Made by a program: the position numbers and the translations under genes
Shown here: one piece after another, positions 1 to 64,000 of the stretch
Position numbering within the stretch: the first letter of the stretch is position 1
Layout: each line of letters opens with the position of its first letter
Notes under the pieces: generated by a model
The model's input: only the letters and a program-made list of their open reading frames with translations
Databases searched by the model: none
What the model was told of the DNA's origin: nothing
From: an uncultured SAR116 cluster alpha proteobacterium
GTDB lineage: Bacteria > Pseudomonadota > Alphaproteobacteria > Puniceispirillales > GCA-002684695
Length of the DNA: 64,000 nt
Assembly: GCA_902612965.1 (NCBI GenBank)
Contig: CACMFN010000009.1
Coordinates: forward strand, 1-64,000
Reading direction: 5' to 3'

Positions 1-1
1 A

Positions 2-1477
2 CCTCTAGTTAGGCTTATAGATCCATGGAAAGGTTCTTTAAAAAGAGGCGAAAAATCGTTTTTATCACACCCAAAATTTATATCTAAAAGTTATTGGAAT
101 TCTTTTGAATGGCTGAGGGATCTTAAGGAATTACAAAGTGAAAAATCTGGTGTCAAATCAAGAGAGTTAATTAGAGAGTGGCATGAGAATAATAATGATT
201 GGGATGAAATAGTCTGGTCACCAGTAATGATCTCGAAAAGGCTTAGTAATATTCTTTTTTGTTATGGAAACTTTGCGGACTCAGCTGATCCAAACTTTCA
301 AGAAGAATTAATGAAAAATTTTGCAACTCAAGCAAGATGTTTAGAACTTGATTTTCAGGGAAAAATAAATCCTCGTGATATTCTGTATACACTTGTAGGC
401 AAGATGGCTAGTAGAGTTTGTCTTTCAAAGGAAAGTAGAGATGTAGATGAGGTAATATCTGAGGTTATAATTGAAATTAAAAAGGTAATTAATGAAGACG
501 GAATGCATTTCTCAAGAAAACCTCAACTTCAATTGGAAGTTTTAAGGATAATTATTGAAATTCAGTATCTTGGCAGATCTAAATCAGAGAAAACTAGAAA
601 AGAATATAATGAAATTGTCCAAAAAGTAGCATCATGTTCAAAAATGCTTCAACATCCTAATGGGTCAATAGTGAATATTAATGGGGGATGTAATTTAGAA
701 AAAGAATTTATTTCACAGATAATAGAAAAATCTGGATCTTCAATAAAATCGTTTTCTGGAATAACAAAAGATGGTTTTGCAAAACTTAGCCAAAAGTCTA
801 CATCAATGATAATAGATTTAGGAAGTCCAATTAAAACCGCAAAAAACTGGCATGCTGGAACATTTTCTTTTGAGTTGTGTCATGGTAAGAACCTGATAAT
901 AGTTAACTCTGGATTTCTTGATATTGATACTACTTGGAGTAATGCATTAAGAGGGACGTCAGCCCATTCAACTTTATCAATTGATGGAAAAAACTCATCC
1001 AGTCTTGATGAAGGGAAAAATCCTAAAAGAATTGCTAAGGTAATTCAAAAATCTTATGAAAAGACAAATGAGGGTTTGAAAGTGTCTGCCACACATAACG
1101 GTTATTATTTAGGATATGGCATATACCACACAAGAGAATTACTTATTTCAAAAGATGGAGACAAAATATCTGGCAATGATGAGCTTAAATATCAAGGAGC
1201 ACCCGGAAATATTCCTCTCTTAGCAGATATAAGATTCCATCTATGCCCTGACTTAAAAGCCGCCCAAGTTTTATCAGGTGATATATTATTAAGGTTGAAG
1301 AATAAAACAGGGTGGATTTTTAAAGTGAAAAATTTGATACCAGAATTAAAAGAGTCAATTTTTATAAAAGATGGAGACATAATGAAAACAGAGCAAATTG
1401 TTTTTAGTCTACCTCTCAGTGATCTAAGGAGCAGAGGTTCTAAAACGCTTCAATGGGAACTATATAAGAGTTTATAA
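2..1477 (+). CDS. Heparinase II/III family protein (5' truncated by window edge)
   Basis: The frame stays open from base 2 through the listed ORF start (227) to the stop at 1477. C-terminal 'GTSAHSTLSIDGKNSS' block is typical of heparinase II/III-like proteins; lies directly upstream of purH as in many alphaproteobacteria. Confidence 0.8.
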   Translation, partial: PLVRLIDPWKGSLKRGEKSFLSHPKFISKSYWNSFEWLRDLKELQSEKSGVKSRELIREWHENNNDWDEIVWSPVMISKRLSNILFCYGNFADSADPNFQEELMKNFATQARCLELDFQGKINPRDILYTLVGKMASRVCLSKESRDVDEVISEVIIEIKKVINEDGMHFSRKPQLQLEVLRIIIEIQYLGRSKSEKTRKEYNEIVQKVASCSKMLQHPNGSIVNINGGCNLEKEFISQIIEKSGSSIKSFSGITKDGFAKLSQKSTSMIIDLGSPIKTAKNWHAGTFSFELCHGKNLIIVNSGFLDIDTTWSNALRGTSAHSTLSIDGKNSSSLDEGKNPKRIAKVIQKSYEKTNEGLKVSATHNGYYLGYGIYHTRELLISKDGDKISGNDELKYQGAPGNIPLLADIRFHLCPDLKAAQVLSGDILLRLKNKTGWIFKVKNLIPELKESIFIKDGDIMKTEQIVFSLPLSDLRSRGSKTLQWELYKSL

Positions 1478-1481
1478 AATA

Positions 1482-3053
1482 ATGATTAAAAAAAAGATTT
1501 TTCCAAAGACAGCAATAATTTCCCAGTCAAACAAAAATGGACTTAAGGAATTTGCAAATCAAATTCACAATTTAGGAATTGATATATTTTCTACAGGTGG
1601 AACCGCAAGTTTTTTAAAAAAAAATAATATTAAAGTTAAATCTATTTCGGAAATTACTAATTTTCCTGAAATTCTTGATGGCAGAGTAAAGACACTTCAT
1701 CCAAAAATACACGCGGGAATTTTAGCTAATCATGATAATAGCTCTCACAATGACACCTTAAATAAATTCAGCATAAATCAAATTGATCTAATAGTTGTCA
1801 ATTTGTATCCTTTTCTTGAAGTAAAAAATGATACAAAAAATGAAGACAAAATTATTGAGAATATTGATATTGGTGGCCCTACATTAATAAGAGCTGCAGC
1901 AAAAAATTTTAAACATAAAATAGTGATTGTTGACGATAATGATTATACAGATGTTTTAGAAGAAATATCAAAATCTGGAGGCGTATCTTTTGAAACAAGA
2001 AAAAATCTCGCTTACAAAGCTTTTTCATATGTAGCCAATTATGACAGTCAAATATCTTCGTGGCTTTTAGAAAAAAATAGCGCTAAACAATTTCCTAAAT
2101 ATTTTCCTATACCATTAAAGATTAAAAACGATTTAAAGTATGGTGAAAACCCGCATCAAAAAGGAGCTGTCTATACTTTAGAAGGTTATAAAAAAGGGCC
2201 CTTAAATGCAAGGATCATTCAAGGAGGAGCTCTTTCTTATAATAATTTCTTGGATGCAGATAGTGCTTTCAATCTTGTAAACGAGTTCACTAACCCTGCT
2301 GTTTCAATTATTAAACACTCAAACCCCTGTGGTGTTTCAGAAGGAGATAATCTAGTTAACGCTTTAATTAATGCTTTTAATTGTGATCCTATTTCAGCCT
2401 TTGGTGGCATAGTATCGTTTAATAGAAAAATAACATCAAAAGTAGCAAAAGAGTTAATAAAGAATTTTTTAGAAGTTGTAATTGCTCCTGAAATTACTAC
2501 CAAAGCAATTGAAATTTTCAAGAATAAACCAAACCTTAAAATTTTAGAAACTGGTTATCAAAAAAGAAAAGAAGATAATGAAAAAAACTTATCAATTAAA
2601 TCAATAAACGGTGGATTTTTAATTCAAGAAAGAGATGAAATTAATATCTCAAAACATGAACTTCCCATTGTCACTAAGAAAACTCTTACAAAAAATTTAA
2701 TTGATGATATGATATTTGCTTCAAAAGTTGCAAAGTACGTAAAATCCAACGCAATTGTGTTTGCAAAAAACAAAACATCAATAGGAATTGGAGCTGGTCA
2801 GATGAGTAGAATTGACGCTGCAAAGCTTGCCTCAAAAAAAGCAATTGAAATAGGAAACTATGATCTAAAAAATTCTGTTGTTGCAAGTGATGCTTTCTTG
2901 CCATTTCCAGATACTTTAGAACATATTCACAAATCAGGAGCAATTGCTATTATTCAACCAGGTGGATCTAAAAAAGATTCTGAAATTATAGAATTAGCAA
3001 ATAAACTAAATATCTCAATGATATTTTCCTCAGTTAGAAATTTTAACCATTAA
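1482..3053 (+). CDS. purH: Bifunctional AICAR formyltransferase / IMP cyclohydrolase
   Basis: 523 aa; FSTGGTASFLKK, GRVKTLHPKIHAGIL, KYGENPHQKGAVY and SNAIVFAKNKTSIGIGAGQMSR motifs. Confidence 0.97.
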   Translation: MIKKKIFPKTAIISQSNKNGLKEFANQIHNLGIDIFSTGGTASFLKKNNIKVKSISEITNFPEILDGRVKTLHPKIHAGILANHDNSSHNDTLNKFSINQIDLIVVNLYPFLEVKNDTKNEDKIIENIDIGGPTLIRAAAKNFKHKIVIVDDNDYTDVLEEISKSGGVSFETRKNLAYKAFSYVANYDSQISSWLLEKNSAKQFPKYFPIPLKIKNDLKYGENPHQKGAVYTLEGYKKGPLNARIIQGGALSYNNFLDADSAFNLVNEFTNPAVSIIKHSNPCGVSEGDNLVNALINAFNCDPISAFGGIVSFNRKITSKVAKELIKNFLEVVIAPEITTKAIEIFKNKPNLKILETGYQKRKEDNEKNLSIKSINGGFLIQERDEINISKHELPIVTKKTLTKNLIDDMIFASKVAKYVKSNAIVFAKNKTSIGIGAGQMSRIDAAKLASKKAIEIGNYDLKNSVVASDAFLPFPDTLEHIHKSGAIAIIQPGGSKKDSEIIELANKLNISMIFSSVRNFNH

Positions 3054-4098
3054 GATATGATTTATAAATTTTCATCATTAATGATGAAAAAGATAAATTT
3101 TCAATGCTTTCAATAGGTATCCATCTAAAATCATCAGGGATATTTATATTTAAATTTTTGGCAATACTTTCATCAATTATATAAATCTCCATATTCAAAG
3201 TAAAATGGGTAAATTCGTGCTTTATATTTGATATTTTCTTATTTGTATTTAATGATTTTAAAAAATTTAATCTTTCATCATTTTGATTGTCCCATCCAAA
3301 AGTTGGGAAAGAATCTAATCCTGCTAATAGTCCTTTGGTTTTCCTCTTATAAATAAGAACACAATCATTATTTTTAATAACAAATGCAGAACCATTTCTG
3401 ATAGGTTTTGTATTCTTTTTTATTCTTTTAGGTATCAAAAGTTCAACATTATTTTTTCGTGCATCACATTCTAGTATTAGTGGACAACTTTCACATAAGG
3501 GTTTCGAAGGTTTGCATATTTGAGAGCCAAGGTCCATTAGAGCTTGGACAAAATCACCAACCCTAATATCTGGAGTAACAAGATTTGTAAATCTCCAAAT
3601 TTCATTATAATTACTCTTTATTGGCTTCTTTAATAAAAATAACCTACTAATTACTCTTTTAATATTACCGTCAATTACAACTGATCTATTGTTAAATGCT
3701 ATCGCTGAAATAGCAGCAGCTGTATAAGCACCAATTCCTGGGAGTTTCAAAAGTTCTTTTTCAGATTCTGGAAAATTATTATTGAACCTAGAATTAATTA
3801 TAATAGAACACTCAAATAAATTACGAGCTCTGGAATAGTAACCTAGCCCAGACCAAGCTCTTTGAATTTCTGAAAGGCTTGCTTGACTAAGCTCTTTATT
3901 TGTTGGCCATTTTTTTATAAATGCATTGAAATAAGGGATAACAGCTGAAACGGTTGTTTGTTGGAGCATAATCTCAGAAATCCAAACTTTGTAAGGATCT
4001 TGTTTATCTTTGCCAAACTTTCTCCATGGAAGATCTCTGGCCTCTCGATCATACCAACTCAAAAGACTCCTAGATATCTTATTAACTTTTTTTGGCAT
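3043..4098 (-). CDS. mutY: A/G-specific adenine glycosylase
   Basis: WISEIMLQQTTV, LPGIGAYTAAAISAIAF HhH region and a C-x6-C-x2-C-x5-C iron-sulfur motif (CKPSKPLCESCPLILEC). Confidence 0.95.
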   Translation of the reverse strand: MPKKVNKISRSLLSWYDREARDLPWRKFGKDKQDPYKVWISEIMLQQTTVSAVIPYFNAFIKKWPTNKELSQASLSEIQRAWSGLGYYSRARNLFECSIIINSRFNNNFPESEKELLKLPGIGAYTAAAISAIAFNNRSVVIDGNIKRVISRLFLLKKPIKSNYNEIWRFTNLVTPDIRVGDFVQALMDLGSQICKPSKPLCESCPLILECDARKNNVELLIPKRIKKNTKPIRNGSAFVIKNNDCVLIYKRKTKGLLAGLDSFPTFGWDNQNDERLNFLKSLNTNKKISNIKHEFTHFTLNMEIYIIDESIAKNLNINIPDDFRWIPIESIENLSFSSLMMKIYKSYLNG

Positions 4099-4163
4099 TA
4101 TATATTTTTTTTTAGTTTCTAATAATTTATACTATTTATGATAGTATTAATAAATTTCAAAAT

Positions 4164-4610
4164 ATGAAGCACCAATCAAAACTTGGGGATATTAAAATCC
4201 CATATTTGAATGATTTTTTAAAAAAAAGAGGTTTTGTTCAAAATAAAATTATTTCCTCATGGAATAGTTTAATTGGAGAGTTTAAAAGTTATGCAACACC
4301 AATAAGGATAAAATTCCCCAAAAATAAGTTTGATGAAGGAACATTAATTGTAAATGTAAAATCAGGTATTGGGCCTGAAATAGAAATGAAATCTAAAGAT
4401 ATAATTGATAAAATAAATTCAATGTTCGGTTATAAAGCAATCAATAAAATAAAAATTCAAAATGGTAACTTTGCAGATGACCATAAATTAAACAACAAAC
4501 CAATTAAAGAAACAAAAACTGATATAAGATACATTAAAAAGATTAAAGAAATAAAAAATGATAATTTGGCTAATGCTTTAATAAGTATTGGAAATTATAT
4601 AAATAAATGA
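4164..4610 (+). CDS. DUF721 / DciA-like protein
   Basis: 148 aa DUF721-like sequence (WNSLIGEFKSYATPIRIKFP...GTLIVNV); mutY-DUF721-DsbA-smc order matches alphaproteobacteria. Confidence 0.7.
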   Translation: MKHQSKLGDIKIPYLNDFLKKRGFVQNKIISSWNSLIGEFKSYATPIRIKFPKNKFDEGTLIVNVKSGIGPEIEMKSKDIIDKINSMFGYKAINKIKIQNGNFADDHKLNNKPIKETKTDIRYIKKIKEIKNDNLANALISIGNYINK

Positions 4611-4646
4611 CATATAGAAGTTCAAACATTAGGAGCTATTAATTAG

Positions 4647-5276
4647 ATGGTAAATTATAAACTACAAAGAAGAAAATTTCTAAGTTTTGCATCACTGTTA
4701 CCTTTATTTATCTTTAACTCTGGCTTAAGAGCAAATGATATTTATAGTATGGAAAAAGTTTTAGAGCCCAGATACATGGGTGATGTGGATGCGCCAATAA
4801 AATTTACAGAATTTGTATCATTCACATGTAGTCATTGCGCAGATTTTCATATAAATAAACTACCTTCCATTAAAGAAAAATATATCGATAAGGGACTACT
4901 AAGATTAGAATTAAGAGACTTTCCTTTAGATGGTTTGGCATTAAGAGCTGCAGCTATGTCTAGACTTGTAGATCAAAATAAATATTACAAATTTGTTGAA
5001 ATGCTTTTCAATAAGCAAAAAAATTGGAGCCAAAGTAATGACCCTATCAAAGAGTTAAAAAAATTAGGTAGACTTACTGGATTAAAAAAAGAATTGCTCG
5101 ATGCCTCTATCGATGATTTAAAACTATTAGAAGGTATTTTTAAAAGTCGACAAGAAGCAGAAAAGAAATATAATATTCAATCAACTCCAAGCTTTGTAAT
5201 TAATGATAAATATTTTCTTTCAGGTAACTTGTCCTTAGAAAAATTTGAAAAAACGTTTAATAAAATTGATATATAA
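4647..5276 (+). CDS. DsbA family thiol:disulfide oxidoreductase
   Basis: N-terminal signal-like segment, 'FVSFTCSHCADFH' CxxC active site, 'QSTPSFVIND' cis-Pro region. Confidence 0.88.
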   Translation: MVNYKLQRRKFLSFASLLPLFIFNSGLRANDIYSMEKVLEPRYMGDVDAPIKFTEFVSFTCSHCADFHINKLPSIKEKYIDKGLLRLELRDFPLDGLALRAAAMSRLVDQNKYYKFVEMLFNKQKNWSQSNDPIKELKKLGRLTGLKKELLDASIDDLKLLEGIFKSRQEAEKKYNIQSTPSFVINDKYFLSGNLSLEKFEKTFNKIDI

Positions 5277-5299
5277 ATTCTTCATAAGAAAGATTAATT

Positions 5300-8200
5300 T
5301 TGAAATTTAAAAAATTAAAATTGAACGGTTTCAAATCATTCGTAGAGCCCATTGATTTAGAAATTCAGGATGGCCTTACAGGCATTGTGGGCCCAAATGG
5401 TTGCGGAAAATCTAATGTGGTGGAAGCAATAAAATGGGTTATGGGAGAATCAAGTGCCAAACAAATGCGCGGTGATGACATGGATGATGTCATATTTGGT
5501 GGTTCTTCAAATCGTCCAGCAAGAGATGCCTCAGAAGTATCTATCGTACTAGATAATACTGAAGTAAAAAGTCTAACACAATTTAATGAATATGACGAAT
5601 TAGAAATTAACAGAAGGATAGAGAGAGGCAAAGGATCTTCATGGACAATTAATTCTAATTCTGTTCGAGCAAAAGATGTTAATTTATTATTTGCTGACAA
5701 TTCTTCTGGTGCGAGAAGCTCAGGCATAGTCTCACAGGGTCAAGTTGCAAATCTTATAAATGCAAAGCCTGACGCCAGAAGAATACTTTTGGAGGAAGCA
5801 GCAAATATAACAGGTCTTCATCAAAGGAGACATGAAGCTGAGTTAAGATTAAATGCAGCAGAAACTAATTTAGAGAGACTAGGTGATATTGTAATTACCA
5901 TGGAAGAACAGAAAAAATCACTCAGTAAGCAGGCAAGGCAAGCATCTCGATATAAGTCTATTGGTGACAGGCTAAGAAAAGCAGAATCAATTTTATTATT
6001 AAAAAAATATTTAGAAAAAGAAGAAAGCTTGAAAAGTTTTGATGAACTTTTTAATGACACTAGCAGTAATTACAATGAACTAACAAAAAAGTTGCATTCA
6101 GCAGAAGAAAATAGAATTAAATCTAACTCAAATTTACCTGCATTAAGAAAAAAAGAGACTGAGAGTTTTGCTAAATTACAGAATTTAAAAATTAACTTAT
6201 CGTCTATTGATAATGAATTAATTCAAATATCAGATAATCAAAATAAAGCTAAAACAAGTCTAAATAATATAGGTGAAAACATTAAAAGAGAAAATTCTTT
6301 AAGCAAGGAAGCAGAACAAGTTTTGAATAAACTCGATGAAGAAAGCAAAACTCTATCTCTCGAGCTTAACTCTCAGGAAACAAATTATAAGAAAAATTCT
6401 GAAAACTTAAATTCAATTAGAGATGAGTTAGAAAAAATAGAAAATCAACAAGCTGAAATCAATTCAGTTATTAATACTAACAAGTATAAATTTGAGAGTT
6501 TAAGTAATGAAAAAATAACGCTCAGTAAAAATGCAGAAGAACTTAGTAAAGAGATCACTAAATATAATATTGAGACAAATGATCAAAAAATAAATCAATT
6601 AAAAAAAGAAATATCTTTAAATAAAAAAAATATTATTTCATGTCAAAAAAATATTGATATAAACAAAATATCTATTTCAAAAGCTTCTGCAGATCAAAAT
6701 AAATATAAAGAAATATTTGAAATTTCATTAAATTATTTTCGAGATATCGAAGCTGAATATAACGCATTAACAAAACTCTTAAATATTAACAAGACTGAAA
6801 AAAACTCAAAGCTTTCTGAAAAAATTAAAGTTAAAGACGGTTTTGAAAACTCAGTAAGTCATGTACTAGGCGAAAGCCTAGAAGGTGGTTTAGTAGAGGG
6901 CAATAAACCATACTGGGTCAAACTTCAAAAAAAGAGTAATTTATTACCACCAGAAAAAACAGAACCCTTAGAGAACTTTATAAAAAAATCATCCTTTGCT
7001 AAGCTTTCTCTTTCAAGTGTTGGAATTGCAAAAACAGAAGAAGATGCAAAAGAAATGCAATCTCAGCTATTACCAGGCCAGGCAATAACTACCAGCAAAG
7101 GCGGTTTATGGCGTTGGGATGGTTTCATTATACCTGTTGGATCCAATTCTTCAGTCTCAGAGTTTTTAAGGCAAAATAATAGGCTAAGAACACTTAAAAA
7201 AGAGATAAATAATTATAGTGAAAAATTAAATTCAGACGAGGATAACTATAAATCCTATTCCAAAAAATATGAAGATCTCAAAATTTTGGCTGATGAAGAA
7301 AGTTCTAAACTTTTTGATTTAAAGCAAAATAAAGCTAGTCTGGAATTTAAGTTAAACGAAACAGTTCTTGAGCATAAGAATAATATTGAAAAACGAGAGT
7401 TAAAAACTTTTGAAATTAAGAAGATAGAAAAAAGAATTTTTGAAATTGACAGTGAAATAAAAAAATTTTCAAAAGATAAAAATTTAGAGCAAAAGCTAAA
7501 AAGTATTAGCAAAGTTTATAATAAACTTAGAGAAGAACTCTCAGATAAAATTAGTAATCAAGCAAAACTTGAACAAAATAAAGTTTTTAAGATATCTAGA
7601 ATCAAAGACATAAAACAAGAAATAATTGGATGGGAAAAAAGAATTAAAGACAGTAATAATCAATTTGTTGAACTTAAAGCAAAAGAAAATGAAATTAAAA
7701 ATTATTTAAACGAACTTTCAAACAAGCCAAGCAAATTGGAAAAAGAGAAAAACAACCTATTATCAGAGATTGACCTACAGGAAGTTGAATGTAAAAAAAT
7801 TAGTGACGAACTAATAGTTTCTGAAAGAAAATTTAATGAAATAGACTCAGAATGTAAAAATATCGAGATAGAATTAAGAACTGCTAATGAAAAAAGGATT
7901 AAAGCCGAGAGTGAAAAAAATATTATTGAAAGTGAATTAGATTTAATTAATCAGCAAATATTATCTAAATTCAATTGCGCACCTTACGATTTGAAAGAAT
8001 ATAAAGACATTAAAGTTGAGGATACTAAACTAACCCATGAAGAGTTAGAAAATAGACAGAATAGGCTAATCCGAGAACGTGATGAAATGGGTCCAGTTAA
8101 TCTGAGGGCTGAAATTGAAATGAAAGAATTAGAGCAACAAATTTCAAATATATTGCTAGAATCTGAAGATCTTCAGAGTGCTATTGATAAACTTAGATTA

Positions 8201-8713
8201 AGTATAAAGACATTAAATAGAGAAGGTAAAGAAAGGATTTTAGTTTCATTTGAGAAAGTTCAGTTGCAATTTCAAAAAATATTTAAGCAATTATTTTCTG
8301 GTGGGGAAGCAAAGCTGGAATTTACCGATCCTAGTGACCCTCTTAACTCAGGTCTTGAAATAATGGCAAAGCCACCTGGAAAGAAATTACAAACACTCTC
8401 TTTGCTATCGGGTGGTGAGAAAGCTCTAACTGCAATTTCACTTCTATTTGCAGTATTTCTAACAAATCCATCTCCATTATGTGTTCTTGATGAAGTAGAC
8501 GCGCCTTTAGATGATACCAATGTTGCTCGTTTCTGTGATTTATTAGATGAAATTAAAGATGCAACGAATACAAGATTTATGATCATTACGCACCACAGAT
8601 TAACGATGGCAAGAATGGACAGACTATATGGTGTAACAATGTCAGAAAATGGAGTTAGTCAACTGGTTTCAGTTAATTTAGAAAAAGCAATAAAACTCAA
8701 AGAGACAGCTTAA
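5300..8713 (+). CDS. smc: Chromosome segregation protein SMC
   Basis: 1137 aa, TTG start; Walker A GPNGCGKSNVVEAIKWVMGE, long coiled coil, C-terminal LSGGEKALTAISLLFAVF and VLDEVDAPLDD. Confidence 0.97.
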   Translation: MKFKKLKLNGFKSFVEPIDLEIQDGLTGIVGPNGCGKSNVVEAIKWVMGESSAKQMRGDDMDDVIFGGSSNRPARDASEVSIVLDNTEVKSLTQFNEYDELEINRRIERGKGSSWTINSNSVRAKDVNLLFADNSSGARSSGIVSQGQVANLINAKPDARRILLEEAANITGLHQRRHEAELRLNAAETNLERLGDIVITMEEQKKSLSKQARQASRYKSIGDRLRKAESILLLKKYLEKEESLKSFDELFNDTSSNYNELTKKLHSAEENRIKSNSNLPALRKKETESFAKLQNLKINLSSIDNELIQISDNQNKAKTSLNNIGENIKRENSLSKEAEQVLNKLDEESKTLSLELNSQETNYKKNSENLNSIRDELEKIENQQAEINSVINTNKYKFESLSNEKITLSKNAEELSKEITKYNIETNDQKINQLKKEISLNKKNIISCQKNIDINKISISKASADQNKYKEIFEISLNYFRDIEAEYNALTKLLNINKTEKNSKLSEKIKVKDGFENSVSHVLGESLEGGLVEGNKPYWVKLQKKSNLLPPEKTEPLENFIKKSSFAKLSLSSVGIAKTEEDAKEMQSQLLPGQAITTSKGGLWRWDGFIIPVGSNSSVSEFLRQNNRLRTLKKEINNYSEKLNSDEDNYKSYSKKYEDLKILADEESSKLFDLKQNKASLEFKLNETVLEHKNNIEKRELKTFEIKKIEKRIFEIDSEIKKFSKDKNLEQKLKSISKVYNKLREELSDKISNQAKLEQNKVFKISRIKDIKQEIIGWEKRIKDSNNQFVELKAKENEIKNYLNELSNKPSKLEKEKNNLLSEIDLQEVECKKISDELIVSERKFNEIDSECKNIEIELRTANEKRIKAESEKNIIESELDLINQQILSKFNCAPYDLKEYKDIKVEDTKLTHEELENRQNRLIRERDEMGPVNLRAEIEMKELEQQISNILLESEDLQSAIDKLRLSIKTLNREGKERILVSFEKVQLQFQKIFKQLFSGGEAKLEFTDPSDPLNSGLEIMAKPPGKKLQTLSLLSGGEKALTAISLLFAVFLTNPSPLCVLDEVDAPLDDTNVARFCDLLDEIKDATNTRFMIITHHRLTMARMDRLYGVTMSENGVSQLVSVNLEKAIKLKETA

Positions 8714-8731
8714 AAAAATAACTTAATCATC

Positions 8732-8760
8732 TTGACATTATTAGTGACGAGATTTAGTTT
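8732..8760 (+). promoter_or_regulatory. Putative sigma70-type promoter for the atp F0 cluster
   Basis: TTGACA at 8732-8737, 17-bp spacer, TAGTTT at 8755-8760, upstream of atpI. Confidence 0.35.
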
Positions 8761-8796
8761 GCGAACATTATTTATAAATAATTTTAAACTTATATA

Positions 8797-9093
8797 TTGC
8801 AGGAAAAAAATAAAAACTTATTAGATAATTTAGATACTAAAATTAAAAGTGTAGAAAAGAATTTAACTAATAATTTAAATGAAAACACTAACACAAAATA
8901 TAAAGAATATAGTAATGGAATAAAAATTTTATTTGAATTATTACTAGGGTTTTTAATTGGTGGATTTTTAGGTTATTATATAGATATAATGTTTGCTACA
9001 ATGCCGGTATTTCTAATAATTGGTATATTTTTAGGTGGGATTAGCGGTATATATACAATTTGGAAAAAAAATATTCATGATAAAATTAAATAA
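8797..9093 (+). CDS. atpI: ATP synthase protein I (AtpI)
   Basis: Two hydrophobic segments with 'LLGFLIGGFLGYYID...GIFLGGISGIYTIWK'; directly upstream of atpB; TTG start. Confidence 0.8.
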   Translation: MQEKNKNLLDNLDTKIKSVEKNLTNNLNENTNTKYKEYSNGIKILFELLLGFLIGGFLGYYIDIMFATMPVFLIIGIFLGGISGIYTIWKKNIHDKIK

Positions 9094-9946
9094 AAACAAA
9101 TTTGGTTTTTTAAATAGTAGTCTTGTTCTTCCTTCAATGATTATTACGTTAATTAGTTTTCCATTTTTATCATATGCAGGTGGTGCATCAATGCATTCAC
9201 CTATAGAACAATTTGTTGTAAAAAAAATATTTGAAATCCAAGATCCTTTTTTTGGTTACGATATATCTTTTACAAATGCATCATTATTTATGGTTCTTGC
9301 CTCAATAGTTCCGCTTTTGATATTAACCATGGGCGTAAGATATGCTGAAATGATACCTGGTAAATTACAATCAATATCAGAAATGTTATTTGAATTTGTT
9401 GAAAATTTATTAATCGAAAATACAGGAAACGCTGGACGTCCATATTTTTCATTTATATTTACATTATTTTTACTTATTTTATTTGGCAACTTATTAGGAA
9501 TGTTGCCTTATAGCTACACCTTCACAAGCCAAATTATTATAACTTTTTTTATGGCGATAATAATTTTCATTTCTGTAACAGTAATTGGTATATTTAGACA
9601 TGGGTTTGGTTTTTTGTCACTGTTTTTACCATCAGGGACACCTCTCGTACTTCAACCACTACTTTTTGTAATCGAGCTGATTTCATATTGTATAAGGCCA
9701 ATTAGTTTATCTGTTAGATTATTTGCAAATATGTTAGCAGGTCATACGCTATTAAAAGTTTTTGGAGGATTAGCAGTCATGCTAATTGGATCAGGAAGTG
9801 TGTTTCTTATGCCTATAGCAATCTTACCAATCGGAGCTATTATAGGAATGACAGCTCTAGAAGTTTTAGTAGCTGTGCTCCAAGCATATGTATTTACAGT
9901 TTTAACATGCATATATTTAAATGATGCATTAAATCTTCACCATTAA
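9077..9946 (+). CDS. atpB: F0F1 ATP synthase subunit a
   Basis: 'ISLSVRLFANMLAGHTLLKVFGG' and 'ALEVLVAVLQAYVFTVLTCIYLNDAL'. The listed ORF begins at 9035; ATG at 9077 is the more likely start. Confidence 0.96.
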   Translation: MIKLNKNKFGFLNSSLVLPSMIITLISFPFLSYAGGASMHSPIEQFVVKKIFEIQDPFFGYDISFTNASLFMVLASIVPLLILTMGVRYAEMIPGKLQSISEMLFEFVENLLIENTGNAGRPYFSFIFTLFLLILFGNLLGMLPYSYTFTSQIIITFFMAIIIFISVTVIGIFRHGFGFLSLFLPSGTPLVLQPLLFVIELISYCIRPISLSVRLFANMLAGHTLLKVFGGLAVMLIGSGSVFLMPIAILPIGAIIGMTALEVLVAVLQAYVFTVLTCIYLNDALNLHH

Positions 9947-9969
9947 CAAATTTAACTTAGGAGAATATT

Positions 9970-10197
9970 ATGGAAACAGAAGCAGCGAAGTTAATAGCAG
10001 CAGGATTAGCAGTAGCACCTCTTTTAGGTGCAGCAGTTGGACTTGGAGTGTTGTTTTCAGGAATTGTTAACAGCATGGCTAGAAATCCTTCAATGTCAGG
10101 TGAACTAAGAGCGATAGCATTTTTATATTTTGCTCTAGTTGAAGCAACAGGACTTTTTGGACTTGTTGTAGCATTTCTAATACTTTTTGCATTTTAA
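9970..10197 (+). CDS. atpE: F0F1 ATP synthase subunit c
   Basis: 75 aa, two TM helices, GAAVGLGVLFSGIVNSMARNPS loop and C-terminal acidic site (LVEATGLFGLVVAFLILFAF). Confidence 0.97.
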   Translation: METEAAKLIAAGLAVAPLLGAAVGLGVLFSGIVNSMARNPSMSGELRAIAFLYFALVEATGLFGLVVAFLILFAF

Positions 10198-10222
10198 TTA
10201 AATATTAATTTTGGATTATTAA

Positions 10223-10828
10223 GTGTCTTTTAGGTTAAAATTAATTTTATTTTGCGCATTTTTTATCAATTCAAAAAGTATTTTTGCTGCTAGTAAAAGC
10301 AATGAAGGAATGCCACAATTAGATGTAAGTACCTACCCTAGCCTCATATTTTGGTTAGTTCTTACATTTAGTTTTACTTTTTTAGTATTGAAGTTTTACA
10401 TTACACCAAAAATGTCTGAAATTCTTAATCAGAGGAAAGAAAAGATTGATACTGATTTATTTGAAGCAAAAAAATCTCGAGAAGATGCTGAAAATAGTAA
10501 GTTAAATCAAGAAAGCTCGATTGTAGAAGCTAAGGAAAAAGCATTTGAAATCATAAGTGAAGCAACAGAAAAAAGTAAGCGCGACATCCAAAGTTTTGAA
10601 AATAGTTCAAAGGAAAAGTTGTCAAAAAAGTTAGCTGATGCAGAAAAAGGTATAACCAATGCTAAAAATGAAAGTTTAAAGGCAGTTAATGAAATAGCAA
10701 CAGATATCGCAATATCATTATCCCAAAAAGTCTCTGGTATAAAAGCTAATAAGAGTATTTTAATGAAAAAAATCAATGAACAAGTATCTAGATCTGGTTC
10801 TTTCAAAAGCTTGAAGGAAGGTAATTAA
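10223..10828 (+). CDS. atpF': F0F1 ATP synthase subunit b'
   Basis: N-terminal hydrophobic segment then coiled coil; first of two tandem b-type subunits after atpE; GTG start. Confidence 0.88.
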   Translation: MSFRLKLILFCAFFINSKSIFAASKSNEGMPQLDVSTYPSLIFWLVLTFSFTFLVLKFYITPKMSEILNQRKEKIDTDLFEAKKSREDAENSKLNQESSIVEAKEKAFEIISEATEKSKRDIQSFENSSKEKLSKKLADAEKGITNAKNESLKAVNEIATDIAISLSQKVSGIKANKSILMKKINEQVSRSGSFKSLKEGN

Positions 10829-10831
10829 TAT

Positions 10832-11311
10832 ATGCTTATTAATGAAGCAGGATGGGTTGCATTTGGGTTTATAATATTTTGTATAATTGCCTGGAGGTAT
10901 GGTGCAAAGCCGTTTGTAGATGTTTTAGAAGCACGAGCAAATGAAGTAAAAGAAAAACTATCTGAAGCAGAAAACTTGAGAAATGAAGCTAAAGAAGTAT
11001 TAGATAACTTTAAAGTTTTGCAAAAAGAAGCAGAAAATGAGGCTGAAAATATTATTTTAAGGGCCAAGGAAAATGCCAAACAGCTTCAGATTACAGCTGA
11101 GGAAAACTCTAAAAAATTTATTTCCCGTCAGGAAGAACAAATTAAACAAAAAATTAAAGCTGCAGAAAAACAAGCACTCCTAGATGTTAAAAATTTAGTA
11201 GTTGATCTTTCTGTCGAAGCCACAAAAGAATATTTAATTAAAGAAATTGATGAAAAACATTCTAATAAATTAGTTTTAGATTCTTCAAAAACACTCAATA
11301 AAAGTATATAG
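10832..11311 (+). CDS. atpF: F0F1 ATP synthase subunit b
   Basis: Single N-terminal TM helix followed by Ala/Glu/Lys-rich coiled coil; follows b'. Confidence 0.9.
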   Translation: MLINEAGWVAFGFIIFCIIAWRYGAKPFVDVLEARANEVKEKLSEAENLRNEAKEVLDNFKVLQKEAENEAENIILRAKENAKQLQITAEENSKKFISRQEEQIKQKIKAAEKQALLDVKNLVVDLSVEATKEYLIKEIDEKHSNKLVLDSSKTLNKSI

Positions 11312-11365
11312 ATCTTACTAAATATTTTTTTGCCTAATATAAAATATTAATTTAGGTAATACTTA

Positions 11366-12325
11366 ATGATAGAAGATAATAAAAATTTAAATTTAAATAA
11401 AAATCTTTATCTAGCTTCGCCAAGAGGTTTTTGTGCAGGAGTAGAGAGAGCTATTAAAATTGTTGAACAAGCAATTAAAATTCATGGAAAACCTGTTTAT
11501 GTGAAACATGAAATTGTTCATAATAAACACGTAGTAAAAAGATTATCTGAAGATGGCGCAATTTTTGTTGAGTCATTTCAAAATGTACCAAAAAACTCTA
11601 TTGTAATATTTTCTGCACATGGTGTTGCAAAAAAAGTTGTTAATGAAGCTAAGGACCATGATTTAAATATTTTTGATGCAACATGCCCTTTAGTAACTAA
11701 GGTTCATCTTGAGGCGATTAAATTGCATAGCAATGGTTACCATATACTTTTAGTAGGACATGATGGACATCCAGAAATTGAAGGTACTAGAGGGCAAGTT
11801 CCTAGAGAAAGTATAACTTTAATTCAAAATCTCAAAGAAGCAAAAACCTTCAGATCAAAAGAAAAAAAACTAGCATGGCTAAGTCAAACCACATTATCAG
11901 TTGATGATACTTCTGAAATTGTAAAAACTTTAACCAAACGTTTTCCAAATATTATAGGACCAAAGAAAGGTGATATTTGCTATGCAACTACAAACAGACA
12001 AATGGCTGTTAAGAAAATTGCTTCAAATGTTGAAGTAATGCTAATTGTAGGATCAGAAAATTCCTCCAATTCACAAAGGCTTGTTGAAGTTGCAAAAAAT
12101 GAAGGTTGTGTAAATTCATATTTGGTATCTGATGTAAACTTTATAAACTGGAATGAAATAAACAACATAAAAAATATTGGACTATCTTCAGGCGCCTCAG
12201 CACCTGAGAGTCTTATAGAAGAAATTCGTGCTGAGTTCTCGAAAAGATATAATATAAAAGAGATACAGAACTTGGAAACAACAGAAGATATCTACTTTAA
12301 GCTACCTAAAGCATTAGAAAATTAA
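11366..12325 (+). CDS. ispH: 4-hydroxy-3-methylbut-2-enyl diphosphate reductase
   Basis: 'LASPRGFCAGVERAI', 'DATCPLVTKVH', 'GDICYATTNRQ', 'GLSSGASAPESL'. Confidence 0.97.
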   Translation: MIEDNKNLNLNKNLYLASPRGFCAGVERAIKIVEQAIKIHGKPVYVKHEIVHNKHVVKRLSEDGAIFVESFQNVPKNSIVIFSAHGVAKKVVNEAKDHDLNIFDATCPLVTKVHLEAIKLHSNGYHILLVGHDGHPEIEGTRGQVPRESITLIQNLKEAKTFRSKEKKLAWLSQTTLSVDDTSEIVKTLTKRFPNIIGPKKGDICYATTNRQMAVKKIASNVEVMLIVGSENSSNSQRLVEVAKNEGCVNSYLVSDVNFINWNEINNIKNIGLSSGASAPESLIEEIRAEFSKRYNIKEIQNLETTEDIYFKLPKALEN

Positions 12326-13291
12326 ATGGCTGTCTACACAAAAGTTTCAAAAGTTGGAATCCAGTCAATTTTAAGTAAATATAATGTCGGTAAATTAATA
12401 AAATACGAAGAAATTCAAGAAGGAATTGAAAATTCAAACTTCAAAGTTACTACTACTGATGGAATATTTATTCTTACAATTTATGAGAAAAGAGTAAAAG
12501 AGGAAGATCTCCCATATTTTATAAATCTGATGGACCATTTAAGTAGTAATGGTATTAACTGTCCAAAACCAATTAAAGATAAATCAGGTGAAATTTTCCA
12601 GAACATTTCAAACAAAAAGTCTATATTGGTGACATTTTTATCAGGAAATTCATTAAAGTTTATAGACAAAATCCATTGTTATGAATTGGGTAAAAATTTA
12701 GCTAATTTTCATATAAAAGGATTGAAGTTTAAAGGCAAGAGAGAAAATGATCTCAATTACAGATCATGGATTCCACTGTTTAGAAAAGGAATAGCAAGAA
12801 ATGATCTATATAATAAAAGTTTGTTAAATGAAATAGAACAAATCATTAAAGAAACAGTTGATGATTGGCCAAGTGATCTTGAAAATGGTCATATTCACGC
12901 AGACTTATTTCCTAATAATGTCTTTTTTACAAATAATAAACTAAGTGGAATTATAGATTTCTATTTCGCTTGTTACGATATATTAGCTTATGATATTGCT
13001 ATTTGTATTAATTCTTGGTGCTTTAACGAAAATGGTAAATTTTCTCAATCCAATTTAGAAGCACTTTTGTTAGGATATTCAGAAATAAAAAAATTAAGAG
13101 ATAATGAAAAGGAAAATCTTTTATTATTAACAAAAGGTGCCGCGATAAGATTTTTTCTAACACGTCTTTTTGACTGGTATAACACCCCTTCAGATGCCAA
13201 TGTCAAAAAGTTAAATCCCAATGAATACTTAGATAAAGTTTTATTTTTCAATAAAATTAATAATTTGGACTTTGTAAAATGGATACAATAA
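12326..13291 (+). CDS. thrB: Homoserine kinase (APH-fold, ThrB type II)
   Basis: 'EGIENSNFKV', 'HIHADLFPNNVFF...GIIDFYFACYD'; ispH-thrB-rnhA order. Confidence 0.92.
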   Translation: MAVYTKVSKVGIQSILSKYNVGKLIKYEEIQEGIENSNFKVTTTDGIFILTIYEKRVKEEDLPYFINLMDHLSSNGINCPKPIKDKSGEIFQNISNKKSILVTFLSGNSLKFIDKIHCYELGKNLANFHIKGLKFKGKRENDLNYRSWIPLFRKGIARNDLYNKSLLNEIEQIIKETVDDWPSDLENGHIHADLFPNNVFFTNNKLSGIIDFYFACYDILAYDIAICINSWCFNENGKFSQSNLEALLLGYSEIKKLRDNEKENLLLLTKGAAIRFFLTRLFDWYNTPSDANVKKLNPNEYLDKVLFFNKINNLDFVKWIQ

Positions 13292-13713
13292 CTTTAGTAA
13301 CTGATGGAGCATGTAGTGGAAACCCCGGACCTGGAGGCTGGTGCGTTATTGTAAAAAAAGAGAATGAAATAAAAGAATTTTTTGGTGGAGAATTAAAAAC
13401 TACTAATAATAAGATGGAGCTAACGGCAGTAATCAAAGGATTTGAAAATATAGATTCATATTCAAATGTTACTGTTAAAACAGACAGCACCTACGTAATC
13501 AATGGAATAACAAAATGGCTTGCTAATTGGAAAAAAAAAGGTTGGATAAATGCTGCAAAAAAACCAGTTGCAAACAAGGAGCTTTGGGAAAAATTAGAGT
13601 CATTAGTTAGTAATCATAAAGTAAAATGGGAGTGGGTTAAGGGTCATTCTGGAGATGCAGAAAATGAAAGAGCTGATGAACTTGCTCGCAAAGGTATTCA
13701 GGATATAATATAA
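13279..13713 (+). CDS. rnhA: Ribonuclease HI
   Basis: 'LVTDGACSGNPGPGGWCVI', 'NNKMELTAVI', 'TDSTYVINGI', 'VKGHSGDAENERADELAR'. Confidence 0.97.
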   Translation: MDTITLVTDGACSGNPGPGGWCVIVKKENEIKEFFGGELKTTNNKMELTAVIKGFENIDSYSNVTVKTDSTYVINGITKWLANWKKKGWINAAKKPVANKELWEKLESLVSNHKVKWEWVKGHSGDAENERADELARKGIQDII

Positions 13714-13714
13714 T

Positions 13715-14200
13715 CTACAATATGTTTTTTAAGACTGTAATAATATTTTCAGCATCAGTTTTTCCATAGTCTCCTCTTTCATCAATTACATAATATTTTA
13801 TTTGGTTATCTAAAATTATCATTGCAAATCTTTTCATTCGCATTAGAAGATTTGGCCCAAAATCTTCTTCAATATCCATTCTTTTTGCTAACACTCCACC
13901 AATATCACTCATCATCTTTATTTTTTTATTTGCATTGTTAAATTCTCCCCATGCATTAATTACAAATGGATCATTAACTGAAATACAAATTATGTCTTCA
14001 ATACCTAAATCCAAAAATCTTTCATAATTATTTATAAAACTTGGTAAATGTTTGGCTGAACAGGTTTGAGTAAATGCTCCTGGAACACCAAATATAATTA
14101 CCTTTTTATCTAAAGTTAATTCATTGAATGTAATTTCAATTACGTTCTTATCTGTTTTAATTTTTAATTTACAGTCTAAAATATCTTTTATATCCAACAT
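13715..14200 (-). CDS. Peroxiredoxin (Prx5/AhpC-TSA family)
   Basis: 'FGVPGAFTQTCSAKHLPSF' peroxidatic motif; 161 aa. Confidence 0.93.
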   Translation of the reverse strand: MLDIKDILDCKLKIKTDKNVIEITFNELTLDKKVIIFGVPGAFTQTCSAKHLPSFINNYERFLDLGIEDIICISVNDPFVINAWGEFNNANKKIKMMSDIGGVLAKRMDIEEDFGPNLLMRMKRFAMIILDNQIKYYVIDERGDYGKTDAENIITVLKNIL

Positions 14201-14210
14201 AATATTTGTC

Positions 14211-16121
14211 TCATTCTTTCACTTGCTTAATTGTATTTAAAAGGGTTTTAACAGTTAAAATTTCTGGTAAAATTATACCCTCAATATTATTTGGGCCATG
14301 AACTGAATTATATGGAATTCCATATCTTTCATTTTCAGCTAAAAAATTTAAGATATCTTCATTAGGCAAAGTCCAGTCACCTTGAATAATTTTTAAATCT
14401 CCATTCTGGATTTTTTCATTAATTTTTTTATTATTATATATTATAAATTTGTTAAGTTTGCATGTAATACACCAATCGGCTGTAATATCAATTAACACTA
14501 TATTACCTTCTGATGCTAATTTTTGGGCCAACCCTTTTTCCCACAGCAGTGTTGGTCCATTTTCACTATAATAATTTTCAGAAGAATTATTGACCCTAAC
14601 TGATTTAGAAAACATTGAGAGTGTCCATAGCGAAGTTAGTAAAAGCAATACACCCAAAACATATTTTAATTTCAGCATCCATTTACCACTGGATGGCAAA
14701 TAATTTATAAATTTTGGATATACAGCAACTAAAATCCATGGTGATGATAACCCAATGCTCATTGTAAAAAATATAATTAGCATAATTGAATAGCTTTCAG
14801 AAAATGCAAAAGTGATAGCTGTTCCTACAAAAGGAGCTGAGCATGGGGTTGACATAATAGTAGTAAGAAATCCTCTTAAAAAATCGCCAATAAAGCCTTG
14901 ATGGTTCTTTGGCATTAAATCTAATAATATTCTTGGCAATCTAATCTCAAACAAACCAAGCATATTAAATCCAAATAACAAAATGACTAGAGTTATTAAA
15001 AGCAAAAAAGAAGAATTTTGAAATTGCATTCCCCAACTTATTGAGTGGCCAAAATGCTTTAAACTAATTAAAGCTATTGCAAGTATAAGAAAGCTTGATG
15101 TTATACCTAGTGATGTGAAAACAAAAGACTTTCGAATGTTGTTTTGCTGAGTTAAATTTTCCGTAATTATTGAACCTAATTTTAAAGAAATTATTGGCAG
15201 TACACATGGCATAAAGTTTAATAAAAAACCTCCTACAAATGAGATTAATATAAAAATTGTTATTTCTTCAAAAAAGGAAAAATATGAATTTATATTTTGT
15301 CTGGTTTGAATAATTTTTATTTTTTTCTCAAAACTGACACTCTCTAATACAAAAGTTAATTTTATTAATTCTTCATCAAGAATTTTTATATTTTCATTTA
15401 ATTTAGGAAGTAAAATATTATTTCCATTTTTAATTGGTTTACCAAAATTTATTCCTTTTTCATTTTCAACAAAAACATCATAATTATTAACTGGAAACTT
15501 TATACGTTCCAATAAAATCCCATCTTCATTAAGCGCAATTGAACCTATAGAGAACCCTTTTGGAATAATTGGTTTTGGAACAAGAGAAAGGTATTTAGCC
15601 CGCTCACGAGTATTTAAATTTGGTGCGTGAGGTTTGTTTGGAATATTAAGCTCAAAGTCTTGATTAAACGGTATACATATTTCATTACAAGCCAGTAAAC
15701 TTATTTGAGAAATTAATTTTATTTCCTCATTAACTCTTTCAGGTATTAAATTAATTGGAAGAATTATTTTTCCCTCATATCCAAAAGTATCTATCCCAAA
15801 AGTTGAAAATCTAAATGGCGCAGGCCATAGAATATTAAAATTTTTTAAATTTTGAGACCCATCAAAAGTTATTTCTGTCGGCAAGCCAGAGTCACCAGGG
15901 TTTCGCCAATATATTTTCCAACCAGGGGAAGTTACAATTTCTAAAGAAATTGGAATATTATACAAACCTACAACCCCTTCAGTTGCAGAACTTATTCTCA
16001 TTTTAATTATGTCATTTACACCATCACTGCTAATTTTCCAGTCTGTGGAAAAGGCATATGCAGAAAAATTGATACCTATTATAATTAAAATATTAAAAAT
16101 AATTTTAAACAGTATCTTCAA
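14211..16121 (-). CDS. DsbD/ScsB-like thiol:disulfide interchange protein
   Basis: N-terminal DsbD-alpha-like region, TM region with 'NFMPCVLPIISLK' and 'STPCSAPFVGTA', C-terminal thioredoxin-like 'DWCITCKLNK'. The ORF opens at 16244, but TTG 16121 gives a signal-peptide-like start and avoids overlap with the divergent yqgE. Confidence 0.9.
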   Translation of the reverse strand: MKILFKIIFNILIIIGINFSAYAFSTDWKISSDGVNDIIKMRISSATEGVVGLYNIPISLEIVTSPGWKIYWRNPGDSGLPTEITFDGSQNLKNFNILWPAPFRFSTFGIDTFGYEGKIILPINLIPERVNEEIKLISQISLLACNEICIPFNQDFELNIPNKPHAPNLNTRERAKYLSLVPKPIIPKGFSIGSIALNEDGILLERIKFPVNNYDVFVENEKGINFGKPIKNGNNILLPKLNENIKILDEELIKLTFVLESVSFEKKIKIIQTRQNINSYFSFFEEITIFILISFVGGFLLNFMPCVLPIISLKLGSIITENLTQQNNIRKSFVFTSLGITSSFLILAIALISLKHFGHSISWGMQFQNSSFLLLITLVILLFGFNMLGLFEIRLPRILLDLMPKNHQGFIGDFLRGFLTTIMSTPCSAPFVGTAITFAFSESYSIMLIIFFTMSIGLSSPWILVAVYPKFINYLPSSGKWMLKLKYVLGVLLLLTSLWTLSMFSKSVRVNNSSENYYSENGPTLLWEKGLAQKLASEGNIVLIDITADWCITCKLNKFIIYNNKKINEKIQNGDLKIIQGDWTLPNEDILNFLAENERYGIPYNSVHGPNNIEGIILPEILTVKTLLNTIKQVKE

Positions 16122-16198
16122 AATCAAACCTAACAAAGTGAAATTTAAATTCTTGAAATATAAATTTTGTAATCTACTATATATATAGGGATTTATAT

Positions 16199-16756
16199 AT
16201 GTCACAATTTTTAGAAGGACAACTTTTAATAGCAACACCAGCAATAACTGATGAAAGATTTCATAAGTCAGTAATTTTTATATGCTCTCATGATAAAAAT
16301 CATGCAATGGGGCTGGTTTTAAATAAAGTTAACAAAGATGTTAATTTTAAGATTTTTTGTGACCTTATGTCTATTAAAACCTCAGAAAAGGTATTTGATC
16401 ATAACATTAGAATAGGAGGGCCTATGGACACAAATAGAGGTTTTGTTCTTCATTCAGGTGATCATCTTTTGCCAGATACAAAAGTTATAAATAATTCATT
16501 TGGTATGACTTCAAGCATTGATATTATTAAGGAAATTGCTAGTGGTAATGGTCCAAAATCATCAATCATAACTGTTGGCTACTCTGGCTGGTACTCAGGC
16601 CAATTAGAAACAGAGTTGAAGGAAAATAGTTGGTTCACCCTTCCAGCAACACCAGGGCTAGTTTTTAGTTCTGATTTATCTAATGTATGGGAAAACTCTC
16701 TAAATTCTTTAGGAATAAAACCAAACTTAATATCTAATAATATAGGAAACGCCTAG
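16199..16756 (+). CDS. YqgE/AlgH family protein (DUF179)
   Basis: 'LEGQLLIATPAITDERFHKSVIFICSHDKNHAMGLVLNK', 'IRIGGPMDTNRGFVLHS', 'GYSGWYSGQLETEL'. Confidence 0.95.
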   Translation: MSQFLEGQLLIATPAITDERFHKSVIFICSHDKNHAMGLVLNKVNKDVNFKIFCDLMSIKTSEKVFDHNIRIGGPMDTNRGFVLHSGDHLLPDTKVINNSFGMTSSIDIIKEIASGNGPKSSIITVGYSGWYSGQLETELKENSWFTLPATPGLVFSSDLSNVWENSLNSLGIKPNLISNNIGNA

Positions 16757-18162
16757 TTAAATCTTCTATTACTTAAAATAAGATTTTTGATAGATTCAAT
16801 GCTAGCAACAGAATGAAGAGATCTTTTATCCTTTTCTAACAGATCTTGGGACCCCTCTGGCAGCATTGGTTTAATATTAATTGCTTTAAAAACAGCCTCA
16901 GGAAATTTGCAAGGGTGAGCACACGCTAGTGAGATGATTGGTATATCTTTTTCTATTTGATTTTTTTCCCTCACAGTATTAGCTGCAAATGTTCCACAAG
17001 CAGTATGGGGGTCAATAATTAATTCTTTCAATTTGTATACTCTTTCGATTTCATTTAAAATCTGATTATCATCTACAAAATATGCCAAAAAAGTTTCCTT
17101 AAGTTTTTGTAACTTTTGTAAAGGAACATCATATTTTCCTTTGGACTTAAAAAGCTCAAGATTATTTTTTACTTCTAAAACATTTCTATCAAGCAATTCG
17201 AAGAGAAGTCTCTCAAAATTACTTGAAACCTGTATATCCATTGATGGACTCAAAGATGGTATTACTTTTTTTCTTTCCATACTACCTGAGTCAAAGAAAC
17301 GAGTGAGAATATTATTTTTATTTGAAGCACAAATAAGTTTGTGTATGGGTAATCCCATTTTTAGCGCACACCATCCTGCGTAAATATTTCCAAAATTCCC
17401 AGTCGGGACAGAAAAAGAAACTGGTCTTTGTGGTGATCCACATTTAAATGCTGAATAAAAGTAGTAAACTATTTGTGGAACCACTCTCACCCAATTTATA
17501 GAATTCACTGCTGATAGATTCACTTTTTCCTTAAATGACATATCCTCAAACAAATCTTTTACAATCTGTTGGCAATCATCAAAATCTCCATCAATTTGAA
17601 CTGCATAAGCGCCTTCATTTATAATTGATGTCATTTGAGCTTCTTGAATAGGGGATACTCTTGACTTTGGAAATAATATGAAAATATCTAAATTATCTTT
17701 ACCGGCAAATGCTTTTAAAGCAGCAGAGCCTGTATCACCGCTGGTAGCCCCTAGTATTAAAGAGTTTTGTTTATTGTTACTTAAAATTCTCTCAAAATCA
17801 TTTGCCAAAAATTGCATTGCATAATCTTTAAAAGCCCATGTAGGTCCGTGAAAGAGTTCTAATATATAATTTTTTGAACCTATGTCTTTTAATGGTGCGA
17901 TATCCTTGCCATTAAAGTTCTTATATGTCTTTTTGCAAATCTCTAATAAATCATTGTAATTAATGCATTTACTTGAAAATTGATTAATAATAAATGCAGC
18001 TAACTCGGTATATTCTAAATTAGACATTTTTTTTAATTCATCATTAGTGAAAACAGGCAGCTCATTTGGAATAAATAAACCACCATCTCTAGCAAGTCCT
18101 TGTAATAAAACTTCGTTATAAGAAAGATTTTGCTGTAATCCTCTTGTAGATGAATATTTCAT
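16753..18162 (-). CDS. thrC: Threonine synthase
   Basis: 'MKYSSTRG', 'FHGPTWAFKDYAMQFL' PLP-lysine region, 'LGATSGDTGSAALKAF'. Confidence 0.97.
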   Translation of the reverse strand: MKYSSTRGLQQNLSYNEVLLQGLARDGGLFIPNELPVFTNDELKKMSNLEYTELAAFIINQFSSKCINYNDLLEICKKTYKNFNGKDIAPLKDIGSKNYILELFHGPTWAFKDYAMQFLANDFERILSNNKQNSLILGATSGDTGSAALKAFAGKDNLDIFILFPKSRVSPIQEAQMTSIINEGAYAVQIDGDFDDCQQIVKDLFEDMSFKEKVNLSAVNSINWVRVVPQIVYYFYSAFKCGSPQRPVSFSVPTGNFGNIYAGWCALKMGLPIHKLICASNKNNILTRFFDSGSMERKKVIPSLSPSMDIQVSSNFERLLFELLDRNVLEVKNNLELFKSKGKYDVPLQKLQKLKETFLAYFVDDNQILNEIERVYKLKELIIDPHTACGTFAANTVREKNQIEKDIPIISLACAHPCKFPEAVFKAINIKPMLPEGSQDLLEKDKRSLHSVASIESIKNLILSNRRFN

Positions 18163-18236
18163 AAAGATTGTTTATTTGATTAATTTTTTTTGTATATTAG
18201 AGAAAAAACCATGAGATTAAAATATAATTAATAATT

Positions 18237-18968
18237 CTAATTAATTTTTAAAAAACCATTCTGACGATGCCAGGCAAAATATACAAATATAAGACCTATC
18301 GCAAGACTGTACCAAGTTATTGCGTATTGCAAGTGATTGTTGGGAACACGAATTGCACCATTTGCTGGCATAGGAATTTTTAATTTTTCATCTAACGTAA
18401 GTTCATCAATATAAAATGAGTATTCAGCTAAAATATCTAAATGTTTATTAAATTCACTGGGCTTTATGGTAAACCAAAAACCATTATCTGGTTCATTTTC
18501 AGGAACAAAATAACCCTTTTTTTGTGGCATTCTTATTAGACCTATAATTTCAGTTTCACCACTTATAAGGCTGAAACCTCGACTTTCCTTTTTAATATAT
18601 TTTTTGGGAACCCAACCTCTATTTATATATATTATTTTATTTTTTTCCAAAAAAAATGGAGTTATTATATGATAACCAGCATTACCTTCATAAGTTTTAC
18701 CTATAAGCTGTATTTCTTTATCGTTATCAAATTCACCTTTTACTAAAACTTTTCTAAATTTATAATTTAAACTATCCTTTAAAACTTCATCAATTGTCAC
18801 AGGTTGTTTTTCAAAATTATTATTATATTCAGAAATTAAATCAGATTTCCAACCTAACCTTTGAACCTGCCATGTTCCAAGAACTAATAGAATTATGAAT
18901 GATGGAATCGTAAATATAGTAAGCCAAAGTGATGGCTTAAAATATATTTTAAAATTTAAATTTTGCAT
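18237..18968 (-). CDS. SURF1 family cytochrome oxidase assembly protein
   Basis: 'LLVLGTWQVQRLGWK', 'INRGWVPK', 'NNHLQYAITWYSLA'; downstream of ctaE. Confidence 0.92.
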   Translation of the reverse strand: MQNLNFKIYFKPSLWLTIFTIPSFIILLVLGTWQVQRLGWKSDLISEYNNNFEKQPVTIDEVLKDSLNYKFRKVLVKGEFDNDKEIQLIGKTYEGNAGYHIITPFFLEKNKIIYINRGWVPKKYIKKESRGFSLISGETEIIGLIRMPQKKGYFVPENEPDNGFWFTIKPSEFNKHLDILAEYSFYIDELTLDEKLKIPMPANGAIRVPNNHLQYAITWYSLAIGLIFVYFAWHRQNGFLKIN

Positions 18969-19023
18969 TGGTGCTTAGAATAATTAATACCTACGAAAAG
19001 AATTAACTGTATAAATAACCTGA

Positions 19024-19806
19024 TCAAGCTCCCCACATATAGATACAAATAAATAAAAACAACCAAACAACATCAACAAAATGCCAATACCAAGCAGCAG
19101 CCTCAAACCCAAAATGCTGAGTACTTGTGAAATGTCCAAGGTAACCACGAATTAAACAAACAAAAAGAAAGATTGTTCCAACGATTACATGAAAACCATG
19201 AAAACCAGTTGCCATGAAAAAAACTGATGGATAGATGCCTTCTGTAAAACCAAATGGTGCATGCATATACTCTAATGCCTGAAGGCCAGTAAATGAAATT
19301 CCAAGTATAACAGTCAAAAGAAGCCCAAGAAGAAAGTCTGATCTATCATTTTCAATTAAAGCATGATGAGCCCATGTAACAGTGCATCCGGATAATAATA
19401 AAATTAAAGTATTTATTAATGGTAGATCAAAAGGATCAAAGGTTTTAATACCTTCAGGCGGCCACACTCCACCAACTGGAAAAAGAGATGAAGCAAAAAA
19501 AGCCCAAAAAAATGCAACAAAAAACATAACTTCCGAGGCAATAAATAACATCATACCATATCTTAGACCAATTTGAACAATTGGACTGTGGTGGCCTTGA
19601 AATTCCCCTTCTCTTACAATATCTCTCCACCAGTAGAACATTGTCAAAAAAACTAGTCCAAATCCAACTAAAGAAGTAATACCACCATACTCATACTCAT
19701 GCATATACATAGCGCCACCGAGAGCGAGGACAAAACCAGCTGCAGCACCAACAGCAGGCCAAGGACTTGGTTCAACTAGATGATATGAATGGTTATTACT
19801 ACTCAT
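19024..19806 (-). CDS. ctaE: Cytochrome c oxidase subunit III
   Basis: '[33 protein letters not shown]', '[28 protein letters not shown]'. Confidence 0.97.
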
Positions 19807-19827
19807 TTTTACTCCTTAGATAATTAA

Positions 19828-20409
19828 TTAGAGTTTACCCTGTTCTTCTACCTTTGATTGATCCATTGATTTCATAAATGTATATGAAAGAGTAATCTCA
19901 TTAACTTCTTGTACATTCTCGTCTTTATACAAATCTGGGTCAATAAAAAAAGTAACAGGCATGTTCATACTTTCTCCTGGATTAAGTAACTGCTCTACAA
20001 AACAAAAACAGTCAATCTTCATAAAATACTGGCCCGCCTTAGCTGGTGTGACATTAAAAGTTGCTGTTCCCACTATTGGCTCATCACTTAAATTCTTTGC
20101 AAAGTAATAAATTGTTTTTTCTTCACCCATAGGAATTTTTACGGTTTTAGTTTTAGAATAAAAATCCCAATTTAAAGAATCAGTGATATTTGACTCAAAT
20201 CTAATATTAATATTTGGATGACCTGAACTGCCCGGGGCTGATGATGCTATTTGAGTTGTTCCACCAAAACCTGTTACACGGCAAAATATATCATAAAGTG
20301 GAACGGCTGCATACGACAAAGAAAGCATTAACATTCCAATAAAAGTAATTATGAATATTACTTTTTTATTTTGTGCTTTTAAATTATTCTGGTTTTGGGC
20401 AGTGCTCAT
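19828..20409 (-). CDS. ctaG: Cytochrome c oxidase assembly protein CtaG/Cox11
   Basis: 'SYAAVPLYDIFCRVTGFGGTTQ', 'KIDCFCFVEQLLNPGE', 'MPVTFFIDPD'. Confidence 0.96.
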   Translation of the reverse strand: MSTAQNQNNLKAQNKKVIFIITFIGMLMLSLSYAAVPLYDIFCRVTGFGGTTQIASSAPGSSGHPNINIRFESNITDSLNWDFYSKTKTVKIPMGEEKTIYYFAKNLSDEPIVGTATFNVTPAKAGQYFMKIDCFCFVEQLLNPGESMNMPVTFFIDPDLYKDENVQEVNEITLSYTFMKSMDQSKVEEQGKL

Positions 20410-20547
20410 TTAGGACATCATTCTAAATATTGTCATTAAGTAAAAAGTTAAACAGACTATTAATATTATGATTAAAAAGACCCAATTACTGTTTCTTTTT
20501 ATTTTTTTTAACTGTTCACCAGTTTTTGGAATAGCTCTATTTTTCAT
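20410..20547 (-). CDS. Small single-TM protein in the cox operon (CoxF-like, 45 aa)
   Basis: Hand translation: MKNRAIPKTGEQLKKIKRNSNWVFLIIILIVCLTFYLMTIFRMMS*. Exactly fills the gap between ctaB (from 20550) and ctaG (to 20409); basic N-terminus plus one TM helix. Not in the supplied ORF list (too short). Confidence 0.75.
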   Translation of the reverse strand: MKNRAIPKTGEQLKKIKRNSNWVFLIIILIVCLTFYLMTIFRMMS

Positions 20548-20549
20548 TT

Positions 20550-21458
20550 TTAAACCACAAAGTATTTATCAATAACTAAAAAAACAAATATGCCAAACAA
20601 ATAAAAAATTGAATAAACAAACAATGGTATTTCCAATTTTCTATTAGGAAAAATTATCAAACCAATTGAAAGAAAACAAAATCCAAGGCTCATTGTGAAA
20701 GAACCAAAAAAATAAATGTATCCAGTAAGCCCTAATATAAATGGTGATAATGACGAAATAAGTAGTAAAAACGAGTAGAATAAAATTTGATTTTTAGTAG
20801 ATGATTCTCCAACGACATTTGGCATCATAGGAATATTAGCTTTTTTATAGTCTTCAGTTTTCACAAGAGCAAGTGACCAAAAATGAGGTGGCGTCCATAA
20901 AAAAATAATTATAAACAAAATAATAGGTAATAAATTTATACTTTCAGTCATAGCTACCCAACCAATAATTGGCGGGAATGCGCCAGCAGCACCTCCTATA
21001 ACAATATTTTGAGGCGTTCTTCTTTTAAGAAAGACTGAATATACAACAGTATAAAAAAAAATTGTAAATAATAATAGACTGGCAGCCATCCAGTTAGATG
21101 CTAAACCCAGCATTATAATTGATATTAATGCCACAACAAAAGAAAATGTAATTGCTTCTGCAGGATCTACTCTACCAGATGGTATGGGTCTTGTTTTAGT
21201 ACGTATCATAATACTATCAATGTCTTGATCAATCCACTGATTAATAGCACCAGCTGATCCAGCTCCTAAAGCTATCGCTAGTATTGAAAATATACATAAA
21301 ACAGGATGTATTTTAATAGGTGCAAGGTACATACCTACTATAGTAGTAAAAACTACTAATGACATAACCCTGGGCTTCATCAATTCAAAATAATCTAATA
21401 CAGTTGGTACATATAATAATTCTGTATTATTTAGAGATGTAATATTTATAGACCTCAT
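20550..21458 (-). CDS. ctaB: Protoheme IX farnesyltransferase
   Basis: 'LMKPRVMSLVVFTTIVGMYLAP', 'AGAINQWIDQDIDSIMIRTKTRPIPSGR', 'WTPPHFWSLAL'. Confidence 0.96.
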   Translation of the reverse strand: MRSINITSLNNTELLYVPTVLDYFELMKPRVMSLVVFTTIVGMYLAPIKIHPVLCIFSILAIALGAGSAGAINQWIDQDIDSIMIRTKTRPIPSGRVDPAEAITFSFVVALISIIMLGLASNWMAASLLLFTIFFYTVVYSVFLKRRTPQNIVIGGAAGAFPPIIGWVAMTESINLLPIILFIIIFLWTPPHFWSLALVKTEDYKKANIPMMPNVVGESSTKNQILFYSFLLLISSLSPFILGLTGYIYFFGSFTMSLGFCFLSIGLIIFPNRKLEIPLFVYSIFYLFGIFVFLVIDKYFVV

Positions 21459-21473
21459 TTACCTAGCAACAAA

Positions 21474-23066
<1,593 letters not shown>

Positions 23067-23084
23067 TTATCCATATTCTCCTAT

Positions 23085-23927
23085 TTATTTACTCATATCT
23101 GCTAAAATCATCTCTTTACCACTGAGACTATCATTGCTAGCAAATTCAATTTTAGCTTTCTCAAGCCATTGCTTATATTTATCTTTTGATAACACCTTGA
23201 CTACTACTGGCATGTAAGCGTGGTTAGTTCCACAAATCTGATTACATTGTCCGTAATATGTTTTCTCACCTAAAGGGATGTCCATCCAAACTTCATTTAG
23301 TTTTCCAGGAACCGAATACTCCTGCACAGCCAAAGAAGGAACAAAAAATGAATGCATAACATCATTTCCTGCTATCAAAACTTTAACTTTGGAACCTTCA
23401 GGAAGAACCAAAGGATTATCAACATCAAGTAAACGTTTCTGTCCCGGTTTTAAATCTTCGTCCGCAATCATATAACTATCAAAACTAATATCTTGGTCAG
23501 GGTATTCGTAATTCCAATACCATTGTATTCCAGTTACTTTAATTGTCATATCAGCGTCTATTTGTTTATCTAGGTAATATAAAAGACGAAATGAAGGAAC
23601 AGCAATAACAACTAGAATTAAAACTGGTATTACTGTCCATAAAACTTCTAAAACACTATTATGCGTCCTTTTAGAAGGATTAGGATTTTTATCAGCTCTA
23701 AACCTTACACAAACGTAAACTAACAAAAAAAGAACGAAAAGAGATATTGCTGTGATTACAATTAAAAGAAGATTATGCAAATCATTAGCCATAACAGCTA
23801 TACTGCCTGAGGGTGGTTGTAATCCAAGCTGCCAAGGCAAAGGCTCACTCGCATAAGCATTTGTGGCAAACAGAAAAAAACTACCCAAAAGAATAGTTGA
23901 AAAAAATTTTAAGCTTCTCATTTTCAT
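23085..23927 (-). CDS. ctaC: Cytochrome c oxidase subunit II
   Basis: 'GIQWYWNYEYPD', 'DVMHSFFVPSLAVQEYSVPGKLNEVW', CuA site 'YYGQCNQICGTNHAYMPVVV'. Confidence 0.97.
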   Translation of the reverse strand: MKMRSLKFFSTILLGSFFLFATNAYASEPLPWQLGLQPPSGSIAVMANDLHNLLLIVITAISLFVLFLLVYVCVRFRADKNPNPSKRTHNSVLEVLWTVIPVLILVVIAVPSFRLLYYLDKQIDADMTIKVTGIQWYWNYEYPDQDISFDSYMIADEDLKPGQKRLLDVDNPLVLPEGSKVKVLIAGNDVMHSFFVPSLAVQEYSVPGKLNEVWMDIPLGEKTYYGQCNQICGTNHAYMPVVVKVLSKDKYKQWLEKAKIEFASNDSLSGKEMILADMSK

Positions 23928-23966
23928 TTTTTATAAGTTCCAAAAATTAGTTTAACCATAAGTAAA

Positions 23967-23982
23967 TTATTTTGCAAAATAA
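23967..23982. promoter_or_regulatory. Perfect 16-bp palindrome upstream of ctaC (candidate operator)
   Basis: TTATTTTGCAAAATAA, about 40 bp upstream of the ctaC ATG. Confidence 0.35.
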
Positions 23983-24151
23983 CTCTCTCATCAACTTAAT
24001 ACAAGTATATATTCATTAAATTATAGAGATTTTTTGAAGTTTCTAGTGTTATTAAAAAAAAATTTTAGCATAAAGTTTAATTGAGGATAAATTTTAAACT
24101 AAATTGTAAGATTAGTTAGCTCAATAAAGTATTTATTTCTTAATTTTTATT

Positions 24152-25519
24152 TCAAATAATTTGGTTTTCTATCGCTTTCTTCGGGTCTTTATTCCAGTCC
24201 TTTAAGTATTTTTGAAGCATAGTATCTGCTAGGGTTTTACCCTCTTCAGCCATATTGAGAAGAGGAGAAAGATATCCAGTTTCATTGTCACCACTGCTAT
24301 TTAAAAAATTTCTATTTTTAAGTCCTGTTTTAGCAATTTTCAAAAGTTCTATTGCTAATTCTTGTGATTTAAATTTTCCAATTTTTGAATTAAGACCTGT
24401 TTTTGAACAATTAAAAGTAGCTTTTATTACTTCTTCATAAGATATTTGCTTTGCAATTTTTTCAGATTCATCCAAAGCATCTTCATCATATAATAGGCCG
24501 ACCCACACAGCCGGTAATGCACATATTCTGTCCCAAGGTCCCCCGTCAGCGCCTCGCATTTCAATGTACCCTTTTAATCTTACATCAGTAAAAGCTACAC
24601 TCATATGATCTTCCCAGTCTTTCATTGTAGGTTTAATTCCTTCATATCCTTTCAATGTACCTTCTAAAAAATTTTTAAATGAACTCCCTGCAACATCATT
24701 ATATTGGCTATTACGATATATAAAATACATTGGAACACTTAATAAGTAATCAACCCATTTTTCATAACCAAAATCATCATCAAAAACACATCTCGGGATA
24801 CCACATCTTGCCTTATCAGTATTTCTCCATACTTCAGTTCTGAGACTTAAAAAATCAGAGGCTTCACCCTCGTAAAATGGTGAATTAGAAAATAATGCTG
24901 TAATAACAGGTTGCAGTGTTATGGCAGTTCTAAACTTTTTTACCATATCATTTTCACTTGAATAATCCAAATTAACTTGAATTGTACAAGTCCTAAGCAT
25001 CATATCTAAGCCCATTGAACCAACTTTGGGCATCCAATTTCTCATTATTTTATACCTTCCCTTTGGCATAAAATGAAAATCTTCTCTTTTGCTCAAAGGG
25101 TGAAAACCAAAACCAGCCATTCCAAGATTTAGTTTTTCTAATGCTTTTCTTAATTGCGCTAAATGAGTGCCTGTCTCATCACATGTCATGTGCAAATTTT
25201 TGAGAGCGGCTCCGGAAAGTTCAAGTTGCCCTCCAGGCTCGAGAGAGATTGAGCTTTTATTGTCTGAAAGCAAACCTATGATATTATTCTTCTCAAAGAT
25301 TGGTGACCAACCAGAATTTTCATGGAGCATTTTCAAAAGCTTTTGGATTCCGTTCTCACCTTCATATGGAATTGGCTTAAAATCATCTAAAGAAAATAAA
25401 AACTTTTCATGCTCTGTGCCAATTAACCAATCGTTTTTTTTCTTTTCTTTTTGTCTAAAAAAGTCTACGAGCTGAGATTTTGATACGATAGTATCTTTGT
25501 CATTCATTTTTAATTCCAA
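24152..25519 (-). CDS. gshA: Glutamate-cysteine ligase (plant/alphaproteobacterial type)
   Basis: 'WLIGTEHEKF', 'SISLEPGGQLELSGA', 'MRTCTIQVNLDY'-like block, 'EMRGADGGPWDRICALPAVWVGLLYD'. Confidence 0.94.
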   Translation of the reverse strand: MELKMNDKDTIVSKSQLVDFFRQKEKKKNDWLIGTEHEKFLFSLDDFKPIPYEGENGIQKLLKMLHENSGWSPIFEKNNIIGLLSDNKSSISLEPGGQLELSGAALKNLHMTCDETGTHLAQLRKALEKLNLGMAGFGFHPLSKREDFHFMPKGRYKIMRNWMPKVGSMGLDMMLRTCTIQVNLDYSSENDMVKKFRTAITLQPVITALFSNSPFYEGEASDFLSLRTEVWRNTDKARCGIPRCVFDDDFGYEKWVDYLLSVPMYFIYRNSQYNDVAGSSFKNFLEGTLKGYEGIKPTMKDWEDHMSVAFTDVRLKGYIEMRGADGGPWDRICALPAVWVGLLYDEDALDESEKIAKQISYEEVIKATFNCSKTGLNSKIGKFKSQELAIELLKIAKTGLKNRNFLNSSGDNETGYLSPLLNMAEEGKTLADTMLQKYLKDWNKDPKKAIENQII

Positions 25520-26241
25520 TCACCAAATTTTGATTGATAACAGGTAACACTTGATATTGCAGCTGTATCTGATCGCAAAACTCTTGGGCCTAAAGAAATT
25601 GATTGGATAAAATTAAATGAGTATAAAAAATCTAATTCTTTTTTTGAAAAGCCACCCTCAGGACCAACTAAAATTGATACTGGCTTTCCTAAATTATTTC
25701 TTATCTTCATGAAAGGTGTTCCATCATTTTCGTTACAAAATAATATACTTTGATTGGCATCCCAGTCATTTATAAGCAAATTCAAGTTTTGTACATCATT
25801 TATTTTTGGAATAGTTAGCCTCCTTGTTTGTTCAGATGCTTCAATTGCATATAATCTTAATTTCTCTAAGTTATAATTATAGTTCTGTGTTCTTTCAGTA
25901 ATAACTGGTTGGAAGCTAGTTACACCTAACTCTGTGCATTTTTCGATTATATTAAAAATTCTATCTTTTTTTACTAATGCAAAAATCAATTGAAGCGGTT
26001 CTTCATCTTGTTGGTGACGCGTTTTCTCTAAAAGTTTACACTCAACTGTATGATTTTGTATTTGAACTATCTCTGCAATAAATTCTCCCTCAAAACCGTT
26101 AAAAACAAATATTCTACTGCCCACTCTAATTCGCATAACGTTTAATAAATAGTGAGCCTGTTTTTCTATAATTTTAAAATTTGAATTATTTTCAAAAGAA
26201 ATATCCAAATATAATCTAACTATTTGAGAATAAACTTTCAT
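25510..26241 (-). CDS. rsmE: 16S rRNA (uracil(1498)-N(3))-methyltransferase
   Basis: 'HYLLNVMRIRVGSRIFVFNG', 'SILVGPEGGFSKKELDF', 'LGPRVLRSDTAAISSV'. Confidence 0.95.
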   Translation of the reverse strand: MKVYSQIVRLYLDISFENNSNFKIIEKQAHYLLNVMRIRVGSRIFVFNGFEGEFIAEIVQIQNHTVECKLLEKTRHQQDEEPLQLIFALVKKDRIFNIIEKCTELGVTSFQPVITERTQNYNYNLEKLRLYAIEASEQTRRLTIPKINDVQNLNLLINDWDANQSILFCNENDGTPFMKIRNNLGKPVSILVGPEGGFSKKELDFLYSFNFIQSISLGPRVLRSDTAAISSVTCYQSKFGDWN

Positions 26242-26335
26242 TTTTTTTTAATGAACCATTAATGATATTTCAAATTAATTATATTATTATTAATTAAAAT
26301 TTTTAGTTAAAGATAGTAAACTATTAGCAATTAAC

Positions 26336-27226
26336 ATGCATACTGATATTTCTACAAATAGACTAATTTCAAAGTTTCCAAAAAAAATACAACAATGGTC
26401 AGTTTTATTAAGGCTTGATAGGCCTATTGGTTGGTGGTTATTAGTTTTACCATCATGGTGGGTTATTCTGCTTCAGTCTATTTCAATAATGCATTCTTTA
26501 AAATTAATTCTCCTATTTACAATTGGTGCTATTTTAATGAGAGGTGCAGGTTGCGTTGTGAATGATTTATGGGACAAAGATATTGATGCCAAAGTTGAAA
26601 GAACAAAAAAAAGGCCAATCGCAAGTGGAGAAGTATCAATAAAAGAAGCATTTATGGGGCTAACTGTAGTATTAATATTTTCGTGTTTAATTCTGTTTTT
26701 ACTTCCTTTGAAAAGCTTTTTTTTAGCAATAATTTCTTTGCCATTGATTGTATTATATCCACTTTCAAAAAGGTTTACTAAATATCCCCAATTTTTCTTG
26801 GGTTTGGTATTTTCATGGGGGGTGCCACTTGGATGGTCAGCTACAAATACAGATTTAAATTTACAAGTTGTTTTATTATACCTTGGGACAATCGCATGGG
26901 TGTTTGCTTATGATACGATTTACTCATTACAAGACGTTAAAGATGATATTAAAATTAAAATTAATTCAACTGCATTAACATTTGGTGCGAATACAAAAAT
27001 AGCTGTAGGAGTAAGTTATTTTATTGCATTTATTTTCTTTATAAATGTTAGCTGGAATTTCCTTTGGGTATCAGGTGTAATACTTGCTGGTTTTCATATG
27101 ATATGGCAAGTACAAAAGTTAGATATTAATAGCCAAATTTTATCTTTAAAATTATTTAAATCTAACAGAGATCTTGGTTTAATTTTATCTTTATTTGCAT
27201 TTATAGACTTATACTTTAGATACTAA
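26336..27226 (+). CDS. ubiA: 4-hydroxybenzoate octaprenyltransferase
   Basis: 'LLRLDRPIGWWLLVLPSWW', 'AGCVVNDLWDKDIDAKVERTKKRPIASG', 'DTIYSLQDVKDD'. Confidence 0.95.
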   Translation: MHTDISTNRLISKFPKKIQQWSVLLRLDRPIGWWLLVLPSWWVILLQSISIMHSLKLILLFTIGAILMRGAGCVVNDLWDKDIDAKVERTKKRPIASGEVSIKEAFMGLTVVLIFSCLILFLLPLKSFFLAIISLPLIVLYPLSKRFTKYPQFFLGLVFSWGVPLGWSATNTDLNLQVVLLYLGTIAWVFAYDTIYSLQDVKDDIKIKINSTALTFGANTKIAVGVSYFIAFIFFINVSWNFLWVSGVILAGFHMIWQVQKLDINSQILSLKLFKSNRDLGLILSLFAFIDLYFRY

Positions 27227-27227
27227 A

Positions 27228-28013
27228 TTAATAAAACTTTAAAGTATCAGATTTAATGTTTTGTATAACTTCCCATTTATTTTCATTTGGCAAAATACCA
27301 AGAGAATTTAATTTTTTATTTGTATTCAGTCGATAATTTTTTTCAGAGATAATTCTATTTAAAAAATCTTTTTTGGTATTGTAATTATTTTTATAATTAA
27401 TTTTTTCTTTCAAAAATAATAAAGCAGATTTTTGATTGATAGCTTTAATTTTTCTTTTTTTGGCATTTATTGCAGATAAAGCTCTCACATCACGAGTTTC
27501 AAAACCAAAATTTAATGCTCCAAATTTTGAAACATATCCAAAAACTTCTTTTGGTAGATAATCATTTGAATTACAAATAATTTTGTTTTTCTCAAACTTT
27601 ACAAAATCATATGCTTTTCCAACTGCTTCTGTTTCATGCATTATTTTTAATTGTCTATTATTCAGCCAAATTATGGATAATTTTAGAATAGATCCTTTAA
27701 CAGGCCACAAAGTCGCAGGAACAGCTCCATAGTAGGATATCATAGAGGCATAGACAACATCTATATCTTTAACATTTACAATTGTAACTGGGATTTGTTC
27801 ATTGCCTCCAAATTTTCTTAATAATTGAGACGGAGACCTGTTTGATCCTATAGCAAGAATTGCTACTTTATTTTTTAAATCATACGAACTTGGTAATTTC
27901 TGTAATTCTCCTTTATTTAATAAAAAATTAAATTGAGGAGCACTGTAAGGGTATAACTCTGCCCTTTTATTTCCCTCAGGTATTTCTGTCCAAGTTGGAT
28001 CAAGAAGGTCCAT
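27228..28013 (-). CDS. Conserved hypothetical protein, possible gamma-glutamylcyclotransferase-like N-terminal region
   Basis: 261 aa full ORF; 'VAILAIGSNRSPSQLLRKFGG', 'YYGAVPATLWPVKGS', 'MHETEAVGKAYDF'. Resemblance to GGCT/AIG2-like YGSN motifs is by eye only. Confidence 0.6.
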   Translation of the reverse strand: MDLLDPTWTEIPEGNKRAELYPYSAPQFNFLLNKGELQKLPSSYDLKNKVAILAIGSNRSPSQLLRKFGGNEQIPVTIVNVKDIDVVYASMISYYGAVPATLWPVKGSILKLSIIWLNNRQLKIMHETEAVGKAYDFVKFEKNKIICNSNDYLPKEVFGYVSKFGALNFGFETRDVRALSAINAKKRKIKAINQKSALLFLKEKINYKNNYNTKKDFLNRIISEKNYRLNTNKKLNSLGILPNENKWEVIQNIKSDTLKFY

Positions 28014-28016
28014 ATA

Positions 28017-28973
28017 TTATAAATTTACAGCTGTGTCTTCTTTAAATCCAAATCTAACATTTAAATTTTGAACAGCTGCCCCTGATGCTCCTTTTCCTAA
28101 GTTATCAAGACAAGCAATTAGCCAAATTTGACCTAATTTTTCATTAGAAAAAATTGAAATGGATATTCTATTTGATCCAACTAAACCTTCAGGTGAAAAA
28201 AAACCCTCATCACTTAGAGTATCCCTCGAATTTAACGGATAAATTGTGATCAATGGATCTAAGTCATAATATTCTTTAAAGATTTTATATATTTTTTTTC
28301 CATCTAAATTATCGTTTAACCAATCTAAATGCAAAGGTATAGAAACAGCCATGCCTTGAGGAAAAGCTGCCACTGAAGGACAAAAAATTGGCGAATGCTC
28401 TAACAAACCATAGTGTTTAATTTCTTTTGTATGTTTGTGGTTTAAAAATGTAGAATAATGAAAAAACTTATCTTTTTTATTATTTGAGAAAAAATCAATA
28501 AGTTTTTTTCCTCCACCAGTATAACCACTAACAGCATTGATAATTAACTTGCTAGTATTATCAATGAAATTATTTTCTACAAGAGGTCTTATAATTGATA
28601 AAGCGCCGGTAGGATAGCAACCAGGATTTGTAATACGATTTGAATTTTTCAGAAACTGTCTTTGTGAACTATTTAACTCAGGAAAACCATATACCCATCC
28701 ATCTGAAACTCTGTGTGCAGATGAAGCATCAATTATTACCTTTTCATTTCCAAAATTTTCATTAATTTTATCTGTTATTAGTGAAGCTTCATTATCAGGT
28801 AAACATAAAAAGATTAAATCTGAATTAGAAAATTGATCAAGCTTATAACTTAGATCTTTTCTTTTATTTACATCTACAGAAATGATTTGGATTTCAGGAT
28901 GGGATAATAATCGTTGTTTTAATTGTAAACCCGTTGTACCCTCTGCGCCGTCAATATAAGTTTTAATAGCCAT
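28017..28973 (-). CDS. argC: N-acetyl-gamma-glutamyl-phosphate reductase
   Basis: 'YIDGAEGTTGLQLKQRL', 'ITNPGCYPTGALSIIRPLV', 'AVSGYTGGGKKLI'. Confidence 0.96.
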   Translation of the reverse strand: MAIKTYIDGAEGTTGLQLKQRLLSHPEIQIISVDVNKRKDLSYKLDQFSNSDLIFLCLPDNEASLITDKINENFGNEKVIIDASSAHRVSDGWVYGFPELNSSQRQFLKNSNRITNPGCYPTGALSIIRPLVENNFIDNTSKLIINAVSGYTGGGKKLIDFFSNNKKDKFFHYSTFLNHKHTKEIKHYGLLEHSPIFCPSVAAFPQGMAVSIPLHLDWLNDNLDGKKIYKIFKEYYDLDPLITIYPLNSRDTLSDEGFFSPEGLVGSNRISISIFSNEKLGQIWLIACLDNLGKGASGAAVQNLNVRFGFKEDTAVNL

Positions 28974-29074
28974 AAATTTTTATTTACTCAAAATGGAAAT
29001 AAGTCAAATTATAACATATTATCATTAATTAGGTTTTGAAGATTAAAATTAATTTAGAATAGGTTGATGAATTA

Positions 29075-29719
29075 GTGTCTATTATTGGTGAAAGTTTTGC
29101 AGAATGGAAACAAAGAATTTTCTTTGATCATGGTTTTTTAAGAGAAATTTATCCTAATATCTGGAAAATTGATAATGATTTATATAGGTCAGCTCAACCA
29201 TCACCAAAACTTTTTCAGAAATTTAAAAAACAAGGTATTAGAACTGTTATAAATTTAAGAGGTTCGAGGGATGACTTAGTTGATCAAATGGAAAGGCGTG
29301 TTTGCAAAAACTTAAATTTAAGTTTGATTGAATTTAAATTACACTCTAGAGGTGCCCCCACTATTGATCAAATATTTTTAGCCAAAAAACTATTTGGGGA
29401 AATAGAGTACCCTGCCTTAATTCACTGTAAATCTGGTGCTGACAGGACAGGGTTAATGGCTACATTATATTTGATAAATAAAGGAATTGATGTAGATGAG
29501 GCAAAAAAACAGCTATCTTTTAAATATTTGCATATTCGTTTGGCAAAATCAGGGATATTAGATCACTTTTTCGAGAGCTTTATAGAATACAGAAAGAAAA
29601 ATAAAAAAATCTCTTTTTGGGAGTGGTCAAAAAAATTTTATAACCCGAAAGAACTTAAAATTAGTTTTAAAATAAATTTTGTAAGGGTTTTTTTTGATGG
29701 CCTTATGCGCCGAGAATAA
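29075..29719 (+). CDS. Dual-specificity / tyrosine protein phosphatase-like protein
   Basis: 'YRSAQPSPKLF...GIRTVINLRG' and C-x5-R signature 'HCKSGADRTGL'; GTG start. Confidence 0.88.
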   Translation: MSIIGESFAEWKQRIFFDHGFLREIYPNIWKIDNDLYRSAQPSPKLFQKFKKQGIRTVINLRGSRDDLVDQMERRVCKNLNLSLIEFKLHSRGAPTIDQIFLAKKLFGEIEYPALIHCKSGADRTGLMATLYLINKGIDVDEAKKQLSFKYLHIRLAKSGILDHFFESFIEYRKKNKKISFWEWSKKFYNPKELKISFKINFVRVFFDGLMRRE

Positions 29720-29722
29720 AAA

Positions 29723-31477
29723 TTATTCTGAAAACAACTGTAGTCTGCAAAGATTTGTATAAAATCCATCTTTAGAAATTAAAAAACTATGTGAACCACT
29801 TTCAACAATTTTCCCATCATCTAAAACTATAATATTGTCTGCTTTTCTTACAGTAGATAGTCTATGTGCAACAACTATTGTTGTTCTTCCTTTTGTTAAT
29901 TTTTCCATTGCAAATTGTATTTTTGACTCAGAGTCACTGTCAAGTGAACTAGTCGCTTCATCTAGAAGTAAAATAGGGGCATCTTTAAGAAAAGCTCTTG
30001 CAATTGCAATTCTTTGTTTTTGTCCACCTGAGAGAAAATTTCCTGCAGTCCCAACTCTTGTTTCATAACCATCAGGCATTGACTGAATAAAATCATGTGC
30101 AGCAGCATTTTGAGCAGCTTTTTTAACTTCATCTTGGCTAGCTTTGTGATTTCCGTTCAAAATATTATTTTTTATTGTGTCATCGAACAATGAAGCATCT
30201 TGAGAAACAAAAGCTATTTTTGAACGCAAAGATGAAATTTTTATATCTTTTATTTCCTGGTTGCCAATGTAAATCGATCCTCTGGAAGTATCATAAAATC
30301 TCTCAATAAGACCTAATATAGTTGTTTTTCCAGCACCAGAAGGACCTACAATTGCGGTAACCTTTCCTTTTTCTGCAGTAAATGAAATCTTTTTTACAAT
30401 ATCAGTTTTTTCATATCTAAAGTAAACATTCTCAAACCTTATACTTTCATTGCCTAATTTAATATCTTTTGCTGTTTTAGTAGAAAATATTTTGGGACGG
30501 CTGTCATTTAATTGATAAATTCTATTTGCTGCTGCAATACCTTCCTGTACAACCGAATTAAAGCTGCCCAAGCCTCTTGCCGGCTGCACCATAAGAAGCA
30601 TTGCAGTTATAAAGCCTGCAAAATCACCAACACTAAAATCTACTTTTCCCAATCTCCAAGTTCCAGAAATAATAACAATAGAAATTGCTATGCCACCTAA
30701 GATTTCTAAAATTGGTTCAACTCTTGCCCTGCCAACGTTTAGTTTCATCACTCTCAAGAAAAGTTCTTTAAAGTTATTCTTGCTTCTTTGCTTTTCATTA
30801 ACTTCTAAACTAAATGCCTTTATTATTGGTATATTTGTAATTGTTTCTGATAATTGAGAAATTAAATTCTCCATATGATTTTGGAGATTATAGCTAGCCT
30901 TTCTCTGATCAAGACCAATTTTTACAATCGGATATATTGCAATTGGAAAAACGCATAAAACTAAAAATGCCAAAAACCAATCATACCAAGCCATTAAGCA
31001 AATCATCGCAATGAGTGTTAAACTATCTTTTACAAAAGAATTTGCAACTCTAACCAGTGCATCTCTGATAAGATTTAAATCATTAACAATTCGGGAAACA
31101 TAATGTCCAGGCGGCTGGGAAGAAATTAGAGAGAGATCAGAGTCTATAAGTGTTGATGTCATCTTAAATTGAATTTCTTCGATAATTGAAAAAACTAATT
31201 TATTCACTACTTGTATTTGTCTATACACAGCAAAAGCTTTTATTATTGAAACCACTATTATAAGAACTGCTAACTGATATAATAATCCTGTGTCTTTTGC
31301 ACCCAAAGCATCAAAAACCCATCCAATTATAGCTGGGTATATTGCAAAACTGAACGCAACTAATGCTAAAAGTACTAAACAGAGAATTACTAATGATTTT
31401 TTGGGTTTTATATAATCATACCAAAATCTTATTATTATACTTTTTTTTGAAGAACTTTCAAAATTTTGGTCTGACAT
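29723..31477 (-). CDS. msbA: ABC transporter, lipid A export type (ATP-binding/permease)
   Basis: Six-TM domain fused to NBD: 'VGPSGAGKTTILGLIERFYD', 'LSGGQKQRIAIARAFLKDAPILLLDEATSSLD'. Adjacent to the lipid A genes. Confidence 0.88.
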   Translation of the reverse strand: MSDQNFESSSKKSIIIRFWYDYIKPKKSLVILCLVLLALVAFSFAIYPAIIGWVFDALGAKDTGLLYQLAVLIIVVSIIKAFAVYRQIQVVNKLVFSIIEEIQFKMTSTLIDSDLSLISSQPPGHYVSRIVNDLNLIRDALVRVANSFVKDSLTLIAMICLMAWYDWFLAFLVLCVFPIAIYPIVKIGLDQRKASYNLQNHMENLISQLSETITNIPIIKAFSLEVNEKQRSKNNFKELFLRVMKLNVGRARVEPILEILGGIAISIVIISGTWRLGKVDFSVGDFAGFITAMLLMVQPARGLGSFNSVVQEGIAAANRIYQLNDSRPKIFSTKTAKDIKLGNESIRFENVYFRYEKTDIVKKISFTAEKGKVTAIVGPSGAGKTTILGLIERFYDTSRGSIYIGNQEIKDIKISSLRSKIAFVSQDASLFDDTIKNNILNGNHKASQDEVKKAAQNAAAHDFIQSMPDGYETRVGTAGNFLSGGQKQRIAIARAFLKDAPILLLDEATSSLDSDSESKIQFAMEKLTKGRTTIVVAHRLSTVRKADNIIVLDDGKIVESGSHSFLISKDGFYTNLCRLQLFSE

Positions 31478-31598
31478 TTTTGAACCATCACAAACGATTT
31501 TTATAACATCTCATATCTAAGGAGGTATTACATTTACAATAAAAACTTTATATACTCAGTATTTATTATGATAAAACTTTTTTTTTAATGTTACAAAC

Positions 31599-32282
31599 AT
31601 GATCAAAAAATTTAGTAAATCCAAAGTTGGCCAGACTATAATCGCAGTGTTAATTGCATTTGTTATTAAAACACTTTCAAATACTATTAGATGGAAAACT
31701 TTTGACCATAAATATAAATTGGAGGCTTTAAATGAAACAGAGCCTATTATTGTTGTTTTTTGGCATGAAAGAATTGCAGTTATGAGTAAAATATGGCCAT
31801 TAGATAAGCCATTAGCTATGTTACAATCACCTCATTCAGATGGTCAACTTATAGCTAAAGCAATAAATATGTTAGGCTTTCAAACTGTATGGGGGTCTAC
31901 TAACCGTAATGCTGCAGGCGGCATAATCGGTCTCATAAAGAAGGCAAAAAAAGGAGTTAGTATCGGTATCACGCCAGATGGCCCAAGAGGGCCCGCTCTA
32001 GTATGCAGCCAAGGTCCAGTTGCTGTAGCTAAACTTGCGGGTATAAAGATATTTCCAATCGCATGGTCAACATCAAGTTTTTGGCGTCTAAAAAATTGGG
32101 ATAAATCTTTAGTTCCTAAACCTTTTTCTAAGGGTATCTGGGTCTGGGGTGAACCGTTAGAAGTCCCAAAAAATGCATCTAAAGAAGACATAATAAGATT
32201 AACACAAGAATTAGAGAACTCCTTAAATTTTTATACAACACAAGCTGATAAATATTTTGGCCATATTAATGAAATTGTTTAA
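31599..32282 (+). CDS. Lysophospholipid acyltransferase family protein (DUF374)
   Basis: 'VVFWHERIAVMSKIW', 'SPHSDGQLIAKAI', 'GITPDGPRGPALVCSQGPVAVAKLAG'; upstream of waaA. Confidence 0.92.
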   Translation: MIKKFSKSKVGQTIIAVLIAFVIKTLSNTIRWKTFDHKYKLEALNETEPIIVVFWHERIAVMSKIWPLDKPLAMLQSPHSDGQLIAKAINMLGFQTVWGSTNRNAAGGIIGLIKKAKKGVSIGITPDGPRGPALVCSQGPVAVAKLAGIKIFPIAWSTSSFWRLKNWDKSLVPKPFSKGIWVWGEPLEVPKNASKEDIIRLTQELENSLNFYTTQADKYFGHINEIV

Positions 32283-33558
32283 ATTAATAAATTTTACAAA
32301 GTCATATGACCTAATTTGGCTCGTAATAACTCCATTTGTGCCTTTGCTAATTTTCTACAGGATAATTATAGGTAAAGAAGAAATTTTAAGAATTAAAGAA
32401 AGATTTGGATACCCCTCTACTACAAGAAACAAAAAGGATAAATTAATTTGGCTTCATGCAGCAAGCTTAGGAGAAGTGGCATCTGCTACTTCTTTAGCAA
32501 TTGGTTTCAAAGAGGCAAATTATAAAGGTTTAATTTTAATCACATCTGGAACAAAAACTTCAAGTGAATTTACAAAAAATTACAAAGATATTATTCACCA
32601 ATATCATCCATTAGATAAAAAAAAATGGGTTAATCGGTTTATTAGCTTTTGGGAGCCAGATATTTTAATTGTAATGGAATCAGATATCTGGCCGAATTTA
32701 ATTTTGTGTTCTAAAAGTTTTGGTTTACCAGTTGTTATGGCATCAGCCCAAATTTCAAATAAAAGTTTTACGAGAATGAAAAATTTAGGTTTTAGCAGTA
32801 CAGCGAATTTGTTTAATAAGGTAGATTTAATTTTAGCAACTGATAAAACCCAATCTGAAAAATTTTTGCAACTTGGGGCAAAAAAAGTGTTAACCGCAAA
32901 AAGCCTAAAAATTTCTTTACCCCCTCAGAAAACTGATCAACTTTACCTAGAAAATTTAAAAAAAGGTATTTCAAATAAAGTAATAATATTAGCTGCTTCA
33001 ACTCGAGAAGGCGAAGAGAGTATTCTAATAAATAGTATTCAAAAACTTAATAAAAAAAATCATAACGTTTTTCTTATTATTGCTCCTAGACATATTCAAA
33101 GGGCAAACAAAATAAGCAAAATAAATAATTTAAATATTAAAATTAAAAGTAAAGATGGTCTTCCAAGTTCTTATGATAATTTCTGGATTTCAAATACATA
33201 TGGTGAAATGTCAAATCTGTATAGCTTAGCAGACATTGTGTTTGTTGGGGGTTCACTTTACCCGTTTGGTGGGCATAATCCATCAGAACCTTGCCATTAT
33301 AAAACTAAAATAATTATGGGGCCTCATTCTGAAAAGTGCCAGGATATTGTTAGAGAAATGAAAGATAGTAATGCTTTAATTCAACTAAATTCAAATTCTG
33401 AAGATGAAATTATTAATTCGATAGAAAAAATAATAATTAATAAAGATTTTAGCAAAAGTTTATCAATAGCTGGATCAAAATTGGCAAAAAGCTGGCTAAA
33501 AATAAAAACTAATATTGCATATAAAATACTTAAAAAATTTCCATTATTAGTTTCTTAG
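32269..33558 (+). CDS. waaA: 3-deoxy-D-manno-octulosonic acid transferase
   Basis: 'ERFGYPSTTRNKKDKLIWLHAASLGEVASA', 'VMESDIWPNLI', 'VFVGGSLYPFGGHNPSEP'. ORF opens at 32257; ATG 32269 is a plausible start. Confidence 0.95.
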   Translation: MKLFKLINFTKSYDLIWLVITPFVPLLIFYRIIIGKEEILRIKERFGYPSTTRNKKDKLIWLHAASLGEVASATSLAIGFKEANYKGLILITSGTKTSSEFTKNYKDIIHQYHPLDKKKWVNRFISFWEPDILIVMESDIWPNLILCSKSFGLPVVMASAQISNKSFTRMKNLGFSSTANLFNKVDLILATDKTQSEKFLQLGAKKVLTAKSLKISLPPQKTDQLYLENLKKGISNKVIILAASTREGEESILINSIQKLNKKNHNVFLIIAPRHIQRANKISKINNLNIKIKSKDGLPSSYDNFWISNTYGEMSNLYSLADIVFVGGSLYPFGGHNPSEPCHYKTKIIMGPHSEKCQDIVREMKDSNALIQLNSNSEDEIINSIEKIIINKDFSKSLSIAGSKLAKSWLKIKTNIAYKILKKFPLLVS

Positions 33559-33559
33559 C

Positions 33560-34147
33560 ATGATCAAGCAACCAAAATTTTGGACCAATAAAAACTTTAT
33601 TTCAAATATTTTATTGCCTGTAAGTATAATTTTTTTACTTTTGAGCAAAATTAGAAATTTACTTCAGAAAAAATTAAAATCTAAATTATTTGTAATATGT
33701 ATTGGTAATATAACAATAGGAGGCACAGGCAAAACACCAACTGTAATGTTTTTTGCAGAACAGATAAAAAAATTAGATTTTAAACCAATAATATTATCAA
33801 AAGGATATGGTGGGAAATTAACTGGTCCTAAGAAAGTTATCACAAAGCATAAAACCTTTGATGTTGGCGATGAAGCTGTGATGCATTCATTATACAATGA
33901 AACATGGATATCAAAAAAACGCAGTAAAGCAATTAGAATGATTGAAAAACAAAGTTCTAACAAAAGTCTAATTCTAATGGATGACGGTTTGCAAAATAAT
34001 TCTATATATCAAGATCTAAAAATTTGTATTTTTGATGGAAGTATGGGATTAGGAAATAGTAGAATTTTGCCCTCAGGGCCTTTAAGAGAGAGTTTGATTT
34101 CAGGATTAAAAAAAAACAAATATAGCCATTATTATCGGAGAGGATAA
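33560..34147 (+). CDS. lpxK: Tetraacyldisaccharide 4'-kinase, N-terminal part (reading frame broken at A9)
   Basis: 'VICIGNITIGGTGKTPTVMFFAEQI', 'ILSKGYGGKLTGP', 'GDEAVMHSL', 'LILMDDGLQN', 'PLRESLISGLKK' then frameshifted tail NKYSHYYRRG*. Confidence 0.9.
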   Translation: MIKQPKFWTNKNFISNILLPVSIIFLLLSKIRNLLQKKLKSKLFVICIGNITIGGTGKTPTVMFFAEQIKKLDFKPIILSKGYGGKLTGPKKVITKHKTFDVGDEAVMHSLYNETWISKKRSKAIRMIEKQSSNKSLILMDDGLQNNSIYQDLKICIFDGSMGLGNSRILPSGPLRESLISGLKKNKYSHYYRRG

Positions 34148-34187
34148 AAATAACATTCAGCAAACAATTTTAAAAAATAGAGAGCAT

Positions 34188-34565
34188 GTGAATGTTTATA
34201 ATGGTGTTTTTGTTCCTGACAAAAATACAATACAAGAATTAAATAATAAAAAATTATATGCCTTTGCTGGAATTGGTATTCCGGATAAATTTTATGAGCT
34301 TTTAAAATCTTTTAATTTAAATTTAATTAAAACAAAAAGTTTTCCTGATCACTATAAATATAAGGAACATGACCTGCAAAAGCTTGTAAAAGAAAGTAAA
34401 GAACTAAAATTAAAATTAATCACAACTGAAAAAGATTTCATAAAAATAAAAGAAATTGTCCCAAATATAAGCAATCAAATTATACCATTAAAAATCAAAT
34501 TAAAGATTAATAATAAAGATCAACTAATAGAAAAAATTAAATCTGCAATTTATGAAAAAAATTAA
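34188..34565 (+). CDS. lpxK: Tetraacyldisaccharide 4'-kinase, C-terminal part (downstream of frameshift)
   Basis: 'KKLYAFAGIGIPDKFYELLKSF...FPDHYKYKEHDLQKL...LITTEKDFIKI' is LpxK C-terminus. The same frame reads upstream without stop to the A9 tract (KTNIAIIIGEDKNNIQQTILKNREHVNVYNG). Confidence 0.88.
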   Translation: MNVYNGVFVPDKNTIQELNNKKLYAFAGIGIPDKFYELLKSFNLNLIKTKSFPDHYKYKEHDLQKLVKESKELKLKLITTEKDFIKIKEIVPNISNQIIPLKIKLKINNKDQLIEKIKSAIYEKN

Positions 34566-35427
34566 TAGGATAATTGAGAAAATAATTTTTGAGCCTTTAC
34601 AAGGAATTTTTGCAATTTTCTTATACTATTTATTTGCATCCCTAAAACCAGAAACTGCCAGTTGGTTGGGAGGTCAGCTAGCACTAAAAATTTCTTTTCT
34701 CCTACCTCAAAATAAAAGGGCCAAAGATAACATAAAATTAATATTTCCACATTTACCAGAAATTAAAAGAAATAAAATACTCCGCGAGACTATTGAAAAC
34801 CTTGGTAGAAATGCAGGAGAGTATCCCCATTTAGGAAGAATTCAGGAATTCATAAAAGTTAGGGGTTTAAATAACCTACCCAAAAATGAAAAGCCCTTTA
34901 TATTGGTAGCCGCTCACCTTGCAAACTGGGAGTTAACGCCATATCCAGGCACTTTAGTCAATAGACCAGTTATGAGAGTTTATAGAAAATTAAATGCACC
35001 ACTAGCTGAATGGATATTGAGAAAAAAGAAGTCACCACTACCAGGTGAAGTTGTCCCCAAAGGAAATAAAGGAGCAATTAAAATGTTATCTGTGTTGAGG
35101 TCTAATGGAATTGTACTGCTACTTTCTGATCAGAGATTGAACACAGGTATCAAAATTAACTTTATGGGAAAACCAGCAAATACTCTAACTTCACCAGCTG
35201 TTATGTCATTAAAACTAGGTTGTCCAATTATACCTTTACAAATCAAAAGAAATAAAGGCCTTTCTTTTGATATAATAATTCATCCAGCGCTTGATTTAGC
35301 AAAATTTAGAGGTAACCATAAAACAAAAGTTGAAAATATAATGATTGATATAAATAATTTAATATCCTCTTGGATTAATCAAAATCCAGGACAATGGTTT
35401 TGGCACCACAGAAGATGGAAAGTTTAA
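34552..35427 (+). CDS. lpxL: Lipid A biosynthesis lauroyl/myristoyl acyltransferase
   Basis: 'FILVAAHLANWELTPYPG', 'LLLSDQRLNTGIKINFMGKPANT', 'PGQWFWHHRRWK'. Confidence 0.9.
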   Translation: MKKINRIIEKIIFEPLQGIFAIFLYYLFASLKPETASWLGGQLALKISFLLPQNKRAKDNIKLIFPHLPEIKRNKILRETIENLGRNAGEYPHLGRIQEFIKVRGLNNLPKNEKPFILVAAHLANWELTPYPGTLVNRPVMRVYRKLNAPLAEWILRKKKSPLPGEVVPKGNKGAIKMLSVLRSNGIVLLLSDQRLNTGIKINFMGKPANTLTSPAVMSLKLGCPIIPLQIKRNKGLSFDIIIHPALDLAKFRGNHKTKVENIMIDINNLISSWINQNPGQWFWHHRRWKV

Positions 35428-36905
35428 CCTTTATTATTTTTGTTTAAAATTAATGCTTCAGCAATACCATCAATAAACTTCAATTTTACTGATTTTTTTT
35501 GTATTAGTTTTTCTAATTTATTAACTTTTTTTCCATCATGATTTTCAACATACGCAAACCCCCTGTCAAAAATTTTTTTCAAGTTGGAGTTTTCTAATAG
35601 TCTTTCTAAATTTTTAAAACGCTGCTCTAAAATGGCTAAATTATTTTTTTTTGTTTTTCTTAGTGATAAGTAAAGTGACTTAGATTTATCAGATTTTGTT
35701 TCAATAAGTAAAAATAAGTTTTTTAAATTTATATTATTTATCGATTTAGTAAATTTAAGCTGATTAAAATTAATTTTATTATTTACAAAATTAGATGACT
35801 TATAGAAATAGTTTACAACTTTACTCTCAATCTTATTAAATAATTCTTCTGGGACACCTAATAGAGACTTTAAATTTAAAAAGTTTAAATTTTTCTCAGA
35901 AATATGTTTTTCAACTAAATTTCCTAGTTCAATAGTTTTTATATCCAACCTTTGACTGGGTGATAAAAGAAAATTTTCAATTTTATCAAAAAATTTTTTT
36001 TGAAATAATGTCTTCTTATTATTTTCATTAATAATATGAAGTATAGAATTTTTAATTCTACTTTTTATAATTTTTATTTTAGATAGTATATCTGCCTTAT
36101 TAGGGGTTACAATAACAGCAGCTTTTGTAGGTGTCGGTGCCCTAATATCGGAAACCATATCAATCAAAGTTGTATCTGTTTCATGTCCAATAGCTGAAAC
36201 AATTGGTAATTTACTTTTAAAAACTTTTTCAATTAAAATTTCTTCATTAAATGCCCATAAATCCTCAACACTGCCTCCTCCTCGAGCAATTATCAATAAA
36301 TCTGGTTTTTTTCTTGGGTCATGTATATTGTTAAAATAATCAATAGAAGCTGAAATTTTTTCTGCAGATTTCAAGCCTTGAACGGGAACTGAATAGATAA
36401 TAATCTTACACGGCCACCTCCCTCTAAAAGTTTCAAGTATGTCTTCAATAACTGATCCTTGTAAACTTGTGATAACACCCACGCAAGTAGGATAAAGTGG
36501 TAATTTTTTTTTTATTTCATCATTAAAGTACCCTTTCTCAAAAAAATATTTTTTTCTTTCTTCCAATTTTTTTAGGAGTGCTCCCTCTCCAGCGTGCTCT
36601 ATTTTTGAAATATTAATTTGATATGAAGATCTTCCTGGGTATGTTGTTAGTTTACCCGTACAAATAACTTCCAAACCTTCTTCAGGTTTTATACCAATGT
36701 TGGTGGTTGTCCATTTCCATACTGTTGCATTGATTATCGATGAATCATCCTTGAGAGAAAAATAAATATGCCCAGATGAAGGGAAGCTTGGCTTTGAAAT
36801 TTCTCCTCTAATACGGACGTATTCAAAAGAATTTTCAATTGTATTTTTAATTGCCTGTGAAAGTTCTTTAATATTCCAAATTTTCGAATTAATATTTTCA
36901 ATCAT
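35424..36905 (-). CDS. xseA: Exodeoxyribonuclease VII large subunit
   Basis: 'VRIRGEISKPSFPSSGHIYFSLKDDSSII', 'LIIARGGGSVEDLWAFNEE', 'IVSAIGHETDTTLIDMVSDIRAPTPTKAA'. Confidence 0.97.
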   Translation of the reverse strand: MIENINSKIWNIKELSQAIKNTIENSFEYVRIRGEISKPSFPSSGHIYFSLKDDSSIINATVWKWTTTNIGIKPEEGLEVICTGKLTTYPGRSSYQINISKIEHAGEGALLKKLEERKKYFFEKGYFNDEIKKKLPLYPTCVGVITSLQGSVIEDILETFRGRWPCKIIIYSVPVQGLKSAEKISASIDYFNNIHDPRKKPDLLIIARGGGSVEDLWAFNEEILIEKVFKSKLPIVSAIGHETDTTLIDMVSDIRAPTPTKAAVIVTPNKADILSKIKIIKSRIKNSILHIINENNKKTLFQKKFFDKIENFLLSPSQRLDIKTIELGNLVEKHISEKNLNFLNLKSLLGVPEELFNKIESKVVNYFYKSSNFVNNKINFNQLKFTKSINNINLKNLFLLIETKSDKSKSLYLSLRKTKKNNLAILEQRFKNLERLLENSNLKKIFDRGFAYVENHDGKKVNKLEKLIQKKSVKLKFIDGIAEALILNKNNKG

Positions 36906-36991
36906 ATTATGTCAAAATATAAGTTTTATTATTGGTATTTAGAGTATAATAGAATATTTAAATTTTTAATGAACAAAATAAATTCAATATA

Positions 36992-38251
36992 ATGAGAGTA
37001 TTATTAATAGGAAGTGGGGGGCGTGAAAATGCCATTGCTTGGTCAGTTTACGCTTCACCACTTTTAGAAAAACTCTATTGCATGCCTGGGAATCCTGGCA
37101 TTAAAGAATTTGCAGTATGTATAGATGTTAATATTAAAAATTATGAAAAAATATATGATATTATTCAAAAATATGAAATTGATATTGTGGTAATAGGACC
37201 AGAAGCTCCATTAGTTGATGGTTTGACTGATTTTTTAGAAAAAAAACAGGTGAAAGTTTTTGGTCCAAGTTCTTATGCTGCTCAACTTGAGGGAAGCAAA
37301 GTTTTTGCAAGACTGTTTTGTGAAAGGTATTCTATTCCTCAACCAGACTTTAAATTTTATTCTAATCCAGAAATTGCAATTAATGACTTGAAGTCCAGTA
37401 ATTCAAAAAATGGATATGTTATAAAAGCAGATGGTTTGGCTTCTGGAAAAGGAGTGCTCGTTACAGAAAAAATTGAAGAGGCAATTTCATTTGTTGATGA
37501 TTTATATAATAAAGAAATATTTGGACACTCTGGGAAGCAATTTTTAATTGAAGAAAAATTATTTGGCACTGAAGCCTCAATATTTACATTAATAGATGGT
37601 AAAAATTATGTATTTTTGTCTACAGCACAGGATTATAAGAGAGTTTTTGAAAATAATTTAGGACCTAATACAGGTGGAATGGGCGCAATATCTCCCTCAC
37701 CATTGGTAGATGAAAAAGTTTTAGAAAAAATTGAAAATGAAATTATCATTCCTGTAATTAATGGAATGGATCAAGAAGGAAAACCTTTTAAAGGTGTCTT
37801 ATACACGGGCGTAATGCTAACAGATAATGGACCTAAAGTTATAGAATTTAATGTTCGTTTGGGAGATCCTGAGGCTCAGGTTATATTGCCTAGATTAAAA
37901 TCCGATTTTCTAACAGCTATTTTAGCAACAATTGATGGAGGTTTAAAACATCTTAACCTTAGATGGCATGAAGAAATAGCATTAAATGTTGTATTAACTT
38001 CAAGTGGATATCCGGGTAATTTCATAAAAGGTAATAGAATTACAGGATTAAATAAAATTAGTAACAATTCACTAATATTTCATTCGGGGACTAAAAGTGA
38101 TAAATTGGGAAATTTACTTACAAACTCTGGTAGAGTATTATCTTTAACATCTTTAGCCAAAAATATAGATGAGGCTAGAAAAAAAGTTTATGGGGATATA
38201 AAAAAAATAAAATTTGATAAGGCTTTTTATCGAAAAGATATTGGGCTTTAA
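36992..38251 (+). CDS. purD: Phosphoribosylamine-glycine ligase
   Basis: 'MRVLLIGSGGRENAIAW', 'KADGLASGKGVLV', 'NTGGMGAISPSPLV', 'EFNVRLGDPEAQVILPRL'. Confidence 0.97.
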   Translation: MRVLLIGSGGRENAIAWSVYASPLLEKLYCMPGNPGIKEFAVCIDVNIKNYEKIYDIIQKYEIDIVVIGPEAPLVDGLTDFLEKKQVKVFGPSSYAAQLEGSKVFARLFCERYSIPQPDFKFYSNPEIAINDLKSSNSKNGYVIKADGLASGKGVLVTEKIEEAISFVDDLYNKEIFGHSGKQFLIEEKLFGTEASIFTLIDGKNYVFLSTAQDYKRVFENNLGPNTGGMGAISPSPLVDEKVLEKIENEIIIPVINGMDQEGKPFKGVLYTGVMLTDNGPKVIEFNVRLGDPEAQVILPRLKSDFLTAILATIDGGLKHLNLRWHEEIALNVVLTSSGYPGNFIKGNRITGLNKISNNSLIFHSGTKSDKLGNLLTNSGRVLSLTSLAKNIDEARKKVYGDIKKIKFDKAFYRKDIGL

Positions 38252-38254
38252 TCT

Positions 38255-38725
38255 TTATTTTCTTTTTAATCTAAAAAAGTTTTTTAACAAATCACTGCAT
38301 TCAGTAGCCCTAATACCATCATAAATTTCAGGTTTATGGTTGCAAAATTTTTGGTTAAAAATTTTTACTCCATTATTTATGGCCCCATTTTTGTCGTCCT
38401 CACATCCAAAAAAAAGTTTACTTATTTTTGAATATTGAATTGCTGCGGCACACATTGGACAGGGTTCTAAGGTTACATATAAACTACAACCAATTAGATA
38501 TTTATTTTTCAAAATAATAGTCGCTTTTTTAATCGCTAAAATTTCTGCATGAGCTGTTGGATCTTGTTTTGATTCAACAAGATTATATGCCTTAGCTAAA
38601 ATATCACCATTAATATCTGTGACCACTGCCCCTACTGGTACTTCATTTTTATTAAAAGCCTTTTTAGCTTCCATGAAAGCAATATTCATGGGGTCAGATA
38701 GATTGTTTATCGTTGTCTTCTTCAT
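38255..38725 (-). CDS. tadA: tRNA adenosine(34) deaminase
   Basis: 'VPVGAVVTD', 'DPTAHAEILAIKKA', 'LYVTLEPCPMCAAAIQYSKI'. Confidence 0.93.
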   Translation of the reverse strand: MKKTTINNLSDPMNIAFMEAKKAFNKNEVPVGAVVTDINGDILAKAYNLVESKQDPTAHAEILAIKKATIILKNKYLIGCSLYVTLEPCPMCAAAIQYSKISKLFFGCEDDKNGAINNGVKIFNQKFCNHKPEIYDGIRATECSDLLKNFFRLKRK

Positions 38726-38776
38726 TTTTAGAGTTTAATTTACTTATTAAACAAATGACATAAATTTCCATAAATT

Positions 38777-39532
38777 ATGAATAATAGTAAGTTAAAACAA
38801 CCTCCAGAATGTGAAAGAATAGCAAAAAAATTATCTAGGGCAGGTGTTTGTTCACGCAGGCAAGCAGAAAAGTTTATTTTTGAAGGAAGAATAAAAGTTA
38901 ATGGATTGACTATAACAACACCCGCAACCAAAGTTTCTATAGATGATATAATTTTATTTGATAATAAAAAAATACCTGAGCCTTCTATTACGAGAATTTG
39001 GCGATTTCATAAACCGAAAGGCTGTCTTGTAACTCACAAAGATCCTGAAGGTAGAACAACAATATTTGATATTTTACCCAAATCTCTTCCAAGAGTGATG
39101 AGTGTTGGAAGATTAGATTATGATTCCGAAGGACTAATACTTTTGACAAATAATGGTGAAACTTCAAGAAAACTTGAATTACCATCAACTGGCTGGCTAA
39201 GAAAATATAAAGTAAGAGTTCATGGTTTTGTTGATAACAAAAAATTAGATAAATTGAAAAATGGTTTAAAATTAGACAGTTTTAGCACTGGACCAATAGA
39301 TGCGAATTTAGAAATTCAAAAAGGGACTAATGCTTGGGTATCGATTGGTCTAAGGGAAGGGAAAAATAGAGAAGTTAGAAGAATAATGGATTATTTAGGT
39401 TATCCAGTAAATAGGTTGATTAGAATTTCCTATGGGCCTTTTCAGTTAGGAAACCTTCAAAAAGGGGAAACAGCTGAAATTAATAAAGATGTTATTAGTA
39501 ATCAACTAGGTTTGATGAATAAATTAAAATGA
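38777..39532 (+). CDS. 23S rRNA pseudouridine synthase (RluB family)
   Basis: S4 domain 'RIAKKLSRAGVCSRRQAEKFIFEGRIKVNG', 'VGRLDYDSEGLILLTNNGE', 'GKNREVRRIMDYLG'. Confidence 0.93.
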   Translation: MNNSKLKQPPECERIAKKLSRAGVCSRRQAEKFIFEGRIKVNGLTITTPATKVSIDDIILFDNKKIPEPSITRIWRFHKPKGCLVTHKDPEGRTTIFDILPKSLPRVMSVGRLDYDSEGLILLTNNGETSRKLELPSTGWLRKYKVRVHGFVDNKKLDKLKNGLKLDSFSTGPIDANLEIQKGTNAWVSIGLREGKNREVRRIMDYLGYPVNRLIRISYGPFQLGNLQKGETAEINKDVISNQLGLMNKLK

Positions 39533-40098
39533 GAATTATTGCTGGTAAATATAAAAGAAGAAAATTATTTACCCCAAAAGGAATACAAACAAGGCCTTCA
39601 ACAGACCGGCTTAGAGAAACATTAATGGCAATATTAGAAGGTGGAAGATTTGGGTTTCCATTAAATTCTAATTTAATCATCGATGTCTTCGCTGGCACAG
39701 GAGCTCTTGGAATAGAAGCTGCTTCGAGAGGGCATCCAAATAAAGTTATTTTCATTGAAAAAAACTCAAGTGCAGTCAAGATTATCGAAGAGAATATAAA
39801 AATAACAAAATCTAATGAATTATTTGAAATTTTGAATATTGATTTATCCCAAATAACAACATGGAAATTTGAAAAGGCTGGTTTAGTATTTTTAGATCCA
39901 CCTTATTTTTCAGATTTTGTAGAAAAGGCCTTAATAAAACTAAAAGAAATTGATGCTATACTGCCAGATGCTATTATTGTTGCAGAGGTCTCAATACGTG
40001 AAAAAAGTAAATTTATTAAAAATTTCAGAATTTTATTTTCAAAGAAGTTAGGAAAATCAATGATAAATTTCTATAAGTATTCACCTTCTTTTGAATAA
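39529..40098 (+). CDS. rsmD: 16S rRNA (guanine(966)-N(2))-methyltransferase
   Basis: 'MRIIAGKYKRRKLFTPKGIQTRPSTDRLRETLM', 'DVFAGTGALGIEAASRG', 'VFLDPPY'. Confidence 0.95.
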   Translation: MRIIAGKYKRRKLFTPKGIQTRPSTDRLRETLMAILEGGRFGFPLNSNLIIDVFAGTGALGIEAASRGHPNKVIFIEKNSSAVKIIEENIKITKSNELFEILNIDLSQITTWKFEKAGLVFLDPPYFSDFVEKALIKLKEIDAILPDAIIVAEVSIREKSKFIKNFRILFSKKLGKSMINFYKYSPSFE

Positions 40099-41865
40099 CT
40101 TCTCAATGTCATTTAATGATAATTTTATAGATGTTGGGCGTCCATGATTACATTGGTTGGAATTTGGTGTAATCTCCATCTTTCTTAAGAGGGCATTCAT
40201 TTCTTCAATTGATAAAATTCTTCCAGACCTTACCGAACCATAACAAGCAGTTGTTGAAATTATTGAATCAATTTTCTCATCAATACTTATCTGAGATCCA
40301 AGTTCAAATAATTCTTGAGCTACATCTCCAATTAGTTCTTGAATATTAGAATTTGTTAATATCTCAGGAATAGCTCTTACTAAGACCGCATCATCACCAA
40401 AAACTTCTATTTCAAAACCAATAGTTTTTAATGTGTCTATTTCATTTAAAATAAGATCTAATTGCAAAGCAGGTAATTTTACTATTTCTGGAATTAATAA
40501 TAATTGTGAACATATTTTATTTTTATTTTTTTGATATAAAATTTCTTCCTTAACTATTCTTTCATGTGCTGCATGTTGATCTACGACTATTATTCCATCA
40601 GTAGTTTCAGATATTATATAATTTTTTAAATACTGAGCTCTAGCGGCACCAAGGGGATAATCCAACTTTTGATCAGAAAATGTTTGTTCATTTGATTTTG
40701 CAGAAGGTTCTATACTAAATGTATTAAAAGAATTTTCTTTGGCAAATGATGAGATTTTATTGGGAAGCTCATTTTGATTGATCTCATTAGAATTATCATC
40801 TTTTAATAATTCACTAGTGCTTTTATTTTCAATTTTGGAATAAATTGGCTCATTCAATTTAGAAATCTCTGATTTAATAGAGGAAACATATATACTTGTC
40901 ACCTCTCTTTCATTATCAAACCTTACTTCAGCTTTAGATGGATGAACATTTACATCTACTTTGAGCGGTGATAATTCAAGAAATAAAATTAAATAAGGAA
41001 ACCTGCCTTTCGGAATTGTCTCTGAATATGCTGCTTTTATAGAGCCCAAAATTCTTTTATCTTTAATTGAACGATTATTTACATATAAAAATTGGTAATA
41101 TGATGTTGAACTATTTAACGTAGGGAACCCAATTTTTCCTTTCAGATTATAACCATATTTCTTATAATTTATATCTAAAGAATTCGATATAAATTGCTCG
41201 CCGAAAGAGGCAGACAATCTATCCAAATTTATTTCATTTCCATTTTTTTCTATTTTAAAATCAAAAACCTTTCTCCCATCAATATTTAATTGAAATTCAA
41301 TATTTGGATGAGACAAAGCCATTTTTAAAAAAACATCTTTACAATGTGAAGTTTCTATTCTGTTGGATTTTAAAAATTTAAGTCTCGCAGGTGTTCTCTC
41401 AAAAAGAGAGGAGACTTCAACTAAAGTCCCTCTTTGAATGTTTGAAGGTTTCTGGGCTTTTAAGTCCCCCCCTTCAATTTCAAGGCACGAAGCATATTTT
41501 TGATCATTTTTTTTACTAGTGATTCTCATATTAGATATTGAAGCTATAGTGGGCAAAGCCTCACCCCTAAAGCCAAAGTCCTTAATATCTCTCAAATTAT
41601 TATTATTAAGCTTTGATGTTGCATGCCTTGTTACAGCTATTGGAAGCTCGTCTTCATAAATTCCATGGCCATTATCTTTAACTGTGATTAAATGAACACC
41701 ACCATCACGAATAAAAACCTCTATTTTTGTTGCTTTAGCATCAATAGAGTTTTCAATAAGTTCTTTTACAATATTTGCAGGACGTTCAATTACTTCCCCG
41801 GCAGCAATCTGATTTATAAGATCATCAGGTAGAATTCTTATCGGCATTTTATTCCCCAATACCAA
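40081..41865 (-). CDS. mutL: DNA mismatch repair protein MutL
   Basis: 'QIAAGEVIERPANIVKELIENSIDAKAT', 'GFRGEALPTIASISN', 'VDQHAAHERI', 'ACYGSVRSGRILS'. Confidence 0.97.
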   Translation of the reverse strand: MVLGNKMPIRILPDDLINQIAAGEVIERPANIVKELIENSIDAKATKIEVFIRDGGVHLITVKDNGHGIYEDELPIAVTRHATSKLNNNNLRDIKDFGFRGEALPTIASISNMRITSKKNDQKYASCLEIEGGDLKAQKPSNIQRGTLVEVSSLFERTPARLKFLKSNRIETSHCKDVFLKMALSHPNIEFQLNIDGRKVFDFKIEKNGNEINLDRLSASFGEQFISNSLDINYKKYGYNLKGKIGFPTLNSSTSYYQFLYVNNRSIKDKRILGSIKAAYSETIPKGRFPYLILFLELSPLKVDVNVHPSKAEVRFDNEREVTSIYVSSIKSEISKLNEPIYSKIENKSTSELLKDDNSNEINQNELPNKISSFAKENSFNTFSIEPSAKSNEQTFSDQKLDYPLGAARAQYLKNYIISETTDGIIVVDQHAAHERIVKEEILYQKNKNKICSQLLLIPEIVKLPALQLDLILNEIDTLKTIGFEIEVFGDDAVLVRAIPEILTNSNIQELIGDVAQELFELGSQISIDEKIDSIISTTACYGSVRSGRILSIEEMNALLRKMEITPNSNQCNHGRPTSIKLSLNDIEKLFKRR

Positions 41866-41870
41866 ATAAA

Positions 41871-42335
41871 TTATTGAAGTTTTTCTATTCTTTCTTTTTC
41901 TTTTTCTGGATCAAGAAGAGGGCCTATTTTAGGCTGCTTATCTGAACCAAAAAGAATATCAATCCCTGCCCTGCTTTTTATTTGCAGTTCGTATGTTTCT
42001 TGATCAATTATTTCTCTTATATTTGGTACTATGCTATTAAACTGAAAAAATTGAGCTAAGTCACTATCTATCTCATCAAGTTCAAGCCTTCGCTCAACAC
42101 CAAAAAGTAAAGAAATCTCGTCTTTTGCTTTTGAACCAGTTTTTAAGGTTACGTCCATTTCAGATTTAAGATCAAATTTAGGCGGCATTTCCAGTTTATT
42201 TTTCTCAACGATAGAAAATTCATCAAGTTTAATCTTTTCTGATCCAATAGCTTGACGAAAATTTGTACAACCAAAATTTGTTAATGCAATTAGCATGAAA
42301 AATATAATTATTTTATTTTTAACATTATAAAACAT
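41871..42335 (-). CDS. DUF3035-like putative lipoprotein
   Basis: Lipobox-like 'ALTNFGC', 'SIVEKNKLEMPPKFDL'; located between lspA and mutL as in alphaproteobacteria. Confidence 0.72.
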   Translation of the reverse strand: MFYNVKNKIIIFFMLIALTNFGCTNFRQAIGSEKIKLDEFSIVEKNKLEMPPKFDLKSEMDVTLKTGSKAKDEISLLFGVERRLELDEIDSDLAQFFQFNSIVPNIREIIDQETYELQIKSRAGIDILFGSDKQPKIGPLLDPEKEKERIEKLQ

Positions 42336-42346
42336 GGATGTTAAAA

Positions 42347-42832
42347 TTAATCTTTCTTTTTAAAACTTGCAAATAATAACGTGACTACACCTAATGAGAT
42401 AAATGTATCAGCAAAGTTAAATGTTGGAAAATGAATTCCATACGAATGAAAATCAATAAAGTCTATTACTCTTCCATGGATGATCCTATCAAGTGCATTT
42501 CCTAAAGCACCACCAGAAATTAAACCTGCACCTACTCTTTCTAAGCTGTTCCAATTTGATGCAAATATAGGAATAGACATACCAAACCCTAATCCAATTA
42601 AAGTAAAAATTAATCGCCCAAACTCACCACTTTGATCAAACATACCAAAAGAAATTCCACTATTCCAAACAGGAACCAAATTTAAAAATGGAAAAATTTT
42701 TATTATTCTAAACTCAATAAAAAGATTCACATAAATCAGGTACTTAAAAATTTGGTCTATTAATAAAACAGAGAATGGGATGAAGAAAATTGAGAGTTTT
42801 AAATTACTTTTAATCAGTTTATAAAAGTTCAT
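42347..42832 (-). CDS. lspA: Signal peptidase II
   Basis: 'LLIDQIFKY', 'PVWNSGISFGMF', 'GGALGNALDRIIHGRVIDFIDFH', 'FPTFNFADTFISLGV'. Confidence 0.95.
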   Translation of the reverse strand: MNFYKLIKSNLKLSIFFIPFSVLLIDQIFKYLIYVNLFIEFRIIKIFPFLNLVPVWNSGISFGMFDQSGEFGRLIFTLIGLGFGMSIPIFASNWNSLERVGAGLISGGALGNALDRIIHGRVIDFIDFHSYGIHFPTFNFADTFISLGVVTLLFASFKKKD

Positions 42833-42838
42833 CTGTAA

Positions 42839-45601
42839 TTAGCTACAATATATTTTAACAACATCTTCACATCTGTTGCACAAACCATCTGGTTTTACTT
42901 CTGGAAGAATTTTCCAACATCTGGAACATTTGTTTCCATCTGCATTTTCTATTGTGATTTTAGGAGTTTCAATTTTTTCAATACTAAAACTTACCTCAGA
43001 TGTAATAAAAATATCTGCTGCAATTAAATTTTCAAATAAATCTTTATCTTCTTTAGATAATTTGATTTCTACTTTTGCCTGTAAACTAGATTTAATCACA
43101 TTATTGTTTCTTGCTTCTTCAATTTCAGCCAAAACTAAACTTCTTATAAATCTTATTCTTTTCCATTTGATATTAAGAGCTTCATCATTCCAATTATTCA
43201 CTGCGATTGGTATAGTTTTTAAGTGTATAGAGTTTTCTTTGTCGTTTATATAACATTGCCATGCTTCTTCAGCTGTAAAACACAATATTGGTGCCAGCCA
43301 TGCTGTTAAGTGATTAAATAAAATATCTAAAGCAGTTCTGCATCCACGTCTTTCGAGACTATTTGGGTCTCCACAATATAAAAGATCTTTCCTAATCTCA
43401 AAATAAAACGAAGATAATTCAATAGTGCAAAAATTATGGATTTCTGTGTATATAGAATGAAAATTATAACCTTCAATTTTTTCTCTCACTGAATTATTTA
43501 CTTCGTTCACTCTATGTAAAAGCCATTTTTCCAGTTGAGGCATGTCTGAATAATCAATTTTCTCATTTTCTTGAAAACCATTCAAACTGCCAAGTAAATA
43601 TCTTAGAGTGTTTCTCAATCTTCTGTAGTGATCAGTATGATGTTTAATAATTTCAGGACCAATCCTCAGGTCTTCATAATAGTCAGACCCAGCAACCCAT
43701 AATCTTAAAATATCAGCTCCATAGTCTCTCAAAATATCTTGAGGGTTTACAGTATTGCCAAGTGACTTAGACATCTTACGTCCTTTATCATCCAAAACGA
43801 AACCGTGTGTTAGAATTCCCTCAAACGGTGCCACTCCTCTTGAACCAACTGACTCTAATAATGATGAATGAAACCATCCACGGTGCTGATCAGAACCCTC
43901 AAGATAGAGGTTTGCTGGACTTTTTAAATCATCTCTATCCTCCAAGACAAAAGCATGGGTTGAGCCAGAGTCAAACCAAACGTCTGCAATATCTTGAATT
44001 TGTTCAAAATCATTAGCATCATATTCAGGTTCCAAATAATTTGATGCTGGGATCTCAAACCAGGCATCTGATCCCCCTTTTTTAAAAGAAGAAACAATCC
44101 TGTCTATAACAATTTTATCTCTTAAAGGTTCACCTGTTTTTTTGTTGACAAAAACTGGGATTGGAATCCCCCATGCTCTTTGTCTACTAAGACACCAGTC
44201 AGGTCTATTTTCAATCATAGAGTATAGTCTTTGCTTCCCTGCTTCAGGGTAAAATTGTGTTTTTTCAATCTCGTTAAGTGCCGTTTCTTTTAAATTGTTT
44301 GTTGTCATAGAAATAAACCATTGTGGTGTATTTCTAAAAACTAAAGGAGCTTTGGAACGCCATGAATGGGGATACGAATGAATCAATTCCCCTCTTCCAA
44401 TTAATGAGTTTTTTTCCGACATTATATCAGCTATTTTTGGATTATCTCTTAATACATGCATCCCACCAAATAATGGAAGGTGATCTAATAGTTTTCCATT
44501 CCCAGCTAAGGTTTCTGGAACTTCAATATTAAATTTTTTTCCTAAAAAATAGTCGTCTTCTCCATGACCTGGTGCAATATGAACAAAACCTGTTCCTTGC
44601 TCAACGGTTACAAAATCAGCTGGAAGCATTTTAACGTCATGACTATATCCATAATTATTTAATGGATGCGAAAGTATAGTTTCATCAAACTTATGACCCA
44701 AAATGCTCGAAACTTCCTCCCATTCTAAAATTTTACAATTCTTAGCAACATCTTCCACCAAATCTTTGGCAATTATTATTAAATCATTATTTTTTGCTAG
44801 GCTGTCATCAGCAATTTTCTTGATCCGAACTAATGAATAATTAATCTCTTTAGAAAAGGCTACGGCTCTATTACCTGGCATTGTCCATGGTGTGGTAGTC
44901 CAAATAATTATATATGCTCCATCAACATTTTGAAGATTAGTTTTTTTAACTTCAAACTTTGCATAAATAGTAGTTGATTTATGATCCTCATATTCAATTT
45001 CAGCTTCAGCTAAAGCTGTTTTCTCTACCACGGACCACATTACAGGTTTTGACCCACGGTATAAGCCACCATTTAATAAAAATTTACCCATTTCATTCGC
45101 AATTGATGCTTCGGCATCAAATGTCATAGTTGTATAAGGGTTTTTAAAGTTGCCGCAAACACCTAATCTTTGAAATTCTTGGGATTGTATGTCCATCCAT
45201 TTTTTTGCAAAATCTCTGCATTCTTTTCTGAATTCAACAATTGGAATAGTGTCTTTATCCTTTCCTTTCTTCCTATACTGCTCTTCAATTTTCCATTCAA
45301 TAGGTAATCCGTGACAATCCCAACCTGGAACATAATTAGCATCTTTACCAAGCATCGATTGAAATCTGTTTATAATATCTTTTAAAATTTTATTTAAAGC
45401 TGTTCCAATATGTAAATTACCATTAGCATATGGAGGGCCATCGTGGAGTATATACTTTTCAGAACCTTTTCTTTGTTCTCTTAGTTTTTGGTAAATATTA
45501 ATTTCTTCCCAAATTTTTAGAATTTCAGGTTCTTTTCTTGGCAATCCTGCCTTCATAGGAAATTCAGTTTTGGGCAAAAAAACAGTTTCTTTGTAATCCA
45601 T
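42839..45601 (-). CDS. ileS: Isoleucine-tRNA ligase
   Basis: 'DGPPYANGNLHIGTALNKILKD' (HIGH), 'GRKMSKSLGNTV' (KMSKS), C-terminal zinc motif 'CSRCWKILPEVKPDGLCNRC'. Confidence 0.98.
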   Translation of the reverse strand: MDYKETVFLPKTEFPMKAGLPRKEPEILKIWEEINIYQKLREQRKGSEKYILHDGPPYANGNLHIGTALNKILKDIINRFQSMLGKDANYVPGWDCHGLPIEWKIEEQYRKKGKDKDTIPIVEFRKECRDFAKKWMDIQSQEFQRLGVCGNFKNPYTTMTFDAEASIANEMGKFLLNGGLYRGSKPVMWSVVEKTALAEAEIEYEDHKSTTIYAKFEVKKTNLQNVDGAYIIIWTTTPWTMPGNRAVAFSKEINYSLVRIKKIADDSLAKNNDLIIIAKDLVEDVAKNCKILEWEEVSSILGHKFDETILSHPLNNYGYSHDVKMLPADFVTVEQGTGFVHIAPGHGEDDYFLGKKFNIEVPETLAGNGKLLDHLPLFGGMHVLRDNPKIADIMSEKNSLIGRGELIHSYPHSWRSKAPLVFRNTPQWFISMTTNNLKETALNEIEKTQFYPEAGKQRLYSMIENRPDWCLSRQRAWGIPIPVFVNKKTGEPLRDKIVIDRIVSSFKKGGSDAWFEIPASNYLEPEYDANDFEQIQDIADVWFDSGSTHAFVLEDRDDLKSPANLYLEGSDQHRGWFHSSLLESVGSRGVAPFEGILTHGFVLDDKGRKMSKSLGNTVNPQDILRDYGADILRLWVAGSDYYEDLRIGPEIIKHHTDHYRRLRNTLRYLLGSLNGFQENEKIDYSDMPQLEKWLLHRVNEVNNSVREKIEGYNFHSIYTEIHNFCTIELSSFYFEIRKDLLYCGDPNSLERRGCRTALDILFNHLTAWLAPILCFTAEEAWQCYINDKENSIHLKTIPIAVNNWNDEALNIKWKRIRFIRSLVLAEIEEARNNNVIKSSLQAKVEIKLSKEDKDLFENLIAADIFITSEVSFSIEKIETPKITIENADGNKCSRCWKILPEVKPDGLCNRCEDVVKIYCS

Positions 45602-45627
45602 ATTAATATTTACCTTTGTATTTTCAT

Positions 45628-46560
45628 TTATTGTAAATTAAAAAATTCTTTTGATACTCTTACATCATTTTTGATTTGTGTTTTTAAACTTTCAATTCCA
45701 TCAAATTTTTTTTCTTTTCTTATAAAATTTAATAGATTAACGGATATTTCTTTACCATAAATATTATTATTAAAGTCAAATATATTTACCTCAAGCAATA
45801 CTCCCCTATCATTTACAGTTGGCCTTCTTCCAATATTTGCAATGCCATTATATATTTTATTTTCAATGCCTTTAACTGAAACTGAATAAACACCAAAAGC
45901 AGGCATTATTAGATTTTCTAATTTAATATTTGCTGTTGGAAAATTGATACTCCTACCTCGCTTGTCACCCTCAATTACTAAACCACTTATTTTATAGGGT
46001 CTACCTAATAATTTATTCGCTTCTATGATGTTTCCTGACTTTAAATGTTCACGGATTTTTGATGATGATATCGACACAGTATTTAGAGTTTTTAAGCTTA
46101 TTGAAGATATACCTATATTATATTTAGTTCCTATATTTTTTAATGTATCAATATCACCTTTTCGATTTTTCCCAAATTTAAAGTCTTTTCCTACGAATAC
46201 ATGCTTTAGAGATAAATTTTTAAAGAGTATTTTTTCAATAAATTCTTCTGGATGCAATTCACTTAAATTTTTATCAAATTTTAGATTTATTAAATTATCA
46301 ATGCCATGCTCACGAAGTGTTTCAATTTTTTGCGAATTAGTTTGAAGTAAAAAATTATTTTTTTCACTTGAAAAAAATTCCCTTGGATGGGGCTCAAATG
46401 TTAAAACTGAAATAGGTAATTTTTTTTCCGTTGAAAGTTTTTTTGCTTCTTCAAGCACTTTTTTATGTCCAAGATGCACCCCATCAAAGTTACCTATTGC
46501 AGCTGCACTTGGCTCAATATTTAATTTTTTATCTTTAATTTTCCAATTATAAACTTTCAC
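45628..46560 (-). CDS. ribF: Bifunctional riboflavin kinase / FAD synthetase
   Basis: 'AAIGNFDGVHLGHKKVLEEA', 'TFEPHPREFF', 'LGRPYKISGLVIEGDKRGRSINFPTANI'. Confidence 0.96.
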   Translation of the reverse strand: MKVYNWKIKDKKLNIEPSAAAIGNFDGVHLGHKKVLEEAKKLSTEKKLPISVLTFEPHPREFFSSEKNNFLLQTNSQKIETLREHGIDNLINLKFDKNLSELHPEEFIEKILFKNLSLKHVFVGKDFKFGKNRKGDIDTLKNIGTKYNIGISSISLKTLNTVSISSSKIREHLKSGNIIEANKLLGRPYKISGLVIEGDKRGRSINFPTANIKLENLIMPAFGVYSVSVKGIENKIYNGIANIGRRPTVNDRGVLLEVNIFDFNNNIYGKEISVNLLNFIRKEKKFDGIESLKTQIKNDVRVSKEFFNLQ

Positions 46561-46688
46561 TAGAAACTCATAAATTTAAATTAAATACATTTATTGATGT
46601 ATTAATAATATAAACAAATTATTAGGGGTAGAATTAATTTACTAAAAGATTAAAATCATAATAAAGTTTCAATAAACAAAATTTAAAT

Positions 46689-47516
46689 ATGGAATATATT
46701 AATTTTTCAAATCAATTACCAGTTATTATTCAATTAGGAATAGATTGGTCAATTAATTTTTTAGCAGCAGTAATCACTCTTATTGTTGGTATTTGGATTT
46801 CATCAAGAATAGGCAAATGGGTTAGAGAAGCCCTTATACGAATTGATAAATTAGATCCAACTTTGCCACCAGTTGCTGGATCTGTCATTCGCTATGCTCT
46901 CCTAGTTGTAACCATTATAGCTGTTTTGGCTCAGTTTGGTGTAAACACTACTTCTATAATTGCAGTTTTAGGTGCGGCTGGGTTGGCAATTGGTTTAGCA
47001 TTGCAAGGCACTTTATCTAATGTAGCTGCTGGAGTGATGCTTCTATTCCTTAGACCATTTAAAGTTGGCAATTGGATTGAAGCCTCTGATATCTCTGGCA
47101 CCGTAAGAGAAATAGGTTTGTTTACAACTACAATAGACACATTTGATAATGTATTTATTTCTGTTCCCAATAGTAAAATTTGGTCTTCTACAATAGTAAA
47201 TCACTCCAGATATAACACAAGGAGAATGGATATTGATATTGGTGTCTCATATAATTCAGACTTAGAATATGTAATTAAAACATTATTAACTCTTGCGAAA
47301 GATGAGAGAGTTTTAAAAGAACCAAGCCCTCAAGGATTGGTAGTTAGTTATGGTGATAGTGCAATTACAGTAAGATTAAGACTCTATGCTAAAAATAATG
47401 TTTATTGGGGTTTATATTGGGATTTAATGAAAAAAACAAAATCAGTTTTAGATAAAGCAAAAATTGAAATACCTTTTCCCCAAACAGTTGTTACTTTAAA
47501 AAAAAATAATAACTAA
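46689..47516 (+). CDS. mscS: Mechanosensitive ion channel family protein (MscS type)
   Basis: 'GAAGLAIGLALQGTLSNVAAGVMLLFLRPFKVGNWIEA' TM3 and beta-domain signature. Confidence 0.93.
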   Translation: MEYINFSNQLPVIIQLGIDWSINFLAAVITLIVGIWISSRIGKWVREALIRIDKLDPTLPPVAGSVIRYALLVVTIIAVLAQFGVNTTSIIAVLGAAGLAIGLALQGTLSNVAAGVMLLFLRPFKVGNWIEASDISGTVREIGLFTTTIDTFDNVFISVPNSKIWSSTIVNHSRYNTRRMDIDIGVSYNSDLEYVIKTLLTLAKDERVLKEPSPQGLVVSYGDSAITVRLRLYAKNNVYWGLYWDLMKKTKSVLDKAKIEIPFPQTVVTLKKNNN

Positions 47517-47547
47517 TTCTATAATAGTTTGATTTAATATTTGTATT

Positions 47548-48225
47548 ATGAAATCAGAAGAAAGAATTATACTAAATAGAAAAAATATTAAGGCTGATAA
47601 GCTAAGGTCCCTTGTTAGAAAACAAGGATTAGGTAGTAAGCTTTTAGATGATGATACACTTTTAAAATCTAGAAGAAGTTTAGTACCTGATAATACCAAA
47701 AAAGATATATGGATTTTTGGATATGGTTCACTGATATGGAATCCTGTTATAGAACCAATAAAAAAACTAAAGGTAAAAAGTTACGGCTATAGAAGAAGAT
47801 ACTGCCTAAAAACTCATATCGGAAGAGGTAGTAAAGAATGCCCAGGTTTAGTATTAGGACTTGAAAATGGTGGATCAGTAACTGGGCAAGCTCTAAAGGT
47901 TAATAATAAAAATATCTTCGAAGAATTAGATCTTGTTTGGAGAAGAGAAATGATTATGGGAGCATATATACCTAAAATAATCTCTGGCTACTCAGAAGAA
48001 GGTAAAATTGATATGATAGCATTTACAATAAATAAAAAGCATGAAAATTATATAGGCTCACTATCAGAAGGTGAAACAGCTCTAATGATTTCAAAGGCAG
48101 AAGGCTTCTTAGGAACGGCAACTGATTATCTTGATAAAACTTGTGAAAGTCTGAAAACATTAAATCTAAACGATCAATATCTCAAAAGATTACAAGCTAG
48201 AATTATAAATAAAAATTTTGTATAA
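47548..48225 (+). CDS. Glutathione-specific gamma-glutamylcyclotransferase (ChaC-like)
   Basis: 'IWIFGYGSLIWNPVIEP', 'GYRRRYCLKTHIGRGSKECPGLVLGLENGGSVTGQALKV', 'LVWRREM'. Confidence 0.93.
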   Translation: MKSEERIILNRKNIKADKLRSLVRKQGLGSKLLDDDTLLKSRRSLVPDNTKKDIWIFGYGSLIWNPVIEPIKKLKVKSYGYRRRYCLKTHIGRGSKECPGLVLGLENGGSVTGQALKVNNKNIFEELDLVWRREMIMGAYIPKIISGYSEEGKIDMIAFTINKKHENYIGSLSEGETALMISKAEGFLGTATDYLDKTCESLKTLNLNDQYLKRLQARIINKNFV

Positions 48226-48276
48226 ATTTATTGCTTAAAAAAAAATAAAATATAATAATTCAAGTGAATTAATTCT

Positions 48277-48363
48277 GCGGATGTGGCGGAATTGGTAGAC
48301 GCAGGGGATTCAAAATCCCCCGGTGGCAACACCTTGTCGGTTCAAGTCCGACCATCCGTACCA
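48277..48363 (+). tRNA. tRNA-Leu (anticodon CAA), CCA end encoded
   Basis: Acceptor gcggatg/catccgt, D-arm 'GGCGGAATTGGTAGACGC', anticodon stem-loop ggggaTTCAAAAtcccc, long class II variable arm, T-loop 'GGTTCAAGTCC', discriminator A + CCA. Confidence 0.96.
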
Positions 48364-48374
48364 TATTAATTCAT

Positions 48375-48989
48375 TTGCCCGTAAAGGATAAACCCATAAA
48401 ATTTAATTTTTTAAATAAAGTTCAATTTGTTGAAAAATTTTTTGAAATATCTTCAAAAAAATCAACTAACAATGCCCTTTACGGCCTATCCTTTGCTGAA
48501 TCAATATTTTTTCCAATACCAATTGATCCATTGCTAGCTGCATGTGTGATTGCAAAACCAAAAAAAATTTTTTTAATAACTTTTCTAACTACATTTGCAT
48601 CAGTTTTTGGAGGAATAATTGGTTGGTGTATAGGACTATATATTGGAGTTGGGTTACAAAATCTTGTTGAGTTTATACCAGGTTTATCAGTTCATAAGCT
48701 AAAAAGTGTAAACGAAGCATTTAGAGAATGGGGGCTAATTCTTACATTCATAGGGGCCTTTACACCACTGCCTTACAAATTAATTGCTCTAAGTTCAGGA
48801 GCAACAGGAGTACCATTATTGATTTTTGTAATTGGCTCTATTATGGGAAGAGGAATAAGATTTACTATAGTTGCTTTACTTTCGTATTATTTAGGTGAGA
48901 AAGCTATAAATTTTATAAAAAACAACCTTGCATTGACCTCTGTGATCTTAGCTATAATTATAATAATTATATGGTTTTTGATAATTTAA
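48375..48989 (+). CDS. YqaA/VTT (DedA-like) family membrane protein
   Basis: 'YGLSFAESIFFPIPIDPLLAACVIAKPKK', 'WGLILTFIGAFTPLPYKLIALSSGATG'; TTG start 12 nt after the tRNA. Confidence 0.88.
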   Translation: MPVKDKPIKFNFLNKVQFVEKFFEISSKKSTNNALYGLSFAESIFFPIPIDPLLAACVIAKPKKIFLITFLTTFASVFGGIIGWCIGLYIGVGLQNLVEFIPGLSVHKLKSVNEAFREWGLILTFIGAFTPLPYKLIALSSGATGVPLLIFVIGSIMGRGIRFTIVALLSYYLGEKAINFIKNNLALTSVILAIIIIIIWFLII

Positions 48990-49474
48990 TTTTAAGGTAC
49001 TTTCCTTTTTTTGGAATTTTTTATTCTGGTGGCCTTCTATTGTCAGCATATTATTTCCAATATTTTGAAGGGTTAAAACCATGCCAAATGTGTATCTGGC
49101 AAAGATGGCCACATTTCGCTGTAATATTTTTTTGTTTATTAATTATCTTGAAAAAAAAATATTCAGTATCATTTTTACTTTTTGCAGCTTTATCAGCATT
49201 TATAACTTCATTAATAGGAATATGGCATTCAGGAGTTGAATTAGAAATTTTTTATTTACCAGAGGGATGCTCAAGTTCAGACTTAGGATCTATCAATACA
49301 GTGCAGGATTTGATTAACAAACCTATGATTAGTTGCAATGTTATTGCTTGGAGTTTTTTAGGACTTTCAATGACTAATTGGAATACTATATTGTCGCTGG
49401 CTGAAACATCAATTTTTTTATACATAGCATACTTTATTAAAGATTTGCATCATGAGAAAATAAAACAATTATAA
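48971..49474 (+). CDS. Disulfide bond formation protein B family
   Basis: 'YYFQYFEGLKPCQMCIWQRWPHF' (CxxC before WQRWP), second Cys pair region 'EGCSSS...ISCNVIAWSFLGLSMTNWN'. Confidence 0.9.
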   Translation: MVFDNLILRYFPFFGIFYSGGLLLSAYYFQYFEGLKPCQMCIWQRWPHFAVIFFCLLIILKKKYSVSFLLFAALSAFITSLIGIWHSGVELEIFYLPEGCSSSDLGSINTVQDLINKPMISCNVIAWSFLGLSMTNWNTILSLAETSIFLYIAYFIKDLHHEKIKQL

Positions 49475-49503
49475 TATGCTAATAGGAATGTTTAATTTAG
49501 ATT

Positions 49504-49617
49504 ATGCTAGAGAGGATTGACTACTTAAGAAAGGGTGGTAGAAAGACAATAGTCATTTATTATTATGAAAAATTTCAAACTGCTTGTAATTTTCTATCAA
49601 AATCCATTAAAATTTAG
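49504..49617 (+). CDS. Putative small protein (37 aa)
   Basis: Hand translation: MLERIDYLRKGGRKTIVIYYYEKFQTACNFLSKSIKI*. ATG start; stop overlaps the convergent HNH stop by 3 nt; fills an otherwise empty gap. No homology evidence. Confidence 0.35.
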   Translation: MLERIDYLRKGGRKTIVIYYYEKFQTACNFLSKSIKI

Positions 49618-50165
49618 TCTTTTTCCAACTCAGTGTCCCAATAAAGATAATCCCTCCAACTCTGGTGTAAAAAGTTAGGAGGAAAACCTCTACCATTTTC
49701 TTGCAACTGCCATGTAGAAGGTTGAGATGGCATTTTTTTTAATGATAAATCTGAGCTTCTAAGTATTTTATTCCCTTTTCTAAAATTACATTTTTGACAT
49801 GCCGTTACAACATTTGTCCAAGAAGTCCTTCCCCCTAAGGACCTTGGTAAAACGTGATCGAATGTAAGTTGTTGGGTTGGCAATTTTGAGTTGCAATATT
49901 GACAAGTAAAGCTATCACGTAAGAAAACGTTAAATCTAGTAAATGCGGGATCTCTAGTTTGATGTACATAATCCTTTAAAGAAATCACTGATGGCAGCTT
50001 TATTTCAAATGATGGAGAATGGATAACATCTTCATATTCAGATAATATGTTTACCCTATCAAGGAATACAGCTTTGATTGTTTCTTGCCATGACCACAAG
50101 GATAAAGGGAAATAACTTAATGGCCTAAAATCAGAATTCAAAACTAATGTAGGAGAGTAATTCAA
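49614..50165 (-). CDS. HNH endonuclease
   Basis: 'CQYCNSKLPTQQLTFDHVLPRSLGGRTSWTNVVTACQKCNFRKGNK'. Confidence 0.94.
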   Translation of the reverse strand: MNYSPTLVLNSDFRPLSYFPLSLWSWQETIKAVFLDRVNILSEYEDVIHSPSFEIKLPSVISLKDYVHQTRDPAFTRFNVFLRDSFTCQYCNSKLPTQQLTFDHVLPRSLGGRTSWTNVVTACQKCNFRKGNKILRSSDLSLKKMPSQPSTWQLQENGRGFPPNFLHQSWRDYLYWDTELEKD

Positions 50166-50224
50166 ATCAAAACCTGTAATTTCATAATTAATGGTTACAA
50201 TAAATTTATCATTTTACAATTAAA

Positions 50225-50857
50225 TTAATTTATTTTTTTTTTAATAAATTCTATAGCTTTTGATATTCCAAAATTATCTATTCCATGGCCCAAGTTTGTA
50301 ATGGAATGTTGTTCAACATTTATATTTATATTCGACAATTCTAATGATGCTTTTTGCATTTCTTGAAAAGGAACAACTTCATCAAGTTCACCATGTACTA
50401 GAAGAACATCTGTTTTATTTTTTACTTCAGAGGATCTTTGAGGGGATATTAAAGACCCTGAAAAAGCTAAAATACCTCCAAAGTTTTCAGTCTCTCTTAG
50501 TCCATAATGCAATGCTATCATCGCACCTTGACTAAAACCAAAAAGAAAGATTTTATTATTTTTAATGGAATATGCTTTTTTTAAATTTGAAATGTAGTTT
50601 CTAATTGAACCAATTGGTTTATCTATACCTTCTTCTCTTTCCATAATATCAAACCATTGCCTACCAGAAGGGTTCGCAGTACATGGCTCAGGAGCATTTG
50701 GAGATACAAATAGCGTACTGGATAATACATTTGCCATTATGGGAGCTAAAGAAATTAAGTCATCTCCATTACTTCCCCATCCATGAAAGAAAACACACAT
50801 ACTTTCGATAATTTTATCTTGGGGCTTAAAAGTTGGTCCAATTAATTCTATAGTCAT
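50225..50857 (-). CDS. Alpha/beta hydrolase (phospholipase/carboxylesterase family)
   Basis: 'VFFHGWGSNGDDLISLAPIM', GxSxG 'LFGFSQGAMIALHYGL', 'LLVHGELDEVVPFQ', 'NLGHGID'. ORF opens at 50878; ATG 50857 is the likely start. Confidence 0.92.
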   Translation of the reverse strand: MTIELIGPTFKPQDKIIESMCVFFHGWGSNGDDLISLAPIMANVLSSTLFVSPNAPEPCTANPSGRQWFDIMEREEGIDKPIGSIRNYISNLKKAYSIKNNKIFLFGFSQGAMIALHYGLRETENFGGILAFSGSLISPQRSSEVKNKTDVLLVHGELDEVVPFQEMQKASLELSNININVEQHSITNLGHGIDNFGISKAIEFIKKKIN

Positions 50858-50892
50858 TTTAATTCCTTTTTGAAACACTTTATAGGGATAAT

Positions 50893-51723
50893 ATGATTGT
50901 TACAAGGTTTGCACCTTCTCCTACAGGATTACTGCATATTGGACATGTTTACTCTTTGGTATGTTCTTACGAATTTGCAAAAAAGAATAATGGTATATTC
51001 ATTTTAAGAATTGAAGATATAGATTTTACAAGATGTAAAGATTTATTTATTGAGCAGATAATTGACGATATAAATTGGTTAAAAATTCCATTTAAGAGAA
51101 CTAATAATCAGTCATTAAGAACAAAGCAATACTCAAAGGCTTTAGACTATTTAAAAAATAAAGATCTTGTTTATGCTTGCTGGTTGACTAGAAAAGAGGC
51201 GTCTTCAACTTTGAACGCACCTCATAACCATATTTCTCAAAATTCAAGTTTAAGGGTAAATGATCATGAACTTAAAAATAGAAAAAGCTTAGGTCTTACA
51301 CCAGCATGGAGACTAAATATCAAAAATTGCTTAAAATACATTAATTCACAAAAAGAAAAAATCTATTGGGAAGATATTAAACAAGGAAAAAATCTTTTAA
51401 ATTTAGATCAGTTTGGTGATGTTGTAATCGCTAGGAAGGATATTTTAACAAGCTATCATCTATCTGTAACAGTTGACGACAATAGTGATGGTGTAACCCA
51501 CATAATAAGAGGTAATGACTTAGAAAGTTATACTAACATACATCGATTGCTTCAAGTCTTGTTAAATTTAAGAGAGACCAAATGGTTTCATCATAAGTTG
51601 ATAAAAGACAAGAATGGTAAAAGAATTGCAAAAAGATCAAATTCTAAACTTACTATTAAAGAATTAAGAGAAAATGGCTATTCTGCAAAAGAGGTGATAA
51701 AACGTGCAAAATCAAATACATAA
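50893..51723 (+). CDS. gluQ: Glutamyl-Q tRNA(Asp) synthetase
   Basis: 'TRFAPSPTGLLHIGHVYSLV', 'ILRIEDIDFTRCK', 'DKNGKRIAKRSNSKLT'; 276 aa lacking an anticodon-binding domain. Confidence 0.93.
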   Translation: MIVTRFAPSPTGLLHIGHVYSLVCSYEFAKKNNGIFILRIEDIDFTRCKDLFIEQIIDDINWLKIPFKRTNNQSLRTKQYSKALDYLKNKDLVYACWLTRKEASSTLNAPHNHISQNSSLRVNDHELKNRKSLGLTPAWRLNIKNCLKYINSQKEKIYWEDIKQGKNLLNLDQFGDVVIARKDILTSYHLSVTVDDNSDGVTHIIRGNDLESYTNIHRLLQVLLNLRETKWFHHKLIKDKNGKRIAKRSNSKLTIKELRENGYSAKEVIKRAKSNT

Positions 51724-51759
51724 AATAATTAAAAAAGTTATTGACAAAAAAAATTAGTA

Positions 51760-51787
51760 TTGACAGAATCGGGCAATATGCTATTAA
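51760..51787 (+). promoter_or_regulatory. Putative promoter of a short transcript
   Basis: TTGACA at 51760-51765, 16-bp spacer, TATTAA at 51782-51787. A second TTGACA lies at 51741-51746. Confidence 0.45.
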
Positions 51788-51792
51788 TGCAT

Positions 51793-51857
51793 TGCAAAAT
51801 AATTTTTTTATATTTCCTCCCTGAACTCAGCTGCAATTAATTTGCAGCTTTTTTTTA
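51793..51857 (+). ncRNA. Candidate small RNA between gluQ and an MFS gene
   Basis: Promoter-like element just upstream, no ORF, 'TATTTCCTCCCTGAACTC' segment, ends in a perfect terminator hairpin with U-tract. Boundaries are approximate. Confidence 0.4.
51829..51856 (+). terminator. Rho-independent terminator
   Basis: AGCTGCAA-TTAAT-TTGCAGCT (8-bp perfect stem, 5-nt loop) followed immediately by an uninterrupted T run. Confidence 0.85.
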
Positions 51858-51938
51858 AACTTATATAGTTATAGCATTTCTTTTTTTGTCAAAATATTGT
51901 TATATTGAGAAATTCTGCAATTTTTGTGCACTGCAAAA

Positions 51939-53126
51939 TTAGCTTGTTTTAAGCATATTTGCCATTAAAATAACAGCCATTATAGGCAATGAATAAAGAA
52001 CCATTTTATCCCATCCTAATGTATAGTGAGCCAAACCCGCGCTTAAAGAAGAAAAAGCTACTGTTCCAAATATTATTAAATCAGAAATTCCCTGAACTTT
52101 GCCCTGCTCTTCAGGTTTTGTTGCATTAACAATTAAAGTTGACCCACCAATGTATAAAAAATTCCAACCAATCCCAAGTAAGAACAGAGATAAAAGATAT
52201 TGATTAGGAGTCTCAGCTAAAAATGCAATAATGGCAACAAATATATACGATAAGAGACCAATAATTAATATTCTCTCTGCAGAAAATTTTTGTATTAATG
52301 TACCAGTGAAAAATGATGGTGCAAACATAGCAATTACATGCCATTGAATAATATTAGCATTGTCTGCAATACTAAATTTACAAACATTAATAATCTGCAA
52401 AGGTGTTGCTGTCATTAAATAACTCATTATGCCGTAACCACCAGCGGCAGAAATAACCCCTTTAATCATTGATTTTTCATAAAAAATTTCAAAAACTTTC
52501 CTGCCACCTATTTTACTTATTGGAGGCAATGGGATTTTTATCCTCATTATGAAAGGCAACGCAATTAATTGTGTTATAGCAATCATTAAGTAACTCCCTG
52601 CATAAAGATGTGGAAGAATAGCATCAGCTGAGATTTGGTATATTCTCGGGCCTAAAAGAGCTGCTATTAATCCAGCAGATAATACAAGAGACATTGCTTT
52701 TGGTTTGACGGTTTTTGGTACTGTCTCGGTGGCTGCGTATCTATAAAATAAATTTGTTGCATGCCCTAATCCAAGCAAGACAGAACCAAAACAAAATAAA
52801 TAAAAATTCTTTTGAAATAAAGCTATAGTCATTATAAGCCCACCAGTTGAAACTGATAAGACACCCCAAACAAAAACAATTTTTCTGCCATATTTCGACA
52901 TTAAAATTGAACAAGGAAACGTAAAGAGCATGGTTATAATAAATTGTAAACTCAGTGGAAATGTTGATAACCATCCATATGGCGCTATGATAAATCCTGC
53001 TAAACCTGTTGTTATGATATTAATGTTCATAGAAGTCATTGAAAATATTTGTGCCAGAGAAAGAAAAAAAACATTTCTATTCAAGTGTTCAAAAAAATTT
53101 TTTGTTTGGCTAAGAAAATTCATCAT
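51939..53126 (-). CDS. MFS transporter
   Basis: 395 aa, about 12 hydrophobic segments; 'LGLGHATNLFYRYAATETVP', 'GWNFLYIGGSTLIVNATKPEEQGKVQG'. Confidence 0.88.
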   Translation of the reverse strand: MMNFLSQTKNFFEHLNRNVFFLSLAQIFSMTSMNINIITTGLAGFIIAPYGWLSTFPLSLQFIITMLFTFPCSILMSKYGRKIVFVWGVLSVSTGGLIMTIALFQKNFYLFCFGSVLLGLGHATNLFYRYAATETVPKTVKPKAMSLVLSAGLIAALLGPRIYQISADAILPHLYAGSYLMIAITQLIALPFIMRIKIPLPPISKIGGRKVFEIFYEKSMIKGVISAAGGYGIMSYLMTATPLQIINVCKFSIADNANIIQWHVIAMFAPSFFTGTLIQKFSAERILIIGLLSYIFVAIIAFLAETPNQYLLSLFLLGIGWNFLYIGGSTLIVNATKPEEQGKVQGISDLIIFGTVAFSSLSAGLAHYTLGWDKMVLYSLPIMAVILMANMLKTS

Positions 53127-53266
53127 TTCAGACTAGTACATTATAGAATTATAAGCTAGAAAATATATTTATATTAAATTTTTTTTAATATATAATTAAA
53201 ATAATTTTATTTTATTTTATGTTATGGTTTAAATTTTGCTGTATAATGCAGAATTAATTAATCGAT

Positions 53267-54733
53267 TTGCTTATGATACATCCAAATTCAGAAATATCCG
53301 AATTCGACATTATTATAATTGGAGCAACAGGTGACCTTTCAATAAGAAAAATCATACCTGCCTTATTTAAAAGATATACTGATGGGCAAATTCCAGAGAA
53401 ATCTAAAATTTATTGTCTTGCAAGACAAAAATTAGATAACTCAAGTTTTACTCAAAAAATCAGTCAACAAAATAAGATTGATTTTAAAAATTCAAAAATA
53501 CTAAAAGAATTTTTTGATAAAATAAACTACTTATGCATTGATATAAAAAGCCCAGATTCAAAAAATTTATTTTCACTTCAAAATAAGTTGAAAAAAGATC
53601 GTGTAAGACTTTTTTATCTGGCTACTGCTCCTGAATTATTTGGAGTTTCAGCACAGTTTATTAGAGAGAATAGTTTAGCAAATAATAAAACTAGAATTAT
53701 TGTAGAAAAACCAATTGGTAAGGACTTAATTTCAGCTATAGATATTAATAAGGCTTTAAATTCTTATTTTGACGAGGATCAAATTTACAGAATTGATCAT
53801 TATTTAGGGAAAGAAACTGTTCAAAACCTCATGGTTATGCGGTTTGCTAATCAATTATTTGAAGCACATTGGAATAATCACTCTATTAGCAATGTCCAAA
53901 TAACTGTGTCTGAAGAAATTGGTATAAAAGGAAGAGAAAACTATTATGATTCCTACGGCGCAATTAAAGATATGATGCAAAATCATATTCTTCAATTAGT
54001 ATGCCTTGTAGCAATGGAACCGCCATCAAAATTTGACGCAAACCTTGTAAGAGACGAAAAACTGAAGGTCCTTCAGTCATTGAAAAAGATAGAAGATTTA
54101 AATGAAATCTGTATAGGGCAATATGGATCAAAGAATGACGAGTCAGACCAAATTGCTTCTTACACTCAAGATTCAAAAAAACATGATAGCAAAACTGAGA
54201 CATTTGTAGCATTGATAGCAAAAATTGATAATTGGAGATGGGCTGGCGTTCCTTTCTTTTTAAGAACTGGAAAAAGATTGAAAACAAGAGCATCAGAAAT
54301 TGTAATAACTTTCAAACCAATCCAACACTTTATTTTTGATAAAACCGAAAAGAATAATACTCTACCTAACCAACTGATAATTAGACTTCAACCAGATGAA
54401 GGCCTAAAAATTCTACTAATGAGCAAAGAGCCGGGCCCAGGAGGAATAAGAATATCTCCGTCATATCTAAATTTATCATTTTCTGACACTTTTAAAAATA
54501 AAATACCTGATGCTTACGAAAGGCTTTTGATGGATGTAGTAAGAGGCAATCAAACTTTGTTTATGAGAAAGGATGAAGTTGAAGCTGCATGGAGTTGGAT
54601 TGATCCTATCATTAGCCTTATTAAAGAAAATAATAGACTACCCGAAACATATATCCCTAAGTCTTGGGGACCAACATCATCAATTGATCTTTTAAAAAGA
54701 CATGGTTTTGAATGGTGTGAGCCACACTATTAA
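53267..54733 (+). CDS. zwf: Glucose-6-phosphate dehydrogenase
   Basis: 'IIIGATGDLSIRKIIPALF', 'RIDHYLGKETVQNLMVMRFAN', 'FFLRTGKRL'. ATG 53273 is an alternative start. Confidence 0.97.
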   Translation: MLMIHPNSEISEFDIIIIGATGDLSIRKIIPALFKRYTDGQIPEKSKIYCLARQKLDNSSFTQKISQQNKIDFKNSKILKEFFDKINYLCIDIKSPDSKNLFSLQNKLKKDRVRLFYLATAPELFGVSAQFIRENSLANNKTRIIVEKPIGKDLISAIDINKALNSYFDEDQIYRIDHYLGKETVQNLMVMRFANQLFEAHWNNHSISNVQITVSEEIGIKGRENYYDSYGAIKDMMQNHILQLVCLVAMEPPSKFDANLVRDEKLKVLQSLKKIEDLNEICIGQYGSKNDESDQIASYTQDSKKHDSKTETFVALIAKIDNWRWAGVPFFLRTGKRLKTRASEIVITFKPIQHFIFDKTEKNNTLPNQLIIRLQPDEGLKILLMSKEPGPGGIRISPSYLNLSFSDTFKNKIPDAYERLLMDVVRGNQTLFMRKDEVEAAWSWIDPIISLIKENNRLPETYIPKSWGPTSSIDLLKRHGFEWCEPHY

Positions 54734-54746
54734 AAAGGTATAAAAA

Positions 54747-56558
54747 ATGAAATCTAGAAAAGTTAACAAAATTGTCGAAGAAGTAACTAAAAATATTATC
54801 AATAGATCTAAACTAAATAGATTAAAATATTTACAAAAACTTAATGCAGCAAAAGATTTAAACATCAGAAGAGATTTATTAAGTTGTGGAAATATTGCTC
54901 ACTCTGTTGCAGGTTGTAGTTCTTCAGAAAAAAAAGAAATTATTTCTGGAGAAAAACCTAATATTGCTATTGTGTCTGCCTATAACGATATGTTGTCAGC
55001 ACATAAACCATATGAAAATTATCCTTCGTTAATAAAAAATGTTATCCAAAAAAACAACGGTACATGTCAGTTTGCTGGCGGTGTCCCTGCAATGTGTGAT
55101 GGCATTACGCAGGGGCAAGCTGGAATGGAATTATCATTATTCTCAAGAGATGTAATTGCACAAGCCACTGCAATTGCACTAAGTCACAATGTTTTTGATG
55201 GAGCAATAATGTTGGGTATTTGTGATAAGATAGTTCCCGGTTTGTTAATGGGATGTCTCTCTTTCGGACATTTACCTGTAATTTTCATTCCAGCTGGTCC
55301 AATGACAACAGGCATTAATAATTCTGAAAAGAAATCAGCCAGGGAAAATTATGTAAATAAAAAAATTTCAAAATCAGAACTTTTGGAAGTTGAAAGCAAG
55401 GCCTATCATAGTCCTGGTACATGTACATTTTATGGAACTGCTAATACAAACCAACTCCTATTAGAGTTTATGGGATTGATGTTGCCAGGTGCCGCGTTTA
55501 TCAATCCAAACAATAAACTGAGAACATTATTTTCTGAATGGGCCTCAAAAAGAATTGTTGAAATAAGTAGTTCAAAAGAAAAAAATACATGTATAGGGGA
55601 AATAATAGACGAAAAGTCTATAGTAAATGCAATGATTGGTTTATTAGCATCTGGAGGTTCAACCAACTTAACAATTCATTTAGTTGCTATTGCAAAATTT
55701 GCTGGAATAACTATCAACTGGGAAGATTTCAACAAATTATCTAAAGTAATTCCGATTTTAGCAAGTGTCTATCCTAATGGCAAAGCTGATATAAATGAAT
55801 TTCATAATGCTGGGGGAACTAGTTTTCTAATAAAAGAATTATCTGAGAACGGACTTTTGCATAATATCAATACAATAAACAAAAATGGCTTTAAAGAATA
55901 TTTAGAAAAACCAACAGAAAATAAAGATAAAATTAAATTTAATAAACTTTCTTTTTCTTCAAAAAATAATCAAATTCTGAGGACCTTAAAAGATCCTTTC
56001 AGTTCTGAAGGAGGCATAGTTCTCATGCAAGGTAATATTGGGAAAGGAATAGTTAAGGTTTCATCTGTAGAAAAAAAATATTGGAAAATAAAAGCTCCAG
56101 CTTTAGTTTTCAACAATCAAACAGAATTTTATAATGCTTACAAAGATGGCGCTCTGCATAAAGACTGTGTTGTGGTAGTGCGAGGACAGGGTCCAAAATC
56201 AAATGGTATGCCAGAATTACATTCCTTAAGTCCAACTTTATCTGTTTTGCAAAACTTGGGATATAAAATAGCATTGATAACAGACGGCAGAATGTCAGGT
56301 GCGTCTGGTTCTGTTTTATCAATCGTGCATATATATCCTGAAGCAGCTGAGAATGGTCTAATATCTCAAATAAAAGATTCAGATATAATCGAGATTGACG
56401 TAAACACAAAGACAATAAATGTTAAAAAAAATAAAAATCGATTAGTTAAAAATTATATTAGCCCTGAAGAATATAAGAATGGGTATGGACGAGAACTATT
56501 CAGAAATAATAGAGCTCAAGTTACTAATAGTGAAAATGGAGCCATTAGCATAGGCTGA
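54747..56558 (+). CDS. edd: Phosphogluconate dehydratase
   Basis: 'VSAYNDMLSAHKPYENYP', 'AGGVPAMCDGITQGQAGMELSLFSRDVIA', 'GSTNLTIHLVAIA', 'TDGRMSGASG'. Confidence 0.96.
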   Translation: MKSRKVNKIVEEVTKNIINRSKLNRLKYLQKLNAAKDLNIRRDLLSCGNIAHSVAGCSSSEKKEIISGEKPNIAIVSAYNDMLSAHKPYENYPSLIKNVIQKNNGTCQFAGGVPAMCDGITQGQAGMELSLFSRDVIAQATAIALSHNVFDGAIMLGICDKIVPGLLMGCLSFGHLPVIFIPAGPMTTGINNSEKKSARENYVNKKISKSELLEVESKAYHSPGTCTFYGTANTNQLLLEFMGLMLPGAAFINPNNKLRTLFSEWASKRIVEISSSKEKNTCIGEIIDEKSIVNAMIGLLASGGSTNLTIHLVAIAKFAGITINWEDFNKLSKVIPILASVYPNGKADINEFHNAGGTSFLIKELSENGLLHNINTINKNGFKEYLEKPTENKDKIKFNKLSFSSKNNQILRTLKDPFSSEGGIVLMQGNIGKGIVKVSSVEKKYWKIKAPALVFNNQTEFYNAYKDGALHKDCVVVVRGQGPKSNGMPELHSLSPTLSVLQNLGYKIALITDGRMSGASGSVLSIVHIYPEAAENGLISQIKDSDIIEIDVNTKTINVKKNKNRLVKNYISPEEYKNGYGRELFRNNRAQVTNSENGAISIG

Positions 56559-56562
56559 GAAC

Positions 56563-57201
56563 TTAAGTTCCGTAAATACGATCACCTGCATCACCTAATC
56601 CAGGTAATATATACCCTTTTTCATTTAGCTGCCTATCTATTGAACCAGTAACCAACCTAACATCAGGGTGAGATTCGTTAAATTTTTTTATACCTTCAGG
56701 TGCGGCCAAAAGACAAACAAAAGTTATTATTGTGGCACCTGCATCTTTAACAAGTCTAGTAGCTTCTATCCCGCTTCCAGCTGTAGCAAGCATGGGATCT
56801 ACTATAATAACTGACCTATCTGCCATATTTGCAGGAAGATTTTGGTAATAGTCTATTGGCTTAAGTGTATCATGGTCTCTGGACATGCCTAGAAATCCTA
56901 CAGCAGCACTTGGCAAAATTTGGAGTAGCCCCTCAAGTAAACCATTGCCAGCACGAAGAATAGAAACAACTGCTGGCTCTGGCTCTTTTAAAAAAGTGGC
57001 ACTCATATCTTCTAATGGTGTAGAGATATTTTTTTCATATGATTTTAACTCTTTAGTAGCTTCAACACCTAAAATCATACCTGCTTCTTTCATCAAAGCC
57101 CTAAAAATAACTGAACGAGTTTTTTTATCTCTCATCAAGGATAACTTATGTTGCAACAGCGGGTGTTTAACTTCTACTACATTATTTGGGGCATTTAACA
57201 T
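56563..57201 (-). CDS. upp: Uracil phosphoribosyltransferase
   Basis: 'VVEVKHPLLQHKLSLMRDKKT', 'SILRAGNGLLEGLLQILP', 'VIIVDPMLATAGSGIEA'. Confidence 0.97.
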   Translation of the reverse strand: MLNAPNNVVEVKHPLLQHKLSLMRDKKTRSVIFRALMKEAGMILGVEATKELKSYEKNISTPLEDMSATFLKEPEPAVVSILRAGNGLLEGLLQILPSAAVGFLGMSRDHDTLKPIDYYQNLPANMADRSVIIVDPMLATAGSGIEATRLVKDAGATIITFVCLLAAPEGIKKFNESHPDVRLVTGSIDRQLNEKGYILPGLGDAGDRIYGT

Positions 57202-57257
57202 ATTGAAAACTCATTTTTGTTAAAGAATAGAATAATTAAAGAAAATATTAAAGTTTT

Positions 57258-57277
57258 ATTTATTTTGTAAAATAAAT
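57258..57277. promoter_or_regulatory. 20-bp inverted repeat upstream of the RND operon (candidate operator)
   Basis: ATTTATTTT-GT-AAAATAAAT, about 30 bp upstream of the adaptor start; its core differs from the ctaC palindrome by one base. Confidence 0.35.
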
Positions 57278-57307
57278 CGCTATATATAAGTCAAATCAAT
57301 CTTAAAT

Positions 57308-58576
57308 TTGGGAATTAAAATGAAGTCACGTTCACCAATTATATTAGCAATAATAATAATTTTATTAGTTTTAGGGTGGATGTTTTCAGATGATTTATTA
57401 AACAGAGAAACAAAAAATAGCTTTAATGACAATTCATCAATTTCAAATACGACTTCAGAAAATGAGGCAAACAACTTAATAGTTTCTGCTAAAAGAGTAA
57501 AAAATAATTTAATTAGCAAAACCATAAGATCAAATGCTGTGAGTTATCCTGAATTTGAAATATCTTTACCCTCTGAAGTAGAAGGTATAATATCCAGACT
57601 TTTTACTAAAGAAGGAGATTTCGTATCTGAGGGCGATAAAATTTTAGAGGTTGATAAAGGAACTCTTGATCAAAAAATTACTGCAGCAAAGGCTGCATTT
57701 ACTGCTTCAAAAAAAGCACTTGATGTCGCCCAAAAGACACTGAATGGAACTCTATCTGAAGAGTTGCAAGCCGCAAGAGCAAGCCTTAAATTAGCACAAC
57801 AAGATTTAGATATTGTAAAAAAACTTTTTGAACAAAATTTTGCTTCTTCATTAGAAGTTACCAAAAAAGCATCAGTAGTTGAAAATGCTCAAGTAAAAAT
57901 AGCTTCATTAGAAAATCAACAAAATTATAATCTAGAATTAAATTTAATTAAGAGTGAGGCTGATTTTCAGAATGCCAAAACATATCTAATGGATCTTAAC
58001 AGAGAATTAAATAATATGATTATTCTTTCACCTGCAAATGGCATAATTGAAAAGCTTTATCTTGATAAGGGAGAAAGAATTACAAAAAATTCTGTTGTGG
58101 GAAATATATTAGGGATGGAAAACATTAAATTGATCAGCAAAATTTCTCAAAATGAAATTAATAATATCAATATAGGTGACGCAGCAATAGTGAAATACAA
58201 AGACAGGTCTCTTTTTGGAAAAGTTTCAAAAATAGCGTCAACTGCAAACACTTCGACCAGAACCTTTGATGTTGAAATTATTGTTAAGAATGAAGATCTC
58301 TTTTTAAAGGGTGGCATGACACTTGAGATTGAAATAACAACTGATAATATTTTAGCTTATGAGATGTCGCCAGTTCATTTAAGTGTAAATAGTGACGGTG
58401 TACTGTACGCAAAAATTGTTGAAAATGACGAAGTAACTTACAAAAACGTAACAATTGTAAATAGTGGTGAGAACTTAGTTAACGTAACTGGTCTTAATGA
58501 TGGCGATATTGTTCTTACTAATGGCCAAGCATTTGTCAGTCTAAATGATAAAATCCAATATAATATAGAGAATTAA
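57308..58576 (+). CDS. RND efflux system periplasmic adaptor subunit (MFP family)
   Basis: N-terminal TM anchor, barrel-sandwich and coiled-coil hairpin region, 'GIIEKLYLDKGERI'; precedes the RND permease. Confidence 0.92.
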   Translation: MGIKMKSRSPIILAIIIILLVLGWMFSDDLLNRETKNSFNDNSSISNTTSENEANNLIVSAKRVKNNLISKTIRSNAVSYPEFEISLPSEVEGIISRLFTKEGDFVSEGDKILEVDKGTLDQKITAAKAAFTASKKALDVAQKTLNGTLSEELQAARASLKLAQQDLDIVKKLFEQNFASSLEVTKKASVVENAQVKIASLENQQNYNLELNLIKSEADFQNAKTYLMDLNRELNNMIILSPANGIIEKLYLDKGERITKNSVVGNILGMENIKLISKISQNEINNINIGDAAIVKYKDRSLFGKVSKIASTANTSTRTFDVEIIVKNEDLFLKGGMTLEIEITTDNILAYEMSPVHLSVNSDGVLYAKIVENDEVTYKNVTIVNSGENLVNVTGLNDGDIVLTNGQAFVSLNDKIQYNIEN

Positions 58577-58578
58577 AA

Positions 58579-61500
58579 TTGAATAGTTTTATAAATGCTT
58601 TTTTTTCTCGTCCCTATGCAGTTTTACTAGCATTAATTATAATAGTGATTTTTGGATCATCGTCATTTCTACAGATGCCAAAAGAGGCTACACCAGATAT
58701 AGATATACCAATGGCCTACATTTCCGTTGGTTATGAGGGAATAACTCCAACAGATGCTGAAAAATTATTAGCTAAACCTTTAGAGAAACATCTTAGAACT
58801 GTCGCTGGATTAGATAAAATGACATCTGCGTCTGCAGAAGGTTATTCTTCTGTAACACTAGAGTTTGATGCTGGAGAAAATATTGATCTTATTTTAGATG
58901 ATGTTAGGGAAGCAGTTGACGCTGCTAAACCAGACCTTCCTAATGAAGCTGATGAGCCCAAAATTTTTGAAATTAATATTTCTATGTTTCCAATACTTAC
59001 CGTGGCTTTATCCGGACCAATATCTTACTCAAGTCTAGTCAAGTCCGCTAGAGAGTTAAAAGATGAGCTTGAAAGTCTGACAGGTGTTCTTGAAGTTGAT
59101 ATAGGCGGGGATCGTGAAGAAATTATAGAAATTATTATTGATGCAAAAATTATGGAAGCATATGGTTTGTCTCCTAGTAATATAATCAGGGTTATATCTT
59201 CAAATAGCCAACTTGTCACTGCTGGCTCCATGGAACAAAGTGGAGGAAATTTTTTATTAAAAGTCCCAGCAGTAATTGAAACAATAGATGAATTATCAAA
59301 TATGCCCATCAAAGCAGATAAAGATACATCTCTTAAATTCAGTGATATAGCAACAATTCGTAGAACTTTTAAGGACCCTGAAGGTTACTCGAGAGTTAAT
59401 GGTGATTCAACAGTAGTACTTGAGCTTAAAAAGAGGGTTGGTTCAAATCTAATTGAAATCTCTGATTCCGCGAAAACTAAAATAAATAATTATATTCAAT
59501 CTAATAACCAAGCAATAAAAGTATCTATTCTTCATGATGAATCAAAAAATGTAAGAAATATTCTTAGTGAACTTGGTAACAACGTTATAGCAGCTGTTCT
59601 AATTGTAATGGTTATGATTTTAGCAACATTAGGTTTTAGAAATGCTTTGCTTGTTGGTGTTGCTATCCCAGGAAGTTTTTTATTAGGCTTTATAATTCTA
59701 AATATGCTTGGGATTACCCTGAACATAATTGTATTGTTTTCTTTAATACTTGTGGCAGGTTTACTAGTCGACGCAGTTATTGTTACAACAGAATTTGCGG
59801 ATACACGTCTTTCAAAAGGTATTAATCGATTTCAAGCATACAAAGATGGTGCTTCCAGAATGTTTTGGCCAATAACTTCATCAACAGCTACAACTTTAAT
59901 GGTTTTTCTACCATTATTATTTTGGCCTGGAATTGTTGGGCAATTTATGAAGTATTTGCCCATAACTATGATATTTGTCTTAACTTCTTCACTTTTGATG
60001 GCTTTAATTTTTGTACCAGTCATAGGAAGCTTGTTCGGTAAAAATCCAAAAAAGAATTTTTACACAAAACCATCAGCACCAAAGCTTTACAGATCAATAT
60101 TAAAATTTTCTATCAAACGTCCTATTACAATAATGCTACTTATTTTTTCAATAATTGGGATTTCTTTTTATACATATTCAAGGGCGGGTTTGGGTGTTTC
60201 CTTTTTTCCAGATATCGAGCCAGAGAAAGCAAAAGTTCAAATCCTTTCTAGGGGAGATTTTTCTTCTACTGAAAAAGATAACATTGTGAAATCAGCTGAA
60301 AAAGCTCTTAAATTCCCTGAAGGCGTTGACATAATTTATGCTCGATCAAAAAATCCAGAAAATAATGATCCTCGAGATAGTATTGGAAATATTACGACAT
60401 TCTTTACAGATTGGCAGAAAAGAGAACCAGCTAATCAGATAATCGAAAACATGAGAAATCTTGTTAAAAACATACCGGGTGCAAAGGTAAATGTAATTGT
60501 TGATCAAGAAGGCCCTGGTGGCGGCAAACCTATATATATTGAAGTAGTTGGTTCAGATTTAAATAAGATATCAGTTACAGTTGAAAAAATACTAGAAAAA
60601 ATGACCAACATTGATGGCTTCATTGATGTTGCTGATAGCCGGCCATTGCCAGGCACAGAATGGATGGTTGTAACTGATAGAGAGGCGGCTAATCAATATG
60701 GAGTTTCTGTTTCAGCAATTGGAACAATGATTAAATTACTTACAAAAGGAGTTAAACTATCAGATTATAGGCCTGATGACATAGATGATGAACTTGAAGT
60801 TTTATTAAGGTTTAAAAAGTCTCAAAGAAGCCTTGCTAGATTAGAAGAATTAAAAATACCGTCTGATCAAGGTGAATTCATACCAATGAATATTTTTGCA
60901 AAGCTTGAACCAAAACCAAAGAATGGAGAGATACAGAGACTCGATGGAAAAAGATATATGTCTATTAACGCTGATGTAAAGGATGGTTTACTACCTGCAA
61001 AATTGATTGAAAATTTAAAATTAGAAATCGAAAAAATGCAAATTGATAATGATATAACTATTGAATTTGGTGGAGAGGATGAAGATATAGCTGAAACCCA
61101 AGCATTTCTTGGTCAGGCATTTGGATTATCATTATTATTAATGATCATGATACTTATGATCCAGTTTAATTCATTTTGGCAAACTTTTGTTACAATGTCT
61201 GCTATAATACTATCTATTGGTGGTGTCTTACTTGGACTATGGATAACTGGACGACCATTTGGTATTGTTATGTCTGGGTTAGGTATCATTGCTTTAGCAG
61301 GCATTGTTGTTAATAATAATATCGTTCTAATTGATACTTATAATGAAATTAGAAAAAGAGGGTATGAAGCACCTTATGCAGCATTTAGAGCTGGGTTGTT
61401 AAGATTTAGACCAGTAATACTCACCGCAATTACAACCATTCTTGGATTGCTACCAATGGTTTTTGAACTCACAATTAAGTTTGCAGATCGAGAAGTATTA

Positions 61501-61686
61501 GTTGGCGCTCCCTCCTCTCAATGGTGGGCACAACTCTCTAGTACTATTGCAGGAGGGCTTACATTTGCTACAATTTTGACACTACTCGCAACTCCTGCTC
61601 TTCTCGTTTTTGGGCATGGAATGCATTTGTTTATCCAAAAAAGCATTAAGAAAATAACTGGCAGATCAAAAAGCGCGTTTACTTAG
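58579..61686 (+). CDS. RND efflux transporter permease (AcrB/HAE1-like)
   Basis: 1035 aa; 'NAFFSRPYAVLLALIIIV', 'LLVDAVIVTTEFAD', 'GIIALAGIVVNNNIVLIDTYNEIRKRG', 'LRFRPVILTAITTILGLLPM'; TTG start. Confidence 0.96.
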   Translation: MNSFINAFFSRPYAVLLALIIIVIFGSSSFLQMPKEATPDIDIPMAYISVGYEGITPTDAEKLLAKPLEKHLRTVAGLDKMTSASAEGYSSVTLEFDAGENIDLILDDVREAVDAAKPDLPNEADEPKIFEINISMFPILTVALSGPISYSSLVKSARELKDELESLTGVLEVDIGGDREEIIEIIIDAKIMEAYGLSPSNIIRVISSNSQLVTAGSMEQSGGNFLLKVPAVIETIDELSNMPIKADKDTSLKFSDIATIRRTFKDPEGYSRVNGDSTVVLELKKRVGSNLIEISDSAKTKINNYIQSNNQAIKVSILHDESKNVRNILSELGNNVIAAVLIVMVMILATLGFRNALLVGVAIPGSFLLGFIILNMLGITLNIIVLFSLILVAGLLVDAVIVTTEFADTRLSKGINRFQAYKDGASRMFWPITSSTATTLMVFLPLLFWPGIVGQFMKYLPITMIFVLTSSLLMALIFVPVIGSLFGKNPKKNFYTKPSAPKLYRSILKFSIKRPITIMLLIFSIIGISFYTYSRAGLGVSFFPDIEPEKAKVQILSRGDFSSTEKDNIVKSAEKALKFPEGVDIIYARSKNPENNDPRDSIGNITTFFTDWQKREPANQIIENMRNLVKNIPGAKVNVIVDQEGPGGGKPIYIEVVGSDLNKISVTVEKILEKMTNIDGFIDVADSRPLPGTEWMVVTDREAANQYGVSVSAIGTMIKLLTKGVKLSDYRPDDIDDELEVLLRFKKSQRSLARLEELKIPSDQGEFIPMNIFAKLEPKPKNGEIQRLDGKRYMSINADVKDGLLPAKLIENLKLEIEKMQIDNDITIEFGGEDEDIAETQAFLGQAFGLSLLLMIMILMIQFNSFWQTFVTMSAIILSIGGVLLGLWITGRPFGIVMSGLGIIALAGIVVNNNIVLIDTYNEIRKRGYEAPYAAFRAGLLRFRPVILTAITTILGLLPMVFELTIKFADREVLVGAPSSQWWAQLSSTIAGGLTFATILTLLATPALLVFGHGMHLFIQKSIKKITGRSKSAFT

Positions 61687-61690
61687 TTTT

Positions 61691-62602
61691 ATGACAAAAT
61701 CAACTACCTATAGTAGTGTTGTTTTTAGCTGGTTTTTATTAATTACACTCGGTATTATTTGGGGCCTGTCATTTATGGGTGTAGAATTAGCTTTACGTTC
61801 TTACACGCCACTAACTATTGCAACTTTTAGAATAGTTTTTGCAGCTTTGTTACTATTTGCATTATGTATTTTTACTGGAAACCAGTTACCCAGAGTTTCA
61901 GATAAAAATGGAAAGAGAATTCTTTTACATTGCTTAGGGATGGGTTTGTTTTCAAATGCAATACCATTTACCTTGTTAAGTTGGGGTCAAATAAATGTAT
62001 CATCAAGTTTTGCTGGCATTTCAATGGCTGTTGTTCCTTTAGTAGTGCTTCCATTATCTCATTATTTAATTCCAAATCAAAGGATGACAAAGGTTAAATT
62101 AATTGGATTTGTTATAGGTTTTATTGGAGTTGTAATTTTGATAGGGCCAAGCACAATAAATTTTACTACCAATAGTATAATTATATTTGCACAAATAGCC
62201 TGTGTTTTAGCAAGTGTATGTTACGCATGTGGTTCAATAATAACAAAACTTGCTCCCACATCAAATCTATTATCGTTCACATCTTGCTCTTTACTGTTTG
62301 CTGCAACAGCAATGCTACCTATAACAGTTTACATTGATGGATTACCTGCTGTTAATTATGATTTAGCGTTTTTTGGATTAATTTACCTAGGTTTATTTCC
62401 AACAGCATTAGCTACAATAATGTTAGTTTTATTAATAAGATTAAAGGGGCCACCATTTTTGAGTTTAGTAAATTATCAAGTACCTATTTGGGCTGTAATA
62501 TTTGGGATGTTTATTTTACAAGAACATTTACCTTCACAATTCATATTTGCTTTAATTTTCATTCTTATTGGTTTAGGTATATCTGAATTTAAAAAAAACT
62601 AA
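61691..62602 (+). CDS. DMT family (EamA) transporter
   Basis: 'LGIIWGLSFMGVELALRSYTPLTIATFRIVFAALLL' repeat topology, about 10 TM segments. Confidence 0.92.
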   Translation: MTKSTTYSSVVFSWFLLITLGIIWGLSFMGVELALRSYTPLTIATFRIVFAALLLFALCIFTGNQLPRVSDKNGKRILLHCLGMGLFSNAIPFTLLSWGQINVSSSFAGISMAVVPLVVLPLSHYLIPNQRMTKVKLIGFVIGFIGVVILIGPSTINFTTNSIIIFAQIACVLASVCYACGSIITKLAPTSNLLSFTSCSLLFAATAMLPITVYIDGLPAVNYDLAFFGLIYLGLFPTALATIMLVLLIRLKGPPFLSLVNYQVPIWAVIFGMFILQEHLPSQFIFALIFILIGLGISEFKKN

Positions 62603-63999
62603 TTTCGTGAAATTATGTAATTATTTAATCTTTGCAACTCATCTTTATTTAAAACTATGCCTAATTTACTTCTTCTCCAGATAATATCAGATACATTTAA
62701 AGCCCACTCATTTTTTATAAGGTAGTCAACCTCACATTCATATAAACCCTTACCAAAATCTATTCCTAATTGTTTAATATTACTCTTATTACCCAAAATT
62801 TTTTCCAAATTTGTACCATAAGAACCAAATAGTCTTTCGATTGTACCAGTGTCAATAAATGAAAATCTTTTTTTGTAATTTTCTAAAAGTGAATTAAATT
62901 CTAGTGGTGAAAAATCACCTCCAGGCAAAGATTTTTCCGCAGTCCAACTTTTTGTATTTTTTTTCAATTGTTTATCAACAATTTTTAATACTTCTTCAGA
63001 TAACTTTCTATAAGTTGTAATTTTTCCACCAAAAACAGAAATATATAGCAGTTCGTTTACAATTTTTTCCTCGATTGTATAGTCTCTTGTGATGTCTTTG
63101 GCATCTAATTTTCCATCGTCAAAAAGTGATCTCACTCCGCTATACGTCCATATAATTTTCTTGGGAGATATATTTTTCTTAAAATAAGCAGACGCTGCTT
63201 CACATAAGTAATGAGTTTCTTTTTCTGAAATTTTAGGATTACTTAAATTTCCCTCAAAAGGTTCGTCAGTTGTACCAATAAGTGTAAAGTTTTTCTCAAA
63301 TGGTATGGAAAAAATCACTCTACCATCATGATGTTGAAAAATATAAGCTTTATTATGGTTATATATTTTTGGAACGACAATATGGCTTCCCTTAATTAAC
63401 CTTATGTTTTTTTGATTATGCCTTTTCTTGTCAATTACTGAGATTATTTTATCGGTCCAGGGTCCAGATGCATTAATTAATACTTTAGATTTCAGTTTTA
63501 TTTGTTTTGAGGATTTTTTATTAGTTGATTTTGTAACTATTTCCCATATTCCATTTTCATTTTTTGCTTTTATTACTTTTGTATTTGTAAGAATTACTGC
63601 ACTCCTATTTTTTGCATCTAATGCATTAAGTATAACAAGTCTTGCATCTTCGACTTTACAATCAGAATATTCAAAACCTACCTTAAATTTTTCTTTTAAT
63701 GGGTTTTGTATTTTGGTTTTATTGAGTTTAATTTTTTTTGAAGGGGCTAAGTATTTTCTTTTAGCTATATAGTCATAAATTACTAATCCAATTTGAATAA
63801 TCCAAGCTGGTCTAAGAGATGGACTATGAGGCAAAATGAATTTTAGAGGTCTAATAATATAAGGTGCAATTTCTAAAAGCTTTTCTCTCTCTACAAGCGC
63901 TTCTCTAACTAATCGAAATTGAAATTGTTCCATATATCTTAATCCACCATGTATTAATTTTGTAGACCAAGATGATGTTCCACTTGCAAGATCATTCAT
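62599..63999 (-). CDS. glpD: Glycerol-3-phosphate dehydrogenase (N-terminus beyond window edge)
   Basis: 'NDLASGTSSWSTKLIHGGLRYMEQFQFRLVREALVERE', 'INASGPWTDKII', 'GVRSLFDDGK', 'VFGGKITTYRKLSEEVL'. The FAD-binding GxGxxG N-terminus is not in the window. Confidence 0.93.
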   Translation of the reverse strand: MNDLASGTSSWSTKLIHGGLRYMEQFQFRLVREALVEREKLLEIAPYIIRPLKFILPHSPSLRPAWIIQIGLVIYDYIAKRKYLAPSKKIKLNKTKIQNPLKEKFKVGFEYSDCKVEDARLVILNALDAKNRSAVILTNTKVIKAKNENGIWEIVTKSTNKKSSKQIKLKSKVLINASGPWTDKIISVIDKKRHNQKNIRLIKGSHIVVPKIYNHNKAYIFQHHDGRVIFSIPFEKNFTLIGTTDEPFEGNLSNPKISEKETHYLCEAASAYFKKNISPKKIIWTYSGVRSLFDDGKLDAKDITRDYTIEEKIVNELLYISVFGGKITTYRKLSEEVLKIVDKQLKKNTKSWTAEKSLPGGDFSPLEFNSLLENYKKRFSFIDTGTIERLFGSYGTNLEKILGNKSNIKQLGIDFGKGLYECEVDYLIKNEWALNVSDIIWRRSKLGIVLNKDELQRLNNYIISRN

Positions 64000-64000
64000 C

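Follow-up and report, generated by a model that had tools for sequence, protein, structure and literature searches.

A one-base frame break at an A9 run in lpxK of a draft, probably SAR116-type, genome

In the window, the 64,000-nucleotide stretch of DNA analysed here, a poly-A run that is one base too long divides the lpxK gene between two frames, and we favour, with a probability of about 0.5, the explanation that the surplus base is a consensus error or else a minority or amplification variant chosen by the assembler. If so, the gene would be an ordinary single-chain LpxK (tetraacyldisaccharide 4'-kinase) with an A8 tract that reads as A9 in the draft, and the living population would most likely make full-length LpxK from an in-frame copy, the organism's own lpxK thus presumably being in frame. 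A genuine fresh mutation ranks second. The initial annotation had offered error, recent mutation and rescue by slippage, which proved to be the right set of options; slippage is disfavoured, and error and mutation can be told apart only in part. The break is of an ordinary kind, and nothing found here warrants assigning a function to the split form.

Direct reading places the nine A's at 34108-34116 of the forward strand, with a T before and a C after (GGATT, then A9, then CAAATATAGCC), and both the alignment with three same-genus copies and translation at different run lengths locate the frame break in this run. The upstream frame goes from an ATG at 33560 to a premature TAA at 34145-34147 (ORF 33560-34147, forward strand, 195 aa), its final 10 codons, past the A run, being out of frame. 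The downstream frame is open on the same strand from 34110, within the run, to a TAA at 34563-34565, and the listed ORF inside it (34188-34565) counts 125 aa from a GTG. With nine A's the peptide ends in ...SGLKKNKYSHYYRRG followed by the stop, and with eight it becomes ...SGLKKTNIAIIIGEDKNN... and reads on without a stop; peptides spanning the segment GLKKTNIAIIIGEDK would report full-length LpxK. The initial annotation had the coordinates of the run, both ORFs and both peptides right, and underestimated the joined protein, given as about 320 aa, for which translation yields 334 aa. When the run length alone was varied, a single frame was restored by A8 (334 codons) and by A11 (335); A9 and A12 led to a stop after 195 and 196 codons, and A7 and A10, neither of which restores the lpxK frame, to one after 187 and 188. 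The run itself is at chance level: shuffling predicts 94 A8 matches over the two strands of the window, which has 72, so that long A runs are no commoner there than chance, if not rarer. The break is not chance, since the two pieces cover successive halves of a single 328-position profile (168.6 and 85.8 bits) and each of the three same-genus copies is one open frame.

Both pieces match LpxK, in Pfam as well as in NCBIfam, and no other family, which bears out the original proposal that a single surplus base in a poly-A run splits lpxK. Against PF02606 (Pfam cut-off 27) the upstream piece scores 170.2 bits over profile positions 3-176 and the downstream piece 84.5 bits over 218-327, and the upstream piece also scores 132.8 bits against TIGR00682, whose cut-off is 91.95. 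The structure matches are PDB 4EHX/4EHW for the upstream piece and 4EHX 224-306 for the downstream one; we take these to be Aquifex-type LpxK structures. The P-loop (IGGTGKTP) and DDGLQ motifs lie in the first piece, and the FPDHYKY and TTEKD segments in the second. A single uninterrupted LpxK frame is precluded by the TAA that follows the A9 run, and a search of the genome, a draft that is 83% complete, found lpxK in single copy.

The window's own lpxK is the only LpxK match with an internal stop in 101 genomes from its genus and order. The comparison with sister lpxK genes, which the initial annotation had proposed, yielded three same-genus copies, all intact open frames of 333-340 codons that are 55-58% identical to the window's upstream piece and 42-43% identical to the downstream piece. 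At the break site they carry TTA6TATT (G001) or TTA8TTG or TTA8TTN (G003 and G004), and the frameshift is shared by none of the three. The irregular copies at the order level are partial or in pieces, one of them (G038) being spread over two contigs. Two apparent losses were rejected as assembly artefacts: a seemingly broken or internally deleted lpxK (locus L160, G030:C8) has a 100-N scaffold gap inside it, and in the closest sister genome, G002 (91-98% DNA identity in aligned stretches), the gene is missing because contig C14 ends at the equivalent of window position 36106, just short of lpxK. In regards to a second sequence of the same species, a scan of named genomes returned distant relatives only and the viral collection returned none.

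A comparison of branch lengths over 48 tips, with a fixed topology, gave no hint of relaxed constraint in the downstream piece. The ratio of the C-part to the N-part is 1.58 for the window lpxK, which ranks 12th of the 48, with 12 tips having a ratio as high or higher; two same-genus copies give 2.02 and 1.41, and the median is 1.14. The window lpxK carries this one break and no further disabling changes, which speaks against a decaying pseudogene. With no relaxed constraint downstream, the break either arose very recently, is put right during expression or is absent from the organism, and a constrained downstream frame is equally expected for a very recent break and for an error.

The lipid A pathway is otherwise intact. 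Pfam and NCBIfam matches support the waaA, lpxL-type and msbA genes that had been reported alongside lpxK. Intact waaA (Kdo transferase; 32257-33558, forward strand; PF04413, and NF004387 with 256 bits) lies directly upstream, an intact lipid A acyltransferase of the LpxL family (34552-35427, forward; PF03279, 141 bits, and NF005150) overlaps the end of lpxK, and an intact DUF374 acyltransferase-like gene (31599-32282, forward; PF04028, 81.8 bits) is also present. On the strand opposite to lpxK there is an intact MsbA-type ABC exporter (29723-31477), whose best NCBIfam match, TIGR02203, reaches 475 bits and is under its cut-off of 602. LpxC, LpxB and LptD are intact elsewhere in the genome. 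LpxK acts between LpxB and WaaA, and by established lipid A biochemistry losing it with the pathway otherwise intact should be very harmful. Given that LpxC, LpxB, LptD, WaaA, the LpxL-like acyltransferase and the MsbA-like transporter are all intact, LpxK should be needed and its loss strongly selected against.

In order to evaluate the accuracy of the draft (2.14 Mb in 60 contigs), we relied on protein-level and run-by-run comparisons, which replaced megablast gap counts that were noisy in diverged stretches. Coding A/T runs of at least 8 had equal length in 96 of 96 orthologous pairs between this genome and G002, and at the protein level no frame break of this genome relative to G002 was found over about 210 kb of coding sequence. 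The assembly is therefore not generally error-prone, and does not look like one built from raw long reads or by pyrosequencing; these comparisons are still compatible with a few wrong run lengths. Against other same-genus stretches (about 73 kb, also at the protein level) lpxK was the only frame break. In G002, for its part, the frame is broken four times against this genome over the same 210 kb or so (loci L112, L141 and L152), twice at homopolymers (T8 and A6).

A start-free scan for further breaks, covering about 697 kb of stretches, gave 17 candidate junctions, most of which were, by inspection, ordinary neighbour genes overlapping at stop and start. Homology confirmed lpxK and one other, the gene of a membrane-bound class III adenylate/guanylate cyclase homologue, which breaks at a T9 run (G000:C1:95685-96912, or 15685-16912 of L093, minus strand; the run at about 16649-16657 of L093, near 96649 of G000:C1). 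Its first and second parts align one after the other along a relative of 442 codons, the relatives' frames having 439-442 codons, and an intact paralogue, 51% identical, lies on contig C19 of this genome. In the sampled stretches this amounts to roughly 2 breaks against 66 counted coding runs of at least 9, or about 3%. A further junction (L100:15212, within 14954-16067 of L100, minus strand) lies at an A8 run, where a sugar-isomerase-like frame of 290 codons gives way to a cysteine-rich frame of 88 codons that is out of frame with it; the second frame may belong to a neighbouring gene of the ordinary sort or mark one more break. Within the window, a VTT-domain gene frame (48273-48989) starts inside a tRNA-Leu gene (48277-48363), so that the real start lies further on and gene callers may make the gene too long.

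Consensus errors concentrate at homopolymer runs, and the reading of the extra A as an error or minority variant is supported by the homopolymer site, the draft state of the assembly, the intact same-genus copies, the intact pathway and the absence of downstream decay. What counts against an error is that the assembly is not generally error-prone and that slippage mutation is real: the length of noncoding runs of at least 8 differs in 3 of 29 cases between this genome and G002.

The strongest competitor, which we regard as possible, is precisely such an event, a very recent one-base insertion by replication slippage at an A8 tract, leaving the sequenced cell or strain with a null or near-null lpxK that would soon be lost or reverted. 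The variation of noncoding runs between the sisters supports a real insertion, the A8 in two same-genus copies makes the lpxK site a natural hotspot for slippage mutation, and frame breaks at runs seem to occur in the genus, as in the T9-split cyclase and in two of the four breaks of G002. However, with an intact pathway and a single-copy lpxK such a mutation would be lethal or very costly, and no decay is seen downstream of the break.

To our knowledge, fixed frameshifts that are read through slippage have so far been described mainly for insect endosymbionts. For lpxK, this alternative would make the A9 real and tolerated, some mRNAs acquiring A8 (or A11) when RNA polymerase slips and so yielding full-length LpxK, as has been reported for Buchnera and Blochmannia, and we consider it unlikely. 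The length of the run is within the slippage range and the run sits exactly at the frame break, the downstream frame is conserved (ratio 1.58), and the fraction of long coding runs that are broken is similar to that in Blochmannia vafer, where 153 long polyA tracts go with 8 frameshifted genes (PMC3017870). However, rescue requires a change of -1 or +2 in the A9, and in published tests with E. coli RNA polymerase rescue by deletion was undetectable for the poly(A) runs that were examined (PMC6260861). Transcriptome-wide, 80% of transcription insertions are single-base and homopolymer deletions are rare in E. coli, although more than half of the single-base deletions in Buchnera fall in homopolymers (PMC5574713). 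Moreover, the frameshift is not common to the relatives, and the genome is not of endosymbiont type. The parallel with AT-rich endosymbionts drawn in the initial annotation does not carry over, since a genome of about 2.1 Mb and 30% GC probably belongs to a free-living, low-GC SAR116-type marine bacterium (order Puniceispirillales). The GC content, about 30% here, is close to the 30.55 +/- 0.87 of the low-GC SAR116 subclade (PMC8547437), and the nearest named relatives point the same way, the LpxK of a same-order genome (G010, locus L031) being 62% identical to that of a SAR116 single-cell genome (L041). The broader proposition, that RNA polymerase slippage lets this probably free-living low-GC marine alphaproteobacterium read needed genes in which frameshifts at 9-base A/T runs have become fixed, is more doubtful still.

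The remaining explanations fare worse. A phase-variable switch of lipid A synthesis by tract length would fit a homopolymer within a surface-lipid gene, but A runs are not enriched in the window, G001 has A6 only, and the target would be a core essential step instead of a decorating enzyme, all of which makes it very improbable. Programmed ribosomal frameshifting could appeal to A AAA AAC (34111-34117), a classical -1 slippery heptamer, but is largely refuted by the direction of the shift, since +1 is required and -1 meets a TAG at 34123-34125, in the same frame as the A10 reading; the relatives also lack a shift site, and we give it next to no credence. That LpxK works as two separate chains is hardly credible either, because, even though the family motifs are kept in both pieces, the listed GTG start (34188) of the second chain leaves out about 24 codons past the break and none of the relatives in the 101 genomes is split.

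If the extra A is an error or a fresh mutation, the case serves as a warning only, in that lipid A synthesis will come out as broken when genes are called in this genome, very probably wrongly. Were the A9 fixed and read through, slippage-tolerated frameshifts would be shown for streamlined free-living bacteria too, even in an essential enzyme of the envelope, and a long A run could no longer serve to call a pseudogene in such bacteria.

Compared with known systems, lpxK shares with the presumed slippage cases of Blochmannia and Buchnera (PMC3017870 and references therein) a single indel in a long A tract of an otherwise preserved gene, and a similar fraction of long tracts is affected, but here there is no reduced endosymbiont genome, the frameshift is unshared, and rescue would need a deletion or +2. 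The A11 of Citrobacter rodentium tssM1 is likewise a poly-A tract shortly before a premature stop; there, however, reiterative transcription was shown to add A's, with about 20% +1 frameshifting (PMC4256274), and the A9 of lpxK is not restored by +1. Relative to the LpxK family itself (PF02606, TIGR00682; PDB 4EHX), the two pieces together cover almost all of the profile and retain the P-loop, DDGxQ, FPDH and TTEKD segments, the gene being broken by one base at the A9 where its relatives are single open frames. The present evidence shows no difference from the homopolymer errors and recent pseudogenes of draft genomes, with which the window lpxK has in common an isolated single-base break and a frame conserved on both sides of it.
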